DNA from: Candidatus Hydrogenedentota bacterium
GTDB lineage: Bacteria; Hydrogenedentota; Hydrogenedentia; Hydrogenedentales; SLHB01
Direction: 5' to 3'
DNA: 64,000 nucleotides
NCBI GenBank assembly: GCA_029552745.1
Contig: JAKPDK010000169.1
Coordinates: forward strand, 1 to 64,000
Shown here: positions 1-64,000 of the stretch, one piece after another
Numbering within the stretch: position 1 is the first letter of the stretch
How the letters are laid out: the number at the start of each line of letters is the position of its first letter
Position numbers and translations under genes: made by a program
Notes under the pieces: generated by a model
The model's input: only the letters and a program-made list of their open reading frames with translations
What the model was told of the DNA's origin: nothing
Databases searched by the model: none

Positions 1-169
1 CACCTGTGTTGCGTTTGGGGTGCAGCCCTTTTCACCTCTATGTGGTAGGATAAACGGAAGGCGGTGACCAGCCTACGATTGGCCTGCGGCTCAGACGGAA
101 ATAAACACTCTGCCCTCGCAGATTTGTTGAGTCTGTCAAACTACTGCAAGTCATTTCAAGGAGAAAACA

Positions 170-628
170 ATGGCCTTGAAAAAACAAAGAGAATGTTCTC
201 AAGGAATCTCTACCAAAGCTGAGCCATGTCCCAATTGCGGGGCGGTGCTCAAAAGCTGTCTCATGATCCTTGTGGGGCTTTTTCTGATTTTGCTCTTAAT
301 TGGCGTAATCGGTTCGCTGACGGGTAAGGATTCAACAACGCCCTCTTCTAAACCTGAAGCAGGATTCAAAATACCAAGTAGTGGCAAACAGTTAGTGACG
401 TTCGACGAATACAAACGAATACAAAACGGTATGTCATATAGAGAAGTAGTTTCAATCATCGGCGCTGAAGGTGAAGAGATATCTCGAAATAAGATAGATG
501 GTGTTCCTGGTGTTATGGAATCCATAGAAACCGTGATGTACCAATGGGTGAATAGCAATGGCAGTAACATGAATGCGATGTTCCAGAACGACAGGTTGAT
601 CCAAAAGGCACAATTTGGATTACAATAG
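170..628 (+). CDS. Membrane-anchored protein with degenerate zinc ribbon and DUF3862-like tail
   Basis: The 152-residue protein starts with a zinc-ribbon-like segment in which the first knuckle is damaged (QREC where CxxC is usual) while the second, CPNC, is intact. One membrane helix follows at about residues 29-48. The C-terminal part, with an ITFDEY-like start and the GMSYREVVSIIG motif, resembles DUF3862/SmpA-type small beta domains found on exported proteins. The start is supported by AAGGAG eight bases upstream of the ATG. The domain assignment is by eye; the cellular role is unknown. It stands alone, with the next gene convergent. Confidence 0.6.
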   Translation: MALKKQRECSQGISTKAEPCPNCGAVLKSCLMILVGLFLILLLIGVIGSLTGKDSTTPSSKPEAGFKIPSSGKQLVTFDEYKRIQNGMSYREVVSIIGAEGEEISRNKIDGVPGVMESIETVMYQWVNSNGSNMNAMFQNDRLIQKAQFGLQ

Positions 629-803
629 AAAAAATGACCAACCAATCGTCGGAGCTCCCCCTCGGTTCTCTTGGGTATATGTGCTCAGTCTCTTCCCCGG
701 TCTTCACTCTTACGTTTTCGGTTGCTTCGTGAGTTTTACTCTTCGCCTATTCAGCCAGAACTTTACCACCGCCTCGGGGCACACCGTCCGACCTTAAAAA
801 ATC

Positions 804-2609
804 CTAGCGTTCGATGATGAATTCATCGCGAACGGCACCGGACATGTCACAGGCTTTGTAAGACACCCGTGAGTCGTCAACTTGGATGACTTGGTAGGTC
901 GCGTCGCCGACGAATGCCGCAGCGGCATGTGGCGGCAGTTCAAACGGCCTGGTGCGTCCCGGTATTGCAACGGAGGTGACATAGGTAGTCCCTTCCCGTG
1001 GTGACGACATAACCTTGCCACCTTTCAAGGGGTGCGTGCGGACATAATCGTGGACATGCCCGGTCAAGACCATCGTCACATGATACGCGTCGAACTGAGC
1101 CCCCCACTGCGCCCGGATGTCGGCATAGTCTTCGTCAAAGTCGGGTTCCAGACAGTATGGTGGGAAATGGAAAATGACGAACTTCCAGGGTTCTTGGGAG
1201 CTCGCCAGCCGGTTTTTTAGCCACTCCGTTTGCGCCGAAACATCCGCGGTTGCGTCGAGTACCACAAACAGGGCGTTGCTGTATCGAAAACTGTAGGCAC
1301 GCTCCGGCTCCAAACTGGGAGGACCGTTTCTGGGCAAGGTGAAGAGCTGTAGATACATGGAACAACCCAGACCGTCTTGATTGTCGTGATTGCCTATCGC
1401 TGGCACTATCGGGCGCTGTCTGAAAACATCTGTAGAATAGGCAAAGAGACAGTCCCAATCGTCCCGGTACAGTCCGGTGCTAACGAGGTCGCCCGAGATG
1501 GTGTAGAACGCCGTTTCAGGGTGGCGTTCAAAAGCGGCATGAAGCAATTTCCCCCAGTCCGGCGAACGGTGAGTATCGCTGAAATAGACAAACGTGAAGG
1601 GCTTGGGCGCCGCAGGCGCAGTTCGGAACGTTGCCTTTTCACTCCAAACGCCTGCGGTCTCACTCCCCACTTGGTAATCGTATTCGGTGTCAGGTTCCAG
1701 CCCCAACAGCGTGGCAGAAAACCAGTGCATATATCGGTCATTTAAGAGTTGTCGGTCTTCCATTACGATATATTCAGCCCGAGCCATCTGCCAGGGGAGC
1801 TCCGTTTGCCCTTGGTCTATGACGCTTTTTCGGTAACGAACCACACCGTCTTTGACCTCTGTGTTCGTGCGCCATTGGATGGACTGACTGACAGCGGGGT
1901 CGTCCGACCAGGTTAGAAGTACCGAGTCCGGCTGTTTCGAAGAAGGAAAAGGCGTTTTTCGGAAGGCTTCGACCAGGTGAGCTTCCCGCGCACGACCTCG
2001 TATGGTGGTCAACAGTTTGTTGCCGCGAAGAGGCTCGGGCACGTCTTTCAAAACCAAGTCATCCCAATCGTGATACGTCATGGCGCCGGGCGCCAAATCA
2101 ACAATAGAGAATTGGGATGGGACAAGGTTCGTTATTTCTGGGATCGTTCCATTTTCCACAGGCCCAACGGCAACAAGGTAATGAGGACGGTGCTTATCAA
2201 AACCATTTATCCCCAGACCTACATGACCTGCGGGCATGCGCTTCTGCCAGACTTCATAAATCCATCCCTCCATGTTGGTCACAGTCATATTGGTCTTCTG
2301 AAAACCGGCTTCCGGTAGCCAAAACGGAATCTCCTTCTGCGCCGTGTCGCGCAGTATAGAAATCACCCCAGGCTTATCTATGTCGAACGTCCAGTACCGA
2401 GTCGCCAAGACATCGCGTTCTTTCGGCGTAAGAAAGTTCAAAATCGCGGTTTGATTCAATTTTTGGAGTTGTTCTTCGTTGTACGAAGCATACAGGCGGG
2501 TGACGATAGCCGAGACGGCTTCATCGACGGTTTCCTGTGCGGAAACAAACCCGCTTGCAATTACAAGAACAACAACCAACAGAGCTGAGAGTCTTCTAGA
2601 AACTTTCAT
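804..2609 (-). CDS. Secreted purple-acid-phosphatase-like metallophosphoesterase
   Basis: The 601-residue protein has an N-terminal signal peptide cleaved near VSAQ. An uncharacterised region of about 200 residues follows, then an Fn3-like domain as in purple acid phosphatases, then a calcineurin-like phosphoesterase domain. The metal-binding motifs are visible in order: SDTH, GDLV, GNHDNQDG, a FHFPP histidine and GHVHDYVRTH. It probably hydrolyses phosphomonoesters in the periplasm or outside the cell; the substrate cannot be read. I chose the ATG at 2609 because GAGGAG lies just upstream. An in-frame TTG at 2627 lies across that site and is unlikely. Confidence 0.8.
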   Translation of the reverse strand: MKVSRRLSALLVVVLVIASGFVSAQETVDEAVSAIVTRLYASYNEEQLQKLNQTAILNFLTPKERDVLATRYWTFDIDKPGVISILRDTAQKEIPFWLPEAGFQKTNMTVTNMEGWIYEVWQKRMPAGHVGLGINGFDKHRPHYLVAVGPVENGTIPEITNLVPSQFSIVDLAPGAMTYHDWDDLVLKDVPEPLRGNKLLTTIRGRAREAHLVEAFRKTPFPSSKQPDSVLLTWSDDPAVSQSIQWRTNTEVKDGVVRYRKSVIDQGQTELPWQMARAEYIVMEDRQLLNDRYMHWFSATLLGLEPDTEYDYQVGSETAGVWSEKATFRTAPAAPKPFTFVYFSDTHRSPDWGKLLHAAFERHPETAFYTISGDLVSTGLYRDDWDCLFAYSTDVFRQRPIVPAIGNHDNQDGLGCSMYLQLFTLPRNGPPSLEPERAYSFRYSNALFVVLDATADVSAQTEWLKNRLASSQEPWKFVIFHFPPYCLEPDFDEDYADIRAQWGAQFDAYHVTMVLTGHVHDYVRTHPLKGGKVMSSPREGTTYVTSVAIPGRTRPFELPPHAAAAFVGDATYQVIQVDDSRVSYKACDMSGAVRDEFIIER

Positions 2610-2642
2610 AGGGGTTATTCTCCTCAATGCAAGTGGATAACC

Positions 2643-3701
2643 TTAGGAGGTCATTTCGTGCCATAGGTCTAACATGGCGGCGCATTCCTCGCGTGTCTCG
2701 GGAACCACACCGGGACGGATAATGCACCGCGCACCCGTTGCCTTAACAATTTGTGACAGCCTTTTAACGTAAGAGCGCCATGTCTCACCGGGGTGAGCTG
2801 CAATGCCGCTGTAGAGTACGGTACCTGTCGCTGCACACTGTTCCATGAGCCAGTGTGGATCATACACGTCAGGCTGAACATCGATAGCTCGCACCACACC
2901 GCATTGACAAAGTTGCATGAAGAGGTTTTCGTGTCTACCGCAAAAATGAGCGAATCCACCGCCAAACTGCGCTAGGGCACGCTCCACGTAGGGAATAACC
3001 CACGTCGCAATACTTTCGGGAGACAACAGAATTGCGGTGTCTTCACTCACGCGCGCTCCACCATGAGGGAAGTAAACCCCTTGAGGTGTGCCGTGACCAT
3101 GGATCATGTGGTTCAGCGGTTCGTTTAAAAAAGACTTCACGTATTTTGTGGCGCGCACGTACAGGTCCAACGAGCTTTCCAGGAGTTCTTTGGCCCAAGG
3201 CTGCCGTGATTCTTCCAAGATATCAGTAAACAGATCATGTCCGTAGAGCAGATGGGCAATATCAAAGACACCCTGCGTATCAGCCAAATAGGCGGCGATT
3301 TCGGTCTCACCGCTTTTAAGGTAGCATTCATATACTTCGCATGCTCGCCGCATCATGGACGTTTTGGCAATATCTATTTCGGGGATACGGCGGATACATG
3401 ACTCCTCGAGGGGATCACCTGGCCAAGGCATTTGATCTCCCTGCAATGAAAACTCCAGACCCGCCAGAGCGGGCACAAAGACCACTCCGTAATTGGCGCG
3501 AATCGTCGGGATACCGTCAGTAGGCCAGTCGATTACCATGCGGGCGCGGTCACGCTGTGCCTGCCACATCAAAGACGGATTCTCCACCTGAAGTCGGTAA
3601 GGCGGCAGCCCATCCGGCTCCGGCGCAGGGATCAAAAGAAGACAGGGTCCCTCCCCGAGCCAAAAAGATTCATGAAGCTTCATTTTCTCTTGTTTTGTCA
3701 T
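2643..3701 (-). CDS. Uroporphyrinogen decarboxylase-family (URO-D) protein
   Basis: The 352-residue protein has the overall length and C-terminal pattern of the URO-D/MtaA/CmuA superfamily of TIM barrels, including a CGRHENLFMQL-like strand and a conserved IRPGVVPET segment near the end. True HemE proteins carry an N-terminal arginine motif that I do not see here, so a haem-pathway role is unlikely. Methyltransferase-type members act on corrinoid or thiol substrates, but no specific substrate can be inferred. The gene sits between a phosphatase and a DegT aminotransferase on the same strand, with short gaps, and may share a transcript. Confidence 0.65.
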   Translation of the reverse strand: MTKQEKMKLHESFWLGEGPCLLLIPAPEPDGLPPYRLQVENPSLMWQAQRDRARMVIDWPTDGIPTIRANYGVVFVPALAGLEFSLQGDQMPWPGDPLEESCIRRIPEIDIAKTSMMRRACEVYECYLKSGETEIAAYLADTQGVFDIAHLLYGHDLFTDILEESRQPWAKELLESSLDLYVRATKYVKSFLNEPLNHMIHGHGTPQGVYFPHGGARVSEDTAILLSPESIATWVIPYVERALAQFGGGFAHFCGRHENLFMQLCQCGVVRAIDVQPDVYDPHWLMEQCAATGTVLYSGIAAHPGETWRSYVKRLSQIVKATGARCIIRPGVVPETREECAAMLDLWHEMTS

Positions 3702-3794
3702 GGCACCTTCTCCTACCTCACCCGGGGCGTTTCAAGACTTCCATTCTATGCGTGAATCGAATCCACCCCAGTCGGCAACCCCTCCAAAACATAC

Positions 3795-5057
3795 TCACAG
3801 CAGAGCGCGTGCCACTTTGTGCACAGCGCGAATCATCCAATCTATGTGTTGGTCCTCGAAACGATGAGAAAGCGTGAACACGACCACTCTGCCCAGCAAA
3901 TCTAATGTTCTGGGACACATGTCGGGACTGTAGACGCGTGTTGGATCGTGTTTGGGCGATGTCCAGGGCCAGCCACTTGCATCGGCGGAATACTTGCCCA
4001 TCACATATTCCCAATAGCAGTAGATATGTCGGTCAGGGATTCCTTTGTCGTAGACACTAGCGGCGGGGACACCCTCAGCACGCAGCGCTTCGGCAAACTT
4101 CTTGGCCATTTCACTCGTGGGCAGGAAAAATCCTGCGCTTATGCCGAGATCTCCTTCCTCACAAGGCGAACGATGTAGGGTAATACCAGGAACATCTTTT
4201 ATGCCTTCCACCAGGCGGCGCTTCAGTCGGCGCGTTTTTTGAAGGATACCAGCCATACGGTCGAACTGGACGCAGCCCAGCGCGCCTTCCATTTCATTCA
4301 TGCGGAAATTCTCGCCGGCAAACGGAGTAATCGTCGTGTCTTGGGGTTTCCAAAAACACATCGCCGAGTCATGTCGAACCGCCGCTCGCTCGTATACTGT
4401 ACGGTCCCGGGTGACTACCATCCCGCCCTCTCCTGCCGTGATGACTTTGAATTGCTGCAAGCTGAAACAGCCGACATGACCTATCGAACCCAGCGGGGTA
4501 CCTCGATATAGTCCGCCACATGCTTGAGCACAGTCTTCAATTACAAGGAGATGGTGGCGCTGCGCAATTTCCATAATCTCGTCCATCTTGCAGGGGATTC
4601 CCCGCATGTGAACCGGCATGATGGCTTTGGTGCGCGGGGTAATTTTTCTTTCCACGTCAGCGGGGTCCAGAGTCAGACTGTCGTCGATTTCAGCAATAAC
4701 AGGAGCGCCGCCACAGATAAGAATCGCGGACGCTGAAGCAATGTAGGTCAGGCCCGGTACAATTACCTCGTCACCTTCCCCCACACCGATGCCCACTAAC
4801 CCACAAATCAGTGCCGCAGTACCGCCGCCTACCGCCAAGGCATAATCGCACCCAGTAAAAGCTCGGAATTTGGCTTCCAACGCGGCGCATCGCGAGGTAT
4901 CCCCTGCGGAAAAACGGAAAAGACACTTACTGCGAAGCACTTCCGTCACCGCGGCGATTTCTTCTTCACCGATGTCACCCGGACCAAGCGCCGTGCTTGG
5001 GAATGGTTCTGTTGTAACGGGTGTACCGCCATCTATCGCGAGTTTCTCTGCTGTCAT
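3795..5057 (-). CDS. DegT/DnrJ/EryC1/StrS-family aminotransferase
   Basis: This is a 420-residue PLP-dependent enzyme of the sugar aminotransferase or dehydratase type. The PLP lysine is Lys204 in the QQFKVITAGEGGM motif, and the cofactor-contacting VIEDCAQACGG segment precedes it. VGGGTAAL near residues 77-84 matches the phosphate-binding start of the fold. The family usually transfers an amino group to a nucleotide-activated keto-sugar or acts on aminohydroxybenzoate-type substrates. There is no sugar-nucleotide operon beside it, so the substrate stays open. The ATG start gives the usual family length. Confidence 0.85.
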   Translation of the reverse strand: MTAEKLAIDGGTPVTTEPFPSTALGPGDIGEEEIAAVTEVLRSKCLFRFSAGDTSRCAALEAKFRAFTGCDYALAVGGGTAALICGLVGIGVGEGDEVIVPGLTYIASASAILICGGAPVIAEIDDSLTLDPADVERKITPRTKAIMPVHMRGIPCKMDEIMEIAQRHHLLVIEDCAQACGGLYRGTPLGSIGHVGCFSLQQFKVITAGEGGMVVTRDRTVYERAAVRHDSAMCFWKPQDTTITPFAGENFRMNEMEGALGCVQFDRMAGILQKTRRLKRRLVEGIKDVPGITLHRSPCEEGDLGISAGFFLPTSEMAKKFAEALRAEGVPAASVYDKGIPDRHIYCYWEYVMGKYSADASGWPWTSPKHDPTRVYSPDMCPRTLDLLGRVVVFTLSHRFEDQHIDWMIRAVHKVARALL

Positions 5058-5300
5058 TCCCTGCCTCCAAACTTATTTGGATAGAAGCCTTCCAAAAAAA
5101 GCGACTTTCGCCTTCTGAGATCACACATGAGGAATCTTTAGACTAACCTTTTTCTGCTCGCACGGCAACCTGCATCTTGTGAGACGGTTTTGGATCACCG
5201 AACCTTCTTCTTTCGAAATGCATCCGATAGTGTATCAACAGTCAAACTCGATATACTTTAGAATAACCAGAAAAATCTTTGGTGAGGTTCCAAAAACGAA

Positions 5301-7352
5301 GTGAAGTTGCAGATGGTCTTCGTAGCAACGGCGGCAAGTCTCATCCTATGGGTAATAACGAACGTGGGTCCGTGTGAGGAGAAAAAATTAGAACTTGTAG
5401 GTTTGACCGTCACCCCTCACGTCCGGGCGGACATCATGCAGTACAGAAAAGAAACGGAACCTGCGGAAGGCGCAAGGGTTCAACTTTTTTTCAAAAACAT
5501 CTCCCAAGAGAACGACGTCTTAACGTGGGATAGTAGACTTCGTGTCTTGTTTAACGGCTTGTCTCCAGATGTATTGCTTACAGAACGAACTTGGGCGTGG
5601 CACGACCTGCCCTCCGCCACGCCGGAGGAATCCTTCACTCTTCCCAAAGATTCCCTTGTGGTTTGGTCTTTTAACGGCAGGCGTCTGCCTTTTGGTGTTG
5701 GGGGCGAAATACAACTGGACGTGGGCGCCACGGAAGAACCATGGTTTTCAAATAGACTGATCTTGTCCCAGCCTGCTCTATGGATTTCCTCCATCACATT
5801 CTTTGCGCGGGAAGATGTTCTGTACCCCGACCTCATCGCAGTACATATCGCTAACAATGGAGACGACGATGTTTTTACCGTTGGGGCACGTCTGTGGTTG
5901 CCGACAGATCCCAACACGCCGCGCATCTTGTCGCGCCAGTTAGCCATGGAACGCATCGAAGGGTTCAACGGATGGAAGAACATACCCAAAAAAGATCGCG
6001 GCGGGTTTATTGCTGTGACCCCGCCCTTGCCGCTGACGTATGCCGCGGTGGAGGTTCTGGTCGAACATCAAGACAAACACGCCGAGTCGCTCTGGACATT
6101 TTTGCGGATTAAACCCGAACGGTTTGATATTTCAGGAGGTTGGGTTAACGACGCGAAAAATTCGATTACAAAGGAACCCTTTCTCAAAACACTCAAGAGA
6201 CTGCACGTCAACACGGCGCACATCGCAGAAACACCCGGATATTCCGATTCCCCCCTCTACGAAAAATATCCGTTAAAATACTTCAACAAGCTGACACCCT
6301 TCCACATTTATGATGCCGATGCCCAGCTACCCCGCATCCATGCCGTGGAGTTCTTGGGCGAACCTCAATATGGCGGAGGTCGTCCGGTTCCGCCTCAAGA
6401 AGTTTGGAGAGAACTCTATCCTTATACCAAGACCCGATTGCCCACCACGGTTACGAACAGCGAGGAACGCGTTTGGCGGGATTATGCGGGACTTAGTGAT
6501 TTTCCACACTACGATGCGTATCGGGTGTCCGCGCCCTCTGCCGATGCATGGCGGAAATACGATCGGTGGGGCGACCAACGTATCGGTTGGGGGGCTCCGC
6601 TGGAAACCATTGGGGACATGTGCCGCTCTCTGCGGGAAATGAACCGTCCCATGCCCTGTGCTATTTGGTCGCAAGGTCCTCACGAAGGTTGGGATGTTTA
6701 CGACAAACGCCGGAGAACCTCACCGACCACGGACGAAATTCGCTTACAAGCGTACCATGCATTGTCAACACGCATCACCTCTCTGTATTGGTTTAACCTG
6801 AGCCTGAGATCGTTAGTGAAGTGGCGCGACACACTGGGCGAACTGGGACGAATCGGCAGGGAAATCCGCATGTTGGACGAATTCATGCTTGAAGGAGACG
6901 CGTACGCTCACAGCCGGCTCCGCCGTCCAGACGGGGCTTTCGATTGGGACACGGCATCCGTATGTGGTCCCCGTGCCGCGTTATTATTTGCACTCGATCT
7001 CGACTATGTCCCGGACCCTTACGAACGAGTGTTTCGTTTTGGACCACCTAGGCCGGCGTCTTGGCGATTTGCATTACCTGCCTACCTCTCGGAGATTCAA
7101 GACGTTTTTCGCGTCGATGCCAATGGTACCTACGATGTGCCGTATTCGTTTGAAAACGGGCTAATCACGATCCAGGACACTATCAATAAAGTAGGTATCT
7201 ATCTTGCTGCAGCCCGTCCCGGCACGCGGGAATATATCGAAGAGAAACGCAAACGACTCATCGAAGAAGAACAAAGCCTGGAATTTGACCCAGCCAATAA
7301 CGATGAACATTTTGCACAATTGTTATCTCTCGTAAAAGATCGAGAAAGATAA
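5301..7352 (+). CDS. Secreted protein of unknown function (683 aa)
   Basis: A signal peptide or membrane anchor covers residues 5-20. The first half (about 30-270) looks like beta-rich repeats, with alternating polar and hydrophobic strands and WTFLRIKPERF closing the region. The second half contains motifs suggesting a TIM-barrel-like fold (ISGGWVNDAKN, DFPHYDAYRVSAPSADAW, CAIWSQGPHEGWDVYDKR, SLYWFNLSL), the kind of layout seen in glycan-active or glycosidase-like secreted proteins. I do not recognise the family. The start is a GTG with GGTGAGG 13 bases upstream; an ATG four codons later is also possible. Confidence 0.6.
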   Translation: MKLQMVFVATAASLILWVITNVGPCEEKKLELVGLTVTPHVRADIMQYRKETEPAEGARVQLFFKNISQENDVLTWDSRLRVLFNGLSPDVLLTERTWAWHDLPSATPEESFTLPKDSLVVWSFNGRRLPFGVGGEIQLDVGATEEPWFSNRLILSQPALWISSITFFAREDVLYPDLIAVHIANNGDDDVFTVGARLWLPTDPNTPRILSRQLAMERIEGFNGWKNIPKKDRGGFIAVTPPLPLTYAAVEVLVEHQDKHAESLWTFLRIKPERFDISGGWVNDAKNSITKEPFLKTLKRLHVNTAHIAETPGYSDSPLYEKYPLKYFNKLTPFHIYDADAQLPRIHAVEFLGEPQYGGGRPVPPQEVWRELYPYTKTRLPTTVTNSEERVWRDYAGLSDFPHYDAYRVSAPSADAWRKYDRWGDQRIGWGAPLETIGDMCRSLREMNRPMPCAIWSQGPHEGWDVYDKRRRTSPTTDEIRLQAYHALSTRITSLYWFNLSLRSLVKWRDTLGELGRIGREIRMLDEFMLEGDAYAHSRLRRPDGAFDWDTASVCGPRAALLFALDLDYVPDPYERVFRFGPPRPASWRFALPAYLSEIQDVFRVDANGTYDVPYSFENGLITIQDTINKVGIYLAAARPGTREYIEEKRKRLIEEEQSLEFDPANNDEHFAQLLSLVKDRER

Positions 7353-7475
7353 GAAAAGACGAAGTCTAAGAGTCCTGGGCATCATGTTCTGCTATAAATG
7401 ACAACCTGCAGTCATGTTGGGTTGCGAGTAGATGTTCGTTTATACTCAAGCCATATCTAAAGAAAGGATGTTGAT

Positions 7476-8603
7476 ATGTCTTTGGAGCCTGTTTCACGGC
7501 GTGCTTTCTTAAAATACAGCGTTCTATTGAGTAGCGGATTTATCCACGCCAAGAGATATTCTCAGAATGAGAGGATTGGAGTTGCCGTAATAGGGTGCGG
7601 CAATCGCGGGATGGAACTGATACGCGCGCTTTCCCGCCTGCGGGATGCCCGGATTGAGGCAGTATGCGATCTCTCCGAAGAACGATGCCAACAGGCAAGA
7701 AATCTTTCCGGTGGTATAACCTACTCGGATTGGAAGCCCGTCATCGAGAAAAAGAGCATTGACGCGGTGGTAATAGCCGCACCGGATGCGCTCCGCCCGA
7801 CCATCGCAATAGCTGCTTTAAGAGAAGGTAAAGACGTTTTTTACGTGCCGCCTATGGCATTGACTCCGGATGACGCCCGTGTTTTAAGAGATGAAGTCAT
7901 CCACCACCAACGGGTATTCCAGATGGGCATCCCTTTTGGAATCGATCCTGCTTGGCAGGAAGCTTGCCGGTTGATCGCCCAGGACTTGGCTGGAAAACTC
8001 ATTTGGGCACAATCAGGGGCACGTTCGCCCGTTATCATCACTTCCTCAGCACATAACGGCAAGGGAAACCGAAAAGTCACAAGCCAACAGGGAGAACTGG
8101 CTTGGCGACGCAATCCCCAATTTTCTCTGGGAGCGGCTGCTACCGAGCTGTACATGGACTTAGCGCCCCTGCTGGAACTAAGGCCAGACAATCCGGTTCG
8201 GGTCTGCGCCGCCGGAGGCTGTTTTGAACACACCGCAAAAGAAAACCCGGATTCTATGGTACTTACCTGTCAGTACGCTGATGGTTTCACCCTTGCGCTG
8301 ACAACCGCCTCCTATCAGCAGCCTTGTCCAACGCCCACGACAATACGGGGGGAGCACGCTGTACTTGAGTATTTCCGTGGCCACCTAACTGTGCGCGACG
8401 GGGTATCCTCAAAAAAGAAAGACCTTGTCACGCCTTCCGCCTATGTCGTTGAGGGAAACATATCCGCGATGACGTTTCTCTTGTCAGATTGGCTAAGAAA
8501 TATCCGAAGCCGCGAGAAATGTGTCTGGAACGAAGAAAAGGCGTTTAAAACACAAGAAGTATTATGCCGAGGACTGGCGCAAGTCAGAAAAACCCTCGTG
8601 TAA
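7476..8603 (+). CDS. Gfo/Idh/MocA-type oxidoreductase with TAT-like signal, EKP motif absent
   Basis: The 375-residue protein begins with a TAT-like signal (SRRAFLKYSVLL) followed by a Rossmann motif, VAVIGCGNRGMEL. The family normally has an EKP motif whose lysine is catalytic. At that position (residues 124-126) this protein reads VPP, so both the Glu and the Lys are gone. The rest of the fold, including a WRRNPQFSLGAAATELYMDLAPLLE segment of the usual kind, is preserved. It may bind NAD(P) and a sugar without normal dehydrogenase chemistry, or use another mechanism. The start has an AAAGAAAGG site upstream. Confidence 0.75.
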   Translation: MSLEPVSRRAFLKYSVLLSSGFIHAKRYSQNERIGVAVIGCGNRGMELIRALSRLRDARIEAVCDLSEERCQQARNLSGGITYSDWKPVIEKKSIDAVVIAAPDALRPTIAIAALREGKDVFYVPPMALTPDDARVLRDEVIHHQRVFQMGIPFGIDPAWQEACRLIAQDLAGKLIWAQSGARSPVIITSSAHNGKGNRKVTSQQGELAWRRNPQFSLGAAATELYMDLAPLLELRPDNPVRVCAAGGCFEHTAKENPDSMVLTCQYADGFTLALTTASYQQPCPTPTTIRGEHAVLEYFRGHLTVRDGVSSKKKDLVTPSAYVVEGNISAMTFLLSDWLRNIRSREKCVWNEEKAFKTQEVLCRGLAQVRKTLV

Positions 8604-8634
8604 CCATTTTGGCGAGCACGTCACACGAATCAAA

Positions 8635-9840
8635 CTATAATTGCGCTGGTATTTCCGAAACTCGTGGGGTGGGGGCAATTTCCTGTTTGTCCGTAGTGTG
8701 GAAAACTGCCACCGGTTTTTGAGTAGAGGCTTTGCGCCGCAAAGAAAATAGACTTCGCCACTGTTGCGCGCGGGCAAACTCCATTAACGGGTCAAATTGC
8801 CGAGCATCGATATGAGGGAAGGGTAAACTTCCATTTAATGCCCGCTCCGTGTTGGTACGATCGAATTGAGGTTCATCTACTAGGTAGGGGCTATAATTCT
8901 GCAGTCGAGAAGATAATATAGACTCCAGCGGCGTCAGTTTTCCCCGCAATTCTTCAACAAATTCGACCCGAATATTTGCCGGTTGGAGCAGCTGATTCGC
9001 CCACTCCAAAATCATTTGGTGAGTTACGGGGCACGGATTGGTCAAATGATAGACCTGGCCGGAGGGACCCTCTCGGTCAATAATCGTCCAGAGGGCTTTG
9101 GAAGTCCAATCTACGGGGATAAGGTTCTTCGTGCCATGCGGCACAGTAGCCATGCGGACTACCTCATTACCATTCGCGCGCCGAGATGCAATAATCTCAA
9201 CAAGATGCAACACATTGTAAAAATTCATGAATTGCGAAATTCGCCCGTCGGGCATTGCCCCTATGATGATGCTCGGGCGGAAAATACTGCCACGAACCCT
9301 GCCTTCATCCAGAGCCCGGCGCACCATTTTTTCCGATTCACACTTGCTCCGCTCGTAGGTGTTATTAAACTCTTGGTTGACATCTAATTCGGTTTCCAAC
9401 ACAACACCGCGACGCTTCCCAGCCACATAGGCGGTGCTGACGTGATAGAGCGGAATTTCTGTGTTGCGGAGAAACTCAAGAAGATGGACGACACCACCGA
9501 CATTGGTTGCCCAACATTCTGCATCCTGCAAGGGGTTGAAACTGGTGCATGCCGCACAATGAACGACCGCACTTATTTGCTCGCGAATAACGTCCAAAAC
9601 CTGTTTTGACAGACCCAGATTGGGTTGACTTGTGTCACCCAGTAGGATGTGAATCCTAGAAATGTCCGACACCGGGCGGTCAACATGACGCAGTACCGCC
9701 TTAATGCGCTCCAAGGCGGAGTCCCTGTCCGCGTCTCGCATAAGAACAAAGGTTTCATAACCACGAGCCAGGGCTTCTCCCAGAACCCAGCTGCCCATGA
9801 TTCCCGTGCTGCCCGTAAGCAACACCATACGATTAGTCAT
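8635..9840 (-). CDS. Extended SDR, thioester-reductase-like NAD(P)-binding protein
   Basis: This 401-residue protein starts with the TGxxGxxG motif (LLTGSTGIMGSWVLG). It then shows a VHCAAxTSF strand, a YHVSTAYVAG segment and the catalytic YxxxK (YERSK). The pattern fits the NAD_binding_4 / thioester reductase and fatty-acyl-CoA reductase branch of extended SDRs. Enzymes of this branch reduce acyl thioesters or act on lipid or polyketide intermediates; the substrate is not deducible. I use ATG at 9840 with AAAGGAA about eight bases upstream; a GTG at 9867 lies before that site. Confidence 0.75.
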   Translation of the reverse strand: MTNRMVLLTGSTGIMGSWVLGEALARGYETFVLMRDADRDSALERIKAVLRHVDRPVSDISRIHILLGDTSQPNLGLSKQVLDVIREQISAVVHCAACTSFNPLQDAECWATNVGGVVHLLEFLRNTEIPLYHVSTAYVAGKRRGVVLETELDVNQEFNNTYERSKCESEKMVRRALDEGRVRGSIFRPSIIIGAMPDGRISQFMNFYNVLHLVEIIASRRANGNEVVRMATVPHGTKNLIPVDWTSKALWTIIDREGPSGQVYHLTNPCPVTHQMILEWANQLLQPANIRVEFVEELRGKLTPLESILSSRLQNYSPYLVDEPQFDRTNTERALNGSLPFPHIDARQFDPLMEFARAQQWRSLFSLRRKASTQKPVAVFHTTDKQEIAPTPRVSEIPAQL

Positions 9841-10020
9841 ACTGTCGTTCCTTTTGCCTTGAGACACCTACCGTGTTGGAGACAATCGGGCAGGATGAGA
9901 ATAAACAAACACACCTCACCTTGCTGTAGGCTTCCTGCATACTTATAGAGAATACCTTTACATCATTACAACGTTACAGGAAACCCTATTTTGCCAACCC
10001 GACAAAGAAAATTCAAATTC

Positions 10021-10343
10021 TGTATAAGTCCAATACGTTAGGTACTTTCTGTTGTGTTGGGCGATGAATTGGAGAGAAGGTTTTCCATGAAACTAATTAA
10101 AGGAAAAGCACCGAGGCGTTGCATCCGGAGTAAGTTGAAGCCATTCACGAAACCCTTTGGCACTGCAGCGAGGAAACAGATCAGACTTATACGCTCGGTT
10201 GTCATTGCGAGGAGCGGAGTCTTCGAAGCGACGAAGCAATCCCCTCAACCGCGCAGCGCAAGGGAACATCGGGCAAGGTCATCCCCTCATTCCCGGGGGA
10301 TTGCCACGTCGTGCCTAACGGCACTCCTCGCAATGACAACCTG
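10021..10343 (+). repeat. Interspersed repeat, copy 1
   Basis: The copy opens with TGTATAAGTCCAATACG and continues through a short frame that encodes LDEQLKRR-like residues (here LGDELERRFSMKLIKGKAP). A hairpin module follows, opening with GTCATTGCGAGGAG and closing with CTCCTCGCAATGAC. The same order of parts is found at about 11241 (reverse), 21470, 32078 and 62435. Confidence 0.85.
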
Positions 10344-10523
10344 AAGTCGCAGCGCAAGAGGGAGTTGCCCCTCCGCGGCTCCTAGCAATGACAACCTGAG
10401 GTAATGGACGTAACAGGGCTGTTCTGAACATAGTAGGGGCAACCCCCGTGATTGCCCAACGCTAGCGCCCCGGCACGCCCGGGCAGTACGGATGCGAGAG
10501 TCTTTGGAGCCTGTTCTAATCTT

Positions 10524-10671
10524 CCGTTCCCCCCGTCCGAGGGGATACATACCCCATCCCCCGGATATCACCCAGCTGGATACCGTTCCCCCCCGTGTAC
10601 GGGGGATACAAGGTTCGCGAACTATGAGTTCCAAAGAGATCATCCGTTCCCCCGGCGTGCGGGGGAATACA
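10524..10671. CRISPR. CRISPR-like mini-array, type I-E-like repeats
   Basis: Three repeats begin CCGTTCCCCC and end GGGGATAC or GGGGAATAC, at 10524-10550, 10583-10610 and 10644-10671. The two intervening segments are 32 and 33 bases and do not resemble each other. This is the geometry of type I-E arrays (28-29 base repeats, 32-33 base spacers), and the reverse complement of the third repeat resembles I-E repeats. Repeats differ from one another, and no cas gene is in the window. A still more worn unit may sit at 10464-10491. GC-rich palindromic repeats of another kind are the alternative. Confidence 0.45.
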
Positions 10672-10754
10672 GGGGGGCTGAACCGTGCGACGGGGGCGTG
10701 GTAGGGGCGAGGCATGCCTCGCCCGTCTTCTCCCCTTTCCCCGTCCCCCGCGCT

Positions 10755-10893
10755 GTCATTGCGAGGAGCGAGTCTTCGAAGCGACGAAGCAATCCCCTCA
10801 ACCGCGCAGCGCAAGGGAACATCGGGCAAGGTCATCCCCGAATTCCTGAGGGGATTGCCACGTCGTGCCTAACGGCACTCCTCGCAATGACAA
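10755..10893 (+). repeat. Hairpin module, second direct copy
   Basis: This stretch repeats 10197-10343 nearly base for base, starting at GTCATTGCGAGGAGCG and running through ATCGGGCAAGGTCATCCCC to CTCCTCGCAATGACAAC. Differences are a handful of substitutions and small indels. It lacks the leader part that precedes the module in copy 1, so only the hairpin half was duplicated here. Confidence 0.85.
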
Positions 10894-10948
10894 CGTGAGG
10901 ACGCAGCGCAAGAGGGCGTCGCACACGGTTGCGAACTTTCCAAACTAC

Positions 10949-11241
10949 CTAAGGGGATTGCCACGTCGTGCCTGCGGCACTCCTCGCAATGACAACCTGA
11001 AGACGTAGCGCAAGAGGGCGTCTTACCTGTGGCACTCCTCGCAATGACAGGGAGCAAGCCATAGCGCAATAGGAGGGAAAAACAAGTAATCTTAAGTGGT
11101 CAAAGCGGTTCGTAAATAATTCAAGCGTACCTCGGAAATGCCCTGCGTCGGTGCCTTTCTTTTGATGACCTTTATACAACGTCCTCTCTTCAATTGCTCA
11201 TCCAACCTAACAAAAGGTGCCAAAGGTACTGGACTTGTACA
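10949..11241 (-). repeat. Interspersed repeat, copy 2 (inverted)
   Basis: Read on the minus strand, this begins TGTACAAGTCCAGTACC and carries the same short frame (PVPLAPFVRLDEQLKRG), then ends in the GTCATTGCGAGGAG hairpin half. With copy 1 it forms a bracket of opposite-facing repeats around the island. It reaches to within about 70 bases of the symporter start. Confidence 0.85.
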
Positions 11242-11312
11242 GGGGTTGGACAAACCGAAAGAAAATCACGTATTATCAGCCCGTTTTACAGTCCATGAAA
11301 GGGGTTATAGCG

Positions 11313-12770
11313 ATGAAAGAAATCCTGCTAGGGCTATATGTTGTCGTTTTGCTTTTCAGTGGTGTCTATGCTGCTCGCCATACCAAGACCTTAGACGGTT
11401 TTTTTCTGGGAGGGCGGAGCCTGGGACCTTGGCTTTCGGCGTTTGCTTACGGAACAACCTATTTTAGTGCTGTTATCTTCATAGGATATGCCGGCAAGGT
11501 CGGTTGGGGATTTGGCATGGCCGCCTTATGGGTTGCTTTGGGCAATACACTTATCGGCAGCGCCTTATCTTGGCTGGTTTTGGCAAAACCCACTCGGCGC
11601 ATGACAGAACAGTTGAATGCGATGACGATGCCGGAGTTTCTTGCCGCTCGCTATGAATCTCCTTACTTAAAGCACTTCGCAGCCCTCATCATTTTCGTAT
11701 TCCTAATCCCGTATTCGGCGTCGGTCTATATGGGCTTGAGTTATCTCTTCGAACATGTTTTCTTTCTGTCGTATTCAAGCGCTGTCGTGCTCATGGCCGT
11801 TTTTACGGCGATTTACTTGATTGTCGGCGGGTACCGTGCGATCGCGATGGCTGATGTGATTCAAGGATCCTTGATGATTGGGGGCGTCTTCGTCTTGGTG
11901 TATTTTGTATTGGGAGCACCTGAAGTAAATGGTCTTGCAAATGCGATCGAGAAACTGCGAGCGATCGATCCCAAGTTGGTTTCGCCTTCCGGTCCCCCGG
12001 GATGGATTGCTATTGGCTCGTTGGTGCTCCTCACCAGTTTGGGGCCCTGGGGACTTCCCCAGATGGTACAAAAGTTTTATGCCATCAAAAATGATGCCGT
12101 TGTGCGGTCAGCCTCCGTTGTTGCCACCTTGTTTGCCTTGGTGATAACGTTCGGCGCCTATTTTGCAGGTAGTTTAACCCGCCTGTTCTTTTCACAAATG
12201 CCACTTGATGCGGTCACGGGCAAACCCAACCCTGACCTTTTGATTCCTCAGATCATCATCAAAACCCTGCCGGAGTGGGGATCGGCTTTGATTCTTTTGC
12301 TGGTGCTCTCGGCGTCCATGTCCACGCTCTCTTCGCTGGTGTTGGTATCGAGTTCTGCCGTAGCGATTGACCTGCTCCCCGCAAGGCAACAACATCAGAA
12401 AGTGCTGTGGATGCGGATTCTTTGCGCTGTTTTTATCCTGTTTTCAGTCGTGACTGCTCTTAAGCCACCGTCCATTATTTTAAGTCTAATGGCAATATCC
12501 TGGGGTACAGTAGCCGGGGCATTTTTAGCACCCTATCTTTATGGGCTGTTCTTTCCCAAAGGAACCGCTGCCGCCGCTTGGGTATGTGCCCTGCTTGGGT
12601 TAGCCATTTCCACGGGGGGATCGATTTATTTCAAACTGGATCCTTCTAAGACCCCCTTGCTGGGGTCACTAGCCATGCTGATCCCGCTGGTTGTTTTCCC
12701 TCTGGTAAGTCTGGTAACGCCCAGGGTGAGCAAGGAACAGATGTCGAAGCTCTTCCCGAAAATCGAATAA
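11313..12770 (+). CDS. Sodium:solute symporter (SSS family)
   Basis: This 485-residue membrane protein has about 13 hydrophobic segments and the SSS family hallmarks: DGFFLGGRSLGPW near the start, then a TTYFSAVIFIGYAG helix and the VGGYRAIAMADVIQG segment. The family imports sugars, amino acids, pantothenate or similar solutes with Na+; which one is not readable. I place the start at ATG 11313, which has GAAAGGGG about nine bases upstream. An upstream in-frame extension runs back into repeat copy 2 and is not credible. ATG 11295 is a weaker alternative. Confidence 0.85.
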   Translation: MKEILLGLYVVVLLFSGVYAARHTKTLDGFFLGGRSLGPWLSAFAYGTTYFSAVIFIGYAGKVGWGFGMAALWVALGNTLIGSALSWLVLAKPTRRMTEQLNAMTMPEFLAARYESPYLKHFAALIIFVFLIPYSASVYMGLSYLFEHVFFLSYSSAVVLMAVFTAIYLIVGGYRAIAMADVIQGSLMIGGVFVLVYFVLGAPEVNGLANAIEKLRAIDPKLVSPSGPPGWIAIGSLVLLTSLGPWGLPQMVQKFYAIKNDAVVRSASVVATLFALVITFGAYFAGSLTRLFFSQMPLDAVTGKPNPDLLIPQIIIKTLPEWGSALILLLVLSASMSTLSSLVLVSSSAVAIDLLPARQQHQKVLWMRILCAVFILFSVVTALKPPSIILSLMAISWGTVAGAFLAPYLYGLFFPKGTAAAAWVCALLGLAISTGGSIYFKLDPSKTPLLGSLAMLIPLVVFPLVSLVTPRVSKEQMSKLFPKIE

Positions 12771-12821
12771 AACGGGACACCATCCTTCGGAAAGATATGA
12801 AACCAACCCCCTAAAAACACT

Positions 12822-12855
12822 GCGGGCAAAACCTTATGCTGAAGGCTTTGCCCGC
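12822..12855. terminator. Bidirectional intrinsic terminator between symporter and groEL
   Basis: A long stem formed by GCGGGCAAA and TTTGCCCGC with an inner CCTT/AAGG pair lies between the two convergent genes. On the minus strand it is followed by GTGTTTTTAGG, so it most clearly serves groEL; it may also stop the symporter transcript. Confidence 0.7.
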
Positions 12856-12892
12856 CTATGTTTCTTAACAAACGTGCGATTGACCCTGCAAA

Positions 12893-14515
12893 TCAGTCAA
12901 AGTCGTGCGATGGAGCCGGCGGCCCGCTCTGTTTCTTCTTCTTCTCCGGCAAATCGGTGACAAGACACTCGGTGGTAATAAACACACTAGCAACGCTAAC
13001 GGCATTCTGCAACGCGGATCGCACCACCTTTGCCGGATCAATGATGCCGGCTTTCACTAAATCTTCGAACTCGCCAGTCGCTGCGTTGTAACCGTGTCCG
13101 AACTTCATATCGCTGACTTTTTCCACCGTGGTGGAGCCATCGAGACCAGCGTTTGATGCAATCGTAAACAACGGAGAAGACAGTGCTTTACGGACGATGT
13201 TCGCACCGATCGCCTCATCCCCTTCGAGGTTCAGCTCATCAATCTTCTTGCGGGCACTCAAGAAAATCAACCCACCGCCCGGCACAAACCCTTCCTCAAT
13301 GGCGGCACGGGTTGCATTGAGTGCGTCGTCCGTGCGGGCTTTCTTTTCTTTCAATTCTACTTCGGTTGCGGCTCCGACCCGAATGACCGCGACGCCGCCC
13401 GCCAACTTCGCGAGACGTTCCTGCAATTTTTCCCGATCGTAATCGGACGTCGTGGTTTCTATTGCCTTCCGTATGGTCTCGCAACGCGCCAAGATATCCT
13501 TCTTCGAACCGGCACCTTCGATGATAGTGGTGTCGTCCTTGGTGATCTCGACGCGTTTGGCACGACCGAGCTCTTTTAGTTCCACATGCTCGAGTTTTTT
13601 GCCCAAATCTTCAGAGATGAACAAGCCGCCGGTCAAAATAGCGATGTCGCGCATGATCTCTTTGCGCCGATCGCCAAATGCTGGGGCTTTAACGGCAGCC
13701 ACTTTCAACACGCCGCGAATCTTGTTCACGACCAACGTCGCCAATGCTTCTCCCTCAACGTCTTCGGCAATAATCAACAAGGGTTTGCCGGAACCGGCGA
13801 GGTTTTGAAGCAACGGCAGCATATCCTGGATGGAACTGATTTTTTTCTCATGAACGAGGATATAGCAATCTTCCAAAACCGCGGTCATATTCTCCGGGTC
13901 GGTGACGAAATAGGGCGACAGGTAACCGCGGTCGAACTGCATACCTTGCACCACTTCCAATTCGGTTTTTAGCCCTTTGCCCTCTTCAATAGTGACGACC
14001 CCATCTTCCCCGACCTTTTCAATGGCATCGGCAATCATCTTTCCAATTTCTGCATCACCATTTGCAGAAACCGTGGCAACATGGACGATGTCGTCCGTGT
14101 TCCGCACTTTCTTACTGTTGTCTTTGATATAGTCCAGCACGGCAGCCAACGCCTTTTCCATGCCCCGTTTCAGGTGCATCACATTTGCACCGGCTGTCAC
14201 GTGCTTAAACCCTTCGTGAATCATGGCTTGAGCGAGTACCGTTGCCGTCGTCGTACCATCTCCTGCCACGTCGTGGGTCTTGCTTGCTGCCTGACGCAGC
14301 ATGCGGGCCCCCATATTCTCGAAGGGATTCGGCAAGTCGATCTCTTTTGCAACCGTTACGCCGTCTTTGGTGATGTTGGGCGCCCCATAGGACTTTTCAA
14401 GCACCACATTACGTCCCTTGGGTCCTAAGGTCGCCTTTACGGCATTTGCGAGCACATCGGCGCCGCGAATCAAAGCGCTACGTGCCTCTTCGTCGAAAAT
14501 CAGTTGCTTCGGCAT
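12893..14515 (-). CDS. groEL: Chaperonin GroEL
   Basis: This 540-residue protein aligns along its whole length with the 60-kDa chaperonin. Visible signatures are [17 protein letters not shown], the [12 protein letters not shown] nucleotide motif and the [12 protein letters not shown] segment near the C-terminus. It would fold client proteins as a double ring in the cytoplasm. The tail is a lysine-rich [16 protein letters not shown] instead of the usual Gly-Gly-Met repeats. No groES lies upstream or downstream, so its partner must be encoded elsewhere. AAAGGAG precedes the ATG. Control by HrcA is indicated by the CIRCE element ahead. Confidence 0.97.
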
Positions 14516-14595
14516 ATGACACCATCTCCTTTCGCTTTACCCATATTGTTATTGTAAGTTTCCGCCAAGTATTTGAGTAACGACGCGCGCGGTGT

Positions 14596-14622
14596 TTAGC
14601 ACTCGATGTTAGTGAGTGCTAA
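14596..14622. promoter_or_regulatory. CIRCE operator (HrcA site)
   Basis: TTAGCACTC, nine bases and GAGTGCTAA match the CIRCE consensus without a mismatch. It overlaps the expected transcription start of groEL, which is where HrcA repression is known to act. Confidence 0.97.
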
Positions 14623-14631
14623 CAACACCAA

Positions 14632-14660
14632 ATAGTATCACATATCTCGACTCATGTCAA
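14632..14660 (-). promoter_or_regulatory. Sigma-70 promoter of groEL
   Basis: On the minus strand TTGACA and TACTAT are separated by 17 bases, and the predicted start falls at the edge of the CIRCE operator. Confidence 0.85.
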
Positions 14661-14777
14661 GTGGGAGGAACACCAGAAAGGGAAAATGATAAGTGCTTAA
14701 TTCACAATTAGTTAACTATGTAAATACGGCAAAATATCCGTGGATAATCTGCGGAGATTAACCTAAACATTATCGCC

Positions 14778-15362
14778 TTAATTTGCAGTCGATTCAATTG
14801 TTTTGAGTAACTCATCCGCCGTGATTTCTTCAAACCATTCTTTAACCATCTTAAGCTCTTTGTTCAAAACAAAGGTTGCGGGTAGAGCCCCGTCCCATGA
14901 GGTCTCTAGCCCTAGCACATAAACCAATTCATCCGGCGATCCAATAGCGGCAAAATACACTGGAAAAGGCACTTGGTGTTTTTCCATCAAAGCTTTGACT
15001 GCGCCGTCAGGGTCGCTCATGACAACCACACTTATCAAACGCACTTTGGTCTTGTCTGCACTTTGATAGAAACGGACAAATTCCGGAATTTCATGAACAC
15101 ACGGAGGACACCAGGTCGCCCAGACGTTGATGACGGTGAAATCGGAAGGTTGAGACTTTAGAAGTTTCCCCAGTTCCTCGGGGCTGGTACGAACTAACTC
15201 CCCCACGGCTAGCTTTTCCGCATTGGAGGACGAAGTGCGAGCCTGCTGATGGCAGGATACAAAGAGAACCGCAATTCCAATGTACAACCCAACAAGAAAG
15301 TTGCGGCAGAACCGTAACGATCTGCCGCAACCTGTTTTTCTTAAGTCTTGGCGAGAGCTCAT
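14778..15362 (-). CDS. TlpA-like thiol-disulfide oxidoreductase, membrane-anchored
   Basis: This is a 194-residue thioredoxin-fold protein with the active site WCPPC (Cys85 and Cys88) and the cis-proline segment LPATFVLN. An N-terminal hydrophobic stretch ends in a cysteine (Cys37) that may be a weak lipobox. TlpA/ResA-like proteins reduce disulfides outside the membrane, for example in cytochrome c maturation. The ATG overlaps the TGA of the preceding redoxin gene (ATGA), so the two are translationally coupled. Reading further upstream would run into that gene. Confidence 0.85.
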   Translation of the reverse strand: MSSRQDLRKTGCGRSLRFCRNFLVGLYIGIAVLFVSCHQQARTSSSNAEKLAVGELVRTSPEELGKLLKSQPSDFTVINVWATWCPPCVHEIPEFVRFYQSADKTKVRLISVVVMSDPDGAVKALMEKHQVPFPVYFAAIGSPDELVYVLGLETSWDGALPATFVLNKELKMVKEWFEEITADELLKTIESTAN

Positions 15363-15991
15363 TGCGCTTTCTTTTCGGCACGCTTGATGGTGCAACCCCA
15401 CACTTTCACTTCGCTGGGTTCGACGGGTTTTCCCGCAAGCGTTTTGTCAATCGCATTGCGTAAATATTCGGTTTCGCCCTTCTTATCAGGCTCTTTGCGA
15501 TCGTCGAATGGGCCGTGGTACACCAGCACCAATTCTTTGTTTAATACATAAAACTCGGGCGTGCGTGTCGCGCCCACCATGTCAGCGTAAACGTTGCCTT
15601 CGTCTTTCAAAATGGGAAACGGTAATTTATTCTCTTCGGCGTATTTCTTTATCTCTTCGACAGTAGTCTTGAAGTGGGAGTCGATGGACAAGAAAACGAC
15701 GTCCTTTCCTTCATAGCTTTTTGCCAGCTCCGCCAAATGGGGATCGACCCCCCGTGAATAGGGACATTCTTGGGAACTGAAATCCAGAACCACCACCTTC
15801 CCCTCTAAATTGTTCAACGCGTATTCTTTTCCATTGTAATCCTTTAGAACAAAGGCGGGTAACTCGTCTCCAGGGCGAGGTTTCGGTGCGGGGGTCGATT
15901 CCTGCGCAGATACGGGAAACGCCACGCAGAAACAGAAAACCGCAGCTAAAGCCAAACTGACAAAACTTACGCCGATTTTCGATTTGCTCAT
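15359..15991 (-). CDS. Exported redoxin (AhpC/TSA-like) with a CxxS site
   Basis: This 210-residue protein has a signal peptide cleaved near VSAQ. It has a thioredoxin/peroxiredoxin fold with ECPYSRG as its active site: Cys76 is kept while the second position is Ser79. CxxS forms are seen in single-cysteine thioredoxin-like proteins, so it may act as a peroxidase or a mixed-disulfide carrier. It forms a two-gene unit with the TlpA-like protein, suggesting a redox pair in the periplasm. AAGGAGGA precedes the ATG. Confidence 0.8.
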   Translation of the reverse strand: MSKSKIGVSFVSLALAAVFCFCVAFPVSAQESTPAPKPRPGDELPAFVLKDYNGKEYALNNLEGKVVVLDFSSQECPYSRGVDPHLAELAKSYEGKDVVFLSIDSHFKTTVEEIKKYAEENKLPFPILKDEGNVYADMVGATRTPEFYVLNKELVLVYHGPFDDRKEPDKKGETEYLRNAIDKTLAGKPVEPSEVKVWGCTIKRAEKKAQ

Positions 15992-16084
15992 AATCTTTCC
16001 TCCTTCTTGGTTTGTTCACCCATGCAATTTAAGAAACACCTTCGAATTGATGTTTTATTGCCGAGTAAACAGTGACCCCCTTTT

Positions 16085-17464
16085 TCATTTCCCAATGCAA
16101 AAAGATGAAAAGATCCGATCCAAAATCTCGTCCGTAGCCGTTTCTCCTGTGATCTCTCCTAGGGCATGCAGACTTTCCCGCAAGTCGATACTCAAAAACT
16201 CGGGAGATGCCGAGAAATTTTCCAGCAGACGCGTAAGCGCCTCCGAAGCCCGTCTCAGGCTGTCTCGCTGATGGGCTCGGGTGACTATGGCACTCGTCTG
16301 GACGGTCTCCACGTTACCGACGAGCAGTTCGGTCAACTGCTTCTCCAATAGAGAAAGATTCTCTCGGGTCTTAGCAGAAACCGAGACAGTGCCGGCAAAC
16401 TCTTTCGTCCACGGAGGTATTTCAACATGGCGAACAAGGTCGGCTTTGTTGATAACACAAAGGGCTGGAACGTTCCGTTGAATAATGGTTTCAGCTATCT
16501 CAGCATCGTGGGTTCTGTCCGAATCGGCAGCATCGATTACAAAAAGTACAGCGTCCGCATTTTCCAGGGTGCTTTGGGCGGCTTGAACGCCGAGCCTCTC
16601 CACCTCATCTTCCGTCGCACGCAGACCCGCCGTATCGATAAGGCGCATCGGTACGCCACACAACGAAACGGTTTCTTCAATCAGATCTCGCGTAGTGCCC
16701 GGATGGGATGTGACAATGGCGCGGGCATCTCGCAATAGCGCGTTGAAAAGGCTGGACTTGCCGACATTGGGCTTTCCCACGATGGAGACTCGGGCGCCTT
16801 CTCGTATTACCCGTCCGGCGTTTGCCGTTGCCAGAAGCTCCCACATACGAGCGCGGCAACGCACGATTTTGGTTTTTAATTCTTCTGTAATAAGTTCTGG
16901 CAAATCCTCTTCAGGAAAGTCGATGGCCGCCTCCACGTGCGCCAAGGCTTCCGCCAGCTCGTCCCGCAGCTCATAGATAGTTCGCGAGAGTACCCCGTGG
17001 GCAGCGGCAGACGCGGCGCGCAGAGCAGCATCGGTTTGGGCGCGAATGCGGTCGATGACTGCCTCGGCTTGGACAAGGTCGATCCGTCCGTTCAAAAAGG
17101 CGCGTAATGTGAATTCCCCCGGACGGGCAAGACGTGCCCCCCGCGCAAGGACGAGATCCAAGACAGCCCGTAGCGCCGCGGTGCCCCCGTGACAGTTGAT
17201 CTCGACGACGTCTTCGCGCGTATAACTAAACGGCGCCCGCATCACGTGAACAAGGACTTCATCAATTGTGCCCTGCTCGCCTACAATTTCGCCGTGGAAG
17301 ACGCGTCCCGAATGGGTCCGGATATCTTTTTGACGCGAGGAAACGAAAATTGCCGCAACAATATCAATGGCTTTAGAACCACTGATACGGACGATGCCGA
17401 TGGCGGCTTCTCCCGGAGCGGTAGCAATCGCCGCGATAGTATCTTCAGGTTTCTTGAGGTTCAT
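16085..17464 (-). CDS. mnmE: tRNA modification GTPase MnmE
   Basis: This 459-residue GTPase, with MnmG, makes the cmnm5U34 modification of certain tRNAs. It begins MNLKKPEDTIAAIATAP, typical of the family. The G domain holds GKPNVGKSS (G1), DTAG (G3) and NKAD (G4), and the protein ends in the C-terminal FCIGK cysteine motif. I use ATG 17464; reading 50 codons further upstream would lie within jag. It overlaps the jag 3' end by 20 bases and is the last gene of the cluster. Confidence 0.95.
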   Translation of the reverse strand: MNLKKPEDTIAAIATAPGEAAIGIVRISGSKAIDIVAAIFVSSRQKDIRTHSGRVFHGEIVGEQGTIDEVLVHVMRAPFSYTREDVVEINCHGGTAALRAVLDLVLARGARLARPGEFTLRAFLNGRIDLVQAEAVIDRIRAQTDAALRAASAAAHGVLSRTIYELRDELAEALAHVEAAIDFPEEDLPELITEELKTKIVRCRARMWELLATANAGRVIREGARVSIVGKPNVGKSSLFNALLRDARAIVTSHPGTTRDLIEETVSLCGVPMRLIDTAGLRATEDEVERLGVQAAQSTLENADAVLFVIDAADSDRTHDAEIAETIIQRNVPALCVINKADLVRHVEIPPWTKEFAGTVSVSAKTRENLSLLEKQLTELLVGNVETVQTSAIVTRAHQRDSLRRASEALTRLLENFSASPEFLSIDLRESLHALGEITGETATDEILDRIFSSFCIGK

Positions 17465-18512
17465 CCTCGAAGGAAACCGCCTCCGCAGGTTGAGCGACAT
17501 CCGAAGGTGGCGTTTCCTGCTGCGCAGCGCCGCGTTGTCGGGTAGCCATATTTCTCCTTCCCCCTCCGCGCCGACGACGTTGCGGGGCGTTTCGTCGAGA
17601 CGGGGGACGTTCATTTTTCGGCGCTATAATGACACAACGGGACCCCGCTTCTCCCACGCTGAATGTTCGAACGTCCGGGTCATTTTGCAACGTGACATGG
17701 ATGATACGGCGTTCCTGTGGGCTCATGGGCTTTACACGGATACGCTTGCCGGTTTCTTTCGCCCGACGTGCCAAACGACGAGCCATGTCTTCGAGCGCAG
17801 CCTTTCTACGGTCCACATATCCCGCGATATCTACCAAAATCCGGTCTGGGGAATCCGCACTTTCCTCTGCATGTACCATGCGGTTGATGAGATATTGAAG
17901 GGCTTCAAGCGTTTTGCCTTTTCTACCAATTAGCAGGGAAGAGTCCGCTGATTCTACCGTGAGCAACAAATCCCCGCTTTCTAAAACGGCCGCTTGCACC
18001 GTCGCCTCAAACCCCATAAGTCGAATCATTTCTTCCAGGAGGGCACGGGCACGGTCCCCTTCTATCGATGGTTGCTCATCTTTTATTTTTTCTGCAGGTC
18101 TTGATACGTCTTCCTCCTGCGAAAAAGCTGCGTCATCATGGGTATTTGTTTCTTCTGTTTTTTCCTCTTCGTCAGCCGCGACAGTCTCGGCGGCAACAGA
18201 TTCGGAACTCCTGTTGCGCCTTTCCCGACGATGTGACCTGTTCCTATCCCGGCGCGATTTTCCTCCTTGTCGTGGAAGACGTCGGCTCGGTTTTGACGTC
18301 TCCTCGACAGGTTCCGGTGCCGCGGGTTTCTCATCGGGGAGATTTTCTGCCGTAACACGGACCTTGACGTCCCTTGCGCCGAATCCAAAGAAACCTTTGC
18401 TTCCCTCCTCTAAGATTTCGACATGAACTTCGTGGCGTTCCACGCCCAATTCCTGAAGAGCTTTCTGGATAGCCTCTTCCCTAGTACGTGCTGTCACCTC
18501 AACCGAACGCAT
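17445..18512 (-). CDS. jag: Jag/SpoIIIJ-associated single-stranded nucleic acid binding protein
   Basis: This 355-residue protein has a Jag_N domain (residues 1-52), a long acidic and basic linker, a KH domain with the LLIGRKGKTLEALQYL GxxG loop, and an R3H domain near RRIIHVTLQ. A basic tail rich in RRR blocks and a proline-rich end follow. It belongs to the RNA-binding proteins encoded beside yidC. Its longer, low-complexity linker makes it longer than the common 200-residue forms. The start codon is the only ATG giving an intact Jag_N domain. Confidence 0.92.
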   Translation of the reverse strand: MRSVEVTARTREEAIQKALQELGVERHEVHVEILEEGSKGFFGFGARDVKVRVTAENLPDEKPAAPEPVEETSKPSRRLPRQGGKSRRDRNRSHRRERRNRSSESVAAETVAADEEEKTEETNTHDDAAFSQEEDVSRPAEKIKDEQPSIEGDRARALLEEMIRLMGFEATVQAAVLESGDLLLTVESADSSLLIGRKGKTLEALQYLINRMVHAEESADSPDRILVDIAGYVDRRKAALEDMARRLARRAKETGKRIRVKPMSPQERRIIHVTLQNDPDVRTFSVGEAGSRCVIIAPKNERPPSRRNAPQRRRRGGGRRNMATRQRGAAQQETPPSDVAQPAEAVSFEDEPQET

Positions 18513-18593
18513 CTTTCACAACCTCCTGCTGGAACACGGCATCAAGTCGGTCCCCCTCCGGACGGAACCCTGTGGAAAACAATCCCCCAAAAA

Positions 18594-20525
18594 TCATTTC
18601 TTGTCTTTCTGCTTGGTCGAGCTGTCATTTCCACGGTTGCCCGGAACGTTTCGCGATGCCTCTTTCATTTCTTTCGCAAGTCGACGTTTTCGCTCTTGTG
18701 CTGCTGCGTAAAAATGTTTCTTTTTCCGAACCGGCTTCGGTTTTGTTTCCAAATCAACTTTCCCAGCCGGCATCCACTTGTTCTGAACAATTCCCAATAC
18801 CGTGCTCGTCAAAATGTATAAATTCAGTCCTGCCGCCATCTTATAACAAATAAACGCAAAGAATATGGGCATAATGTTCATCATGAGACGCTGTTGGTCA
18901 TTAGGCATCGCCGTAGAGGTTGGTGTCAGCTTCTGGCTTGCCACCATGGCGATTCCCATGAGAATAGGCAGCAAGTTCAAATAGTCAAACGTATTGCCCA
19001 AAAAGGGCACATGTTGCATGAAAGGTAAATGGAGAAGTCGGTCAGGTTGTGACAAATCGCGAATCCAAACATAGTCACCAAACCGTAACAACACAAACGG
19101 AGCGCCCCTTAGTTCATAACTGCACCATAACATGCGATAAAGCGCAAAAAAGACTGGCATCTGCAACACCATTGGCAAACAGCCGCCCAACGGGTTGACT
19201 CCCCGTTCCCGATACAACTCCATCGTCTTTTTCTGGAGTTCTTGTGGGTCATCTTTATACTTGGTCTTAAGCGCCTCCACTTCCGGGGCAAGCATCTGCA
19301 TACGTTTCATACTTTTCATGCTTTTTACGGTAAGTGGATACATCGCAAGACGGACGAGAAGGGTTAGTGCAATAATAGCGATACCGTAATTCGGGATAAC
19401 CCGATAAAATGCGTTTAAGATCGCCAGTAAGACTTTGGCAAACTTATCCATAAAATCGACTGATTGGAAGAACCTTATGGTAGTGGGCAGGGTATCCCAG
19501 GCGGCGGCTAAGTAGTCATGCTGGCTAGGACCCGCATAAAGTCGGAACGCAAACCGTGCTGTTTCTGACGGTTTAACTTCAAACCGAGGAGCGGCGACTC
19601 CAAAACGGTAGTGACTTTGCGTGCCTTGTGCCATTGTTTGTGCCCCGGTAAACTCCGGCTTCAACGCAACCACAAAGTAGGTCGTCTTTAGTGCAATCCA
19701 TTCTGCATCCCACGTCTGATGGGCGTCGTCCGGGCGCAACTTCGACGTTTGCAAAATGGTATTTTTACCTTCTTTCCGCCAGACCACAGAGGGACGAATC
19801 CCCATCAGCTTATCTGCCGATTCCACATCGGGTGCCCATGTCAACCAGAATGCCGGGGTACGGTCAATTCCAAGAACGCGTGATTCGGGCTCCTGATTGG
19901 TATATTCCACAGCCGTATCTAGCACGTACGGTACATCCGCTAAGGTGAACGTCTTGCGGATTTGGGCAACGCCGGGAAGGTTGAGGGCAAAGGTCACACG
20001 TTGGGGGGTTGTCTCCACCACATCAAACCGCCGACGGTTCACTTCCGCACCGATACTTTCTTCTGTGAACTGCAACCCAAGCGGATATTCGACATCGGCT
20101 TCCCGCACAGGCGGAGACGAAGGATCTTGAGGTGAAAGAGGTTCCGGAACCAGTTGGACTTCCGACTCGCCGTAGTTGTGAAGTTTTACGTAGGCTTTCT
20201 TAAGACGGGCACCTACCCGAGTAAATACAAGTCGAAGATTTTCATTCTCTAGAACTACTTCGTCGGCGGCTGGGTCTGTTGTTTCGGCAACAGGAGGAAG
20301 AAATGGCCAAGTATCTGCACCAGCATTCGATTCCCCGGAATCTTTTTCTGAAGAACCGGATGAAACGGGTACAGACTGTGTGGGGGAGTCCGCCCCTGGC
20401 GGCGTCTGCACCGGAGCCGGGCGCGGCATGAAATATTGAAGCCAAATCACGACGAGCAGCGTCATCGCAATAATGGCGATAAGCTGATTTATAGCCGTGC
20501 TTTTATCTTGATCATCATCCCACAC
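18594..20525 (-). CDS. yidC: Membrane protein insertase YidC
   Basis: This is a 643-residue Gram-negative-type YidC. It has an N-terminal transmembrane helix (residues 12-31), a large periplasmic beta domain (about 85-375) and the C-terminal insertase core with five helices, starting near AKVLLAILNAFYRVIPNYG. The KSMKRMQMLAPEVEALK stretch matches the conserved cytoplasmic coil. It inserts membrane proteins with or without SecYEG. The start is a GTG with AGGGAG upstream. The gene follows yidD after about 50 bases. Confidence 0.97.
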   Translation of the reverse strand: MWDDDQDKSTAINQLIAIIAMTLLVVIWLQYFMPRPAPVQTPPGADSPTQSVPVSSGSSEKDSGESNAGADTWPFLPPVAETTDPAADEVVLENENLRLVFTRVGARLKKAYVKLHNYGESEVQLVPEPLSPQDPSSPPVREADVEYPLGLQFTEESIGAEVNRRRFDVVETTPQRVTFALNLPGVAQIRKTFTLADVPYVLDTAVEYTNQEPESRVLGIDRTPAFWLTWAPDVESADKLMGIRPSVVWRKEGKNTILQTSKLRPDDAHQTWDAEWIALKTTYFVVALKPEFTGAQTMAQGTQSHYRFGVAAPRFEVKPSETARFAFRLYAGPSQHDYLAAAWDTLPTTIRFFQSVDFMDKFAKVLLAILNAFYRVIPNYGIAIIALTLLVRLAMYPLTVKSMKSMKRMQMLAPEVEALKTKYKDDPQELQKKTMELYRERGVNPLGGCLPMVLQMPVFFALYRMLWCSYELRGAPFVLLRFGDYVWIRDLSQPDRLLHLPFMQHVPFLGNTFDYLNLLPILMGIAMVASQKLTPTSTAMPNDQQRLMMNIMPIFFAFICYKMAAGLNLYILTSTVLGIVQNKWMPAGKVDLETKPKPVRKKKHFYAAAQERKRRLAKEMKEASRNVPGNRGNDSSTKQKDKK

Positions 20526-20579
20526 TACCGCTGAATCTCCCTAAAGGGAGGCAGGAATCGCACAAGAAGGCAAGCGACG

Positions 20580-20789
20580 TTACGGGACAGGGTCGAAACC
20601 GCCCTCGCAAAAAGGGTTGCAACGCAAGATACGCCACACGGCAAAGCACAAGCCGTAAACCACGCCATGCTTTTGCACTGCTTCAACAGCATACTGGGAA
20701 CAACTTGGATAAAACCGACAGTTGTTTCCCAACAAGGGCGACACCCACTTTTGGTAGACGCGAATAAGAGCGATAATCACGTTAGCCAT
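20580..20789 (-). CDS. yidD: Membrane protein insertion efficiency factor YidD
   Basis: This is a 69-residue protein with the family core [26 protein letters not shown], which contains the CRFxPSCSxY signature. It associates with the inner membrane and helps YidC-dependent insertion. The ATG lies inside the end of rnpA (8-base overlap), as is common for this pair. Confidence 0.95.
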
Positions 20790-21138
20790 TCAACGCGTCC
20801 CCAGCACGGAAGAGCTCTAGCACGGCGGAACGGCACTCATGAAACGACATATGACTTGCTTCCGAACGCGCCACAACCACCATGTGAATATCTTCCCGGA
20901 GAAAGGGCCTGTGAGTTCGATAAATCTCCCTCAAGTACCGTTTGATTCGGTTGCGCTCGACCGCGTTCCCTATTTTGCGAGATACCGTACAGCCGAACTT
21001 CCTTCCCTGACCTTCCCGCCGAAGCCCATACCAAACGAATCCACGGCTTTGCTTTCGGAGCCCTTCTTGAAACACTCGCTCAAATTCGTTCCGTCGAATC
21101 AGACGTTCGTACCGTGGAAACGCATAGCGACTCGGCAA
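20782..21138 (-). CDS. rnpA: Ribonuclease P protein component
   Basis: The protein of about 118 residues shows the RnpA pattern: [14 protein letters not shown] near the start, the [21 protein letters not shown] basic helix, and a terminal VVVARSEA segment. It assists the RNase P RNA in maturing tRNA 5' ends. No ATG is available. TTG 21138 has GAGGAGG about eleven bases before it; a TTG at 21150 is directly against that site and less likely. It sits between rpmH and yidD. Confidence 0.9.
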
Positions 21139-21158
21139 ACCAGATTCCAACCTCCTCG

Positions 21159-21293
21159 TTACACTGTCAAACGCTTGCGGCCTTTTGCACGGCGGCGCTT
21201 CAACACAAGCCGACCACCGACGGTTGCCATCCGTGTCAAAAAACCATGAGTACGTTTCCTCCGCCTGTTGGAGGGCTGATACGTACGTTTCAC
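21159..21293 (-). CDS. rpmH: 50S ribosomal protein L34
   Basis: This 44-residue protein has the standard MKRTYQPSN start, [11 protein letters not shown] middle and GRKRL ending of L34. It starts with GTG, with AGGAG about six bases upstream. It is the first gene of the rpmH-rnpA-yidD-yidC-jag-mnmE cluster. Confidence 0.97.
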
Positions 21294-21435
21294 GACTCTC
21301 TCCTATCCTCTATCGGCGTTAACCGAGCTTTCCTGCACACCCCCATTGTGCAACACCATTTCACCCACGCTTCAGCCATACGCCGAAGCACTATACCCAT
21401 CTTTGTCTCGTTGTCCACTTATTGGACTGGATAGA

Positions 21436-21464
21436 ATTATACAGAAACGTCTTGACTGGGTCAA
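21436..21464 (-). promoter_or_regulatory. Promoter of the rpmH cluster
   Basis: TTGACC and TATAAT, 17 bases apart on the minus strand, lie about 140 bases before rpmH. Interspersed repeat copy 3 begins a few bases beyond the -35 element. Confidence 0.85.
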
Positions 21465-21469
21465 ATTAT

Positions 21470-21826
21470 TGTATAAGTCCAGTACCTTTGGCACTTTTTA
21501 TGTTGGATGAGCAATTATTGAAGAAAGGGTTTTCCATGAAAGTCCTTCAGGGAAAGGCAGTGACACGTGGCAGCCCTGGCATCATTGAGGCATTTACGAA
21601 CCCCTTGAGTACTCGGAATTACTTGTTTTTCCGACCTACATCGTTTTAGTGCGGTGTCGCCCTACCCCTGTCATTGCAAGGAGTGCCTTCAGGCACGACG
21701 TGGCAATCCCCTTGGGATGTTAGGGGGAACCCCCAGGACGGGATAGGGCGCACAGCAGTGCGCCCCTACAGGGGTCACCAGGGGATTGCTTCGTCGCGTC
21801 AGGGACTCGCTCCTCGCAATGACAAC
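21470..21826 (+). repeat. Interspersed repeat, copy 3
   Basis: This copy has the full leader TGTATAAGTCCAGTACC, the short frame encoding PVPLALFMLDEQLLKKGFS with an in-frame codon insertion relative to other copies, and the hairpin module to CTCGCAATGACAAC. A palindromic GGGCGAGGCATGCC element follows near 21848. It is inserted between the rpmH promoter and the next minus-strand gene. No other gene is seen in 21294-21924. Confidence 0.9.
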
Positions 21827-21924
21827 ACAGGGGACACGGGCGATGCCGGGGAAGGGCGAGGCATGCCTCGCCCCTATGAAAAAAGCCCGGGATTATGTCG
21901 TCTTTCCTGTCTGGTTCAACCGAG

Positions 21925-22812
21925 TCAGGTATTCTTCTCTAAATCAAGAAACACTTTTACAATAGCCGAGTTGTCTAATTCGCCCCATCCTTTCCGAATC
22001 GCCTCGCGCAGCAAGCGGTGGTGAAGACGACTTACGGGCGTGCGTGCTTTCGTCGATCTCCCGAGTTTGAGTATAAGCCCCACATCTTTCGCATGTTGTG
22101 CCAAACGAGCTGCAGGGGGCTCGAAACGACCTGCGCACATTCGGGGTCCCTTGGTGTCCATCACCCGGGAATATGCGGCGGAATCACGCAAAACATCCAG
22201 AAACTCGATAGGATTAATGCCCGACTTTTGGGCAAGGGCGAGCCCCTCAGCCAATACGAGGCGATTAGCGCCTAGGATGAGATTTATGACTAGTTTTGCA
22301 CAGTGCGCGCTGCCCACTTTTCCCAAAAAATGGACTTTTCGAACCAAACATTCTAGTACTTCCTTAAACCATGCGTTTTGGGAAGAAGTACCAACGAGCA
22401 TAATACCTTGCCCATCGGCAATTTCTTCACTTGAGCCTACCAAAGGGGCGTCTATAAGGAACACGCCTTGGGTTGAGAGCTCTTTCGAAAGCTGTAGGGT
22501 GTCTTCTGGATAGATAGTAGATGTATCTAGAATGACTGTTCCTCGTTGGCAGCCGGACACGAGATCCCCTTTCTTCCGAAGCACTTCTTTGACAACGCTA
22601 CCATTAGGTAAACTCAAAAAGATAAGGTTGCAAGCGCTGCCCAGTGTCTTCAGATCTGGGACCGTTCTCACTCCGATGACTCTTGCCTTCTGGCACGCGG
22701 CCGGTGCAATGTCATAACCGAGAACAGGATACCGCGCCGAAACTAAGCGCGAACCCAACGCACTGCCTACCAGTCCCAACCCAACCAAGCCGATAGGAGA
22801 AAGTTTCTGCAT
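21925..22812 (-). CDS. 3-hydroxyisobutyrate/6-phosphogluconate dehydrogenase family
   Basis: This is a 295-residue beta-hydroxyacid dehydrogenase with the Rossmann start GLVGLGLVGSALGSRLV (GxGxxG), the DAPLVGSSEEIADGQ motif and LVINLILGANRLVLAEGLAL, which includes the Lys/Asn-containing catalytic segment seen in HIBADH-type enzymes. It should oxidise a beta-hydroxyacid or related compound with NAD(P). The exact substrate (hydroxyisobutyrate, tartronate semialdehyde or similar) cannot be read. GAGGTGA precedes the ATG. Confidence 0.85.
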   Translation of the reverse strand: MQKLSPIGLVGLGLVGSALGSRLVSARYPVLGYDIAPAACQKARVIGVRTVPDLKTLGSACNLIFLSLPNGSVVKEVLRKKGDLVSGCQRGTVILDTSTIYPEDTLQLSKELSTQGVFLIDAPLVGSSEEIADGQGIMLVGTSSQNAWFKEVLECLVRKVHFLGKVGSAHCAKLVINLILGANRLVLAEGLALAQKSGINPIEFLDVLRDSAAYSRVMDTKGPRMCAGRFEPPAARLAQHAKDVGLILKLGRSTKARTPVSRLHHRLLREAIRKGWGELDNSAIVKVFLDLEKNT

Positions 22813-22940
22813 CGAGGATCACCTCATTTCCTTAAAGAGTTTTTTAGTAAGGATCACTATCTGTGCCAGACGTCCATCTAGCATAAAATAGAGGACCATA
22901 CAGAGGAAAAACTTCTATAATCAAGACCTTCAACGTTACA

Positions 22941-24056
22941 ATGGATGCCAAAGTGGAAAATCAAAAGGCAAGTACGGAAATGCGAGAAATTCTTCATGGG
23001 CGTTTCCTACCCCCGATGTGGGTATTCTTTATTCTTTTTACCTTTTCTGCATCCTTCTTTTGTAAGCCAGCCTTTCCGGAAATCGAAGAAGGCTCCCTCG
23101 TACTGGGTATCGAAAACGCTCACTTCACCTTAAACGGAAAACCCGCTTTCCTTTTGGGTTTCAGCTATTACGGCTCTTTGGGGATCGAACAACATAGTCA
23201 GATCGAGGAGGACCTACACGCATGGCGTGAGCGTGGATTCAATTGGTTCCGAGTATGGGCGACCTGGGATGCTTTCAACAACGACGTATGTGTAGCGACC
23301 TGTGAAGCGGTTCCCAGACAACCTTTTTTAGAGCGGCTCGTGTTACTGTGCCAGACAGCGGCAAAGGCTGGAATGGTTGTAGATGTGACCGTCACACGAG
23401 GCGCAGGACCCAATTTCCCAAAATCGATGGACGAACATCGAAAATGGGTCGAGACTCTCACGAAAGAACTTAAACCCTTTCGGAATGTGTATTTCGATGT
23501 TGGTAATGAACGAAATATCAGAGACAAACGATATGTATCAATGGAGGAGGTTGGAGAACTCATTAGCTGCATAAAACGGCTCGATCCAGGGCGACTCTGC
23601 ACGGCTTCGCATGGGGGAGACATTACGGAAGACGAATTGCGGAACTATTTGGAAGTCGGAAAAGTGGATTTCATTTGTCCACACAGACCGAGGCAAAGCG
23701 GGTCTCCCGAAGAGACGATACACAGGACCCAAAAATATCTCGAAACCATGGCAAAACTTGGAAAAGTTGTACCCGTACATTATCAAGAGCCTTTCCGACG
23801 TGGTTATGCAGATTGGGAACCTCTTGTTAAGGATTACCTTGTTGATCTTGAGGGGGCTCTCCGCGGAGGCGCGGCTGGCTGGTGTTTTCACAATGGTGAT
23901 ACACGACGAGGAAGCGAAGAACGCCGACCTCGGCGTTCGTTTGACATGCGGCCATCTGAGGGGACACTATGGAATCAGTTAGACTTGGAAGAAAAGTCTT
24001 TTGTAGAACAGGCGGAAAGGTTAGTCGCCGATTTATTGCGGCACAGAACAGAATAG
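22941..24056 (+). CDS. Secreted glycoside hydrolase-like TIM barrel (GH-A type)
   Basis: A hydrophobic signal sequence covers residues 26-41. The rest looks like a GH-A clan (alpha/beta)8 barrel. The acid/base candidate is Glu190 in YFDVGNERN and the nucleophile candidate is Glu283 in VPVHYQEPF, at suitable strand positions, with FRVWATWDAFNND as the early strand. It probably cleaves a beta-linked glycan outside the cytoplasm; GH family and substrate are open. There is no clear ribosome-binding site before ATG 22941; ATG codons at residues 14 and 26 are alternatives, the latter truncating the n-region. Confidence 0.65.
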   Translation: MDAKVENQKASTEMREILHGRFLPPMWVFFILFTFSASFFCKPAFPEIEEGSLVLGIENAHFTLNGKPAFLLGFSYYGSLGIEQHSQIEEDLHAWRERGFNWFRVWATWDAFNNDVCVATCEAVPRQPFLERLVLLCQTAAKAGMVVDVTVTRGAGPNFPKSMDEHRKWVETLTKELKPFRNVYFDVGNERNIRDKRYVSMEEVGELISCIKRLDPGRLCTASHGGDITEDELRNYLEVGKVDFICPHRPRQSGSPEETIHRTQKYLETMAKLGKVVPVHYQEPFRRGYADWEPLVKDYLVDLEGALRGGAAGWCFHNGDTRRGSEERRPRRSFDMRPSEGTLWNQLDLEEKSFVEQAERLVADLLRHRTE

Positions 24057-24089
24057 CCGCAGGGATGTGTGGAAGCAGGAGTGTCCTAT

Positions 24090-25076
24090 ATGGCACGAAT
24101 AGGAATCCTAAGTTTCGCCCATATGCACGCAGAGAGTTATGCGGCATGTCTGACTCAAATACCGGAAGCCCAATTGACGGCAATCTGGGATGACAACCCG
24201 GAACGAGGGCGAAAAGCCGCGGAGCGCTATTCTTCGCAGTTCGTGGAAGACCTCGACGCCTTCTTGGCGCTGCCTATCGACGGCGTCATCATTACAGCCG
24301 AAAACGTAAAACACCGGAGTTTAGCGGAAAAAGCCGCTGCGGCTGGGAAATGGGTGCTGAGTGAAAAGCCCTTAGCCACGACGGTCGAAGATGCTCAGGC
24401 GATGATTTCGGTGTGTCGCGACGCAAGAGTGGGGTTAGGGACAGCGTTCCCATGCCGGTATGTGCCATCATTGATGGCGTTGCGCGACGCCATTGCCGCT
24501 GGGGAATACGGGGAAATTTACGCCGCAACATGCACCAATAACGGGCAATTTCCGGGCGGTTGGTTTGGCGTGGAAGCATTGGCTGGAGGTGGGGCGACGA
24601 TGGACCATACCGTGCACGTAGTCGATCTGCTCCGTTGGATGCTTCGTCGAGAATTCGTATCGGTCTATTGCGAAAATGGCCATCTTCTCGGCAGAGACAC
24701 AGACCTTGATGATGTCGGGGTGCTGCAAATGGAAATGGAAGATGGCATCATCATTTCCCACATCGCCAGTTGGAACCGGCCGAAAAGTTTTCCCACCTGG
24801 GGCGATGTCACCATCGAACTGATTGGCGAAAAAGGCGTAGCGTTTGTGGACGCTTTCCGACAAAAGATCGATTTGTACGACGATGGCGCTATGCGACTTC
24901 AGTGGGACTACTGGGGCGGTAACCCCGACCTCGGCTTGATTCAAGAGTTTGTCCGCGCGGTAGACGAGCGGCGAGAACCTGCCATTACCGGGCACGACGG
25001 GTTGAAAGCTGTAGAAGTGACCGTGGCAGCATATCAATCTGTCGCCACAGGGAAACGCGTACTTCTACCAACCTGA
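24090..25076 (+). CDS. Gfo/Idh/MocA-family oxidoreductase
   Basis: This 328-residue protein carries the family EKP motif (VLSEKPLATTVEDAQA), unlike the one at 7476. A Rossmann start, the AFPCRYVPSL segment and GGGATMDHTVHVVDLLRWML, with the conserved histidines of the C-terminal domain, are visible. It likely oxidises or reduces a sugar or inositol with NAD(P). ATG 24090 has GCAGGAG upstream; a GTG at 24069 lies before that site. The gene follows the glycoside hydrolase closely and may work on its products. Confidence 0.85.
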   Translation: MARIGILSFAHMHAESYAACLTQIPEAQLTAIWDDNPERGRKAAERYSSQFVEDLDAFLALPIDGVIITAENVKHRSLAEKAAAAGKWVLSEKPLATTVEDAQAMISVCRDARVGLGTAFPCRYVPSLMALRDAIAAGEYGEIYAATCTNNGQFPGGWFGVEALAGGGATMDHTVHVVDLLRWMLRREFVSVYCENGHLLGRDTDLDDVGVLQMEMEDGIIISHIASWNRPKSFPTWGDVTIELIGEKGVAFVDAFRQKIDLYDDGAMRLQWDYWGGNPDLGLIQEFVRAVDERREPAITGHDGLKAVEVTVAAYQSVATGKRVLLPT

Positions 25077-25158
25077 AGTGTGTCACGGCCGTCTGCTGTC
25101 AACGCGCCTAGATTGCTAACGCGCTTTTCCCTTCGTCGGACGAGGAGGCTCAAGTCCC

Positions 25159-26031
25159 GTGCGAATACGCCTTATCGTAAATCCTACCGCAGGTAGAGGC
25201 AATGGGCTTTACCTGGCAAAACGACTTGAGAACTTCCTCGTCACCCGCGGCGTTAGAACAGAAACGGTCAGAACGAACCAGAAAGGAGATGCACTCCGTG
25301 CAGCGGCGCAACCAGACGTCGATTGCGTTGTGGTCGTTGGGGGCGACGGGACAGTCAATGAGGTAGCCAATGGTATAGGTCAATCGGGGATTCCCATGGC
25401 CTTACTGCCTGCCGGCACAGCGAACGCCATCGCCCGAGAGCTGCATATCCCAAAGAGCCCTGAAACCTTGGGCGAACTGATCCTACGTAATCAAACTCGC
25501 ACCATCGACGCAGGACTGTGCGGCAATAGAAGGTTTTTACTCTGCGGTGGGGCAGGACCCGATGCCGCTGTCATTCATTATGTACATAAAAAACGCAAAG
25601 GCAGGCTTGGAGTAACCGGCTATTTGTTGCCCGTCTTGCTCGTTATGACCAAGTATTCATTCCCTTCGTTCAGAGTGACCCTAGATGACTATGAAACCTT
25701 CGACGGTATTCAATATGCCGTAATTGCAAATTGTAAGTATTCCGCAGGTATTTTCCCCGCCACCAGGGAAGCTTCGGTGGCGGATGGATTGTTAGATCTG
25801 GTGATGTTTCATAATCTAAACATAGTACGGCTTGCTGGTTATGCGGCACGTTCCTTCTTCGGAAGCTTGGCAACATCAAAAGATGTTATTTATAGAAAGG
25901 TGAAAACGGTTATTATGGAACCGCTGGAAGAACCATCTATACATTTTCAACTTGACGGAGATCCGGCAGGGTTTTTGCCCGTTACGATTGAAATAGAAAC
26001 TTGCGCCATGAAAATAATCGCGCCTGATTAG
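25159..26031 (+). CDS. Diacylglycerol/lipid kinase family protein (YegS-like)
   Basis: This 290-residue protein shows VNPTAGRGNG and VVGGDGTVNEVANGI, the ATP-binding motifs of the DAGK/YegS/BmrU family, and a C-terminal beta-sandwich ending near FQLDGDPAG. It phosphorylates a lipid alcohol at the membrane; which lipid is unknown. The start is a GTG with GAGGAGG ten bases upstream. Confidence 0.88.
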   Translation: MRIRLIVNPTAGRGNGLYLAKRLENFLVTRGVRTETVRTNQKGDALRAAAQPDVDCVVVVGGDGTVNEVANGIGQSGIPMALLPAGTANAIARELHIPKSPETLGELILRNQTRTIDAGLCGNRRFLLCGGAGPDAAVIHYVHKKRKGRLGVTGYLLPVLLVMTKYSFPSFRVTLDDYETFDGIQYAVIANCKYSAGIFPATREASVADGLLDLVMFHNLNIVRLAGYAARSFFGSLATSKDVIYRKVKTVIMEPLEEPSIHFQLDGDPAGFLPVTIEIETCAMKIIAPD

Positions 26032-26096
26032 GAACTACAAAAAAACGGAATCCCACAGTAAAACAACTGTATGCTATAGCAACAGGAGATTAGGTC

Positions 26097-27059
26097 ATGA
26101 AACGTCGCACTTTTCTGAAAGCAACGGCAACGGCAGCAGCCGTGCTTGCAACAAAACCCCATGCGGAGGAGTCTGAAATGAAAAAAACGTATACTGGAAA
26201 ATTACCGAAACGGGCTTATGGTAAAACTGGTGTCGAACTCTCTGTGATTGGCTTCGGCGGCATTGTTGTGACCAATCTCCCGCAACCAGAAGCAAATCGC
26301 ATTGTGGCGGAGGCCGTGGAACGCGGGGTGAATTACTTTGACGTCGCCCCAACATACGGAGACGCGGAGGAACGCCTTGGACCTGCGTTGGAACCTTACC
26401 GAAAAGACGTTTTTCTCGCTTGCAAGACCACCCAACGTGAACGAGAAGCCGCTGAAATGGAATTCAACCGTTCGCTAGAACGTCTCCGCACCGATCACTT
26501 CGATTTATATCAACTACACGGCATAACAAGCGTGGAAAAAGATGTGGACCCCGTCTTTGTGAAAGGGGGCGTCATGGATATGCTAGTGGAAAAACGCAAA
26601 GCTGGACAGATCAGATTTATCGGCTTTTCGGCTCACAGTACCGAAGCGGCGCTTGCGGCGATGAACCGCTTCGATTTTGACTCGATCCTGTTCCCATTCA
26701 ATTTCGCGGCGTATCATAAAGGAAAGTTTGGACCGGAGGTCATGGAGCGTGCTCAAGAAAAGGGTGTCGCGCGTTTGGCGTTGAAAGCCATGGCGAAACA
26801 ACGTTGGCCGGAAAATGATCCCCTGCGGGAACGTTTTCCAAAATGCTGGTACCAACCGGTGTCCGAGCAGGATTTGGCTTCACTCGCGTTGCGCTGGACA
26901 CTCAGCCAGCCAATCACCGCGGCGATTCCCCCAGGTGAAGTACCGCTCTTTCGCATGGCGCTCGACATCGCCGAACAGTGGAAGCCGATTACTCCGGAAG
27001 AAGAAAAAGAGTTAGTTGCTTTGGCAGACCAACTTAACCCGGTCTTTCAAGCTGCATAG
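26097..27059 (+). CDS. Aldo/keto reductase with TAT-like signal
   Basis: This is a 320-residue (alpha/beta)8 aldo/keto reductase. The catalytic tetrad is visible: Asp82, Tyr87, Lys110 and His141. The N-terminus MKRRTFLKATATAAAVLA is a TAT-type signal, so a periplasmic enzyme is suggested. The family reduces carbonyls with NADPH; substrate unknown. AGGAGA lies before the ATG. Expression looks separate, with a terminator-like hairpin downstream. Confidence 0.85.
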   Translation: MKRRTFLKATATAAAVLATKPHAEESEMKKTYTGKLPKRAYGKTGVELSVIGFGGIVVTNLPQPEANRIVAEAVERGVNYFDVAPTYGDAEERLGPALEPYRKDVFLACKTTQREREAAEMEFNRSLERLRTDHFDLYQLHGITSVEKDVDPVFVKGGVMDMLVEKRKAGQIRFIGFSAHSTEAALAAMNRFDFDSILFPFNFAAYHKGKFGPEVMERAQEKGVARLALKAMAKQRWPENDPLRERFPKCWYQPVSEQDLASLALRWTLSQPITAAIPPGEVPLFRMALDIAEQWKPITPEEEKELVALADQLNPVFQAA

Positions 27060-27168
27060 GTCACGCGAAGATTTAAGCGAAGATATTTTTAAGGGAGATC
27101 TCCTTCCTAAGGAGAGGCTTCGTCTTATAGGGCAGCGTTAGAGTTGTCCTCATTGGGTGTTGTGCCTT

Positions 27169-27195
27169 CGACGGGTATAGTCACCCGTCGGTTTT
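27169..27195 (+). terminator. Rho-independent terminator after the aldo/keto reductase
   Basis: CGACGGGT and ACCCGTCG form a perfect eight-base stem with a six-base loop, followed by GTTTTC. The T-run is short, so strength is uncertain. Confidence 0.5.
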
Positions 27196-27268
27196 CGAGC
27201 AGTTTGGTGTCGTGTCTGGGGATTCACTATACTTCAAGCTTCATCAACAACGGGGAAACCTGAAAACC

Positions 27269-27877
27269 ATGTCAGCAAGAACAAACCGGTACGTCATCAC
27301 GGTATTGGCACAAGACCGTGTAGGGATAATCGCGGATGTCAGCGAGATCCTGTTTCAATTGGGAGGCAATCTCGAAGCATTGAGTCAAACCGTCGTGTGG
27401 GGGTGGTTCACAATGATAATCTGTGCGGCCTTCCCCGAAGAGGTCACGGCGGCAGCTGTTCGCGAAACCTTAGAAAAAAAAGGTGAATTTGCCGCAACGG
27501 TTCTCCCTCTTGCCAAGACAACCCCATCGCCACGTTTCGAAGGGGAACCTTTTGTGGTGACTGCCTTTGGTGAAGATAAGCCCGGCATCGTACGAAAACT
27601 GACAGCCAGCTTCGCGCGTCGCGGTATCAACATTGAAGACGTTTGGAATGAGGTACAGCAAGGAAAATTCATCGTTATTTTTCATGTGACCATCCCAGAC
27701 GACATTGACCCAAAAGATGCGCGAAACGACTTGGAAGAAGCAGCCCGCGAGGTCGGGGTAACTGTCACGATGCAGCATCAAGATATTTTCACTGCCACAA
27801 ATTCCTTGTCATTGCACACACGGCTCCCACGCCGGAATACAAAACTTGCCGCGGAAAAAAGGGACACTGTTCTATGA
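27269..27877 (+). CDS. Tandem ACT-domain protein (GcvR-like)
   Basis: This 202-residue protein has two ACT domains (about residues 8-80 and 92-165): YVITVLAQDRVGIIADVS and VVTAFGEDKPGIVRKLTASFARRGINIEDV show the typical beta-alpha-beta loops. ACT pairs of this kind bind amino acids; GcvR is one such regulator. I start at ATG 27269, with GGGGAAA about 12 bases upstream, since earlier in-frame codons would give a non-homologous leader. Its last bases overlap the UPF0210 gene (ATGA), a pairing known between ACT (UPF0237) and UPF0210 proteins. No DNA-binding domain is visible. Confidence 0.75.
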   Translation: MSARTNRYVITVLAQDRVGIIADVSEILFQLGGNLEALSQTVVWGWFTMIICAAFPEEVTAAAVRETLEKKGEFAATVLPLAKTTPSPRFEGEPFVVTAFGEDKPGIVRKLTASFARRGINIEDVWNEVQQGKFIVIFHVTIPDDIDPKDARNDLEEAAREVGVTVTMQHQDIFTATNSLSLHTRLPRRNTKLAAEKRDTVL

Positions 27878-29247
27878 TTCCAACTGAAGACATCTTGAAG
27901 ACCCTAGAAATGGTTCGAATTGAGAACCTGGATGTACGGGCGGTCACTTTGGGAATCAATCTCGCGGGGTGCGCCGATTCCGACGCCGGCAACATGTTAC
28001 GAAATCTGCGAACACGAATCCATGCCGCCGCAGGTAATCTTGTGCGAACGTGCGAGGAAGTCGCTGGAAAATACGGAATACCCATCGTGAACAAACGATT
28101 GGCAGTGTCTCCCGTCAGTTTTCTTTTTGAAGGACACGGCCCTGAAATATGCCTTCCGACGGCTCGGGTGTTGGACGAAACGGCGGGTGAAGTGGGAGCA
28201 GACCTCATAGGGGGGTATACGGCGCTGGTGCACAAGGGGATCACCAAGGGAGAACGGTTTCTCATCGAGTCGATCCCTGAAGTGCTCTCTCGTACCGAAC
28301 GCGTCTGCGCCTCGGTCAATGTTGCCAGTACCAAAACGGGTATTAACATGGACGCCGTTCGAATGATGGGCGAGCAGATAAAAGCGGTTGCCGAACGAAC
28401 GGCGGCGCGAGACGGTTTTGGAGCGGCAAAGCTCTGTGTTTTTGCAAATATTGCTGAGGACAACCCGTTTATGGCGGGGGCATTCCTAGGCGAAGGCGAG
28501 CCGGATACGGTTATCAATATCGGAGTAAGCGGGCCCGGCGTGATTAAACAAGCGTTGCGGCGTCTTTTGGAAACTGGGGAAGATGTAGACTTAGGACGGA
28601 TCGCCGAAGAAATCAAACGCACTAGTTTTCGGGTGACCCGTGTGGGAGAATTGATCGGGAGGGAAGTATCCCGCAAGCTCGGTGTTCCATTCGGCGTTGT
28701 CGACCTCTCCCTCGCCCCCACACCGCGAATCGGCGATAGCGTGGGAGAAATTCTGCAGACCATGGGAATCACATCCATCGGTGCGCCAGGGAGTACCGCC
28801 GCGGTAGCTTTGCTCAACGACGCCGTCAAAAAAGGTGGGTTGTTTGCTTCTTCGAGTGTGGGAGGTTTGAGCGGGGCGTTCCTGTCTGTTTCTGAGGATC
28901 ACGCCTTGTCGGAGGCGGTCCGCGCTGGCTCCTTACACTTGGAAAAACTGGAAGCAATGACGAGCGTGTGTTCCGTGGGCCTCGATATGATTGCCGTGCC
29001 CGGGAATACCGACCCAAGCACGTTAGCGGCTCTTATTGCCGACGAGATGGCTATCGGTGTTGTCAATCAAAAAACCACCGCCGTGCGCCTCATCCCGGTT
29101 CCTGGGAAAAAACCAGGCGACAAAGTCATTTTCGGCGGACTCTTTGGCGAAACCACGGTATTAGAAGTTCGCAACGTAGGCGCTTCCTCCCGATTCATTG
29201 CATTCGGAGGCAAAATCCCCGCTCCCCTGCACAGTCTGAAAAACTAG
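27874..29247 (+). CDS. UPF0210 (PFL-like, DUF711) protein
   Basis: The 457-residue protein matches UPF0210 along its length: the RAVTLGINLAGCADSD start, VNKRLAVSPVSFLFEGH, and the TSTKTG/GINMDAVRMMG and NIGVSGPGVI segments. The family is conserved and widespread but has no agreed function. Overlap with the ACT-domain gene by four bases fits the known genomic link of the two families. The ACT partner may sense an amino acid for this protein; that is inference. Confidence 0.85.
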   Translation: MIPTEDILKTLEMVRIENLDVRAVTLGINLAGCADSDAGNMLRNLRTRIHAAAGNLVRTCEEVAGKYGIPIVNKRLAVSPVSFLFEGHGPEICLPTARVLDETAGEVGADLIGGYTALVHKGITKGERFLIESIPEVLSRTERVCASVNVASTKTGINMDAVRMMGEQIKAVAERTAARDGFGAAKLCVFANIAEDNPFMAGAFLGEGEPDTVINIGVSGPGVIKQALRRLLETGEDVDLGRIAEEIKRTSFRVTRVGELIGREVSRKLGVPFGVVDLSLAPTPRIGDSVGEILQTMGITSIGAPGSTAAVALLNDAVKKGGLFASSSVGGLSGAFLSVSEDHALSEAVRAGSLHLEKLEAMTSVCSVGLDMIAVPGNTDPSTLAALIADEMAIGVVNQKTTAVRLIPVPGKKPGDKVIFGGLFGETTVLEVRNVGASSRFIAFGGKIPAPLHSLKN

Positions 29248-29283
29248 ACTTATACAAAACTTCAGCGTAAAGGAGAAGAAAAC

Positions 29284-31881
29284 ATGTTTTTGAATCTCAC
29301 GTCGCAACAGTACGGGCTCGTAGCCTTTGGTTTGTTTGCCCTGTTCTTTCTTTACTCTTCCTCCGCGTGGACAGCAACACGCCAGTCGCACTACTATGCG
29401 CATGATACGGTGGAAGATGAGCGGGGAATTATCGCCCCCTGGTATCAAGGCCTAAATGGCCAATGGGATTTTCGTGTACGCATCGCCGCAGAAACACTTA
29501 AACGATATCCGTGGACTGCCCCTGACAAAGCGCCTACGCCCGCTCCGGAATATATGTATAACGGGGCGTGGGATATAGACTCCGACGGAACCATTACGGT
29601 GAAAGATATCGATGATTGGGCGAACGGCGACCTCGGTCAACGCGCGGCCTATGTTCTATCCGGATGGGTAGATTATTATCGGTATACAGGTGACCCCTGC
29701 GCTCTGGCTCATGTCACACTCCAGGCAAACCTCTTGCTCGACTATTGCCAAACGGATGAGAATCATGAATGGCCGCGTTTTTTGATCAGTGTTCCGTTAC
29801 GCGGCAAGGCATATGCTCAAGCCGACCCCCATGGACTGATTCAGCTTGATATCACGGCGGAAGTAGGCCTGGCGTTGTTACGGGCTTATCAACTTGTCGG
29901 AGAGAAACGCTGGTTGGATGCGGCTTGTCATTGGGGAGAACTTTTAGCGGCAAAATGCGACTTGACACCCGGGCTACCGCCTTGGGGGCGCTATGCGAAT
30001 CCCGAAAATGCGCAATGGGAAGACCATATGACCGGGGGCGTGGTGTTTATCTTAGCATTCTTCGACGAACTTATTGCTCTGGGATATACAGGCGAGAAAA
30101 ATGAGATTCCCAAGGCAAGAACGGCAGGCATAGCCTATTTGAGCGATTATCTCTTGCCGCGGTGGTTTGTTAACGACACTTGGGGCAGGAATTATTGGGA
30201 TTGGCCATGCGGAACACAGACAGAAAACGTGACGGAATTCGCTGCCCGATACCTGATAGAACACCCGGAGGAGTTCCCAAACTGGCAGACAGATGCACGC
30301 AACATCTTGTCCATATTTCTGACTCGCACCAGCGTGTGTCCTAATTCCGGCGGTGATGTGTACAGTGGTGCATGGGCATATCCAGAATCCTATGGTTGCT
30401 GCGGTAGGTCCCTGTGGTATGGTCCCCTTGAACTGGCACCGGTCTGGGCACAACTTGGGGTGGTCTCTCCAGATAACTGGGCGCTGGAAATTGCGCGTCG
30501 CAAGGCGATCCTAGCAACTTATGATGCGCATGAAAATGGTGTCGTGGAAGATGGAATCGATGGAGGTCCTGTCGTTGCTGGAGATTGGTTCAAAATAGCT
30601 CATCCCATGGCTTTGAAACACGTCCTCAATGCGATAGGCTGGATGCCGGAATTTTGCGGCGCCAACCGCGAAAATCACATCATTCGTACCGATTCCGTGG
30701 TCTCTCATGTTGTTTACGCAACTGATAAAGTGGAATACGAGACCTTTGACGGTCGTCCGGGCGCACGGGATGTGTTGCGTCTGAACTTCGAGCCGTCTTG
30801 TGTTTTGGCTGATGATGTGCCCCTCCCGCGAGTCTCCTCCCTTGAATCTAACGGCGTGCTCGTTCATCCGCTTTGTAATGGAGACTGTATCGTAACGATT
30901 CGCCATGATGGGGCCCGACGAATCGTTGTTCAAGGGAAAAGCCCCCAACAGAAATTAGAGTCTTCTGAACTCACGTTCTCGAATAATTGGATTTCTCTGG
31001 AGGATGGACTTTATTACTCGGAAACCCCAAATGCCTTTATAGAAGGTCACTTCAAGGGGAATCAATTTCGCATAATTGGAAAAGCGGCTCCGGACGGGGG
31101 CATAGCCGACATTTACATCGACGGAAAGAAACAGATCGTGGCTTTAGATTGCTGGATACCCACGAATGCACGTGACAAACAGGTTCTCTACTATATTAAT
31201 GGTTTGGAACCGACAGAGCACAGCTTTCGCTTGATAGCACGCGGTGAGAGCAACCCTCATTCCATCGGTAAACGGGTATATGTCCGCGAGTTCATAACTT
31301 GTGACGCTACCGGCACGGTTCCCATGAAGCCCATCGAATTGCGCCACGTGCAACGCATGGTATTCGGGAGAACGGATTGCAAAGATTATATTGACACATT
31401 CGGTAATCGGTGGAAGCCCGCTACTGAAATCGTAACCCGTCTCGGCAGAGAAATCGACGTTGTAAAAAATTGTTGGCTAACGGAACGCCAACGATTTGCT
31501 ATCGCCAATACATCGGATCCCGATCTGTATCGCTATGGACATCATGCTCCGTGCTTTTGGGTAAACCTTACGGTCGGAAGCGGACCCCATTATGTCAGGC
31601 TGAAATTCGCCGAAACCCGCACTTGTGAACCTGCACTACGAACGGTTTGTATTTCAATTAATGGAGAGAATAAGGTGACAGACATGGACATCTTAGCCAC
31701 GGCAGGCGGGTTAGCTCGCGCGGCAGATATTGTCTTTAACGGAATACAACCTAAGAACGGCGTCATCGAAGTACGGCTTTGGAATCAACATGGTGGAGAA
31801 GCGGTTCTTCAGGCTTTGGAGTGCGGGCCCGGAGAGGGGGGCAATGGTGTGGAACCCGTTTGCTGGCAACCTACGTCTTGA
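29284..31881 (+). CDS. Secreted protein: alpha-alpha toroid-like and malectin-like domains
   Basis: The protein has 865 residues. A signal peptide or anchor covers residues 11-30. Residues 90-110 (DIDSDGTITVKDIDDW) look like an EF-hand or dockerin-type calcium loop. The middle region (about 100-460) has repeated helix pairs typical of (alpha/alpha)6 barrels in glycan lyases or hydrolases. The C-terminal part, with FGRTDCKDYIDTFGNRWKP, resembles a malectin or carbohydrate-binding beta domain. A carbohydrate-active enzyme is the best guess; family and substrate are not recognised. AAAGGAG precedes the ATG. Confidence 0.6.
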   Translation: MFLNLTSQQYGLVAFGLFALFFLYSSSAWTATRQSHYYAHDTVEDERGIIAPWYQGLNGQWDFRVRIAAETLKRYPWTAPDKAPTPAPEYMYNGAWDIDSDGTITVKDIDDWANGDLGQRAAYVLSGWVDYYRYTGDPCALAHVTLQANLLLDYCQTDENHEWPRFLISVPLRGKAYAQADPHGLIQLDITAEVGLALLRAYQLVGEKRWLDAACHWGELLAAKCDLTPGLPPWGRYANPENAQWEDHMTGGVVFILAFFDELIALGYTGEKNEIPKARTAGIAYLSDYLLPRWFVNDTWGRNYWDWPCGTQTENVTEFAARYLIEHPEEFPNWQTDARNILSIFLTRTSVCPNSGGDVYSGAWAYPESYGCCGRSLWYGPLELAPVWAQLGVVSPDNWALEIARRKAILATYDAHENGVVEDGIDGGPVVAGDWFKIAHPMALKHVLNAIGWMPEFCGANRENHIIRTDSVVSHVVYATDKVEYETFDGRPGARDVLRLNFEPSCVLADDVPLPRVSSLESNGVLVHPLCNGDCIVTIRHDGARRIVVQGKSPQQKLESSELTFSNNWISLEDGLYYSETPNAFIEGHFKGNQFRIIGKAAPDGGIADIYIDGKKQIVALDCWIPTNARDKQVLYYINGLEPTEHSFRLIARGESNPHSIGKRVYVREFITCDATGTVPMKPIELRHVQRMVFGRTDCKDYIDTFGNRWKPATEIVTRLGREIDVVKNCWLTERQRFAIANTSDPDLYRYGHHAPCFWVNLTVGSGPHYVRLKFAETRTCEPALRTVCISINGENKVTDMDILATAGGLARAADIVFNGIQPKNGVIEVRLWNQHGGEAVLQALECGPGEGGNGVEPVCWQPTS

Positions 31882-31944
31882 TACACCACGAAAGATTACC
31901 GAGGCCTACCCATGGCGTGTGCTTATACTGCCACATGAAAAAGA

Positions 31945-32020
31945 TGGCGCGCCCGGTGCGATTTGAACGCACGACACCTGGCTCCGGAGGCCAGTGCTCT
32001 ATCCCCTGAGCTACGGGCGC
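31945..32020 (-). tRNA. tRNA-Arg (CCG)
   Basis: Read on the minus strand this is a complete 76-base cloverleaf. The acceptor stem is GCGCCCG paired with CGGGCGC, the anticodon loop CTCCGGA gives anticodon CCG, the T arm is GTGCG-TTCAAAT-CGCAC, and the CCA end is encoded. It sits just before interspersed repeat copy 4. Confidence 0.97.
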
Positions 32021-32077
32021 GCAACATGATGTTTGCGTTTCTCATTTTATCAGAGCGTTGAAAAGAAATCTAATTGC

Positions 32078-32411
32078 TGGATACGTCCCGTACCTCTGGT
32101 ACCTTTTGTCATACTGGACAAGGAATTGAAGAGAAGATTTTCCATAAAGGCCATTAAGAGAAATGCGCCGAGCCGTGACACCACGAAGTACGTTTCAGTC
32201 ACTCACGCAACCCCTTGATTATTTGGGATTACTCATTTTTTCATACTACGCCCTATTGCACTATGGCCCGCCACTGTTATTGCGAGGAGTGCCGTAGGCA
32301 TGACGTGGCAATCCCCTCGGGTATTCGAAGATGACCTTGCCCTGGGTCTTCTTGCGCTCCGCGGTTGAGGGGATTGCTTCCTCGCTTCGGGGACTCGCTC
32401 CTCGCAATGAC
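32078..32411 (+). repeat. Interspersed repeat, copy 4
   Basis: This is the most diverged copy. The leader reads TGGATACGTCCCGTACC. The short frame encodes PVPLVPFVILDKELKRRFS, still open past the homologous part. The hairpin module runs from about 32276 to 32411. From 32412 to 32726 I see no gene and no clear signal. Confidence 0.85.
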
Positions 32412-32726
32412 AACCGGGCGTCTAAACCTACCTCCTCGATGCCCAGCAAAACGTTCGAGAAGTTTTGCAACTGCTGGACAAGTCGAAAATGTTTGGCTCC
32501 TTTTCTCCTTCCAACGGACGAATGAAAAAAGGGGCTAGCTAGTTTTAACCGCATGGCAGTTCATTTTTGCGTGATATCCTCTGAAATCCTGAGTAGTAAT
32601 CCATATGTGTAGGAATCAGTCTCTGCTGACAGATTCAGAAACGGTCGGATGGACGTTGTCTTAGCCGCAACGTGCAAATCCCCGCGCCCATCAGACAGAG
32701 GGGAACGGGTGTATACATCTCCAACT

Positions 32727-34277
32727 TTAGGATTTGTTCTGGGGAGAGTGCAGTTTACGGAGTTCCCTCTTCAGGACCTTGCCCGTAGACCCTTTGGGTA
32801 GGCTCGAAACTATCTCGAAATATTTCGGTACCTTATACCGTGCCATGCGTTCGCTACAATATTGACGAAGTTGCTCCGGTGTCGCCGATGTGCCAGGTTT
32901 CAGAGCGACAAAGGCTTTCACCTCTTCTCCGCGAGCTTCATCGGGAACGCCGATAACAGACACTTCAAGCACGGCAGGATGTCCATAGAGGATCTCCTCA
33001 ATCTCCCGTGGATAGATATTCATGCCGCTGCGGATGATGATGTCTTTTTTCCGGTCGACAATGAAGAAATAGCCGTCTTCATCCACACGCGCCATGTCTC
33101 CCGTATGAAACCAGCCATCCACGATGGCTTCCTGAGTAGCAACGGGTTTCTTGTAATATCCCTTCATAACATTGTGTCCGCGAATCACGATCTCTCCCAC
33201 TTCGCCGGTCTTGGCAAAGCGCCCATCTTCACACATGACCCGCATTTCGCATCCCCATATGGGCACCCCGATGGAACCTGGCTTGCTCGGTCGTTCCAAA
33301 ACATTGAACGAAGCAACCGGGCTTGTCTCTGTAAGTCCATATCCTTCCAGGATACGAATTCCGTAACGTTCTTGGAACTGTTTGAGAAGCTCCACGGGAA
33401 GGGCAGAACCGCCCGAGATTGCCAGCCGCAAAGAAGAAAGGTCGTAGGGTCTTTCTGTCGGTGTATGGAGCATGAAGTAATACATGGAAGGCACGGCACA
33501 AAACACGGTGGCACGGTCGCGTTCAATGACCTCCATGACCTTGGGCATTTCGAATTTCGGCAATAAGGTGATGGTTGCCCCAGCCAGAAATGCGGCATTC
33601 ATTACACACGTCTGACCAAACGAGTGAAACAGCGGCAGTACCCCAACCAAGACATCCTTTTCCGTAAGACGAACAATACGATCCCTTACATAGAGAGCAT
33701 TGAAAAACATGTTGAAATGAGTGAGCTCGGCGCCCTTAGGGTGTCCGGTAGTTCCCGAAGTATACAAAATGACCGCGGTATCGTCCGGCATAGTATCCAC
33801 ATAGTCGAATTGCTGGGAAGCCTCCATGACTGCGGGCATGACGAGTTCCCCTACGGGAGGCTGGTCGGTATCCTCGGGTGTACTGACAACGAGCAGATGA
33901 TAACAGGTCTCGGTTTCCTCAAAGGCATGGCGCGCCTCATCGTAGAACTGGCGCCAAACAAAAAAGGCTTTCGCGTCCGAATCTTCTAAGAGAGCCTGGA
34001 TTTCGTGTGCGCGCAACATGTTGTTTACCGGCACGACGGTTGCCCCAAGGCTGAGTATCGCATAGTAAAGGATCGGAAAATGTGGGGTGTTAGGTATCAT
34101 CATGGCGACTTTGTCGCCTTTTCGGATGTCTCTGTCCACCAAAACATTGGCGACTCGATTGACAAATTGCTGGATTTCTGCATAGGTCAATCGGTAGGAA
34201 TCATATATCACGGCAAGTTGATTGGGATGGTCTCGAGCCGTTGAAGCCAGGTACTGTGCCAAATTAAGACTCACCAT
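32727..34277 (-). CDS. AMP-forming acyl-CoA synthetase (FadD-like)
   Basis: This is a 516-residue ANL-superfamily adenylating enzyme. YTSGTTGHPKGAELTH (P-loop), GYGLTETSPV and GWFHTGDMARVDEDGYFFIVDRKKD are plain, and the terminal GSTGKVLKREL carries the lysine used in acyl-adenylate formation. It activates a fatty or aromatic acid to the CoA thioester. The closest class looks like long-chain fatty-acid-CoA ligase, but short-chain and aryl-CoA ligases share these motifs. The gene is divergent from trpD. Confidence 0.85.
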   Translation of the reverse strand: MVSLNLAQYLASTARDHPNQLAVIYDSYRLTYAEIQQFVNRVANVLVDRDIRKGDKVAMMIPNTPHFPILYYAILSLGATVVPVNNMLRAHEIQALLEDSDAKAFFVWRQFYDEARHAFEETETCYHLLVVSTPEDTDQPPVGELVMPAVMEASQQFDYVDTMPDDTAVILYTSGTTGHPKGAELTHFNMFFNALYVRDRIVRLTEKDVLVGVLPLFHSFGQTCVMNAAFLAGATITLLPKFEMPKVMEVIERDRATVFCAVPSMYYFMLHTPTERPYDLSSLRLAISGGSALPVELLKQFQERYGIRILEGYGLTETSPVASFNVLERPSKPGSIGVPIWGCEMRVMCEDGRFAKTGEVGEIVIRGHNVMKGYYKKPVATQEAIVDGWFHTGDMARVDEDGYFFIVDRKKDIIIRSGMNIYPREIEEILYGHPAVLEVSVIGVPDEARGEEVKAFVALKPGTSATPEQLRQYCSERMARYKVPKYFEIVSSLPKGSTGKVLKRELRKLHSPQNKS

Positions 34278-34492
34278 TGGTCTCCTTGTCGGGAAAAAAC
34301 AGTTTCATCATGAAAACAAGGTAAGTTTAACGGTTACCTTTTGTTTGTTTCTACAACATCATCTCCCAGTACATCTGATGGAAATGTCTGCGGTTTACAG
34401 GATGTCAGAATCATCGCCGAGGACTAGTTGTTGAATAGCCTTTCACCTAGTTGCTAAAGTTTTCAAATCGCTGCAGGACAGATAAGCTCGTG

Positions 34493-35518
34493 ATGTCGTC
34501 AATGATAACGGAATTAATCGCCCAAATCGTGGAGTTTCGTGACCTTTCGCGCGAACAAGCTGCTTCGCTGATGCGCGAGATCATGGAAGGACGTGTCACC
34601 CCATCGCAAACAGGTGCTTTGTTGACCGCCCTTCGCATGAAAGGGGAAACCACTGAAGAAATCACGGGTTTCACGGAAACGATGCGAGCCTATGCTACGA
34701 AGGTGCCGACATCACGGCAACCACTCGTGGACACATGTGGCACGGGCGGCGACCGCTCGTTCACCTTCAATATTTCCACGACAGCGGCTTTCGTGGTAGC
34801 AGGGGCAGGTGTCGCTGTGGCAAAACACGGAAACCGCAGCGCTAGCAGTCATTGCGGCAGTGCAGATGTTCTAGAAGCGTTAGGAGTGCGGATCGAGGCA
34901 CCACCGGAATGGGTCGGGCACTGCATTGATGAAATAGGAATCGGGTTTCTTTTTGCGCGGCAATTACACGGCGCTATGAAACATGTGGCGCCAACGCGGA
35001 TGGAGTTGCGTTTTCGAACCGTGTTTAACCTGCTTGGCCCGTTGACCAACCCTGCCGGGGCACGCCGCCAGGTGATGGGAGTATTTGACCGGAAATGGGT
35101 AGAACCTCTTGCCCATACCTTTCTCAATCTTGGCGCAGAACACGTCTTGGTGGTTGCGGGGTCGGACGGTCTGGATGAAATCACGCTGGACGGCGATACC
35201 GAAGTCGCAGAAGTTTTTGAGGGAGAGGTGAGAATGTACCGTCTCACGCCGTCGGCACTCGGGTTCCCCAAAGTGCCTAAACACGCGGTAGAAGGAGGCA
35301 ATCCCCAGGAAAATGCCCGAATCCTGAGGATGGTTTTGGAAGGTCATCGCAGCCCGCACCGCGATATCGTAATCATCAACGCGGCTGCCGGCATTTTAGT
35401 GGGCGGCGCGGCAAAAGACTGGCAAGAAGCCTGTACCCTCGCCGAAAAAAGTATTGATTCCGGCGCTGCATTAAATAAACTCGAACGTCTTATCCAGGTG
35501 TCACATGATTTTAGATGA
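34493..35518 (+). CDS. trpD: Anthranilate phosphoribosyltransferase
   Basis: This protein transfers phosphoribosyl from PRPP to anthranilate, the second step of tryptophan synthesis. DTCGTGGDRSFTFNISTTAAFV and AKHGNRSASSHCGSADVLEALG are the diagnostic PRPP and anthranilate segments. I choose ATG 34493 (341 residues), near an AGGA; an upstream TTG at 34451 would add a non-homologous extension, and ATG 34502 is possible. It overlaps trpC by 14 bases. No trpE or trpG precedes it. Confidence 0.95.
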   Translation: MSSMITELIAQIVEFRDLSREQAASLMREIMEGRVTPSQTGALLTALRMKGETTEEITGFTETMRAYATKVPTSRQPLVDTCGTGGDRSFTFNISTTAAFVVAGAGVAVAKHGNRSASSHCGSADVLEALGVRIEAPPEWVGHCIDEIGIGFLFARQLHGAMKHVAPTRMELRFRTVFNLLGPLTNPAGARRQVMGVFDRKWVEPLAHTFLNLGAEHVLVVAGSDGLDEITLDGDTEVAEVFEGEVRMYRLTPSALGFPKVPKHAVEGGNPQENARILRMVLEGHRSPHRDIVIINAAAGILVGGAAKDWQEACTLAEKSIDSGAALNKLERLIQVSHDFR

Positions 35519-36287
35519 GATTTGCGAATATAAGAAACAAGAAGTTGTGCAACGGAAACGGCAAGTGCCGTTGTCTGAGCTTGAGGACTTTTTGCGTGAG
35601 ACAAGGCCCGCACGTGATTTTCGTATGGCGTTGCGCTGTCCGGGCATCAGCTTGATTGCCGAAATTAAAAAGGCTTCACCGACACGCGGGAATCTTCGGG
35701 AAGACCTGGACCCTGTCGGTTTGGCAACCCTGTATGAGCAAACGGGCGCCCGTGCCATTTCAATCCTTACGGACGAAAGGTATTTCAAGGGGTCTTTAGT
35801 AGACTTGAGCGAAGTCCGCCGTAACACGAACCTGCCTTGTCTACGAAAGGAATTTATCCTGGACGATTACCAAATTGTGGAAGCGCGTGTTGCTGGTGCG
35901 GACGCCATTTTGCTCATAGTGCGGATTCTTTCTGACAAACAACTAGCCGACTATATCCAAGTTGCTCAGCAGCTTGGGATGGCCGCCCTGGTAGAGACCC
36001 ACACGGAACAAGAGATTGAGCGTGCCATTGAAGCTGGGGCACACATCATCGGAATTAATAATCGTGATCTTGACACCTTCACCGTGGACATTAATACGAC
36101 GTTACGTCTGAAGCGATTGGTGCCGGGCGGCCATGTGCTCGTGAGCGAGAGCGGGATCTCCTCCCGCAAACATGTTCAATTGCTCGAAGACGGCGGTGTC
36201 GATGCCATTTTGGTTGGAGAAGCACTTGTGACAAGCAACGATATCGCGGCAAAGGTTCGGGAGTTATTGGGCGTTGGTGAAAGTTAA
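35505..36287 (+). CDS. trpC: Indole-3-glycerol phosphate synthase
   Basis: This 260-residue TIM barrel makes indole-3-glycerol phosphate in the tryptophan pathway. ISLIAEIKKASPTRG (catalytic lysine and substrate-binding loop), CLRKEFILDDYQIVEAR and INNRDLDTF show the family pattern. It is part of the trpDCFBA run, overlapping both neighbours by a few bases, so translation is probably coupled. Confidence 0.96.
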   Translation: MILDEICEYKKQEVVQRKRQVPLSELEDFLRETRPARDFRMALRCPGISLIAEIKKASPTRGNLREDLDPVGLATLYEQTGARAISILTDERYFKGSLVDLSEVRRNTNLPCLRKEFILDDYQIVEARVAGADAILLIVRILSDKQLADYIQVAQQLGMAALVETHTEQEIERAIEAGAHIIGINNRDLDTFTVDINTTLRLKRLVPGGHVLVSESGISSRKHVQLLEDGGVDAILVGEALVTSNDIAAKVRELLGVGES

Positions 36288-36888
36288 GATTTGCGGAATT
36301 ACCTCACGGGACGATGCGCTCATTGCGTGTGATGCCGGGGCGGATGCGCTGGGCTTCAATTTTGTTGCGGAAGCTCGGAAAAGAAACCGGTACATCACCC
36401 CGGACGACGCAGAAACGATCATCCGCCAATTGCCCCCTTTCGTCACGTCCGTTGCTGTCGTGGCAAACGAAACGCCGGAGCGTCTACAGGAATATCTGGA
36501 ATTCGTCGATTGCCTGCAGCTGCATGGCGACGAGCCGCCCGAAATCTACGCCTCTTTTTCGCACCGAGTAATTAAAGCAGTCCGGATCACCGAAGATTTC
36601 CAACCGGAGACATTACAACGGCATCCGGCAAGCGCTTACCTAGTAGATTCCTATGTACCCCATGCCTTGGGCGGCAGTGGTGTGTCCTGCGATTGGCAAA
36701 AAGCGCGAGAAATAGCTTCTATGTACCGATACGTTATACTAGCGGGAGGCTTAACGCCTGAGAATGTCCAACAGGCTATCCATATCGTGCAACCTTACGG
36801 TGTAGATACAGCAAGCGGCGTGGAGAGCGCGCCCGGGAAAAAAGACCCAGAAAAAATGCGAAGATTTATACGGGCAGCAAAGGCATAG
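36277..36888 (+). CDS. trpF: Phosphoribosylanthranilate isomerase
   Basis: This protein of about 203 residues catalyses the Amadori rearrangement between trpD and trpC steps. It begins VKVKICGIT with the catalytic Cys in KICG, then has DALGFNFVAEARKRN and LAGGLTPENVQQAIH. GTG 36277 is used as the start; TTG 36274 is an adjacent alternative. It overlaps trpC and is followed after three bases by trpB. Confidence 0.94.
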   Translation: MKVKICGITSRDDALIACDAGADALGFNFVAEARKRNRYITPDDAETIIRQLPPFVTSVAVVANETPERLQEYLEFVDCLQLHGDEPPEIYASFSHRVIKAVRITEDFQPETLQRHPASAYLVDSYVPHALGGSGVSCDWQKAREIASMYRYVILAGGLTPENVQQAIHIVQPYGVDTASGVESAPGKKDPEKMRRFIRAAKA

Positions 36889-36891
36889 ACT

Positions 36892-38115
36892 ATGACTAAC
36901 GATAATTTGATGACACATTGTCCAGACGTCCGCGGACGTTACGGTCCCTTCGGGGGGAGATATGTACCGGAAACGCTGATGCATCCGCTGGAAGAACTGG
37001 AGCAGGCTTACCGCGCAGCCCAAAATGACCCGGAGTTTCAACGCACACTAGAACGGCTGCTAGGAGAATATGTCGGGCGACCCACGCCTTTATACCTCGC
37101 AGGGCGTTTGACCGAACACCTGGGTGGAGCAAAGATCTATTTCAAACGGGAAGACCTAGCACACACCGGAGCACACAAAATTAACAATGCTCTGGGCCAA
37201 GCCCTTCTGGCAAAACGTATGGGCAAGACACGTATCATCGCCGAAACCGGTGCGGGCCAGCACGGTGTCGCTACAGCAACTGCCGCGGCATTGTTGGGAC
37301 TGGAATGCGTTATTTACATGGGAAGCGAAGATATGGCGCGCCAGCGGCTGAACGTGTTCCGCATGCGCCTTCTCGGTGCGGAAGTTCGGGAAGTATCTTC
37401 CGGAACACAGACACTGAAAGACGCCATCAACGAAGCCATGCGTGATTGGGTGACCAGTGTGCGGACGACTCACTATGTTTTGGGCACCGTGGAAGGACCC
37501 CATCCCTTTCCGGAGATTTGCCGAGATTTTCAACGGGTTATTGGGAGAGAAGCACGCAAGCAGATTTTGGAACGAGAGAATCGGCTGCCGGACTTGCTTG
37601 TGGCGTGTGTGGGCGGTGGTAGCAATGCCATCGGTCTGTTCTATGAGTTTTTGAAAGACGAACAAGTCAAGATGGTTGGCGTTGAAGCCGGAGGACTGGG
37701 ACCTGAGTCGGGAAAACATGCGGCGCGTTTCGCAACGGGTATCGTTGGGATGCTCCACGGGGCAATGAGCTACATCTTGCAAGATGCCAATGGGCAGATT
37801 CTTGGCACACACAGCGTGTCGGCTGGCCTGGACTATCCGGGTGTCGGTCCGGAACACGCGTATCTCAAAATGCTCGGACGCGTGGAGTATACCTATGCTA
37901 CCGACCGCGAAGCGTTGGACGCGTTTCAATTGGTGAGCCGTCTGGAAGGTATTATCCCCGCTCTCGAAAGTGCGCACGCGGTGGCGTATGCCTGCAAAGT
38001 CGTGCCTAAAATGGACCAAGAGGCGGTGGTGATTCTCAACATGTCCGGTCGAGGCGATAAGGACGTCCAACATGCGGCACGTTTCATCTTAGAAGGACAG
38101 GAGCCTGGAATATGA
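36892..38115 (+). CDS. trpB: Tryptophan synthase beta chain
   Basis: This is a 407-residue PLP enzyme of the TrpB1 type. The PLP lysine is Lys96 in [13 protein letters not shown], followed by [13 protein letters not shown] with the catalytic glutamate. [10 protein letters not shown] is the phosphate-binding loop. It joins indole with serine as the beta subunit of the alpha2beta2 complex with TrpA, encoded immediately after with a four-base overlap. Confidence 0.97.
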
Positions 38116-38912
38116 ACCGTATCTGCGCCCGATTGGAAAAGCTTTCCCAGAAAAGTCAGAAGGCGTTCATCCCCTTCATTGTTGCGGGTGATCCTGACCT
38201 TGACAAGACAGAGCAATTAGTCCTGGAATTGGAACGAGCCGGGGCGGACTGTATCGAACTCGGTGTACCTTTTTCCGATCCTATCGCGGATGGTATCGTG
38301 ATACAAGAAGCGGCGCAAAGGGCACTGGCACAAGGCGTGTCGCTGCGCGATGTCGTCTCATTTGTCAAGAAGGTCAGAACCAAAACGCAAGTCCCTCTCT
38401 TACTCTTTACGTATTTTAATCCGGTGCTCGCCTACGGAATGGATACGCTGGCGCGTGACGCTGCCCGAGCCGGGGTGGACGGGATCCTGTGCGTTGATCT
38501 GCCCCCGGAAGAAGCCGGCGACTACAAGAAATACATGGATGAGCATAATATCGTTACGGTATTCTTGGTGGCGCCGACCAGCCCAGACGAACGGATTGCC
38601 CTTATTGCAAAGCAATCCACCGGATTCATTTATTATGTATCCAGAACGGGCGTCACGGGGGTGCGCAACCAGGTGGAGCAGAGCGTGCCGGCGATGGTGC
38701 AAAAGATTAAAGCGTTTTCCAACAAGCCGGTATGTGTCGGCTTCGGAGTTTCAACGCCGGAACAAGCACAACAAGTCGCAGGTTACGCAGACGGCGTCAT
38801 CGTGGGCAGCGCCATCGTAAAAATAATCGGAGACTATCAAAATAGCCCGTACTTGATTAAGGTAGTTGGGGATTTGGCACGATCATTGGCGCGGGCAATC
38901 AAGAACCCCTAA
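38112..38912 (+). CDS. trpA: Tryptophan synthase alpha chain
   Basis: This 266-residue TIM barrel releases indole from indole-3-glycerol phosphate. The [13 protein letters not shown] motif contains the catalytic aspartate, and the [12 protein letters not shown] and [13 protein letters not shown] segments are standard. It overlaps trpB by four bases and ends the visible trp run. Confidence 0.96.
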
Positions 38913-38987
38913 GTAGCCCTTTTCTCGGGAGCGCGGTTTCACCGTGGCGAACTTCTAACTCAATGAGAAGAGTAACGGAGGATTTGG

Positions 38988-40004
38988 ATGAGCCATCTAC
39001 AAATGCCGGAGATTTTTTTTGCGGGAGTCTCCTTCGTTTTTGGCAGCGTGGTGGGAAGTTTTCTGAACGTATGTATCTACCGCATCCCACGCGGCGAATC
39101 AATCGTTTACCCCGCATCACGGTGTCCCAAGTGCAGTCATTCCATTCAGTGGTATGACAATATTCCAATCATCAGTTGGTTTATCTTACGAGGAAAATGT
39201 CGGCACTGCGGCGAGTCAATCAGTTGGCAATATCCGCTCGTTGAGTCGCTGACCGCGGTCCTGTTTCTGCTAATTTTCTTGCGGTTTCGGTTTGTCTGGG
39301 CAACGCCAATATACATGGCATTTACAGCAGCATTGATTTTGGTGGCGTTCGTAGACTTTGCCGAGTGGATCATTCCCGACGAAGTCACTCTGCCGGGTAT
39401 CCCTCTGGCGCTTATATGCGCCCTGCTTGCGACATGGCATCCTGATAGCGGATTGCGGGTGTTGGGAGCGACAAACCCCGTTTTTGACGCCATCATTGGC
39501 ATAGAAGCCGGTGGGGTGCTCTTCTTGCTGGATAAATTGGCGCGGTTGATGCTAAACAAACCGGGAATGGGCGGAGGGGATATCAAACTTTTAGCAATGA
39601 TTGGCGGACTTCTTGGGTGGGGCGGCGCTTTCTTGACCGTGTTTGTTGCAGCCGTGTTCGGAAGCCTTATTGGATTAATCGTCCTACTTCTAACCAAAAA
39701 ACAGGAAGAAGAGAATGCCGAGGCCTCCCCTTCGAGCACAAAAAAGATTGGGTTCGGAGACTGGTACGGTATGCCCGGAACAATTCTCATCACCGCAACG
39801 TTCTCTTTCCTTGCGATGTTCGGTCGAAAGAAAACAGAGCCAGATTCCTCAAAAAACGAAGATGACGAGGATGCTCACGAGATTACACTGGCGGGGCATT
39901 ACCTTCCCTTTGGCCCTTACCTGTGTCTCGGGGCCCTTGTGGTAATGTTCTATGGCAAAGAGATCGTGGATTTCTATCTCTCGGCGCTGGATGTCGGGCT
40001 ATAA
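38988..40004 (+). CDS. Prepilin leader peptidase/N-methyltransferase
   Basis: The 338-residue integral membrane protein has the A24-type layout. The zinc-binding CPKC and CRHC pairs are in the N-terminal cytoplasmic part. The first catalytic Asp is in the VDFAEWIIPDE segment and the second in the GMGGGDIKL (GxGD) motif. It cleaves and methylates type IV pilins and type II secretion pseudopilins. An extra segment rich in Glu, Asp and Ser lies between the last helices (about residues 245-300). CGGAGG precedes ATG 38988. No pilus gene is nearby. Confidence 0.92.
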   Translation: MSHLQMPEIFFAGVSFVFGSVVGSFLNVCIYRIPRGESIVYPASRCPKCSHSIQWYDNIPIISWFILRGKCRHCGESISWQYPLVESLTAVLFLLIFLRFRFVWATPIYMAFTAALILVAFVDFAEWIIPDEVTLPGIPLALICALLATWHPDSGLRVLGATNPVFDAIIGIEAGGVLFLLDKLARLMLNKPGMGGGDIKLLAMIGGLLGWGGAFLTVFVAAVFGSLIGLIVLLLTKKQEEENAEASPSSTKKIGFGDWYGMPGTILITATFSFLAMFGRKKTEPDSSKNEDDEDAHEITLAGHYLPFGPYLCLGALVVMFYGKEIVDFYLSALDVGL

Positions 40005-40098
40005 TCCTTTTGCCAAAGACTGGCAAGAAGATGTCATCTCTTGATGTTATTTCTGGTGTATGATTCGGCACGTTGAGGTCTCAACGGAGTAAACGGGT

Positions 40099-41274
40099 AT
40101 GTTACGTTTCTTAACCGCAGGTGAATCTCACGGCAGGGGCGTTTTTTGTCTTCTCGATGGCTTCCCCGCAGGACTTCATGTTTCCAAAGAAGATATTGAC
40201 TTTTATCTATCCGAACGACAAAAGGGCTATGGACGAGGCGGTAGACAACGCATCGAAAAAGATGCGGTAGATGTGTTATCTGGAATCCGCGGGGGAATCA
40301 CGCTGGGAAGCCCTATCCTTTTGGCGGTGTGGAATCGCGATTTCGAGAATTGGCAAGAGGCTATGGATCCCTGGCACCCGCCCTCCGGACCGAAAGCGAC
40401 CCGAGTAACCCAGCCCCGCCCGGGACATGCTGACCTAGTAGGGGCGTTAAAATACCACCACGACGATTGCCGTAATATCCTGGAGCGCGCGAGTGCACGG
40501 GAAACCGCGGCACGTGTCGCCGGAGGCGCCCTATGCCGTAAACTACTTTCAACTTTTGGAATAGAAATGGCTGCCCATGTTGTGCAAATCGGCGACGTTG
40601 TAGCCAATACTGACAGTATTCCTTCCGCGGAAATAGCAGGTCGGTCGGCAACATCGGAAGTGCGTTGTTGCGACCCCGTAGCGAGTGAGAATATGGTCGC
40701 CGCCATTCGGGCTGCCAAACAAGCAAAGGACACCTTGGGGGGTGTAGTGGAAGTACGGGTTTGGGGACTACCGGTAGGACTGGGCACACATACCCAGTGG
40801 GACAAGAAACTGGACGGCCGATTGGCGCAAGCCCTCATGAGTATTCAAGCGGTCAAAGGGGTTGAAATCGGATTGGGATTCCGAGGGGTTTCCCGACCGG
40901 GAAGCCAATTTCACGATGAAATCCAATTCGTGCCGTCAGCGGGTCCAGGCGGGCCGTATCGTCGTTTCACCAATCATCTGGGTGGGCTGGAAGGAAGCAT
41001 GACCACGGGAGAGGAACTCCTGATTCGTGTCGCCAAGAAACCCATTTCTACGCTCATGAAACCTCTGCGGACAGTCAATATGGAAACGCACGAGCCGGCG
41101 GAAGCCCTTGTGGAACGCAGCGACACCTGCGCCGTGCCTGCATTGGCGGTCATCGTGGAGGCAGCCGTCGCAATTGTGCTGGCAGAGGCGTTCTTAGAAA
41201 AGTTCGGCGGCGATTCGGTAGCAGATATGAAAGCGGCGTTTGACGCATACGTGCGCTATCTGCAAAGTCGGTGA
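40099..41274 (+). CDS. aroC: Chorismate synthase
   Basis: This is a 391-residue enzyme making chorismate from EPSP with FMNH2. GESHGRG, the YGRGGRQRIEKD region, HHDDCRNILERASARETAARVAGGA and the C-terminal LMKPLRTVNMETHEPA segment match the family. It supplies the precursor for the tryptophan pathway encoded just upstream, though trpE, which would use it, is not here. Confidence 0.97.
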   Translation: MLRFLTAGESHGRGVFCLLDGFPAGLHVSKEDIDFYLSERQKGYGRGGRQRIEKDAVDVLSGIRGGITLGSPILLAVWNRDFENWQEAMDPWHPPSGPKATRVTQPRPGHADLVGALKYHHDDCRNILERASARETAARVAGGALCRKLLSTFGIEMAAHVVQIGDVVANTDSIPSAEIAGRSATSEVRCCDPVASENMVAAIRAAKQAKDTLGGVVEVRVWGLPVGLGTHTQWDKKLDGRLAQALMSIQAVKGVEIGLGFRGVSRPGSQFHDEIQFVPSAGPGGPYRRFTNHLGGLEGSMTTGEELLIRVAKKPISTLMKPLRTVNMETHEPAEALVERSDTCAVPALAVIVEAAVAIVLAEAFLEKFGGDSVADMKAAFDAYVRYLQSR

Positions 41275-41319
41275 TATCTTTGGCAAGTCTTTCATGTCGA
41301 TGAGGACAAGAGAGAAGAC

Positions 41320-42393
41320 ATGACGTATTCGATTGGACTGTTGCGCTTTGAGGAACATTATTTTCCAAGAATTTGGGGTGGACAGCACTTGCGTGCCCTG
41401 TTCCAAAAGCCCATTCCTCCGAATGTCGCCATTGGAGAAGCTTGGTTAGTATCTGACCATCCCTCTGCACAAAGCGTCATCCTGCGCGGCAAACACCAGG
41501 GCAAAACCCTCCAAGAACTGATGAGAGAAAATGTATCAGCCCTCCTGGGAACAGCGGCAAAGCCAACCCCGGGTGGCAGGTTTCCCCTCCTACTAAAACT
41601 TTTGGACGCCGAAGATGTCTTGTCCGTACAAGTACATCCGGATGATGCCGCGGCGTCCCGCCTGGGAGAAAAAGACGTCGGAAAAACAGAAATGTGGTTT
41701 GTCCTCAGCGCGACTCCCGATTCTCGTCTCTATTGCGGCTTGCAAGAAAAGACTACGCGCGAGGACGTCTTGCAGGCTGTAGAGCGAGAGAATTTAGACG
41801 CTTACATGGTTTCTTACCCCGTCCAATCTGGGGATGCGGTCATGGTTCCCGCGGGTACGGTACATGCCATAGGCGCAGGGCTTGTGTTAGCGGAAATCCA
41901 ACAGAATAGTGACCTGACTTACCGACTTTATGACTGGGGACGAGTGCAGGCAGACGGTAAGCCGCGGCCACTTCACCTCGATAAAGCCACAGAGGTGATT
42001 CATTACGGGAAGCGGCCTCCTCAACCAACCCGTGGTTTTGTAGTCAAGGACAACGACACGACGCGAGTCATTTTGGGAGCGTGCCGGTACTTTGCCGCAG
42101 AGTTGGTTCCGTTGTCTACTGGATGGTATACACGAGATACCCGGAACGCCTCGTTTCATTTACTCTTAGGGGTCGCAGGCAACATCATGGTGGAGACGGA
42201 CACGGGCAATGAAAATTTGTCCCCTGGTGATGCGGTATTAGTACCCGCGGAACTGGCTAGCTACACGCTCCAGGGAACCGGCGAGGTCTTAACGTATTAC
42301 GTCCCCGAAATGGAAATCGATATCATCCGTCCTCTGGTTGCCGCAAACTACCGCAGCGAGCAAATCAACGAACTCGTAAGCCAAGGGGTATAA
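41320..42393 (+). CDS. manA: Mannose-6-phosphate isomerase, class I
   Basis: This 357-residue protein has the cupin-type type I phosphomannose isomerase fold. VQVHPDDAAASR and GTVHAIGAGLVLAEIQQNSDLTYRLYDWGR contain the zinc ligands and the catalytic region. It interconverts mannose-6-phosphate and fructose-6-phosphate. The AGAGAAGAC site is a plausible binding site before ATG 41320. It is 45 bases after aroC and is probably cotranscribed. Confidence 0.9.
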   Translation: MTYSIGLLRFEEHYFPRIWGGQHLRALFQKPIPPNVAIGEAWLVSDHPSAQSVILRGKHQGKTLQELMRENVSALLGTAAKPTPGGRFPLLLKLLDAEDVLSVQVHPDDAAASRLGEKDVGKTEMWFVLSATPDSRLYCGLQEKTTREDVLQAVERENLDAYMVSYPVQSGDAVMVPAGTVHAIGAGLVLAEIQQNSDLTYRLYDWGRVQADGKPRPLHLDKATEVIHYGKRPPQPTRGFVVKDNDTTRVILGACRYFAAELVPLSTGWYTRDTRNASFHLLLGVAGNIMVETDTGNENLSPGDAVLVPAELASYTLQGTGEVLTYYVPEMEIDIIRPLVAANYRSEQINELVSQGV

Positions 42394-42400
42394 GCATTCC

Positions 42401-42436
42401 GTTGCAAGTGTTCCAAAATGGAACAATTGTTGCAAC
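42401..42436. promoter_or_regulatory. Nested inverted repeat upstream of the ECF sigma gene
   Basis: GTTGCAA ... TTGCAAC flanks an inner TGTTCC/GGAACA pair around AAAAT. The element lies between manA and the sigma gene and includes GGAACA, which resembles an ECF -35 element. It could be an operator, an autoregulated promoter or a weak terminator of manA. Confidence 0.4.
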
Positions 42437-42493
42437 TCACAGGCTTAATCACCTCTCCACTAGTAGATTTGGCTAAAGCCGGAAAGTAAACCT

Positions 42494-43114
42494 GTGAGAA
42501 CACGAAAAACGCCTCCACCCCACTTTGATGATGCGGAAATTGTTCGCCGTTGTCTCAATGGCGACACAGAGGCGTTTGGAAGACTAGTGGAGAAATACCA
42601 AGGAGCGGTCTACGCCATTGCGTACGCTTACCTTAGAAACCGCGAGTCCTCGCTCGAGGTGCTACAGGAATCATTCTGCACGGCCTACACGAATCTGGCG
42701 CAACTTCGGAACACAAGCGCCTTTGGGCCTTGGTTGAAAGAAATCACGTGCCACAAAGCGAGTCAAGTAGCGAAAGAAGAAAGACGCCGTACAAAGTTTG
42801 AAACACCGTTCCCACTGAGAAAAGTTGTGTCGCTGGAAGAGGCGCGAGATCGTGCCCCCGATATAGACAAACAGACAGATGTTCGTGCGGCAGTCTTGGA
42901 AGCAATCGACACGTTACCGGAACATTATCGTTTGGTGGTTGTGCTCCGATACCTTCAGGAGTTGACCTACAACGAAATAGCGGATTTTTTGGGCGAATCG
43001 TACGATGAGGTGCGCGGTATCTTGCAAAAGGCGGGGAAAATGCTCCGCGACGCTCTCAGCAATACCGACTTTGGAAATGAAAGGGGCTCGGCGTGGCATC
43101 GTGTGCACAAATAG
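42494..43114 (+). CDS. ECF-type RNA polymerase sigma factor
   Basis: This 206-residue protein has the sigma-2 region (GDTEAFGRLVEKYQGAVYAIAYAYLRN ... QESFCTAYTNLAQL) and the sigma-4 region (LPEHYRLVVVLRYLQELTYNEIADFLG with a helix-turn-helix). It directs transcription in response to an extracytoplasmic signal. The start is a GTG with GGAAAG about nine bases upstream. Its end overlaps the anti-sigma gene by 22 bases, indicating a coupled pair. Confidence 0.92.
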   Translation: MRTRKTPPPHFDDAEIVRRCLNGDTEAFGRLVEKYQGAVYAIAYAYLRNRESSLEVLQESFCTAYTNLAQLRNTSAFGPWLKEITCHKASQVAKEERRRTKFETPFPLRKVVSLEEARDRAPDIDKQTDVRAAVLEAIDTLPEHYRLVVVLRYLQELTYNEIADFLGESYDEVRGILQKAGKMLRDALSNTDFGNERGSAWHRVHK

Positions 43115-44403
43115 ATAAACAGATGCAAGCCTATGTGGATGGAGAGCTTCGACGGTCCGAAGTGGTGGTATTTGAACAACACATTTCGGAATGTGCCGCT
43201 TGTGCCGAAACGCTCCGAAAACAGCAAAAGACATCTGCGATCCTGTTTGAATCCTTTGCTCAAGACAGAATGACACACTCCGTTCGAGACGAGGTGATGA
43301 AACGTCTTCCAGCGGCACCTCTGTCCACTGAGGAAGACATTGACGCCATCAACTGGCGCGCCAAACATCCTGGAAGTCTCATTTCTCGCCTATTTAAGGG
43401 TGTGCCGGTTGCCGTTGCGCTTTTGCTATTGGTGGTGGCTGCTTTGATCCGTTATTACTGGCCGGAAGCCCCGGTAACAAGTCCCGCTGTCGTTGGAATG
43501 ATCACGCAGTCTCAAGGGCTCTCCATTTGTCGCGCAGAGGGAGTGGAAAACCCACAACCGGCAAAGCTCCAACATCTAATTGATCGGGGAACACGCCTGG
43601 AAACAACGAATGAATCGCGGTTGATGTTGTCTTTTCGCTCGTCAACGGAAGTGAAAGTTAATGGCAATACGCGGTTGACAGTTCATGATGAACGGAACCT
43701 CAGTTTGGAAGAGGGAGAACTTTACCTACGAGTGGGTAAGGACGGTCGACACTTCGTTGTGAACACTCCAAATGGTAAGGTACGCGTATTCGGCACGGCA
43801 TTTATTGTGCGAGTCCAACAGCAAGAAACCAGAGTGTTTGTCGAAGAAGGCTTAGTTCAAGTCGAAAGTTCAGGCAACCGAACGGATTTCGCCGCGGTAA
43901 GCGCTGGGCAGGAAACAAGCATCATGCCGGATGGGCGGATTGCACGGCCTCGTCCTACAAATGTCGAGGCAGTTACCAAGTGGGCAGCGGCCCTACAGCC
44001 GAATAGCCTTGCCAATCAACGGTTCCGTGAAATTTTCCCGCCCGTCAAAGATTTGGTTGAAATAACCGCCACCCATATTTACCGAATACCGCTCGTGTAT
44101 GAAAACACGGCTTGCAGTATTCATGCGGTTCGCCTGTATGGGCGGCCCCCGCGAGGGGTAAATTCCCTATGTAGTTACGATGTTTACGTCTATGATCAGG
44201 ACATGAAACCCTTGTTTAAGGCGAGGGTGAACGGCCAAGTTCTGGCGGAAGTGGGACGGACTTACTACGACATCCCGGTTCCCGGAAAGCCGTTAGAAGG
44301 ACTTCGGGCGTTGGCGGTTTCGCTGGTGCCGGATTTCTCCACGGGAGACACAGAAACGAATTTTGAGGTGAAGGCGGTCGTTTTGCCTCAGAACAACAGT
44401 TGA
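43093..44403 (+). CDS. Anti-sigma factor with zinc finger and FecR-like domain
   Basis: The 436-residue protein begins with a zf-HC2/ZAS pattern: Cys4, His30, Cys34 and Cys37. A membrane helix lies at about 104-120, followed by a FecR-like beta domain (GTRLETTNESRLML ... VFGTAFIVRVQQQETRVFVEEGLVQV). A further beta-rich domain (about 330-436, with VRLYGRPPRG and YYDIPVPG) may bind carbohydrate or another ligand. It probably holds the sigma factor at the membrane and responds to a periplasmic signal. Start GTG 43093 lies inside the sigma gene. Confidence 0.85.
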   Translation: MASCAQIDKQMQAYVDGELRRSEVVVFEQHISECAACAETLRKQQKTSAILFESFAQDRMTHSVRDEVMKRLPAAPLSTEEDIDAINWRAKHPGSLISRLFKGVPVAVALLLLVVAALIRYYWPEAPVTSPAVVGMITQSQGLSICRAEGVENPQPAKLQHLIDRGTRLETTNESRLMLSFRSSTEVKVNGNTRLTVHDERNLSLEEGELYLRVGKDGRHFVVNTPNGKVRVFGTAFIVRVQQQETRVFVEEGLVQVESSGNRTDFAAVSAGQETSIMPDGRIARPRPTNVEAVTKWAAALQPNSLANQRFREIFPPVKDLVEITATHIYRIPLVYENTACSIHAVRLYGRPPRGVNSLCSYDVYVYDQDMKPLFKARVNGQVLAEVGRTYYDIPVPGKPLEGLRALAVSLVPDFSTGDTETNFEVKAVVLPQNNS

Positions 44404-44424
44404 ATCACTTTACTATAGCCCTTG

Positions 44425-44607
44425 ACGGAGAGGCTGCGGTGTTTTCACGTCGACACACACATCTACCTCGAGTCACTCCTTCCCTACGAGTAACTGCAGC
44501 CAACGAGCGTGGAAGGCCTAGCCTCTCCGTAAAGTCTTACCCCTTCGACATACAAACGTCACATCTTACCCGTGAATAAATACCCCGGGTGTCGGGGGCA
44601 CCCGGGG
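44425..44607. other. Inverted repeat and GC-rich hairpin, possible structured RNA
   Basis: ACGGAGAGGCT (44425-44435) and AGCCTCTCCGT (44520-44530) are perfect inverted repeats 84 bases apart. A CCCCGGGTG/CACCCGGGG stem with a 7-base loop lies at 44583-44607 and lacks a T-run. The rest of 44404-44741 shows no gene. The stem could be part of an RNA or a terminator of the anti-sigma transcript. Confidence 0.35.
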
Positions 44608-44741
44608 CTGGAGGAGTTGAGGCTCTGGTTCGTACAGGCAACCTTCGTTCGTTCTCTTCATATTCCAGAGCCTTCGCCTTTAGTGTACCATAATTTTACC
44701 TGCTGCCCTGTCCGAAAAGGCGGTTCTGAACTATGTCTTTG

Positions 44742-45320
44742 TTAGAACTGGACTTGCGGAGCTTGACGGGCGGCTTCTGTCCCCAGTTCAAAGAACTGGC
44801 GGGGTTTAAAAGCATAAACCATAGCGACCATATTGGCTGGGAAAACCATCACGGCATTGTTAAAATCCCGCACCGTAGCGTTGTACATCGAATTTGCCAT
44901 TTGGATTCGGTTTTCGGTATCGGCCAACTGCGCTTGCAAATCTAGAAAGTTCTGATTCGCTTTTAGGTCAGGATATCTTTCCAACCGAACCATCAACCGT
45001 CCCAAAGCACCCTGAAGCAGGCTCTCGGTTGCTGCCTGTTCCTGAGGGCTGCCTTGGTTTGCTACACACTGTTCCCGCAACCGAGTGACCTCTTCGAGCA
45101 ATTCGCGCTCATGGGCCGCATAGCCTTTGACTGTATTTACAAGGTTGGGAATTAGATCGTATCTGCGTTGCAGTTCGGTTTGAATGTTTGCCCACGAAGC
45201 ATCGCACTGATTCCCGAGTCGGATCAGTCTGTTATAGACACCTATCACAAACCCCGCCAAAAGGACGATTAGGAGCACTAACCCTGCCATCGCCACAAGA
45301 AGGAATAGAAACACGCTCAT
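44742..45320 (-). CDS. LemA family protein
   Basis: This 192-residue protein has an N-terminal transmembrane helix (about residues 5-27) and the LemA pattern: YNRLIRLGNQCDASWANIQTELQRRYDLIPNLVNTVKGYA, then helices ending DFNNAVMVFPANMVA. LemA proteins are conserved, membrane-anchored four-helix bundles of unknown biochemical role. GGAAAGG is located upstream of the ATG. Confidence 0.9.
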   Translation of the reverse strand: MSVFLFLLVAMAGLVLLIVLLAGFVIGVYNRLIRLGNQCDASWANIQTELQRRYDLIPNLVNTVKGYAAHERELLEEVTRLREQCVANQGSPQEQAATESLLQGALGRLMVRLERYPDLKANQNFLDLQAQLADTENRIQMANSMYNATVRDFNNAVMVFPANMVAMVYAFKPRQFFELGTEAARQAPQVQF

Positions 45321-45640
45321 GGTAACCCATCCTTTCCCGCAGTTGAAACTCCTGCGAATTCAGTCAACGCTTGTCATAGCCGTTACTTCCTGGTACGAGT
45401 ATCCCGCATCGCCATGACGCAATTCCAGTTAAACTTATCAAAAAACGTCAAGTTACCGCCGTCTGCGCCTACGATGATGAATGCGCCAAATCCTTTAAGA
45501 ATAAGGAAGTGTCAAGTAGTGTTTATAATAGTAATATACTCGTAGCTATTGTGACAGCAGAGATAGGTTAGCTCGAGTTCTCAAAAATAGACGCGCAGCT
45601 TAAAACGTGATATACTTTAGAGATAAGGAGATGGTGCTGC
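45321..45640. other. Intergenic region with promoter of the mcsA run
   Basis: There is no gene here. AT-rich stretches near 45515-45540 (TTTATAATAGTAATATACT) and the promoter at 45588-45616 are the only signals seen. Confidence 0.6.
45588..45616 (+). promoter_or_regulatory. Promoter of mcsA-mcsB-clpC-bamA
   Basis: TAGACG and TATACT are 17 bases apart. AAGGAG (45625-45630) lies ten bases before the GTG start of mcsA. No CtsR gene precedes the operon, and I see no clear CtsR heptad. Confidence 0.55.
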
Positions 45641-46180
45641 GTGATCTGTGAAAAGTGTCATAAGAACTTGGCAACCATGCGTTATGCCGAGGTTATCGAC
45701 GGCAAGGTTTCCGAGTTAAGAATGTGCGCGGAGTGTTATAAGAAACTCCAAAACGAGCTCTCATTAGGCTTTGAAATAGCTGGGAGTGCGCCGTCACCCC
45801 ATCGGATTACCGAGAAACAAGCCGAGGCTCTTGCCAGTAAAACGGAAGGTGATCAATGCCGCGTATGCGGACTTACTGTAAGAGAAGTCCTCGAAACCGG
45901 TTATGTCGGCTGTGCGGCATGCTATGAGCACATGAGAGAAAAATTGGAAGTTTTCCTAAACGAGATCCACGGTAGCCTGCGCCATTGCGGCAAGAAACAA
46001 CGCCTGGACGACGCACGAGAACAACTTCGCGCCCAGCTCCGCACCAAACGCGCTCTGTTACAAACAGCCTTGGACACAGAAAACTACGAAGAGGCTGCTG
46101 TGTTAAGGGATGCCATCCGCGAGTTAGAAAGTGCGTTAAGTATTGCACATGAGGATTCGGAAAAGGAGGGATCGGGTTGA
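45641..46180 (+). CDS. mcsA: McsA-like zinc and UVR-motif protein
   Basis: This 179-residue protein has two zinc-knuckle pairs (CEKC ... CAEC and CRVC ... CAAC) and a C-terminal UVR motif (DTENYEEAAVLRDAIRELE). This matches McsA, which activates McsB and helps ClpC in Gram-positive bacteria. The start is GTG 45641 with AAGGAG upstream; an ATG directly at the RBS is too close. It overlaps mcsB at its stop (TTGA). Confidence 0.85.
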   Translation: MICEKCHKNLATMRYAEVIDGKVSELRMCAECYKKLQNELSLGFEIAGSAPSPHRITEKQAEALASKTEGDQCRVCGLTVREVLETGYVGCAACYEHMREKLEVFLNEIHGSLRHCGKKQRLDDAREQLRAQLRTKRALLQTALDTENYEEAAVLRDAIRELESALSIAHEDSEKEGSG

Positions 46181-47220
46181 TAGATGCCCTTGCTCGAAAA
46201 CCCATTCCTTGGTTAGCCGGCACGGGTCCGGACTCGGACGTGGTGCTGTGGGTGAGGGTTTCGTTGTCTCGAAACCTGGCAGATTTTCCTTTTCCTAGCC
46301 GGTGCAGTGCAGATGAAAAAAAACGAGTGGAACAACGGTTGTTAAATGCGATTGCAGAAAAGAACGGATTCCCGAAAGATGGTTACTACTCGTTCCTAAA
46401 ACTCTCCAAAACGGATCAACAGTTTTTGTGCGAACGCACTTTTGCGACGCAGGACCTTCTGAACGCTGAGGGTCCCCGCGGCGTTTTGATTTCTGCAGAT
46501 CAGACTGTGAGTCTGATCATAAATAGTGTCGATCATGTTCGAATTCAAGCCCTATCCTGCGGGCTGCATACCCAGCCTGCATGGGGTTTGGTCAACAAGA
46601 TCGACGATTTGTTGCGGTCCTCTTTGGATTATGCATTCAAAGAGCCGCTAGGTTTTCTGACGGCATCGTTGTGGCTAGTCGGTACAGGACTACGCGCCGA
46701 AGCGGTGCTGCACTTGCCCGCATTGACCATGGAAAAGAGTATTTTAGGTTTGGAACATGAACTCCGAAAAAAGCGCCATGTTCTGGACGGACTTTCGGGC
46801 AACATCCGCAACGCCCCCGGGGGTCTTTACCGACTTAGCAATGGGATTACCTTGGGAAAAACCGAGGAGGAGCTATTACTTAATTTCAGTCAGACGGTAC
46901 GCGAGGTGGTTTTCCTGGAGCGTTCTGCCCGGGAACGCCTCATGAACGATGCGCGACTCAGTTTGGAGGACCGTGTCGGTAGGGCTCTGGGACTCGCAAG
47001 AGGAGCCAGATTGCTGGAACACAGCGAAGCCATCGAATTATTGGCGTCGTTACGTTTGGGCGTAGCCACGGGCTTGCTGGATACACACACGTTTGAGACA
47101 TGCGACCGGCTGATGATTGACATTCAGCCGACCCATTTGGAGGTCCAAGCGGGACGAGCGCTGGATGAACTAACACGCAATAAAAAGCGGGCGGATTTAT
47201 TCCGTACGCAATTTTCATAA
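46177..47220 (+). CDS. mcsB: McsB-like protein arginine kinase homologue, catalytic residues altered
   Basis: This 347-residue protein has the length and fold of phosphagen-kinase-type protein arginine kinases: SRNLADFPFP, RGVLISADQTVSLII, VGTGLRA and QPTHLEVQAG are recognisable. The family motif NEEDHLRIQ reads NSVDHVRIQ (residues 116-120), losing both acidic residues, and the CPTNVGTG motif reads SLWLVGTG, with Ser164 at the usual cysteine position. The first arginine block reads VRVSLSRN where SSRIRLARN is usual. It may be an inactive adaptor or have changed chemistry. It starts with TTG overlapping the mcsA stop. Confidence 0.8.
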   Translation: MIDALARKPIPWLAGTGPDSDVVLWVRVSLSRNLADFPFPSRCSADEKKRVEQRLLNAIAEKNGFPKDGYYSFLKLSKTDQQFLCERTFATQDLLNAEGPRGVLISADQTVSLIINSVDHVRIQALSCGLHTQPAWGLVNKIDDLLRSSLDYAFKEPLGFLTASLWLVGTGLRAEAVLHLPALTMEKSILGLEHELRKKRHVLDGLSGNIRNAPGGLYRLSNGITLGKTEEELLLNFSQTVREVVFLERSARERLMNDARLSLEDRVGRALGLARGARLLEHSEAIELLASLRLGVATGLLDTHTFETCDRLMIDIQPTHLEVQAGRALDELTRNKKRADLFRTQFS

Positions 47221-47243
47221 CACAGGAAGGATGTGATTTTAGC

Positions 47244-49706
47244 ATGTGGGATAGGTTTACAGAACGAGCGAAACGCGCTGTAAGTGTTGCGCGGGAAGAA
47301 GCGACACGTCTGGGCAGCGAATATGTTCGGACGGAGCATATCCTGCTGGGGCTTTGTCGGGAACCCGAAGGAATCGCCGCACGGGCGCTGGAAAATCTCG
47401 GGGTAGACATTGAAGCGCTGGCGATAGAAATCGAGAGCCAGATCACCCGCGGCAATGCGGTGGTCTCTAGCGACGAGATCGTGTTTACGCCGCGTGCGAA
47501 GAAGGTGCTTGAGCTCGCCGTTGAGGAAGCGCGCAACTTAAACCACAACTACATTGGTACCGAACATATTTTGCTTGGCTTGGTCAGAGAAGGCGAAGGT
47601 ATTGCCGCGAAGGTGTTGCAAGATATGAAGGTGGATGCAGACCGTCTGCGGAACGAGATACTTCGACTTCTTGGCGAGCAGAACAAGACAGGCGCTCCGC
47701 AAGCCCAGTCGGGCAAAAAGTCTCCCACCCCGGCATTGGATGCGTTTGGGCGAGATTTGACCGCATTGGCACGAGAAGGGAAGTTGGACCCCGTTATTGG
47801 GCGCGAAGCGGAGATTGAACGGGTGATCCAAATCTTAAGCCGCCGAACCAAAAACAACCCCGTTTTGATTGGTGAAGCGGGTGTTGGTAAGACGGCAATC
47901 GTGGAAGGGTTGGCGCAAGCGATCGTTGCGGGAGAAGTACCTGACTTGTTGCTAGGGCGTCGGGTTTTGACGCTTGACCTGGCGGGCGTTGTCGCCGGTA
48001 CGAAGTATCGGGGACAATTTGAAGAACGCCTGAAATCGGTCATGAAAGAGATCCGACGGGCAGACAACATCATTCTGTTCATCGACGAGTTGCACACCAT
48101 CGTAGGAGCGGGCGCAGCGGAAGGAGCGGTAGATGCCGCCAACATGCTCAAACCCGCGTTGGCTCGCGGTGAGTTACAGTGTATCGGTGCCACCACGATG
48201 GACGAGTACAGAAAACATATCGAAAAAGACGCCGCGCTGGCACGTCGTTTTCAAACTATTCTCGTGGAAGCGCCCACCGTGGAGCAGACGATTAAAATCA
48301 TCTTCGGGTTACGTGATAAATACGAGGCGCATCATCGCGTGAAATTTTCGGACGATGCGGTGGTCGCAGCGGCAAAGTTATCCAATCAGTTCATCACGGA
48401 TCGTTTCTTACCGGACAAAGCGATTGACGTGATTGACGAAGCGGGTAGCCGTGCCCGACTGCAACTGACCACGCGACCGAAAGAGTTGAAGGATATTGAG
48501 CGCGAGATTGCGGAAGTGACGCAAGAAAAGGAAGCCGCCATACGCAATCAAGAGTATGAAAAAGCAGCGCGCTTGCGCGATACCGAGCGGAAACTACGCG
48601 CCTTACTCGAAGAACGAAAACGAGAGTGGGAACGCCGAAGAGACTCGGTCGAAGCTGTTGTGACAGCGGAGGATATCGCTTACATCGTATCCAAATGGAC
48701 CGGCATCCCGCTTACGAAGATTGAAGAACAAGAATCAGCACGGTTGCTGCGAATGCGAGAAGAGTTGCAGCAAGCCGTCGTCGGTCAAGACGAAGCCATT
48801 GATGCCGTCACGCGTGCCGTACAACGTTCACGGGCTGGGTTACGCAATCCTCGCCGTCCCGTGGGTTCCTTCTTGTTCCTAGGCCCCACCGGGGTAGGCA
48901 AGACACTTTTGGCAAAGACCTTGGCGTCGTTCTTGTTTGGAAGCGAAGACGCGCTGATCCGCATCGACATGTCTGATTACATGGAGAAATTTGCAGTGTC
49001 GCGGCTTGCGGGAGCCCCCCCGGGCTATGTTGGATATGACGAAGGCGGCCAATTGACCGAACAGGTGCGGCGGCGTCCTTATTCGGTGGTGCTTTTCGAT
49101 GAAATTGAGAAAGCCCACCCGGACGTCTTCAATATCCTATTGCAAGTCCTTGAGGATGGCCACATGGTGGATGCCACAGGCCGTAAGGTGGATTTTCGCA
49201 ATACGGTCATTGTTATGACAAGCAACATTGGCGCACGGCGCATTGGCCGCAACACGACGCCCGGATTCCAAAGGGCTACGCCGGAAGACCAGTATCGGGA
49301 AATGCGGTCCCGTGTGATGGACGAAGTGAAGAAGGTTTTCAATCCCGAATTCCTAAATCGGGTTGATGAAGTGGTTGTGTTCCAGCATCTGACGCATGAG
49401 CATCTGCTCCGCATTGTTGACATTCAGGTCAAAGAGGTGGTAGAACGATTACGGGATAAAGGGTTCAGGCTGCGGCTGACCCCTGAGGCAAAAGAGTTCT
49501 TGGTGCAACGTGGGTCGGATGAACAATACGGTGCACGCCCATTGCGCAGGGCGGTTCAGCAGTACATTGAGGATCCTTTGTCGGAGTTGTTGTTGAAAGG
49601 GGAGTTCGAGCCGGGTATGTTGATTGAAGTGAGACTTGACGAAGAACGTCAGCACTTCATCTTCGAGCCGGCGGAATCGAAAGTTGCGGAAGGTGTGACC
49701 ACTTGA
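47244..49706 (+). CDS. clpC: ClpC-type AAA+ ATPase
   Basis: This 820-residue protein has duplicated Clp N repeats (1-150), a first AAA+ module with Walker A GEAGVGKT at about 210, a UVR-type middle coiled segment (about 415-455) and a second module with GPTGVGKT at about 547. It unfolds proteins for ClpP with its adaptor system. A ClpP-binding loop of the usual type is not obvious by eye. It is followed by bamA with overlapping stop and start codons. Confidence 0.95.
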
Positions 49707-52018
49707 CAAAAACAATCTTTTTCCTGGCGCTGATAGGGATAGCCCTGCCCCTGGGGTCTGTTTTTACCGAAGATTACACGGGGCGGACTATCGCGGATGT
49801 ACGTTTCCAAGGTCTGGAACGGGTGAATGAGCAAACCGTCCGTGCCAAACTGGAGGTTCAAAAGGGACAACCCTTTAACCCCAAAGCAATTGCACGGGAC
49901 ATTCGACGGCTCTACGAAACAGGTTTTTTTGCCTCCATTGAGGCGGATGCAAGCCTGGAAAACAATGAACTTGTCATAACCTATATCGTCGAGGAGAAAA
50001 AATTCATCGAGGAAGTGCGTATCCTCGGCTGCGACAAAATTAAGGAACGCAACGTCCGTGGGGTCTTGACGTGGCGTGAAGGAGATACCTATGCCCCGGA
50101 AGCGTTTCAGGAAGAACTGAACGCGATTGTGAAGATGTATCAAACCAAAGGATTTCCGAATGCCCGCGCCGACATTCGAGTAGAAAACGTGGGGCCGTCC
50201 CGAGTCCGGATTACCTATCTCATTGATGAAGGCAAGAAGGCAAGAATCCATCAGATTGCTTTCGAAGGCAACGAGGTGTTGTCTGATCGTAAGCTTCGTA
50301 AAGTAATGAAAACACGACGCGGGTGGTGGTTCCTCGGCGGGAAATTTGATGAATCTGTATTCGAAGAGGACTTGAAGAAAATTGTCGATGAATACGGCAA
50401 TTACGGCCGCATGGAAGCTCAAATCCAGGGGACCGATATCCAGTACGACGAAAAAGGAAAGGGGATGACTATCCGCATCCTTGTAAGCGAAGGTCCCGAA
50501 TACTCGGTAGAGTCTATGGAAGTTGCGGATAACCAGGTCTTTGACGATGATGAAATCGCCAAAGCCGTAAAGGTGCTCCCAGGAAATGTGCACAATAAGA
50601 GCCAGGTGGCAGCAGACGCGCAAACCATCCAGCAGGGATACGAGGATAGCGGTTATATAAACGCGCGGGTGACTCCTTTGGTGACGCTCGACCGCGAAAA
50701 GAAAACGACGCATATCGTCCATCGAATCAGCGAAGGCGATCTGAAATATATCCGTGAAATCAAGATCACTGGAAACACGGTTACACGGGACGATGTCATT
50801 CGACGGGAGATCCTGTCGATCCCCGGAGAACGTTTCGACGGTGGCTTAATTCGAGCCAGTCAAAATCGCCTGGAAGGAACCGATTACTTCGATAAAGTTC
50901 GCTTTACGGTCGAAAATGTAGAAGATTCCGACTCCTTTGCCAATCTGTTGGTGGATGTAGAAGAGGGCAAAACAGGTTATTTCAATTTCGGCGCAGGATA
51001 TAGCACGGAAGAACGTTTTGGGGGGTACGCCGAACTACGTCTCGACAACTTTGATATTGCCAACTGGCCAAAGTTCAGTGGGGGCGGTCAACAATTTCGA
51101 CTGCGTGTTCACATGGGCGATCGGCGCGACCAATACTCCCTTTCATTCACGGACCCCGAAATCGGTGGACTCCCCTTGGCATTCGGATTTGACGTCTTCA
51201 ACGAAAGTTATGAGTACCGAGGCGGTGCAGACTACACCGAAGAACAGAGCGGTGCTCAATTGCGTGTTGGGAAAATCCTCTCGCCCTATGTCAATGTGCG
51301 CGCTATGCTTCGCTATACCGACACCGATATCACTGGTCTGCCGTGGTATGCATGGATTACCTATCCACCCGATTATTGGCGTGAACGTGAAGGCAATACC
51401 ACGGTCAGTACCGTGTGGGGAATCACGCGGAATACACTGGATTCCAAACGAGATCCTTCACGGGGCGCCACGCATGATCTACAGTTAGAACTTGCAGGTC
51501 TGGGTGGAGATAACAATTTCTACAAAATGGAGCACAGCTCTACGTGGTATTGGACTATCGACCGCGCTGAAAAGGTGGTTCTCATGTTCCGAACCCGCGA
51601 AGGCTGGGCAGAAGAGTATGGCGATTCGGACTATGTTCCCCTTCAAGACCGCTTCTTTGCCGGCGGCACGAACACGGTCCGGGGCTATGACAATCGCGAC
51701 ATCGGGCCGAAAGAACGTGGATTATTTGGATTCGGCGAGCGGGAAGCCGTGGGCGGCAAATTAAGGTTGGTCGAGAACCTTGAATTGAAGTATAAGATGA
51801 CCAAACAAGTCCGTCTCTACGCGTTTATCGATGCCGGTGGCGTGTGGCGTGACAGTAGCGAGTTTGATTTCGGGGATATGAAGTATGGCGCCGGCCTGGG
51901 CGTTGGTTTCGATGTTCCTCGCATGGGGCCCATACGTCTTGACTACGGCATACCGCTCAACCCAGATGACGATCAAGGCAGTGGGAGACTACATCTGCAG
52001 ACGGCTTTACGGTTCTAA
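49703..52018 (+). CDS. bamA: Outer membrane assembly factor BamA
   Basis: The 771-residue protein has a signal peptide (about 1-22), a series of POTRA domains (roughly 23-430) and a C-terminal Omp85 beta-barrel ending in LQTALRF with a terminal aromatic residue. It inserts beta-barrel proteins in the outer membrane, so the host is Gram-negative. The start is a TTG overlapping the clpC TGA (TTGA), so it is tied to ClpC expression, an unusual neighbour. A strong promoter for tRNA-Glu lies just after it. Confidence 0.95.
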   Translation: MTKTIFFLALIGIALPLGSVFTEDYTGRTIADVRFQGLERVNEQTVRAKLEVQKGQPFNPKAIARDIRRLYETGFFASIEADASLENNELVITYIVEEKKFIEEVRILGCDKIKERNVRGVLTWREGDTYAPEAFQEELNAIVKMYQTKGFPNARADIRVENVGPSRVRITYLIDEGKKARIHQIAFEGNEVLSDRKLRKVMKTRRGWWFLGGKFDESVFEEDLKKIVDEYGNYGRMEAQIQGTDIQYDEKGKGMTIRILVSEGPEYSVESMEVADNQVFDDDEIAKAVKVLPGNVHNKSQVAADAQTIQQGYEDSGYINARVTPLVTLDREKKTTHIVHRISEGDLKYIREIKITGNTVTRDDVIRREILSIPGERFDGGLIRASQNRLEGTDYFDKVRFTVENVEDSDSFANLLVDVEEGKTGYFNFGAGYSTEERFGGYAELRLDNFDIANWPKFSGGGQQFRLRVHMGDRRDQYSLSFTDPEIGGLPLAFGFDVFNESYEYRGGADYTEEQSGAQLRVGKILSPYVNVRAMLRYTDTDITGLPWYAWITYPPDYWREREGNTTVSTVWGITRNTLDSKRDPSRGATHDLQLELAGLGGDNNFYKMEHSSTWYWTIDRAEKVVLMFRTREGWAEEYGDSDYVPLQDRFFAGGTNTVRGYDNRDIGPKERGLFGFGEREAVGGKLRLVENLELKYKMTKQVRLYAFIDAGGVWRDSSEFDFGDMKYGAGLGVGFDVPRMGPIRLDYGIPLNPDDDQGSGRLHLQTALRF

Positions 52019-52057
52019 AGCGTAAGAAACGTAAGCGGACCTGCAAAGATACGTTTT

Positions 52058-52087
52058 TTGACTTTCCCCTCGAAATATCGGTATACT
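52058..52087 (+). promoter_or_regulatory. Promoter of tRNA-Glu
   Basis: TTGACT and TATACT are separated by 18 bases and lie about 100 bases ahead of the tRNA. Confidence 0.75.
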
Positions 52088-52185
52088 ACGTACGTTTTCA
52101 GCAACGGCTGATAAATTTGTACGTCGGGCAACGGAGTCCAATCGCTTGCATGACGCGCCGTTAGCCCGATGCTGCATTTTCAAGC

Positions 52186-52263
52186 GACCCCATCGTCTAG
52201 CCTGGCCTAGGACACCGCCCTTTCACGGCGGCAACACGGGTTCAAATCCCGTTGGGGTCGCCA
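52186..52263 (+). tRNA. tRNA-Glu (TTC)
   Basis: The acceptor arms GACCCCA and TGGGGTC pair, the anticodon stem CCGCC/GGCGG frames a CTTTCAC loop with anticodon TTC, the T arm is ACGGG-TTCAAAT-CCCGT, and CCA is encoded. TTCTTTTTT follows and could end transcription. Confidence 0.97.
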
Positions 52264-52510
52264 TTCTTTTTTAAGAGACAATCTTGTCAAAGGTTTAATC
52301 CCTCTCCGCCGTATTTTCCCCCGAGAAAACAGACAATTCCCGCCGCGATTTCAACAATCCTTGAAGTGTTCCCCCGGTGATACGAATTCTCGCCGTCCGT
52401 GCGAAATGTCCCATCCAACAGAGGCAAACGAGAAGTTCCTGTGATCTTGGAACTTCTTAAAAACGGGAAAATGGTCCGAAAAGGATTCACCACCACGCTC
52501 CGGTTCGGAA
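52264..52510. other. Intergenic region, no supported gene
   Basis: A minus-strand frame of 69 codons exists but has no recognisable domain, and its start lacks a clear ribosome-binding site. I do not call it. Confidence 0.5.
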
Positions 52511-53152
52511 TTATGCGGGTACTAAGGGTACGCGCTTAAAATGCACGCGCCAAGGGGATGCGTCCGTGTCGATAATGGCGAACGTTCCGATGGGTTTGTC
52601 ACCCGAGCCCACGCCGAGACTCCCTGGGTTCACAAAGAGCGCGTCTGCAATCTGGCGACAAAAGGGCCGGTGAGTTTTTCCGCAGATGATCAGTTGAGCA
52701 TTGGCATATTCACGCGCACGTGAAAAACGTCTTTCATCGTCGTCCTTCGTCAGCTCGTCTCCTTGCGACTCGGGCGCACCGTGACAAACAAAGATGGGAA
52801 TACTCTCCAACGTGAAGGATAAACGCCGGGGCAACTCATGCAAATATTCTATATCGGAGGCTTGCAAGGTGCCGTGTGTAGACTCGATCGCGGCAGCATC
52901 CTCCGGGCTCAGATTCTTACGGATATGCGCTCCCTTGCGGCGGAACGATGCCACGTATCGATCAAACATGCCTTGTACCGTGGGGATTCTCTGCGTTTGA
53001 ATGCGCTGAATGACCTCTTTCGAAAAGGGATACCCTGCAACGACATCGCCCGTGTTGACGATGGTATGAATGCCCAAGTCATCGATGATTCGTAGCGCGG
53101 CATCCAAAGCCGTCAAGTTCCCGTGAATATCACCGATTGCCGCCAGCAACAT
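52511..53152 (-). CDS. Small metallophosphoesterase (YfcE-like)
   Basis: This 213-residue calcineurin-like phosphoesterase has GDIHGN, GDVVAG and FVCHGAP, the usual metal-ligand motifs. The usual GN[HC]D reads GMFD and the usual GHTH reads GKTH, so metal or phosphate contacts differ. It likely hydrolyses a phosphodiester; the substrate is unknown. The ATG is the first codon after a gap and the protein has the usual small-family size. Confidence 0.8.
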   Translation of the reverse strand: MLLAAIGDIHGNLTALDAALRIIDDLGIHTIVNTGDVVAGYPFSKEVIQRIQTQRIPTVQGMFDRYVASFRRKGAHIRKNLSPEDAAAIESTHGTLQASDIEYLHELPRRLSFTLESIPIFVCHGAPESQGDELTKDDDERRFSRAREYANAQLIICGKTHRPFCRQIADALFVNPGSLGVGSGDKPIGTFAIIDTDASPWRVHFKRVPLVPA

Positions 53153-53368
53153 AAAGTTGACACCTTTTCTTTAGAAAAAACCTCTTTTGGGAGATCTTTC
53201 TATGGCCTCTCTGCAGGTACGATTCGTGAGATATTTTTCGTGAAGATCTGCCGTCATTTTCCCCGTATTTTGGGCAATTTTCAATATTTTTTGAACGGGA
53301 CAATCATTTCAGCCGCAAAAATCAAGTGTTTTTTTGCATGACTAAAATTTTAGCCTTGAAAATTGTGC
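53153..53368. other. AT-rich intergenic region
   Basis: The stretch holds T-runs and no gene. It leads into the HU promoter at 53369. The HU mRNA has a leader of about 140 bases whose function is not evident. Confidence 0.6.
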
Positions 53369-53397
53369 TTGACAAAAGCCTCGTTAATTTGTATGCA
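53369..53397 (+). promoter_or_regulatory. Promoter of the HU gene
   Basis: TTGACA and TATGCA are 17 bases apart, about 145 bases before the HU start. Confidence 0.75.
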
Positions 53398-53544
53398 TTT
53401 AGACATTGGAAGCAGGAAAACACGTCTGAAAAGCAGATGTGCGGAACCTGCACGGAGCTTCGGCAATGCGGGGTGAAAGGACCGAGAGGCCGAACTTCCG
53501 GGGACAACAATCGTGGGTGAAACAACAACAAAGGAGGGTGAAAC

Positions 53545-53841
53545 ATGGCAACGGGAAAACCAATGACAAAGACCCAAATGGTGGCAACACTGGCTGAGAA
53601 GACGAATCTCACCAAGAAGCAAGTCAATGAGGTTCTTGGGCAGCTGGTGGAACTGGCCTACAAAGAAGCAAAGACGGGATTCACGATTCCAGGGTTAGGC
53701 AAACTGGTCGTCGTGCAGCGGAAAGCCCGCACCGGCAGAAATCCGCAGACCGGTGAAACTATTAAGATCCCTGCGAAGAAGGTGTTGAAATTCCGCATTG
53801 CAAAGCAGGCGAAAGACGCCATCACACCGTCGAAGAAATAG
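53545..53841 (+). CDS. HU-family DNA-binding protein
   Basis: This 98-residue histone-like protein has the HU/IHF pattern: MTKTQMVATLAEKTNLTKKQVNEVL, then GFTIPGLGKLVV and KARTGRNPQTGETIKIPAKKV with the DNA-intercalating arm. It compacts and bends DNA. AAAGGAGG lies nine bases before the ATG, and a strong terminator follows. HU and IHF are not told apart by eye. Confidence 0.93.
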   Translation: MATGKPMTKTQMVATLAEKTNLTKKQVNEVLGQLVELAYKEAKTGFTIPGLGKLVVVQRKARTGRNPQTGETIKIPAKKVLKFRIAKQAKDAITPSKK

Positions 53842-53858
53842 TTTTCCCAAAATCCGCG

Positions 53859-53902
53859 CCGACTCTCTTCCTTTTCACCGAAAAGGGGAGAGTCGGTTTT
53901 TT
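53859..53902 (+). terminator. Rho-independent terminator of the HU gene
   Basis: CCGACTCTC and GAGAGTCGG close a long stem with an inner CCTTTT/GAAAAGG pair, followed by TTTTTT. Confidence 0.92.
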
Positions 53903-53952
53903 GGAACGTGATTTATTCGGGCTGGAAGACAGGAAGTGTGTACCCGAGGCAC

Positions 53953-54981
53953 TTACTCGGAAGAGATGTCATGTGATTCTTCGCGTTCGCTAAGCGACGC
54001 TTCTAATGGCTTATCTTGGGCTTCCGGGCGACGTAGCGTTTGCAGTTCTTCCAAAAGCCGATCGCGCTCGGTTCTAAGTTCTTCCCGTGTTCGTTCGACA
54101 GTCTCAAGACGAGTCCGTAAGCCGTCTCGTTCCGCTGCGATGGCCTCTCGCTCTACTGTTATACGGTCGAGTTCAGCTTCAACAAGAGCAAGCCGCTGAG
54201 CGCTCTCCTCGCCAAAGGCCAAAGAGGACGTTTCATCCTCGATAAGAAATTTGATGTCGCCAATGATGCGTTGAAGCAAGAGTAACTGAGCGGAGGTTTC
54301 ATTACGTGCCGCGTCAATGGCATCAACCGCGGCGCTGAGCTTCGACATCCACCTTGCGATCTCAATTTCACTCACCTGCGCCATGTGTTGACGGGCGTCC
54401 TCCAACATGCGTCGGAGATCACGGATCTCGTTGATATGACGTGCGAGTTCAGCTTGATGTTCTTGTGCAAGTTGTTGCTGGAGCATCGACGCCTTTGTGT
54501 CGGGGGGCGTTGCTCGAACCAGTAGGATTTTGCCTTTGGCGGCAATCTCTGCCAAACCAGGAGTGATGTTGATCAGCCGCTTGGGATGTATGCTGGTACC
54601 CAACACGACGCAATGACCGCAATCGAGAAAAAGTCGGACAATCGCTTCAAGGTCATCGACTAGGTCCCCAAATTCCTCTAATTGATCAACCAATAAGACG
54701 GCTTTGCGGGTTTTGCGTATAGGAGCGGGATCGTCCACAAGAGCACGCACCTTATCCGGAAAATCGTAGGCTGTGACATAGGCGATGCCAGCGCGCGTCG
54801 TCCCGGCGCGAATACGGTTCACAATGGAGTACAAGAGGTGGGTCTTGCCACTACCGAACTCCCCCATCAGAACAATAGGCTGGGGCTCGATAAAGTTGAG
54901 ATTGGCAACCTGTAAACACACTTCGTAGGCTTCACGGTTGCCCTCATCCACTCGAAATGTACCAAACGTAAAGCGTTTCAT
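53953..54981 (-). CDS. DnaA-AAA+-like ATPase with coiled-coil tail
   Basis: This 342-residue protein opens like DnaA domain III: FTFGTFRVDEGNREAYE, Walker A GEFGSGKT (40-47) in the GxGxGKTHLL context, and a Walker B-like VLLVDQLEEF (about 95-103). The arginine-finger stretch of DnaA is replaced by LAEIAAKG, and no DNA-binding domain IV follows. Residues 165-335 are predicted to form a long coiled coil with heptads rich in Glu, Arg and Leu. A regulatory or scaffolding ATPase is likely, not an initiator. No annotated family is recognised. Confidence 0.65.
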   Translation of the reverse strand: MKRFTFGTFRVDEGNREAYEVCLQVANLNFIEPQPIVLMGEFGSGKTHLLYSIVNRIRAGTTRAGIAYVTAYDFPDKVRALVDDPAPIRKTRKAVLLVDQLEEFGDLVDDLEAIVRLFLDCGHCVVLGTSIHPKRLINITPGLAEIAAKGKILLVRATPPDTKASMLQQQLAQEHQAELARHINEIRDLRRMLEDARQHMAQVSEIEIARWMSKLSAAVDAIDAARNETSAQLLLLQRIIGDIKFLIEDETSSLAFGEESAQRLALVEAELDRITVEREAIAAERDGLRTRLETVERTREELRTERDRLLEELQTLRRPEAQDKPLEASLSEREESHDISSE

Positions 54982-55354
54982 AAAGTTCCGTCGGCGCCCA
55001 ACTAGTTCCTGTACAGATTGTATGATTGTATCATACAGCGTTCAACCCGCTGTACTGGAGAAATCGCGTTGATCCTATTCCTACAGCGTGTACCGATAAG
55101 TGCTCAATAACGTGTCTCGCCGGTTACTCTTGAAGATACGTCGGGCAAAACAACGGACGACCTTCCTGTTTCTCTACGGTTGACTATGCGGTGAGAGAAA
55201 TAACTCCAGCACAAACGCCCCGCGTGCGAAAACTGGGCGTAATAGTAATGCACCGCCCTTATGTGTCCACAGGAGAAAACTTGCAGAAGACCGCCTTTCT
55301 GGGGATCATATATAGGGTAACCAAGAATTGTCGAGTAAGAGGGGCTTCGATTTC
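54982..55354. other. Intergenic region between divergent genes
   Basis: No gene is seen. An eight-base inverted repeat (TGTATGAT, three bases, ATCATACA) lies at 55019-55037, close to the start of the ATPase gene, and may be an operator. The rest shows no clear signal. Confidence 0.5.
55019..55037. promoter_or_regulatory. Palindrome, candidate operator
   Basis: A perfect inverted repeat, TGTATGAT/ATCATACA with three bases between, stands about 40 bases before the ATPase start codon. On the minus strand it could overlap a -10 element. Confidence 0.35.
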
Positions 55355-56101
55355 ATGGATCCATGTTTAGAAATATCGCCACTTCATGACTGGGCGATTT
55401 CGAGCACCACCGATGTGCCGTTTTATTTGGACTTCGTCCGAGTGACTACAGGTGATATCTTGGAAATCGGCACGGGCACGGGGCGTATTGCTTCGTTGAT
55501 TGCAAGTGTGGGGAAACATGTTTTGGCCATAGACACAGCGCCCAAACAACTACGGTATGCGTTGCAACGATGGAGAGAAGACGGCGGTGGCGCGGCGCCT
55601 CTATACCTCGCGGCGGATATGCGCAACCTCTGCATTCAACATCGATTTGAACTGATCTTGGCGACACACCGTTCTTTTGAACGCGTTTTGCTTGACATGG
55701 AACGCATCCGCTTATTTCAAGATTGCGCATCCCTCCTTGTATCAAACGGGTTACTTGTCGTTCATGTGTGGTCTCCACCGACGGAAGCGATTGGCGGAGT
55801 CCGGGAAAAGGTGGAAGAACTCCCGGCATCTGATGAACACGGACCGCTTCGAGTCATCCGCAGAGAGGAACGCGACCCCGTTCGCAAAATCCGCCGTTAC
55901 ACACGACGTATCGAAGAAAAAGAAGGCTTGAAAAGAACGTGGGATTGTCCGCCCATGGACCTGCGCTGGTACACCGCCACCGACCTCGAATCGCTCGGCT
56001 TGCGCGCAGGTCTCCGGGTGGACAACCGCTTTTCAAATTTCCAGCGAGAAGCCTATAGTCCCGGAGCGGCAGAACTTATTTGGGTATATCGTAAACGGTA
56101 G
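55355..56101 (+). CDS. SAM-dependent methyltransferase, class I
   Basis: This protein of about 248 residues has motif I (DILEIGTGTGRIASLIA), a plausible motif II/III region (YLAADMRNLCIQHRFELILATHRSF) and a beta-sheet C-terminus. It should transfer a methyl group from SAM, with an unknown acceptor. ATG 55355 has GAGGGG about 11 bases ahead; an in-frame TTG at 55328 is a less likely start. Confidence 0.75.
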   Translation: MDPCLEISPLHDWAISSTTDVPFYLDFVRVTTGDILEIGTGTGRIASLIASVGKHVLAIDTAPKQLRYALQRWREDGGGAAPLYLAADMRNLCIQHRFELILATHRSFERVLLDMERIRLFQDCASLLVSNGLLVVHVWSPPTEAIGGVREKVEELPASDEHGPLRVIRREERDPVRKIRRYTRRIEEKEGLKRTWDCPPMDLRWYTATDLESLGLRAGLRVDNRFSNFQREAYSPGAAELIWVYRKR

Positions 56102-56160
56102 GTGCAACGCTCGTCTGCCCTCTGCCGTTTTTCTAGGCTTGATGTGATGAAAAAAGCGGT

Positions 56161-56712
56161 TCATTCACCTTGGGACGCGTCAGGTTGGGGCATAAGCTCA
56201 AGACGTTCGACGTCGAACCCTCTGGTGTGTAGACGAGACACGATCGCCTCGTACACTTCGGGTTCCATTTGGGGCGTACGGCTGAAAATCCACAAGGTAC
56301 TCTTACAGCGATCCGAAACGACGGCGTATTCATAGTTCTCGCCAAGTTCGATAATCCAATAGTTCGGTCCCAAGAATCCTAACGGGATTAAGCCAAATTG
56401 AACAGTGAGTTTTGCATTCGTGGTAGGGTCGGCAACCGTCGCTTTGCCTTCAATCCGTGCCTCCGTGCCATCGAAAGTCTCGCGAAACCCGCGGTTAACA
56501 ACCCGAACCGTGCCGTCATCCAATAGCGTATATTCGGCAGAGACACCGACAAGCCCTTGTTCAAAAAATACGGGGTACTTGGCAATCTCGTACCATTTGC
56601 CCATGTAGCGGGCTATATCAACAAAAGGCACCGTATCCGGCGGGTCGCAGGCACAAGCCGACAATACGATCGCCAAGCTCGACACCATGACTAAATACAA
56701 CGTATTACGCAT
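56161..56712 (-). CDS. Lipocalin-like outer membrane lipoprotein (Blc type)
   Basis: The 183-residue protein has a lipoprotein signal (LSAC then CDPP). GKWYEIAKYP (GxW motif), CVxGVSAEYT-like strands and the YEYAVVSDRCKSTLWIFSRTP segment match bacterial lipocalins. They bind lipids or small hydrophobic molecules at the outer membrane. It is convergent to the methyltransferase. The ATG is the first codon of a proper signal peptide. Confidence 0.9.
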   Translation of the reverse strand: MRNTLYLVMVSSLAIVLSACACDPPDTVPFVDIARYMGKWYEIAKYPVFFEQGLVGVSAEYTLLDDGTVRVVNRGFRETFDGTEARIEGKATVADPTTNAKLTVQFGLIPLGFLGPNYWIIELGENYEYAVVSDRCKSTLWIFSRTPQMEPEVYEAIVSRLHTRGFDVERLELMPQPDASQGE

Positions 56713-56986
56713 TTATTTTTCGCTTTCTCATTTTCTGAATAATGATTACCTTGAACTATTACATTAACACTCATTCGCCCCCGCACATTCCACCGTATTT
56801 TGGAAGTGTCTATGCTCTATAATTTAAAGGTATTGTATCTAAGGTCTCTTCATCCCTTGTGATGGCACGAACTTTTCCCGGTAGACGGTGTCAAAAGATA
56901 CAGCAAAACGATAAGCCCCAGTTGGCTTCGTGTGGCGTATAATACCAAACAATGCCCGGTCTGAATTCGGGTGAGGAGGCTGTCCA

Positions 56987-59900
56987 ATGAAACACCTTTT
57001 GTTTGCTGTGGGATTGACTCTTGCCGTCGTGGCTGTGGGAATTGTCACCCATCTTTCCGAGCCGACTTTTGCAGTATCAACGAACGAGTTGAGCATTGAC
57101 ACCGGTGGGATAGAAGCCGTTCAAAAAGCAGGACGTCTTCTGATTCGGGTACCCGTGGTGAATAGCTCTTCCGAGCGCGTATCAAGTGCCATGACTGTCC
57201 AAATAACTGATCTGGAAGGGAATATCTTGCTTCAGGAAAAAACGACCGCAGAGTTGCCCACAGGCAAAAGCATTCAGACCGTGGAACTGCCAGGTAGTGT
57301 ATCCGCAGAACGAAATGCGGAGGGGGTTATTCATATCGTTTTGAATGCCGGTACGTTTACACAAAAAGCGACCAAGAGTCTTTTCGAAGCCTTGCCGCAA
57401 CTGGAGACGCGTCTCATTGGATATCGCGACTTGATCGCCGGGAGCCGGGCGACCGTACGATTGGTCAGCCTAAATCATGCCACCGCTGAGCCGGTCGCTG
57501 GCGCGGGGGTAGAAATCCGGTTGGCGGTCAACAACAATGAGTCTATTTTGTATACTGGCAAGACGAATTCCAACGGATCAATTGACGCCCAGTTTGACGT
57601 ACCCGATATAAACTCTTCGGCAGAGCTACACATTCGAGTGACAGCAGATGGGCTCGGAGAAGACACGATTGTTCAACCCATAGCGATCAAGCGTAAAACC
57701 AAAATCCTGCTTACGACAGACAAACCTTTGTATCAACCTGGCCAAATGATCCGCATGAGGGCGTTAAGCATGCGCGCCGGTGACCTGTTGCCGGAAAAAG
57801 AGAAACCCCTTATTTTTGAGGTTATGGATCCCAAGGGCAACAAAGTTTTCAAGAAAAAGGTTGACACGGATCGTTTTGGAATCGCTTCAGCGGAGTTTTC
57901 TCTAGCCAGCGAGGTTAATTTGGGCGCGTATATTGTGCGGGCGACCCTAGAAGAAAATACATCGGAGAAGCAGGTGACTGTTGATCGCTATGTGCTGCCC
58001 AAATTCAAGATACAAGCGAAGACTGACCGCGATTACTACCTCCCGGGAGAGACTTTAAAAGGAGAAATACAGGCAGACTATTTCTTCGGCAAGCCGGTCT
58101 CAGGTGGCAAAGTGCACGTCGTTACCTCCAAATTTGAGATCAACTTTGAAAAATTCGGGGAAGTGGAGGGCGTGCTCGATCCCAACGGACATTGGACCTT
58201 TGATCTGCCCTTACCAACCTATTTCGCCGGCACACCGATCGAACAAGGAAACGCTTCCATTCGCCTGGAAATTGAGGTAGTCGACACCGCAGACCATCGA
58301 GAAGAAAAGGTGATCATGAAACCGGTCGCCCCCGCACCTTTGAACGTTTTTGCGGCGCCGGAGGGCGGTGTTTTGATGTCCCATTTGGAAAACAGGGTCT
58401 ATGTATTGGTGTCTTATCCGGATGGAACACCCGCTGCTGGCGCCACGGTGCGGACATCGCTAGCTGGACTCAATTCCCAGGACGGTTCTGTAACGACAGA
58501 TGATTTGGGAATAGCGACGCTTCGTGTATCTCCCGAAGACAATTCTGGAGAGATCTCTGCGGCGTTCCACGTTTCTGACAAGAAGGGAAATGCGGTGAAT
58601 AAGTCTGTTCCCCTCTCTGTGAAATCCGCCACGGAAAACATTATTTTGCGCACCGATAAGGCGTTATATACCGCCGGGGACAGGCTACACGCCGAGGCGA
58701 TCACTACGAGGACAAAAGGTACCGTCTATTTTGATCTGGTACGCGAGGGACAAACGGTGTTGACGCGTACCGCCGATATCGCCGCCGGCAAAGCAACTCT
58801 GGAACTCGACCTCGACGGCACCCTCGCAGGGAGTGTCATGCTTCACGCGTACACGTTTACTCCCGCCACCGACCTTGTCCGTGATACGCGATTGTTATAC
58901 GTGAACCCGGCAGATGCCATAGGTATCCAGGTACAACTGGATCAGGAGACTTATAAACCCGGTGAGAAAGCGCAGATACGTTTTGCAACTGTTGACCGCG
59001 GGGGATCGCCGATACCCGCAGCGTTAGGAATAACGATTGTGGATGAAAGCGTGTTTGCCCTTCAGGAGATGCACCCAGGATTGGAAAAGGTGTATTTCAC
59101 CCTTGAGCAAGAAATCATGAAACCCCGCTACGAAATTCACGGGTATGAATTGAACGAATTAGTGCGGCTTCCAGACGATAGACCGATCCCACTCAAAGCA
59201 GTATGGTCCGAACAACAACAACAAGCAGCCCGAGTGCTCCTAGCGTCTGCGCCTCCACCCACCGACCCACCTGTGCGGCTAAATACGTTCGAACAAAAGA
59301 CAAATGCCGCAAAAGAAGCCGCGCAAAAGAAATTCCAGAAAGATTGGGAACATATCTCAAAGGCGGTCTCGCAATTACTGGAGAAAAACGCTGGTAAACC
59401 AATCGAAGATATCAAACAGGAACTGCTGCGGCAGAAATTGCTCCGTCCCAATGATTTGATCGACCCATGGGATAACCCTTACGAATTCGACTTCACCAAA
59501 ACCGTTTCTTGGGGTGGATACTTTGTCATGACTTCTTGGGGACCCGACGGTAAGAAAGGAACCGCCGACGATCTGAGCTCAGAGTCCATTTCCCCACGAA
59601 GAAATCGCCGGGGCGGGGGCTGGTTCCTTCTTAGGGCAGGCGCCTTTATTGAAAAAGCAGCTGTACCGAGGGCGGCAATGGATGCCGCAACAGCGGAATC
59701 GTTGGCTGTACCGGCTCCCGCCATGGCATCAGGACAAGAAGGTGGCGGAGGACAGAAACCGCCCCGAATTCGTGAATACTTCCCCGAAACGCTGCTGTTT
59801 GAGCCGGCGCTTATCACGGACGCCCAAGGTATCGCCCACTTGGACGTCGACATGGCGGATAGCATCACCACATGGCGCATGAACGTGATGGCATCGGGGC

Positions 59901-61861
59901 AGAACGGCGCTTTGGGTAGCCGCGATGCGCCGATTCGGGTGTTCCAAGATTTCTTCGTTGATATTGATTTGCCCGTGTCATTGACCCAAAACGACGAGGT
60001 GTCAATACCCGTAGTGGTTTACAATTATCTAGATCAACCTCAAGACGTGCGGCTGAAGTTCGAAACGGCACCGTGGTTTCGCCTAAAAGGAGAGCCGGAA
60101 CAGACCCTTCATTTGAACACGGGGGAAGTCCGTTCCGTGTATTTCCCCATGGAAGTGGTGGAGCTGGGAAACCATAAGCTCACGGTCTTTGCGTATGGTT
60201 CGAAGATGAACGACGCCATCCGACGCGAAATCGAAGTGCGCCCGGACGGAGAAGAAAAATCCGTTTCGTTCAGCGATCGCCTATCGGGACCCATCGAACA
60301 CACCGTTGCGATCCCGCAGGACGCGATACCGGGGGCGAGCAAGATTCTGGTGCGTATTTATCCCGGGGTATTCAGCCAAATTGTGGACGGGCTTGACAGC
60401 ATGCTGCAAATGCCGTTTGGGTGTTTCGAACAAACCAGCTCGGTGACTTACCCCAACATCTTGATCGTGCAGTACCTGAAAGCAACCAAACAAATCAACC
60501 CTGAGATTCAAATGAAAGCCGAAGGGTTCATAAACGCGGGCTATCAGCGGCTGTTATCTTACGAGGTCGACGGCGGTGGCTTCTCCTGGTTTGGGGATGC
60601 ACCTGCAAATCAAGTGCTCACCGCTTGGGGTCTGAAAGAGTTTTATGACATGAGTCAGGTGCACGAAGTAGACCCCGCGGTTTTGGAGCGAACCCGCGCG
60701 TGGCTGTTGAGCAAACAGCAGGCAGACGGGTCTTGGAAACCGGACGAGTCCTACCTACATGCGGAATCGTGGGGCGGCATCCAGAACAGCACGGTGCTGG
60801 TAACAGCGTACATCCTCGATGCCATCTTGAACAGTGGTGCCTCACCCGATAAAGCTTTGAAAGCAATCGACTATCTCCGAGCCAACGTGAAGGACACCAA
60901 AGAAGCTTACACACTTAGTCTGATCGCCAATGCACTGGTCTCGTGGAAACGCGACGATGCTTTCACCAATGACATCTTGGCGCGTCTTTACGAATTGCGC
61001 CAAGAAGAGGACAAAGTTGCCCACTGGAAGGGTACAACAGGAACGGTGACATTCTCCGAGGGTGACGCTGCGGACATTGAGACAACGGCGCTCGCAACGA
61101 TAGCTTTTCTGAAGGCGGGTAAATACCCGGAAACCACAACCAAAGCGCTCACGTACCTGATTCAAAAGAAGACTGCCCAAGGGCATTGGGGGTCTACCCA
61201 AGCCACGATTCTTGCGTTAAAAGCGCTGACCTTGTCGCTGGGCAGTCGCACAGAAACCGTCAATGCGACGATCACCTTGACCTTAAATGGAGAGAAAACA
61301 CAAGAAATCAAGGTCACTCCAGAAGATAGCGATGTGATGCGGTTGATCGATCTGGGCGAGAAAACAAAACCAGGAACGAACCGCGTGGTATTGGATATTA
61401 CGGGCGAGGGCAGCATGTTGTACCAGATCGTGGGGCGTTATTATACGCCGTGGGGAAAGCGCCCCCAACCCCTGGAAGAGCCTCTGTCCATCACGGTCAA
61501 GTACGACAAGGCGGAATTGGCAGTCAACGATTTGGTAACCACAACAGTGACAGTCCGTAACAATCGGCCAGCTGCTGCACAGATGATCGTACTCGATTTG
61601 GGCATTCCCCCTGGTTTCGACGTCGTTGCAGCGGACTTGGACCAACTCGTCACCAACAAGAAGATTCAGAAGTACGAGTTGACGGGACGGCAAATAATTG
61701 TCTATTTCGAACGGTTAGATGGTCGTGGAACCGTCGAGTTTTCGTACAAACTTCGGGCGCGTTTTCCCATGCGGGCGCAAACCCCTGAATCACGCGCGTA
61801 TGAGTATTACAATCCAGAAGTACACGCCAACGCTGCACCTCAATTGCTGACCGTGCAGTAA
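56987..61861 (+). CDS. Alpha-2-macroglobulin family protein with GspG-like insert
   Basis: This 1624-residue secreted protein has a signal peptide (1-30), MG-type beta domains (about 100-760) and the thioester motif GCFEQ with Cys1146. It is followed by alpha-toroid repeats (about 1150-1440) and a C-terminal receptor-binding-like domain. It likely traps proteases in the periplasm. Between the bait region and the thioester domain, residues about 810-865 resemble a type II secretion pseudopilin C-terminus (DPWDNPYEF and SWGPDGKKGTADD at about 826 and 850). The ATG follows GAGGAGG. Confidence 0.9.
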   Translation: MKHLLFAVGLTLAVVAVGIVTHLSEPTFAVSTNELSIDTGGIEAVQKAGRLLIRVPVVNSSSERVSSAMTVQITDLEGNILLQEKTTAELPTGKSIQTVELPGSVSAERNAEGVIHIVLNAGTFTQKATKSLFEALPQLETRLIGYRDLIAGSRATVRLVSLNHATAEPVAGAGVEIRLAVNNNESILYTGKTNSNGSIDAQFDVPDINSSAELHIRVTADGLGEDTIVQPIAIKRKTKILLTTDKPLYQPGQMIRMRALSMRAGDLLPEKEKPLIFEVMDPKGNKVFKKKVDTDRFGIASAEFSLASEVNLGAYIVRATLEENTSEKQVTVDRYVLPKFKIQAKTDRDYYLPGETLKGEIQADYFFGKPVSGGKVHVVTSKFEINFEKFGEVEGVLDPNGHWTFDLPLPTYFAGTPIEQGNASIRLEIEVVDTADHREEKVIMKPVAPAPLNVFAAPEGGVLMSHLENRVYVLVSYPDGTPAAGATVRTSLAGLNSQDGSVTTDDLGIATLRVSPEDNSGEISAAFHVSDKKGNAVNKSVPLSVKSATENIILRTDKALYTAGDRLHAEAITTRTKGTVYFDLVREGQTVLTRTADIAAGKATLELDLDGTLAGSVMLHAYTFTPATDLVRDTRLLYVNPADAIGIQVQLDQETYKPGEKAQIRFATVDRGGSPIPAALGITIVDESVFALQEMHPGLEKVYFTLEQEIMKPRYEIHGYELNELVRLPDDRPIPLKAVWSEQQQQAARVLLASAPPPTDPPVRLNTFEQKTNAAKEAAQKKFQKDWEHISKAVSQLLEKNAGKPIEDIKQELLRQKLLRPNDLIDPWDNPYEFDFTKTVSWGGYFVMTSWGPDGKKGTADDLSSESISPRRNRRGGGWFLLRAGAFIEKAAVPRAAMDAATAESLAVPAPAMASGQEGGGGQKPPRIREYFPETLLFEPALITDAQGIAHLDVDMADSITTWRMNVMASGQNGALGSRDAPIRVFQDFFVDIDLPVSLTQNDEVSIPVVVYNYLDQPQDVRLKFETAPWFRLKGEPEQTLHLNTGEVRSVYFPMEVVELGNHKLTVFAYGSKMNDAIRREIEVRPDGEEKSVSFSDRLSGPIEHTVAIPQDAIPGASKILVRIYPGVFSQIVDGLDSMLQMPFGCFEQTSSVTYPNILIVQYLKATKQINPEIQMKAEGFINAGYQRLLSYEVDGGGFSWFGDAPANQVLTAWGLKEFYDMSQVHEVDPAVLERTRAWLLSKQQADGSWKPDESYLHAESWGGIQNSTVLVTAYILDAILNSGASPDKALKAIDYLRANVKDTKEAYTLSLIANALVSWKRDDAFTNDILARLYELRQEEDKVAHWKGTTGTVTFSEGDAADIETTALATIAFLKAGKYPETTTKALTYLIQKKTAQGHWGSTQATILALKALTLSLGSRTETVNATITLTLNGEKTQEIKVTPEDSDVMRLIDLGEKTKPGTNRVVLDITGEGSMLYQIVGRYYTPWGKRPQPLEEPLSITVKYDKAELAVNDLVTTTVTVRNNRPAAAQMIVLDLGIPPGFDVVAADLDQLVTNKKIQKYELTGRQIIVYFERLDGRGTVEFSYKLRARFPMRAQTPESRAYEYYNPEVHANAAPQLLTVQ

Positions 61862-61890
61862 GTTCATCGCAAGAGATAAAAAGTCGGCGG

Positions 61891-62355
61891 CTATCTGACG
61901 AGACTGAAATACAGGTTGCCGCCGACTACTGCTACCCAACCTACCACAAACAAGAGTACACCCAAAGAGATGGGCACACGAGGATGATGAAGCGCGAGTA
62001 GCGGAGACCAAAGAAGTACTGCCCACAACACAGTCGCCACGATTTGCCAAACGAAGAATGGCAGAGCAAATAGAGAAGTGAGTCTTGCCTCAAGAAATCC
62101 TGCCAGGGGCGCTGCGAGGTAAAGCGTCATCTCGAACGGGGCAAGGATTCCGCGGAGAAATAACGGGAAAAGCCTTAAGAACGGCGAAAAGAGAAAGAGT
62201 CCTATAACAATCCAAAGGATGAATGCCGGATAGATGGACATACGCAGGCGCCGGCGTCGATCAGCGGGAATCTTGCATTTGAAGGCGTTGTAGAGAACCC
62301 AACCGAACCATAACAGGAACACACACCACGCGCCGATGGACAAAACCTTTTCCAT
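61891..62355 (-). CDS. Membrane protein of unknown function
   Basis: This protein of about 154 residues has four or five hydrophobic segments and a basic loop KCKIPADRRRRLR between the first two. I do not recognise a family. ATG 62355 has GGAGG eight bases ahead; an earlier in-frame start at 62376 is before that site. It is convergent with the macroglobulin gene. Confidence 0.6.
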   Translation of the reverse strand: MEKVLSIGAWCVFLLWFGWVLYNAFKCKIPADRRRRLRMSIYPAFILWIVIGLFLFSPFLRLFPLFLRGILAPFEMTLYLAAPLAGFLEARLTSLFALPFFVWQIVATVLWAVLLWSPLLALHHPRVPISLGVLLFVVGWVAVVGGNLYFSLVR

Positions 62356-62434
62356 ACAGAAACCTCCGTCGCACAACCACGTGTATCTCGACGCTTACAC
62401 ATTATGGCTTAAACTAATTCATGGTGCCAGTCCA

Positions 62435-62731
62435 TGTATAAGTCCAGTAAATTTGGCACGGTTTGTTATGTTGGATGAAAAATTGAAGAGAAGATTTTAA
62501 GTAGGTTCAGCCATAGGAACCGCTTCAAGCACTCGGGATTGTCTTTTCCCCGTACTACGTCCTATTACATCATGGCTTGCCGGCGTCATTGCGAGAAGTG
62601 CCGGCAGGCACGACGTGGCAATCCCCTTAGGTTTCCGGAGAGAACCCCACCCTCTGCACGGGGTCCTCTTGCGCTGCGCGGTTGAGAGGATTGCTTCGTC
62701 GCTTCGAAGACTCGCTCCTCGCAATGACAAC
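62435..62731 (+). repeat. Interspersed repeat, copy 5
   Basis: The leader TGTATAAGTCCAGTAAA and the GTTGGATGAAAAATTGAAGA segment match the other copies, but the short frame stops early (AAGATTTTAA). The hairpin half ends in CTCGCAATGACAAC. A GGGCGAGACATGCCTCGCC element follows near 62769. No gene is seen in 62356-62934 apart from the repeat. Confidence 0.88.
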
Positions 62732-62934
62732 CTGGGGCAATGTGTACAAGGGGTTTCTCCACACTTATGGGCGAGACATGCCTCGCCTCCGCCCCGTCCA
62801 TGGTGGAACATTGTTCGTTGGCAATCCTGTGTTATTTTGAGTTGCCATCTGTTCAGACGCTTTCGCATAATATGAGTCGAAAAAAGACGGCATAAGAGCC
62901 GAAGAAACGGACTACAAAACCATCGCAGGTGGTC

Positions 62935-64000
62935 GTGGATACAGAACTAAATTCCTCCCTGTCACTTAAACGGTACGTGGGCTTCTCCATCCTGAGTCTA
63001 TTGGGTGCTCTTTTCGTAGCGTGGCTCTGGCCTCGTGAAGCAAAGACTCCAGAGGAACGGCAAGCGCTGGCGGAAGGCAGGGTAATCATTACGTATTGGG
63101 CTCGACACACAGGGCACGAGTATGAGGCACGAAAATCGTTAATCGATGAATTCAACCGGAGCCAAAATCGCATCTATGTGCGTACGGTGGTCATCGGATC
63201 AAGGATCGAAAAACTTTTAACGGCGATCGCCGGAGCCGCACCGCCGGATATCTGCAGCATGGGAACTTCGGTGTTGGCGCAGCTTGCGCTGCAAGGCTGC
63301 TTTACCCCTCTTGAAGATCGCATGAAAGAATGTCCTTACTTGGAAGAGAAGGACTTCTTTCCGCACGCGTGGAAAATGGTCTGCTTTGATGGTCATGTTT
63401 GGGGCATCATTACAACAATCGACACGACTTGTCTCTTATGGAACAAGAATGCGTTTCGCAAGGCGGGATTAGACCCAGAGAAACCACCAAAAACGATAGC
63501 AGAACTTGAAGAATATGCAGCAAAGCTGACCATACGATCGGCGGCGGGAATTGAGCAATATGGGTTTGTGCCCTGGCAACCCTGGGACCAGACATTTTTG
63601 TGGGGAGTCATGTTTGGCGGAAAATGGTGGGATGAAAATACAGGACTACTCACATGCGGTTCGGATCCCGCAATCATCCGCTCTTTAGCTTGGCAACAAT
63701 CGTTTTCCATCGACCCGCGCTCCAACAGCAATCCGCCTTACGCCGTGGACCCTGCACGAACTAGTCAAGGGCGTTTGGGAGGCGCTTATCAGAGCGCAAA
63801 CAATCCCTTTTACACTGGTAAAGTCGCCATGATCACCGAAGGGGAATGGCAATGCACGTTCATTCCGAAATATGCGCCGGATTTGGACTGGGGTGTGGCT
63901 CCCGTTCCTCAACCGGAAGAAGTCCCGCCCATATGCAATTCTCAGGATGGTGTTGCCGACGCCATACCTTCGGGAAGCCGCCATGCGGATGAAGCGTGGG
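62935..64000 (+). CDS. ABC transporter solute-binding protein, sugar type (partial)
   Basis: The reading frame stays open to the window end. The first ~30 residues include a hydrophobic anchor or signal (VGFSILSLLGALFVAWLW). The next part shows the extracellular solute-binding type 1 pattern: ITYWARHTG, a GxSR-like IGSRIEKLLTAIAGAAPPDI, FTPLEDRM and YGFVPWQPWDQTFLWG. Such proteins deliver sugars or oligosaccharides to an ABC importer. The start is a GTG at 62935 or 62929. The 3' part is missing, so completeness is unknown. Confidence 0.82.
   Translation, partial: MDTELNSSLSLKRYVGFSILSLLGALFVAWLWPREAKTPEERQALAEGRVIITYWARHTGHEYEARKSLIDEFNRSQNRIYVRTVVIGSRIEKLLTAIAGAAPPDICSMGTSVLAQLALQGCFTPLEDRMKECPYLEEKDFFPHAWKMVCFDGHVWGIITTIDTTCLLWNKNAFRKAGLDPEKPPKTIAELEEYAAKLTIRSAAGIEQYGFVPWQPWDQTFLWGVMFGGKWWDENTGLLTCGSDPAIIRSLAWQQSFSIDPRSNSNPPYAVDPARTSQGRLGGAYQSANNPFYTGKVAMITEGEWQCTFIPKYAPDLDWGVAPVPQPEEVPPICNSQDGVADAIPSGSRHADEAW

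Follow-up and report, generated by a model that had tools for sequence, protein, structure and literature searches.

A putative pseudo-arginine-kinase of the McsB family in Hydrogenedentota and its recurrence in other phyla

Introduction

In a Candidatus Hydrogenedentota bacterium (assembly GCA_029552745.1, contig JAKPDK010000169.1), a gene for an McsB-like protein lies among the usual partners of a protein arginine kinase, and its product lacks residues of the active site. This raises the question of whether the protein is still an enzyme and, if not, why the gene is kept. The window, meaning the whole stretch of DNA analysed, comprises 64,000 nucleotides.

The locus and the family of its product

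The order mcsA, mcsB, clpC (Table 1) makes up a tight operon-like block, as belongs to an McsB by descent. The mcsA gene lies directly 5′ of mcsB, whose TTG start codon overlaps the mcsA stop as TTGA, and 23 bp separate mcsB from clpC. A preliminary description of this DNA had called mcsB intact, in frame and placed between mcsA and clpC; both statements hold, as the frame is whole, with a ribosome-binding site and no internal stops. The mcsA product scores 97 bits against the NCBIfam model PrRKinActvMcsABac, under its cut-off of 210, and contains all eight zinc-ligand cysteines in the alignment. A clpP gene is found in the source genome. Elsewhere in the window, a sigma-factor/FecR-type pair (42494-44403, +) and a LemA-family gene (44742-45320, −) are located 5′ of the operon, and a BamA-like gene (49703-52018) is located 3′ of clpC.

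Table 1. Coordinates of the features of the mcsA-mcsB-clpC locus in the window; residue numbers are those of the window McsB, and Bs denotes B. subtilis McsB
Feature	Positions	Strand	Basis
mcsA: zinc-finger/UVR activator protein of McsB	45641..46180	+	NCBIfam match, UVR motif, aligned cysteines
Ribosome-binding site AGGAGG for mcsB, 7 nt upstream of the TTG start	46164..46169	+	sequence
mcsB-like gene: putative catalytically degenerate McsB, 347 aa	46177..47220	+	ORF, profile, structure-sequence matches
Residues 26-33, VRVSLSRN versus SRIRLARN: phosphate-binding Arg Bs R31 to Ser29; R27 kept	46252..46275	+	alignment
Residues 116-120, NSVDH for NEEDH: E120 to S117, E121 to V118	46522..46536	+	alignment
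Residues 150-163, LDYAFKEPLGFLTA: equivalent of the McsA zinc-finger docking loop, conserved	46624..46665	+	conservation, PMC12467219
Residues 164-171, SLWLVGTG for CPTNVGTG: catalytic Cys167 to Ser164	46666..46689	+	alignment
Residues 204-209, DGLSGN for RGIYGE, lid loop: Arg207 to Asp204, Glu212 to Asn209	46786..46803	+	alignment, conservation
Residues 334-339, RNKKRA for the phospho-arginine-site motif RDIRRA	47176..47193	+	alignment, conservation
clpC: AAA+ unfoldase with intact Walker motifs and intact equivalents of the N-domain residues Glu32/Glu106	47244..49706	+	

The window McsB belongs to the phosphagen/guanidino kinase superfamily, with 139.6 bits against PF00217 (cut-off 22.4). 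It aligns with solved McsB structures over residues 11-345 at E values of about 1e-54 (8.7e-55 to 6fh1), and it stays under every NCBIfam McsB cut-off (293 versus 385 bits, 253 versus 500 bits). The AlphaFold model has a pLDDT of 93.5, and its closest PDB match is the octameric B. subtilis McsB 6tv6 at a TM-score of 0.92. The superposition on 6tv6_D (TM 0.92/0.91) runs across 349 columns and includes the C-terminal dimerisation domain. As modelled, the protein is a member of the McsB family by descent with a full-length McsB fold. It is the only PF00217 gene product of its genome, which is estimated to be 99.7% complete, so there is no active paralogue, and a second, active arginine kinase in the same genome was rejected.

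The active site

The catalytic set was scored as R29, R31, E121, R125, C167, R176, R207 and E212 of B. subtilis McsB, the equivalents of R124, R126, E225, R229, C271, R280, R309 and E314 of arginine kinase. The corresponding residues of the window McsB read R, S, V, R, S, R, D and N. Three of the eight are kept, namely R29 (= R27), R125 (= R122) and R176 (= R173), and five are lost, comprising the two acids, the cysteine, R31 and R207. The phospho-arginine site is changed as well, with N335 in place of D338. An enzyme of this family has Glu121, Glu212, Cys167, five phosphate-binding arginines and the RDxxRA motif, and the window protein does not present this set.

Alignment with McsB proteins of known structure gives the same substitutions at the catalytic motifs as the preliminary description had read, namely NSVDH at 116-120, SLWLVGTG with Ser164 for the cysteine, and an arginine missing from VRVSLSRN. 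Since the last block aligns with SRIRLARN, the arginine lost is R31 and R29 is kept. That earlier list was correct in every change it named, but it overlooked the losses of R207, E212 and D338. With three phosphate-binding arginines left, the window protein may still bind nucleotide. Judged from these substitutions, its arginine-kinase chemistry has very probably been lost.

Distribution in Hydrogenedentota

Among 68 Hydrogenedentota genomes, 60 match PF00217. Two more carry McsB fragments at contig edges and are not true absences, and an McsB match is lacking in the other six (G008, G014, G015, G029, G031, G057), three of which are 93-95% complete. All 60 McsB sequences keep between zero and three of the eight catalytic residues, 18 of them keep none, and intermediates towards intact McsB are almost nil. 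C167 and D338 are kept in no sequence, E212 in two, R31 and R207 in four each, and E121 in 11. McsB of Bacillota, Planctomycetota, Lentisphaerota and KSB1 keeps seven or eight, and outside the sequences with a lost set (hereafter dead) the eight columns are 99% conserved. On these counts, the phylum-wide loss is far beyond chance. The preliminary description had treated the gene as a single odd case and had asked for a comparison with related genomes; the comparison instead reveals a state that is phylum-wide and recurrent, as the catalytic set is lost in 60/60 relatives. A single-genome oddity or sequencing error is rejected for the same reason.

In the IQ-TREE phylogeny, all 59 dead sequences are placed on one side of one branch with support of 100/100. 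The group is kept (SH-aLRT 100) when the trait columns are removed and more phyla are added. This position implies most simply, for an unrooted tree, that the loss predates the diversification of Hydrogenedentota.

The mcsA gene is adjacent to mcsB in every Hydrogenedentota locus with enough flank, and clpC adjoins the pair in the window and in most relatives. In family f10 (L144, L148-L150, L158-L161, L164-L170), clpC is usually found away from mcsAB and mcsA is still paired with mcsB. The lid loop is longer by 11-67 residues in 37 of the 60 sequences. Insertions of approximately 30-65 residues occur there in many families, including f3, f5, f9, f10 and f11 (L023-L029, L142-L170).

Selection and conserved regions

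The dN/dS ratio, calculated by the Nei-Gojobori method for unsaturated pairs of more than 60% identity, is 0.036-0.264 in every such pair of Hydrogenedentota mcsB genes. Together with intact frames and loss across the phylum, a ratio so far below 1 strongly supports the earlier view that the gene is retained under selection. An enzyme homologue that lacks its catalytic motifs and evolves under purifying selection is, as far as sequence goes, a putative pseudokinase.

Mean column conservation over the whole protein is 0.526 in the dead set and 0.570 in the active set, and over the eight catalytic columns it is 0.323 versus 0.993. The loop at Bs 153-166, whose position was taken from a review, receives the zinc finger of McsA and orients the catalytic cysteine (PMC12467219); its mean conservation is 0.714 in both sets. 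The columns lost are mostly active-site or phospho-arginine-site positions. Those kept comprise R34, N35, H123, G172-T-G174, H182, E251, R255 and R341. In McsA, the eight zinc cysteines are present in 58/59 Hydrogenedentota sequences. Since both the docking loop and the zinc fingers are constrained, binding of McsA is the likely reason that McsB is kept.

Catalytic residues at other positions, which the preliminary description had named as the finding that would overturn it, were looked for. No newly conserved cysteine or acid occurs at the active site in the alignment columns of the Hydrogenedentota clade, which makes a nearby shift of the catalytic residues improbable. A cysteine at residue 28, 43 or 329 of the window protein is only partially conserved.

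Pathway partners

CtsR has no match in 60 Hydrogenedentota genomes, and the control genome of Lactococcus lactis does match. The P-loop pattern CTGNTCRSP, by which the phospho-arginine phosphatase YwlE is recognised, is absent from 68/68 Hydrogenedentota genomes. The LMW-PTP-family genes read from this phylum have P-loops of the ArsC type (CTGNSCRSQ) or of the ordinary PTP type (CLGNICRSP). The ClpC residues that contact phospho-arginine, Glu32 and Glu106, are kept in 38/38. This motif is general to ClpC and is kept also in organisms without McsB; it is therefore uninformative either way, and its use as an indicator of phospho-arginine reading was dropped.

Recurrence outside the phylum

In the phylum of Victivallaceae (Verrucomicrobiota s.l.), PF00217 scores are bimodal: the majority lie at 172-239 bits, and a second group of 24 genomes lies at 36-148 bits. 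The low-scoring sequences that were read are dead, with mcsA adjacent in nearly all, and one McsB is dead at 176 bits (L224). In total, about 25/141 Verrucomicrobiota genomes have a dead McsB (L201-L224 and L226 are listed as degenerate). One of these loci (L211, genome G159) has an mcsB with an internal stop beside intact mcsA and clpC, which is a broken copy or an assembly error. Planctomycetota contain two dead McsB (L237 and L238). Five changes of state are needed on the tree with the trait columns removed. The losses outside Hydrogenedentota are therefore probably independent, their exact number being unsure owing to several long branches.

The YwlE pattern occurs in 0/25 Verrucomicrobiota genomes with a dead McsB versus 53/116 of the others (Fisher p 1.9e-6, uncorrected for kinship). 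Besides providing the pattern with a positive control, this split is an independent sign that phospho-arginine turnover accompanies the catalytic residues. Two further McsB, L102 and L225, keep seven of the eight residues and have lost only the cysteine (to F and S). They may be at an early stage of loss or be active enzymes without the cysteine. In L102, mcsA is undetected nearby.

Proposed function and rival explanations

Loss that is phylum-wide and recurrent suggests that McsB has a second, phosphorylation-free job at ClpC. The reading that is somewhat favoured is that of a pseudo-arginine-kinase which, together with McsA, would act as a non-phosphorylating scaffold or adaptor and deliver clients to ClpC; its lack of activity, its binding of McsA and ClpC and the delivery of clients are all inferred. 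The preliminary description had suggested a pseudokinase adaptor that marks or targets substrates for ClpC without phosphorylation, and this is plausible in view of the kept docking loop and McsA zinc fingers, the constant neighbourhood of mcsA, the usual neighbourhood of clpC and the missing YwlE signature. The McsB of this system would be unable to move phosphate from ATP to arginine and would keep the dimeric McsB fold. The second zinc finger of McsA would dock on the retained McsB loop (residues about 150-163), and the complex would bind unfolded clients and the N- or M-domain of ClpC. Direct contact would then bring clients to ClpC (and ClpP), and this delivery would replace the covalent phospho-arginine tag. 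The action at ClpC is proposed because of the gene linkage, the ClpC biology of B. subtilis and the lack of another obvious partner. Since clpC is usually unlinked in family f10, the partner may be a protein other than ClpC. McsB of B. subtilis is reported to need its kinase activity in order to work as an adaptor (Kirstein et al. 2007, cited in the review PMC5506225). A kinase-free adaptor would hence differ from the known mode, and a system that lacks the kinase by nature offers a useful test.

The same retained features, namely the McsA loop, the zinc fingers and the tight operon, also fit a pseudokinase that holds or restrains McsA and/or ClpC as a storage or inhibitory subunit and delivers no substrate. 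Such a role does not require substrate binding by McsB, and it has a precedent in unstressed B. subtilis, where McsB sits on ClpC in an inhibitory association (PMC5506225) and where McsA binding and McsB release regulate the system. The sequence offers nothing to separate holding from delivering. The usual separation of clpC in family f10 speaks against restraint too, and restraint is considered unlikely. A changed ligand or chemistry, for example an ATP or arginine sensor or a different transfer carried out with other residues, would be compatible with Arg27, Arg122 and Arg173 in the window protein, with the VGTG and RN/H120 core that is near-invariant in all dead sets, and with the remodelled lid. 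However, these arginines are lost too in other members of the clade, as in the 18 sequences that keep nothing of the set, and a new chemistry common to the clade should show up as conserved residues, whereas no newly conserved cysteine or acid is seen at the active site. This explanation is improbable.

That the protein is still active as an arginine kinase, by means of an unusual active site, is more improbable again. In the phosphagen-kinase superfamily, loss of the cysteine alone need not abolish activity; but here both acids, the cysteine, R31 and R207 are gone together, and neither the phospho-arginine site nor the phosphatase signature is present. As for a decaying gene carried by the operon structure, or an error of assembly or annotation, the sequences do come from MAG assemblies and L211, a relative from another phylum, has a broken gene. 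Yet the frame is intact in 60 sequences, which stem from about 11 families and a large number of separate MAGs, and dN/dS is 0.04-0.26. These findings refute this explanation, which has almost no probability left.

Taken more broadly, the adaptor reading would mean that bacteria have repeatedly converted McsA-McsB tagging into phosphorylation-free ClpC targeting, in which the kinase is killed and the McsA-bound scaffold is kept. One conversion would date to the base of Hydrogenedentota or earlier, and several others would have taken place in Verrucomicrobiota and Planctomycetota. This broader proposal is tentative, with chances a little short of even.

Significance and comparison with known systems

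A natural loss of catalysis that is phylum-wide and apparently repeated makes a non-catalytic function of McsB directly testable. If the interpretation is true, databases mislabel proteins of whole Gram-negative lineages as "protein arginine kinase", phospho-arginine signalling has been wrongly inferred for these lineages, and the phosphagen-kinase fold gains a class of pseudokinases. The literature searched describes neither a catalytically dead McsB nor pseudokinases with the phosphagen fold; the novelty is provisional, since most subscription papers lie outside that literature.

The McsB enzymes of B. subtilis, G. stearothermophilus and S. aureus (PDB 6tv6, 6fh1, 8gqd) have the fold, the length and the mcsA-mcsB-clpC order in common with the window protein, and also the McsA docking loop and the core residues kept in the dead set. 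In contrast, they possess the catalytic acids, the cysteine, R31, R207 and D338, which the window protein lacks, and the Hydrogenedentota systems differ from theirs in having neither a CtsR gene nor a YwlE signature. Bacterial Ser/Thr pseudokinases are alike in their loss of motifs, kept fold and persistence as a clade, whereas their fold is unrelated, and the review of bacterial pseudokinases leaves arginine kinases aside (PMC12599244). B. subtilis McsB as a ClpCP adaptor has the same role as that proposed here, the bringing of clients to ClpC together with McsA, but it is kinase-dependent, whereas the Hydrogenedentota adaptor would be phosphorylation-free. MecA, a ClpC adaptor of Bacillota that is unrelated to McsB in sequence and evolved separately, would be the parallel as a non-enzymatic presenter of substrates to ClpC.
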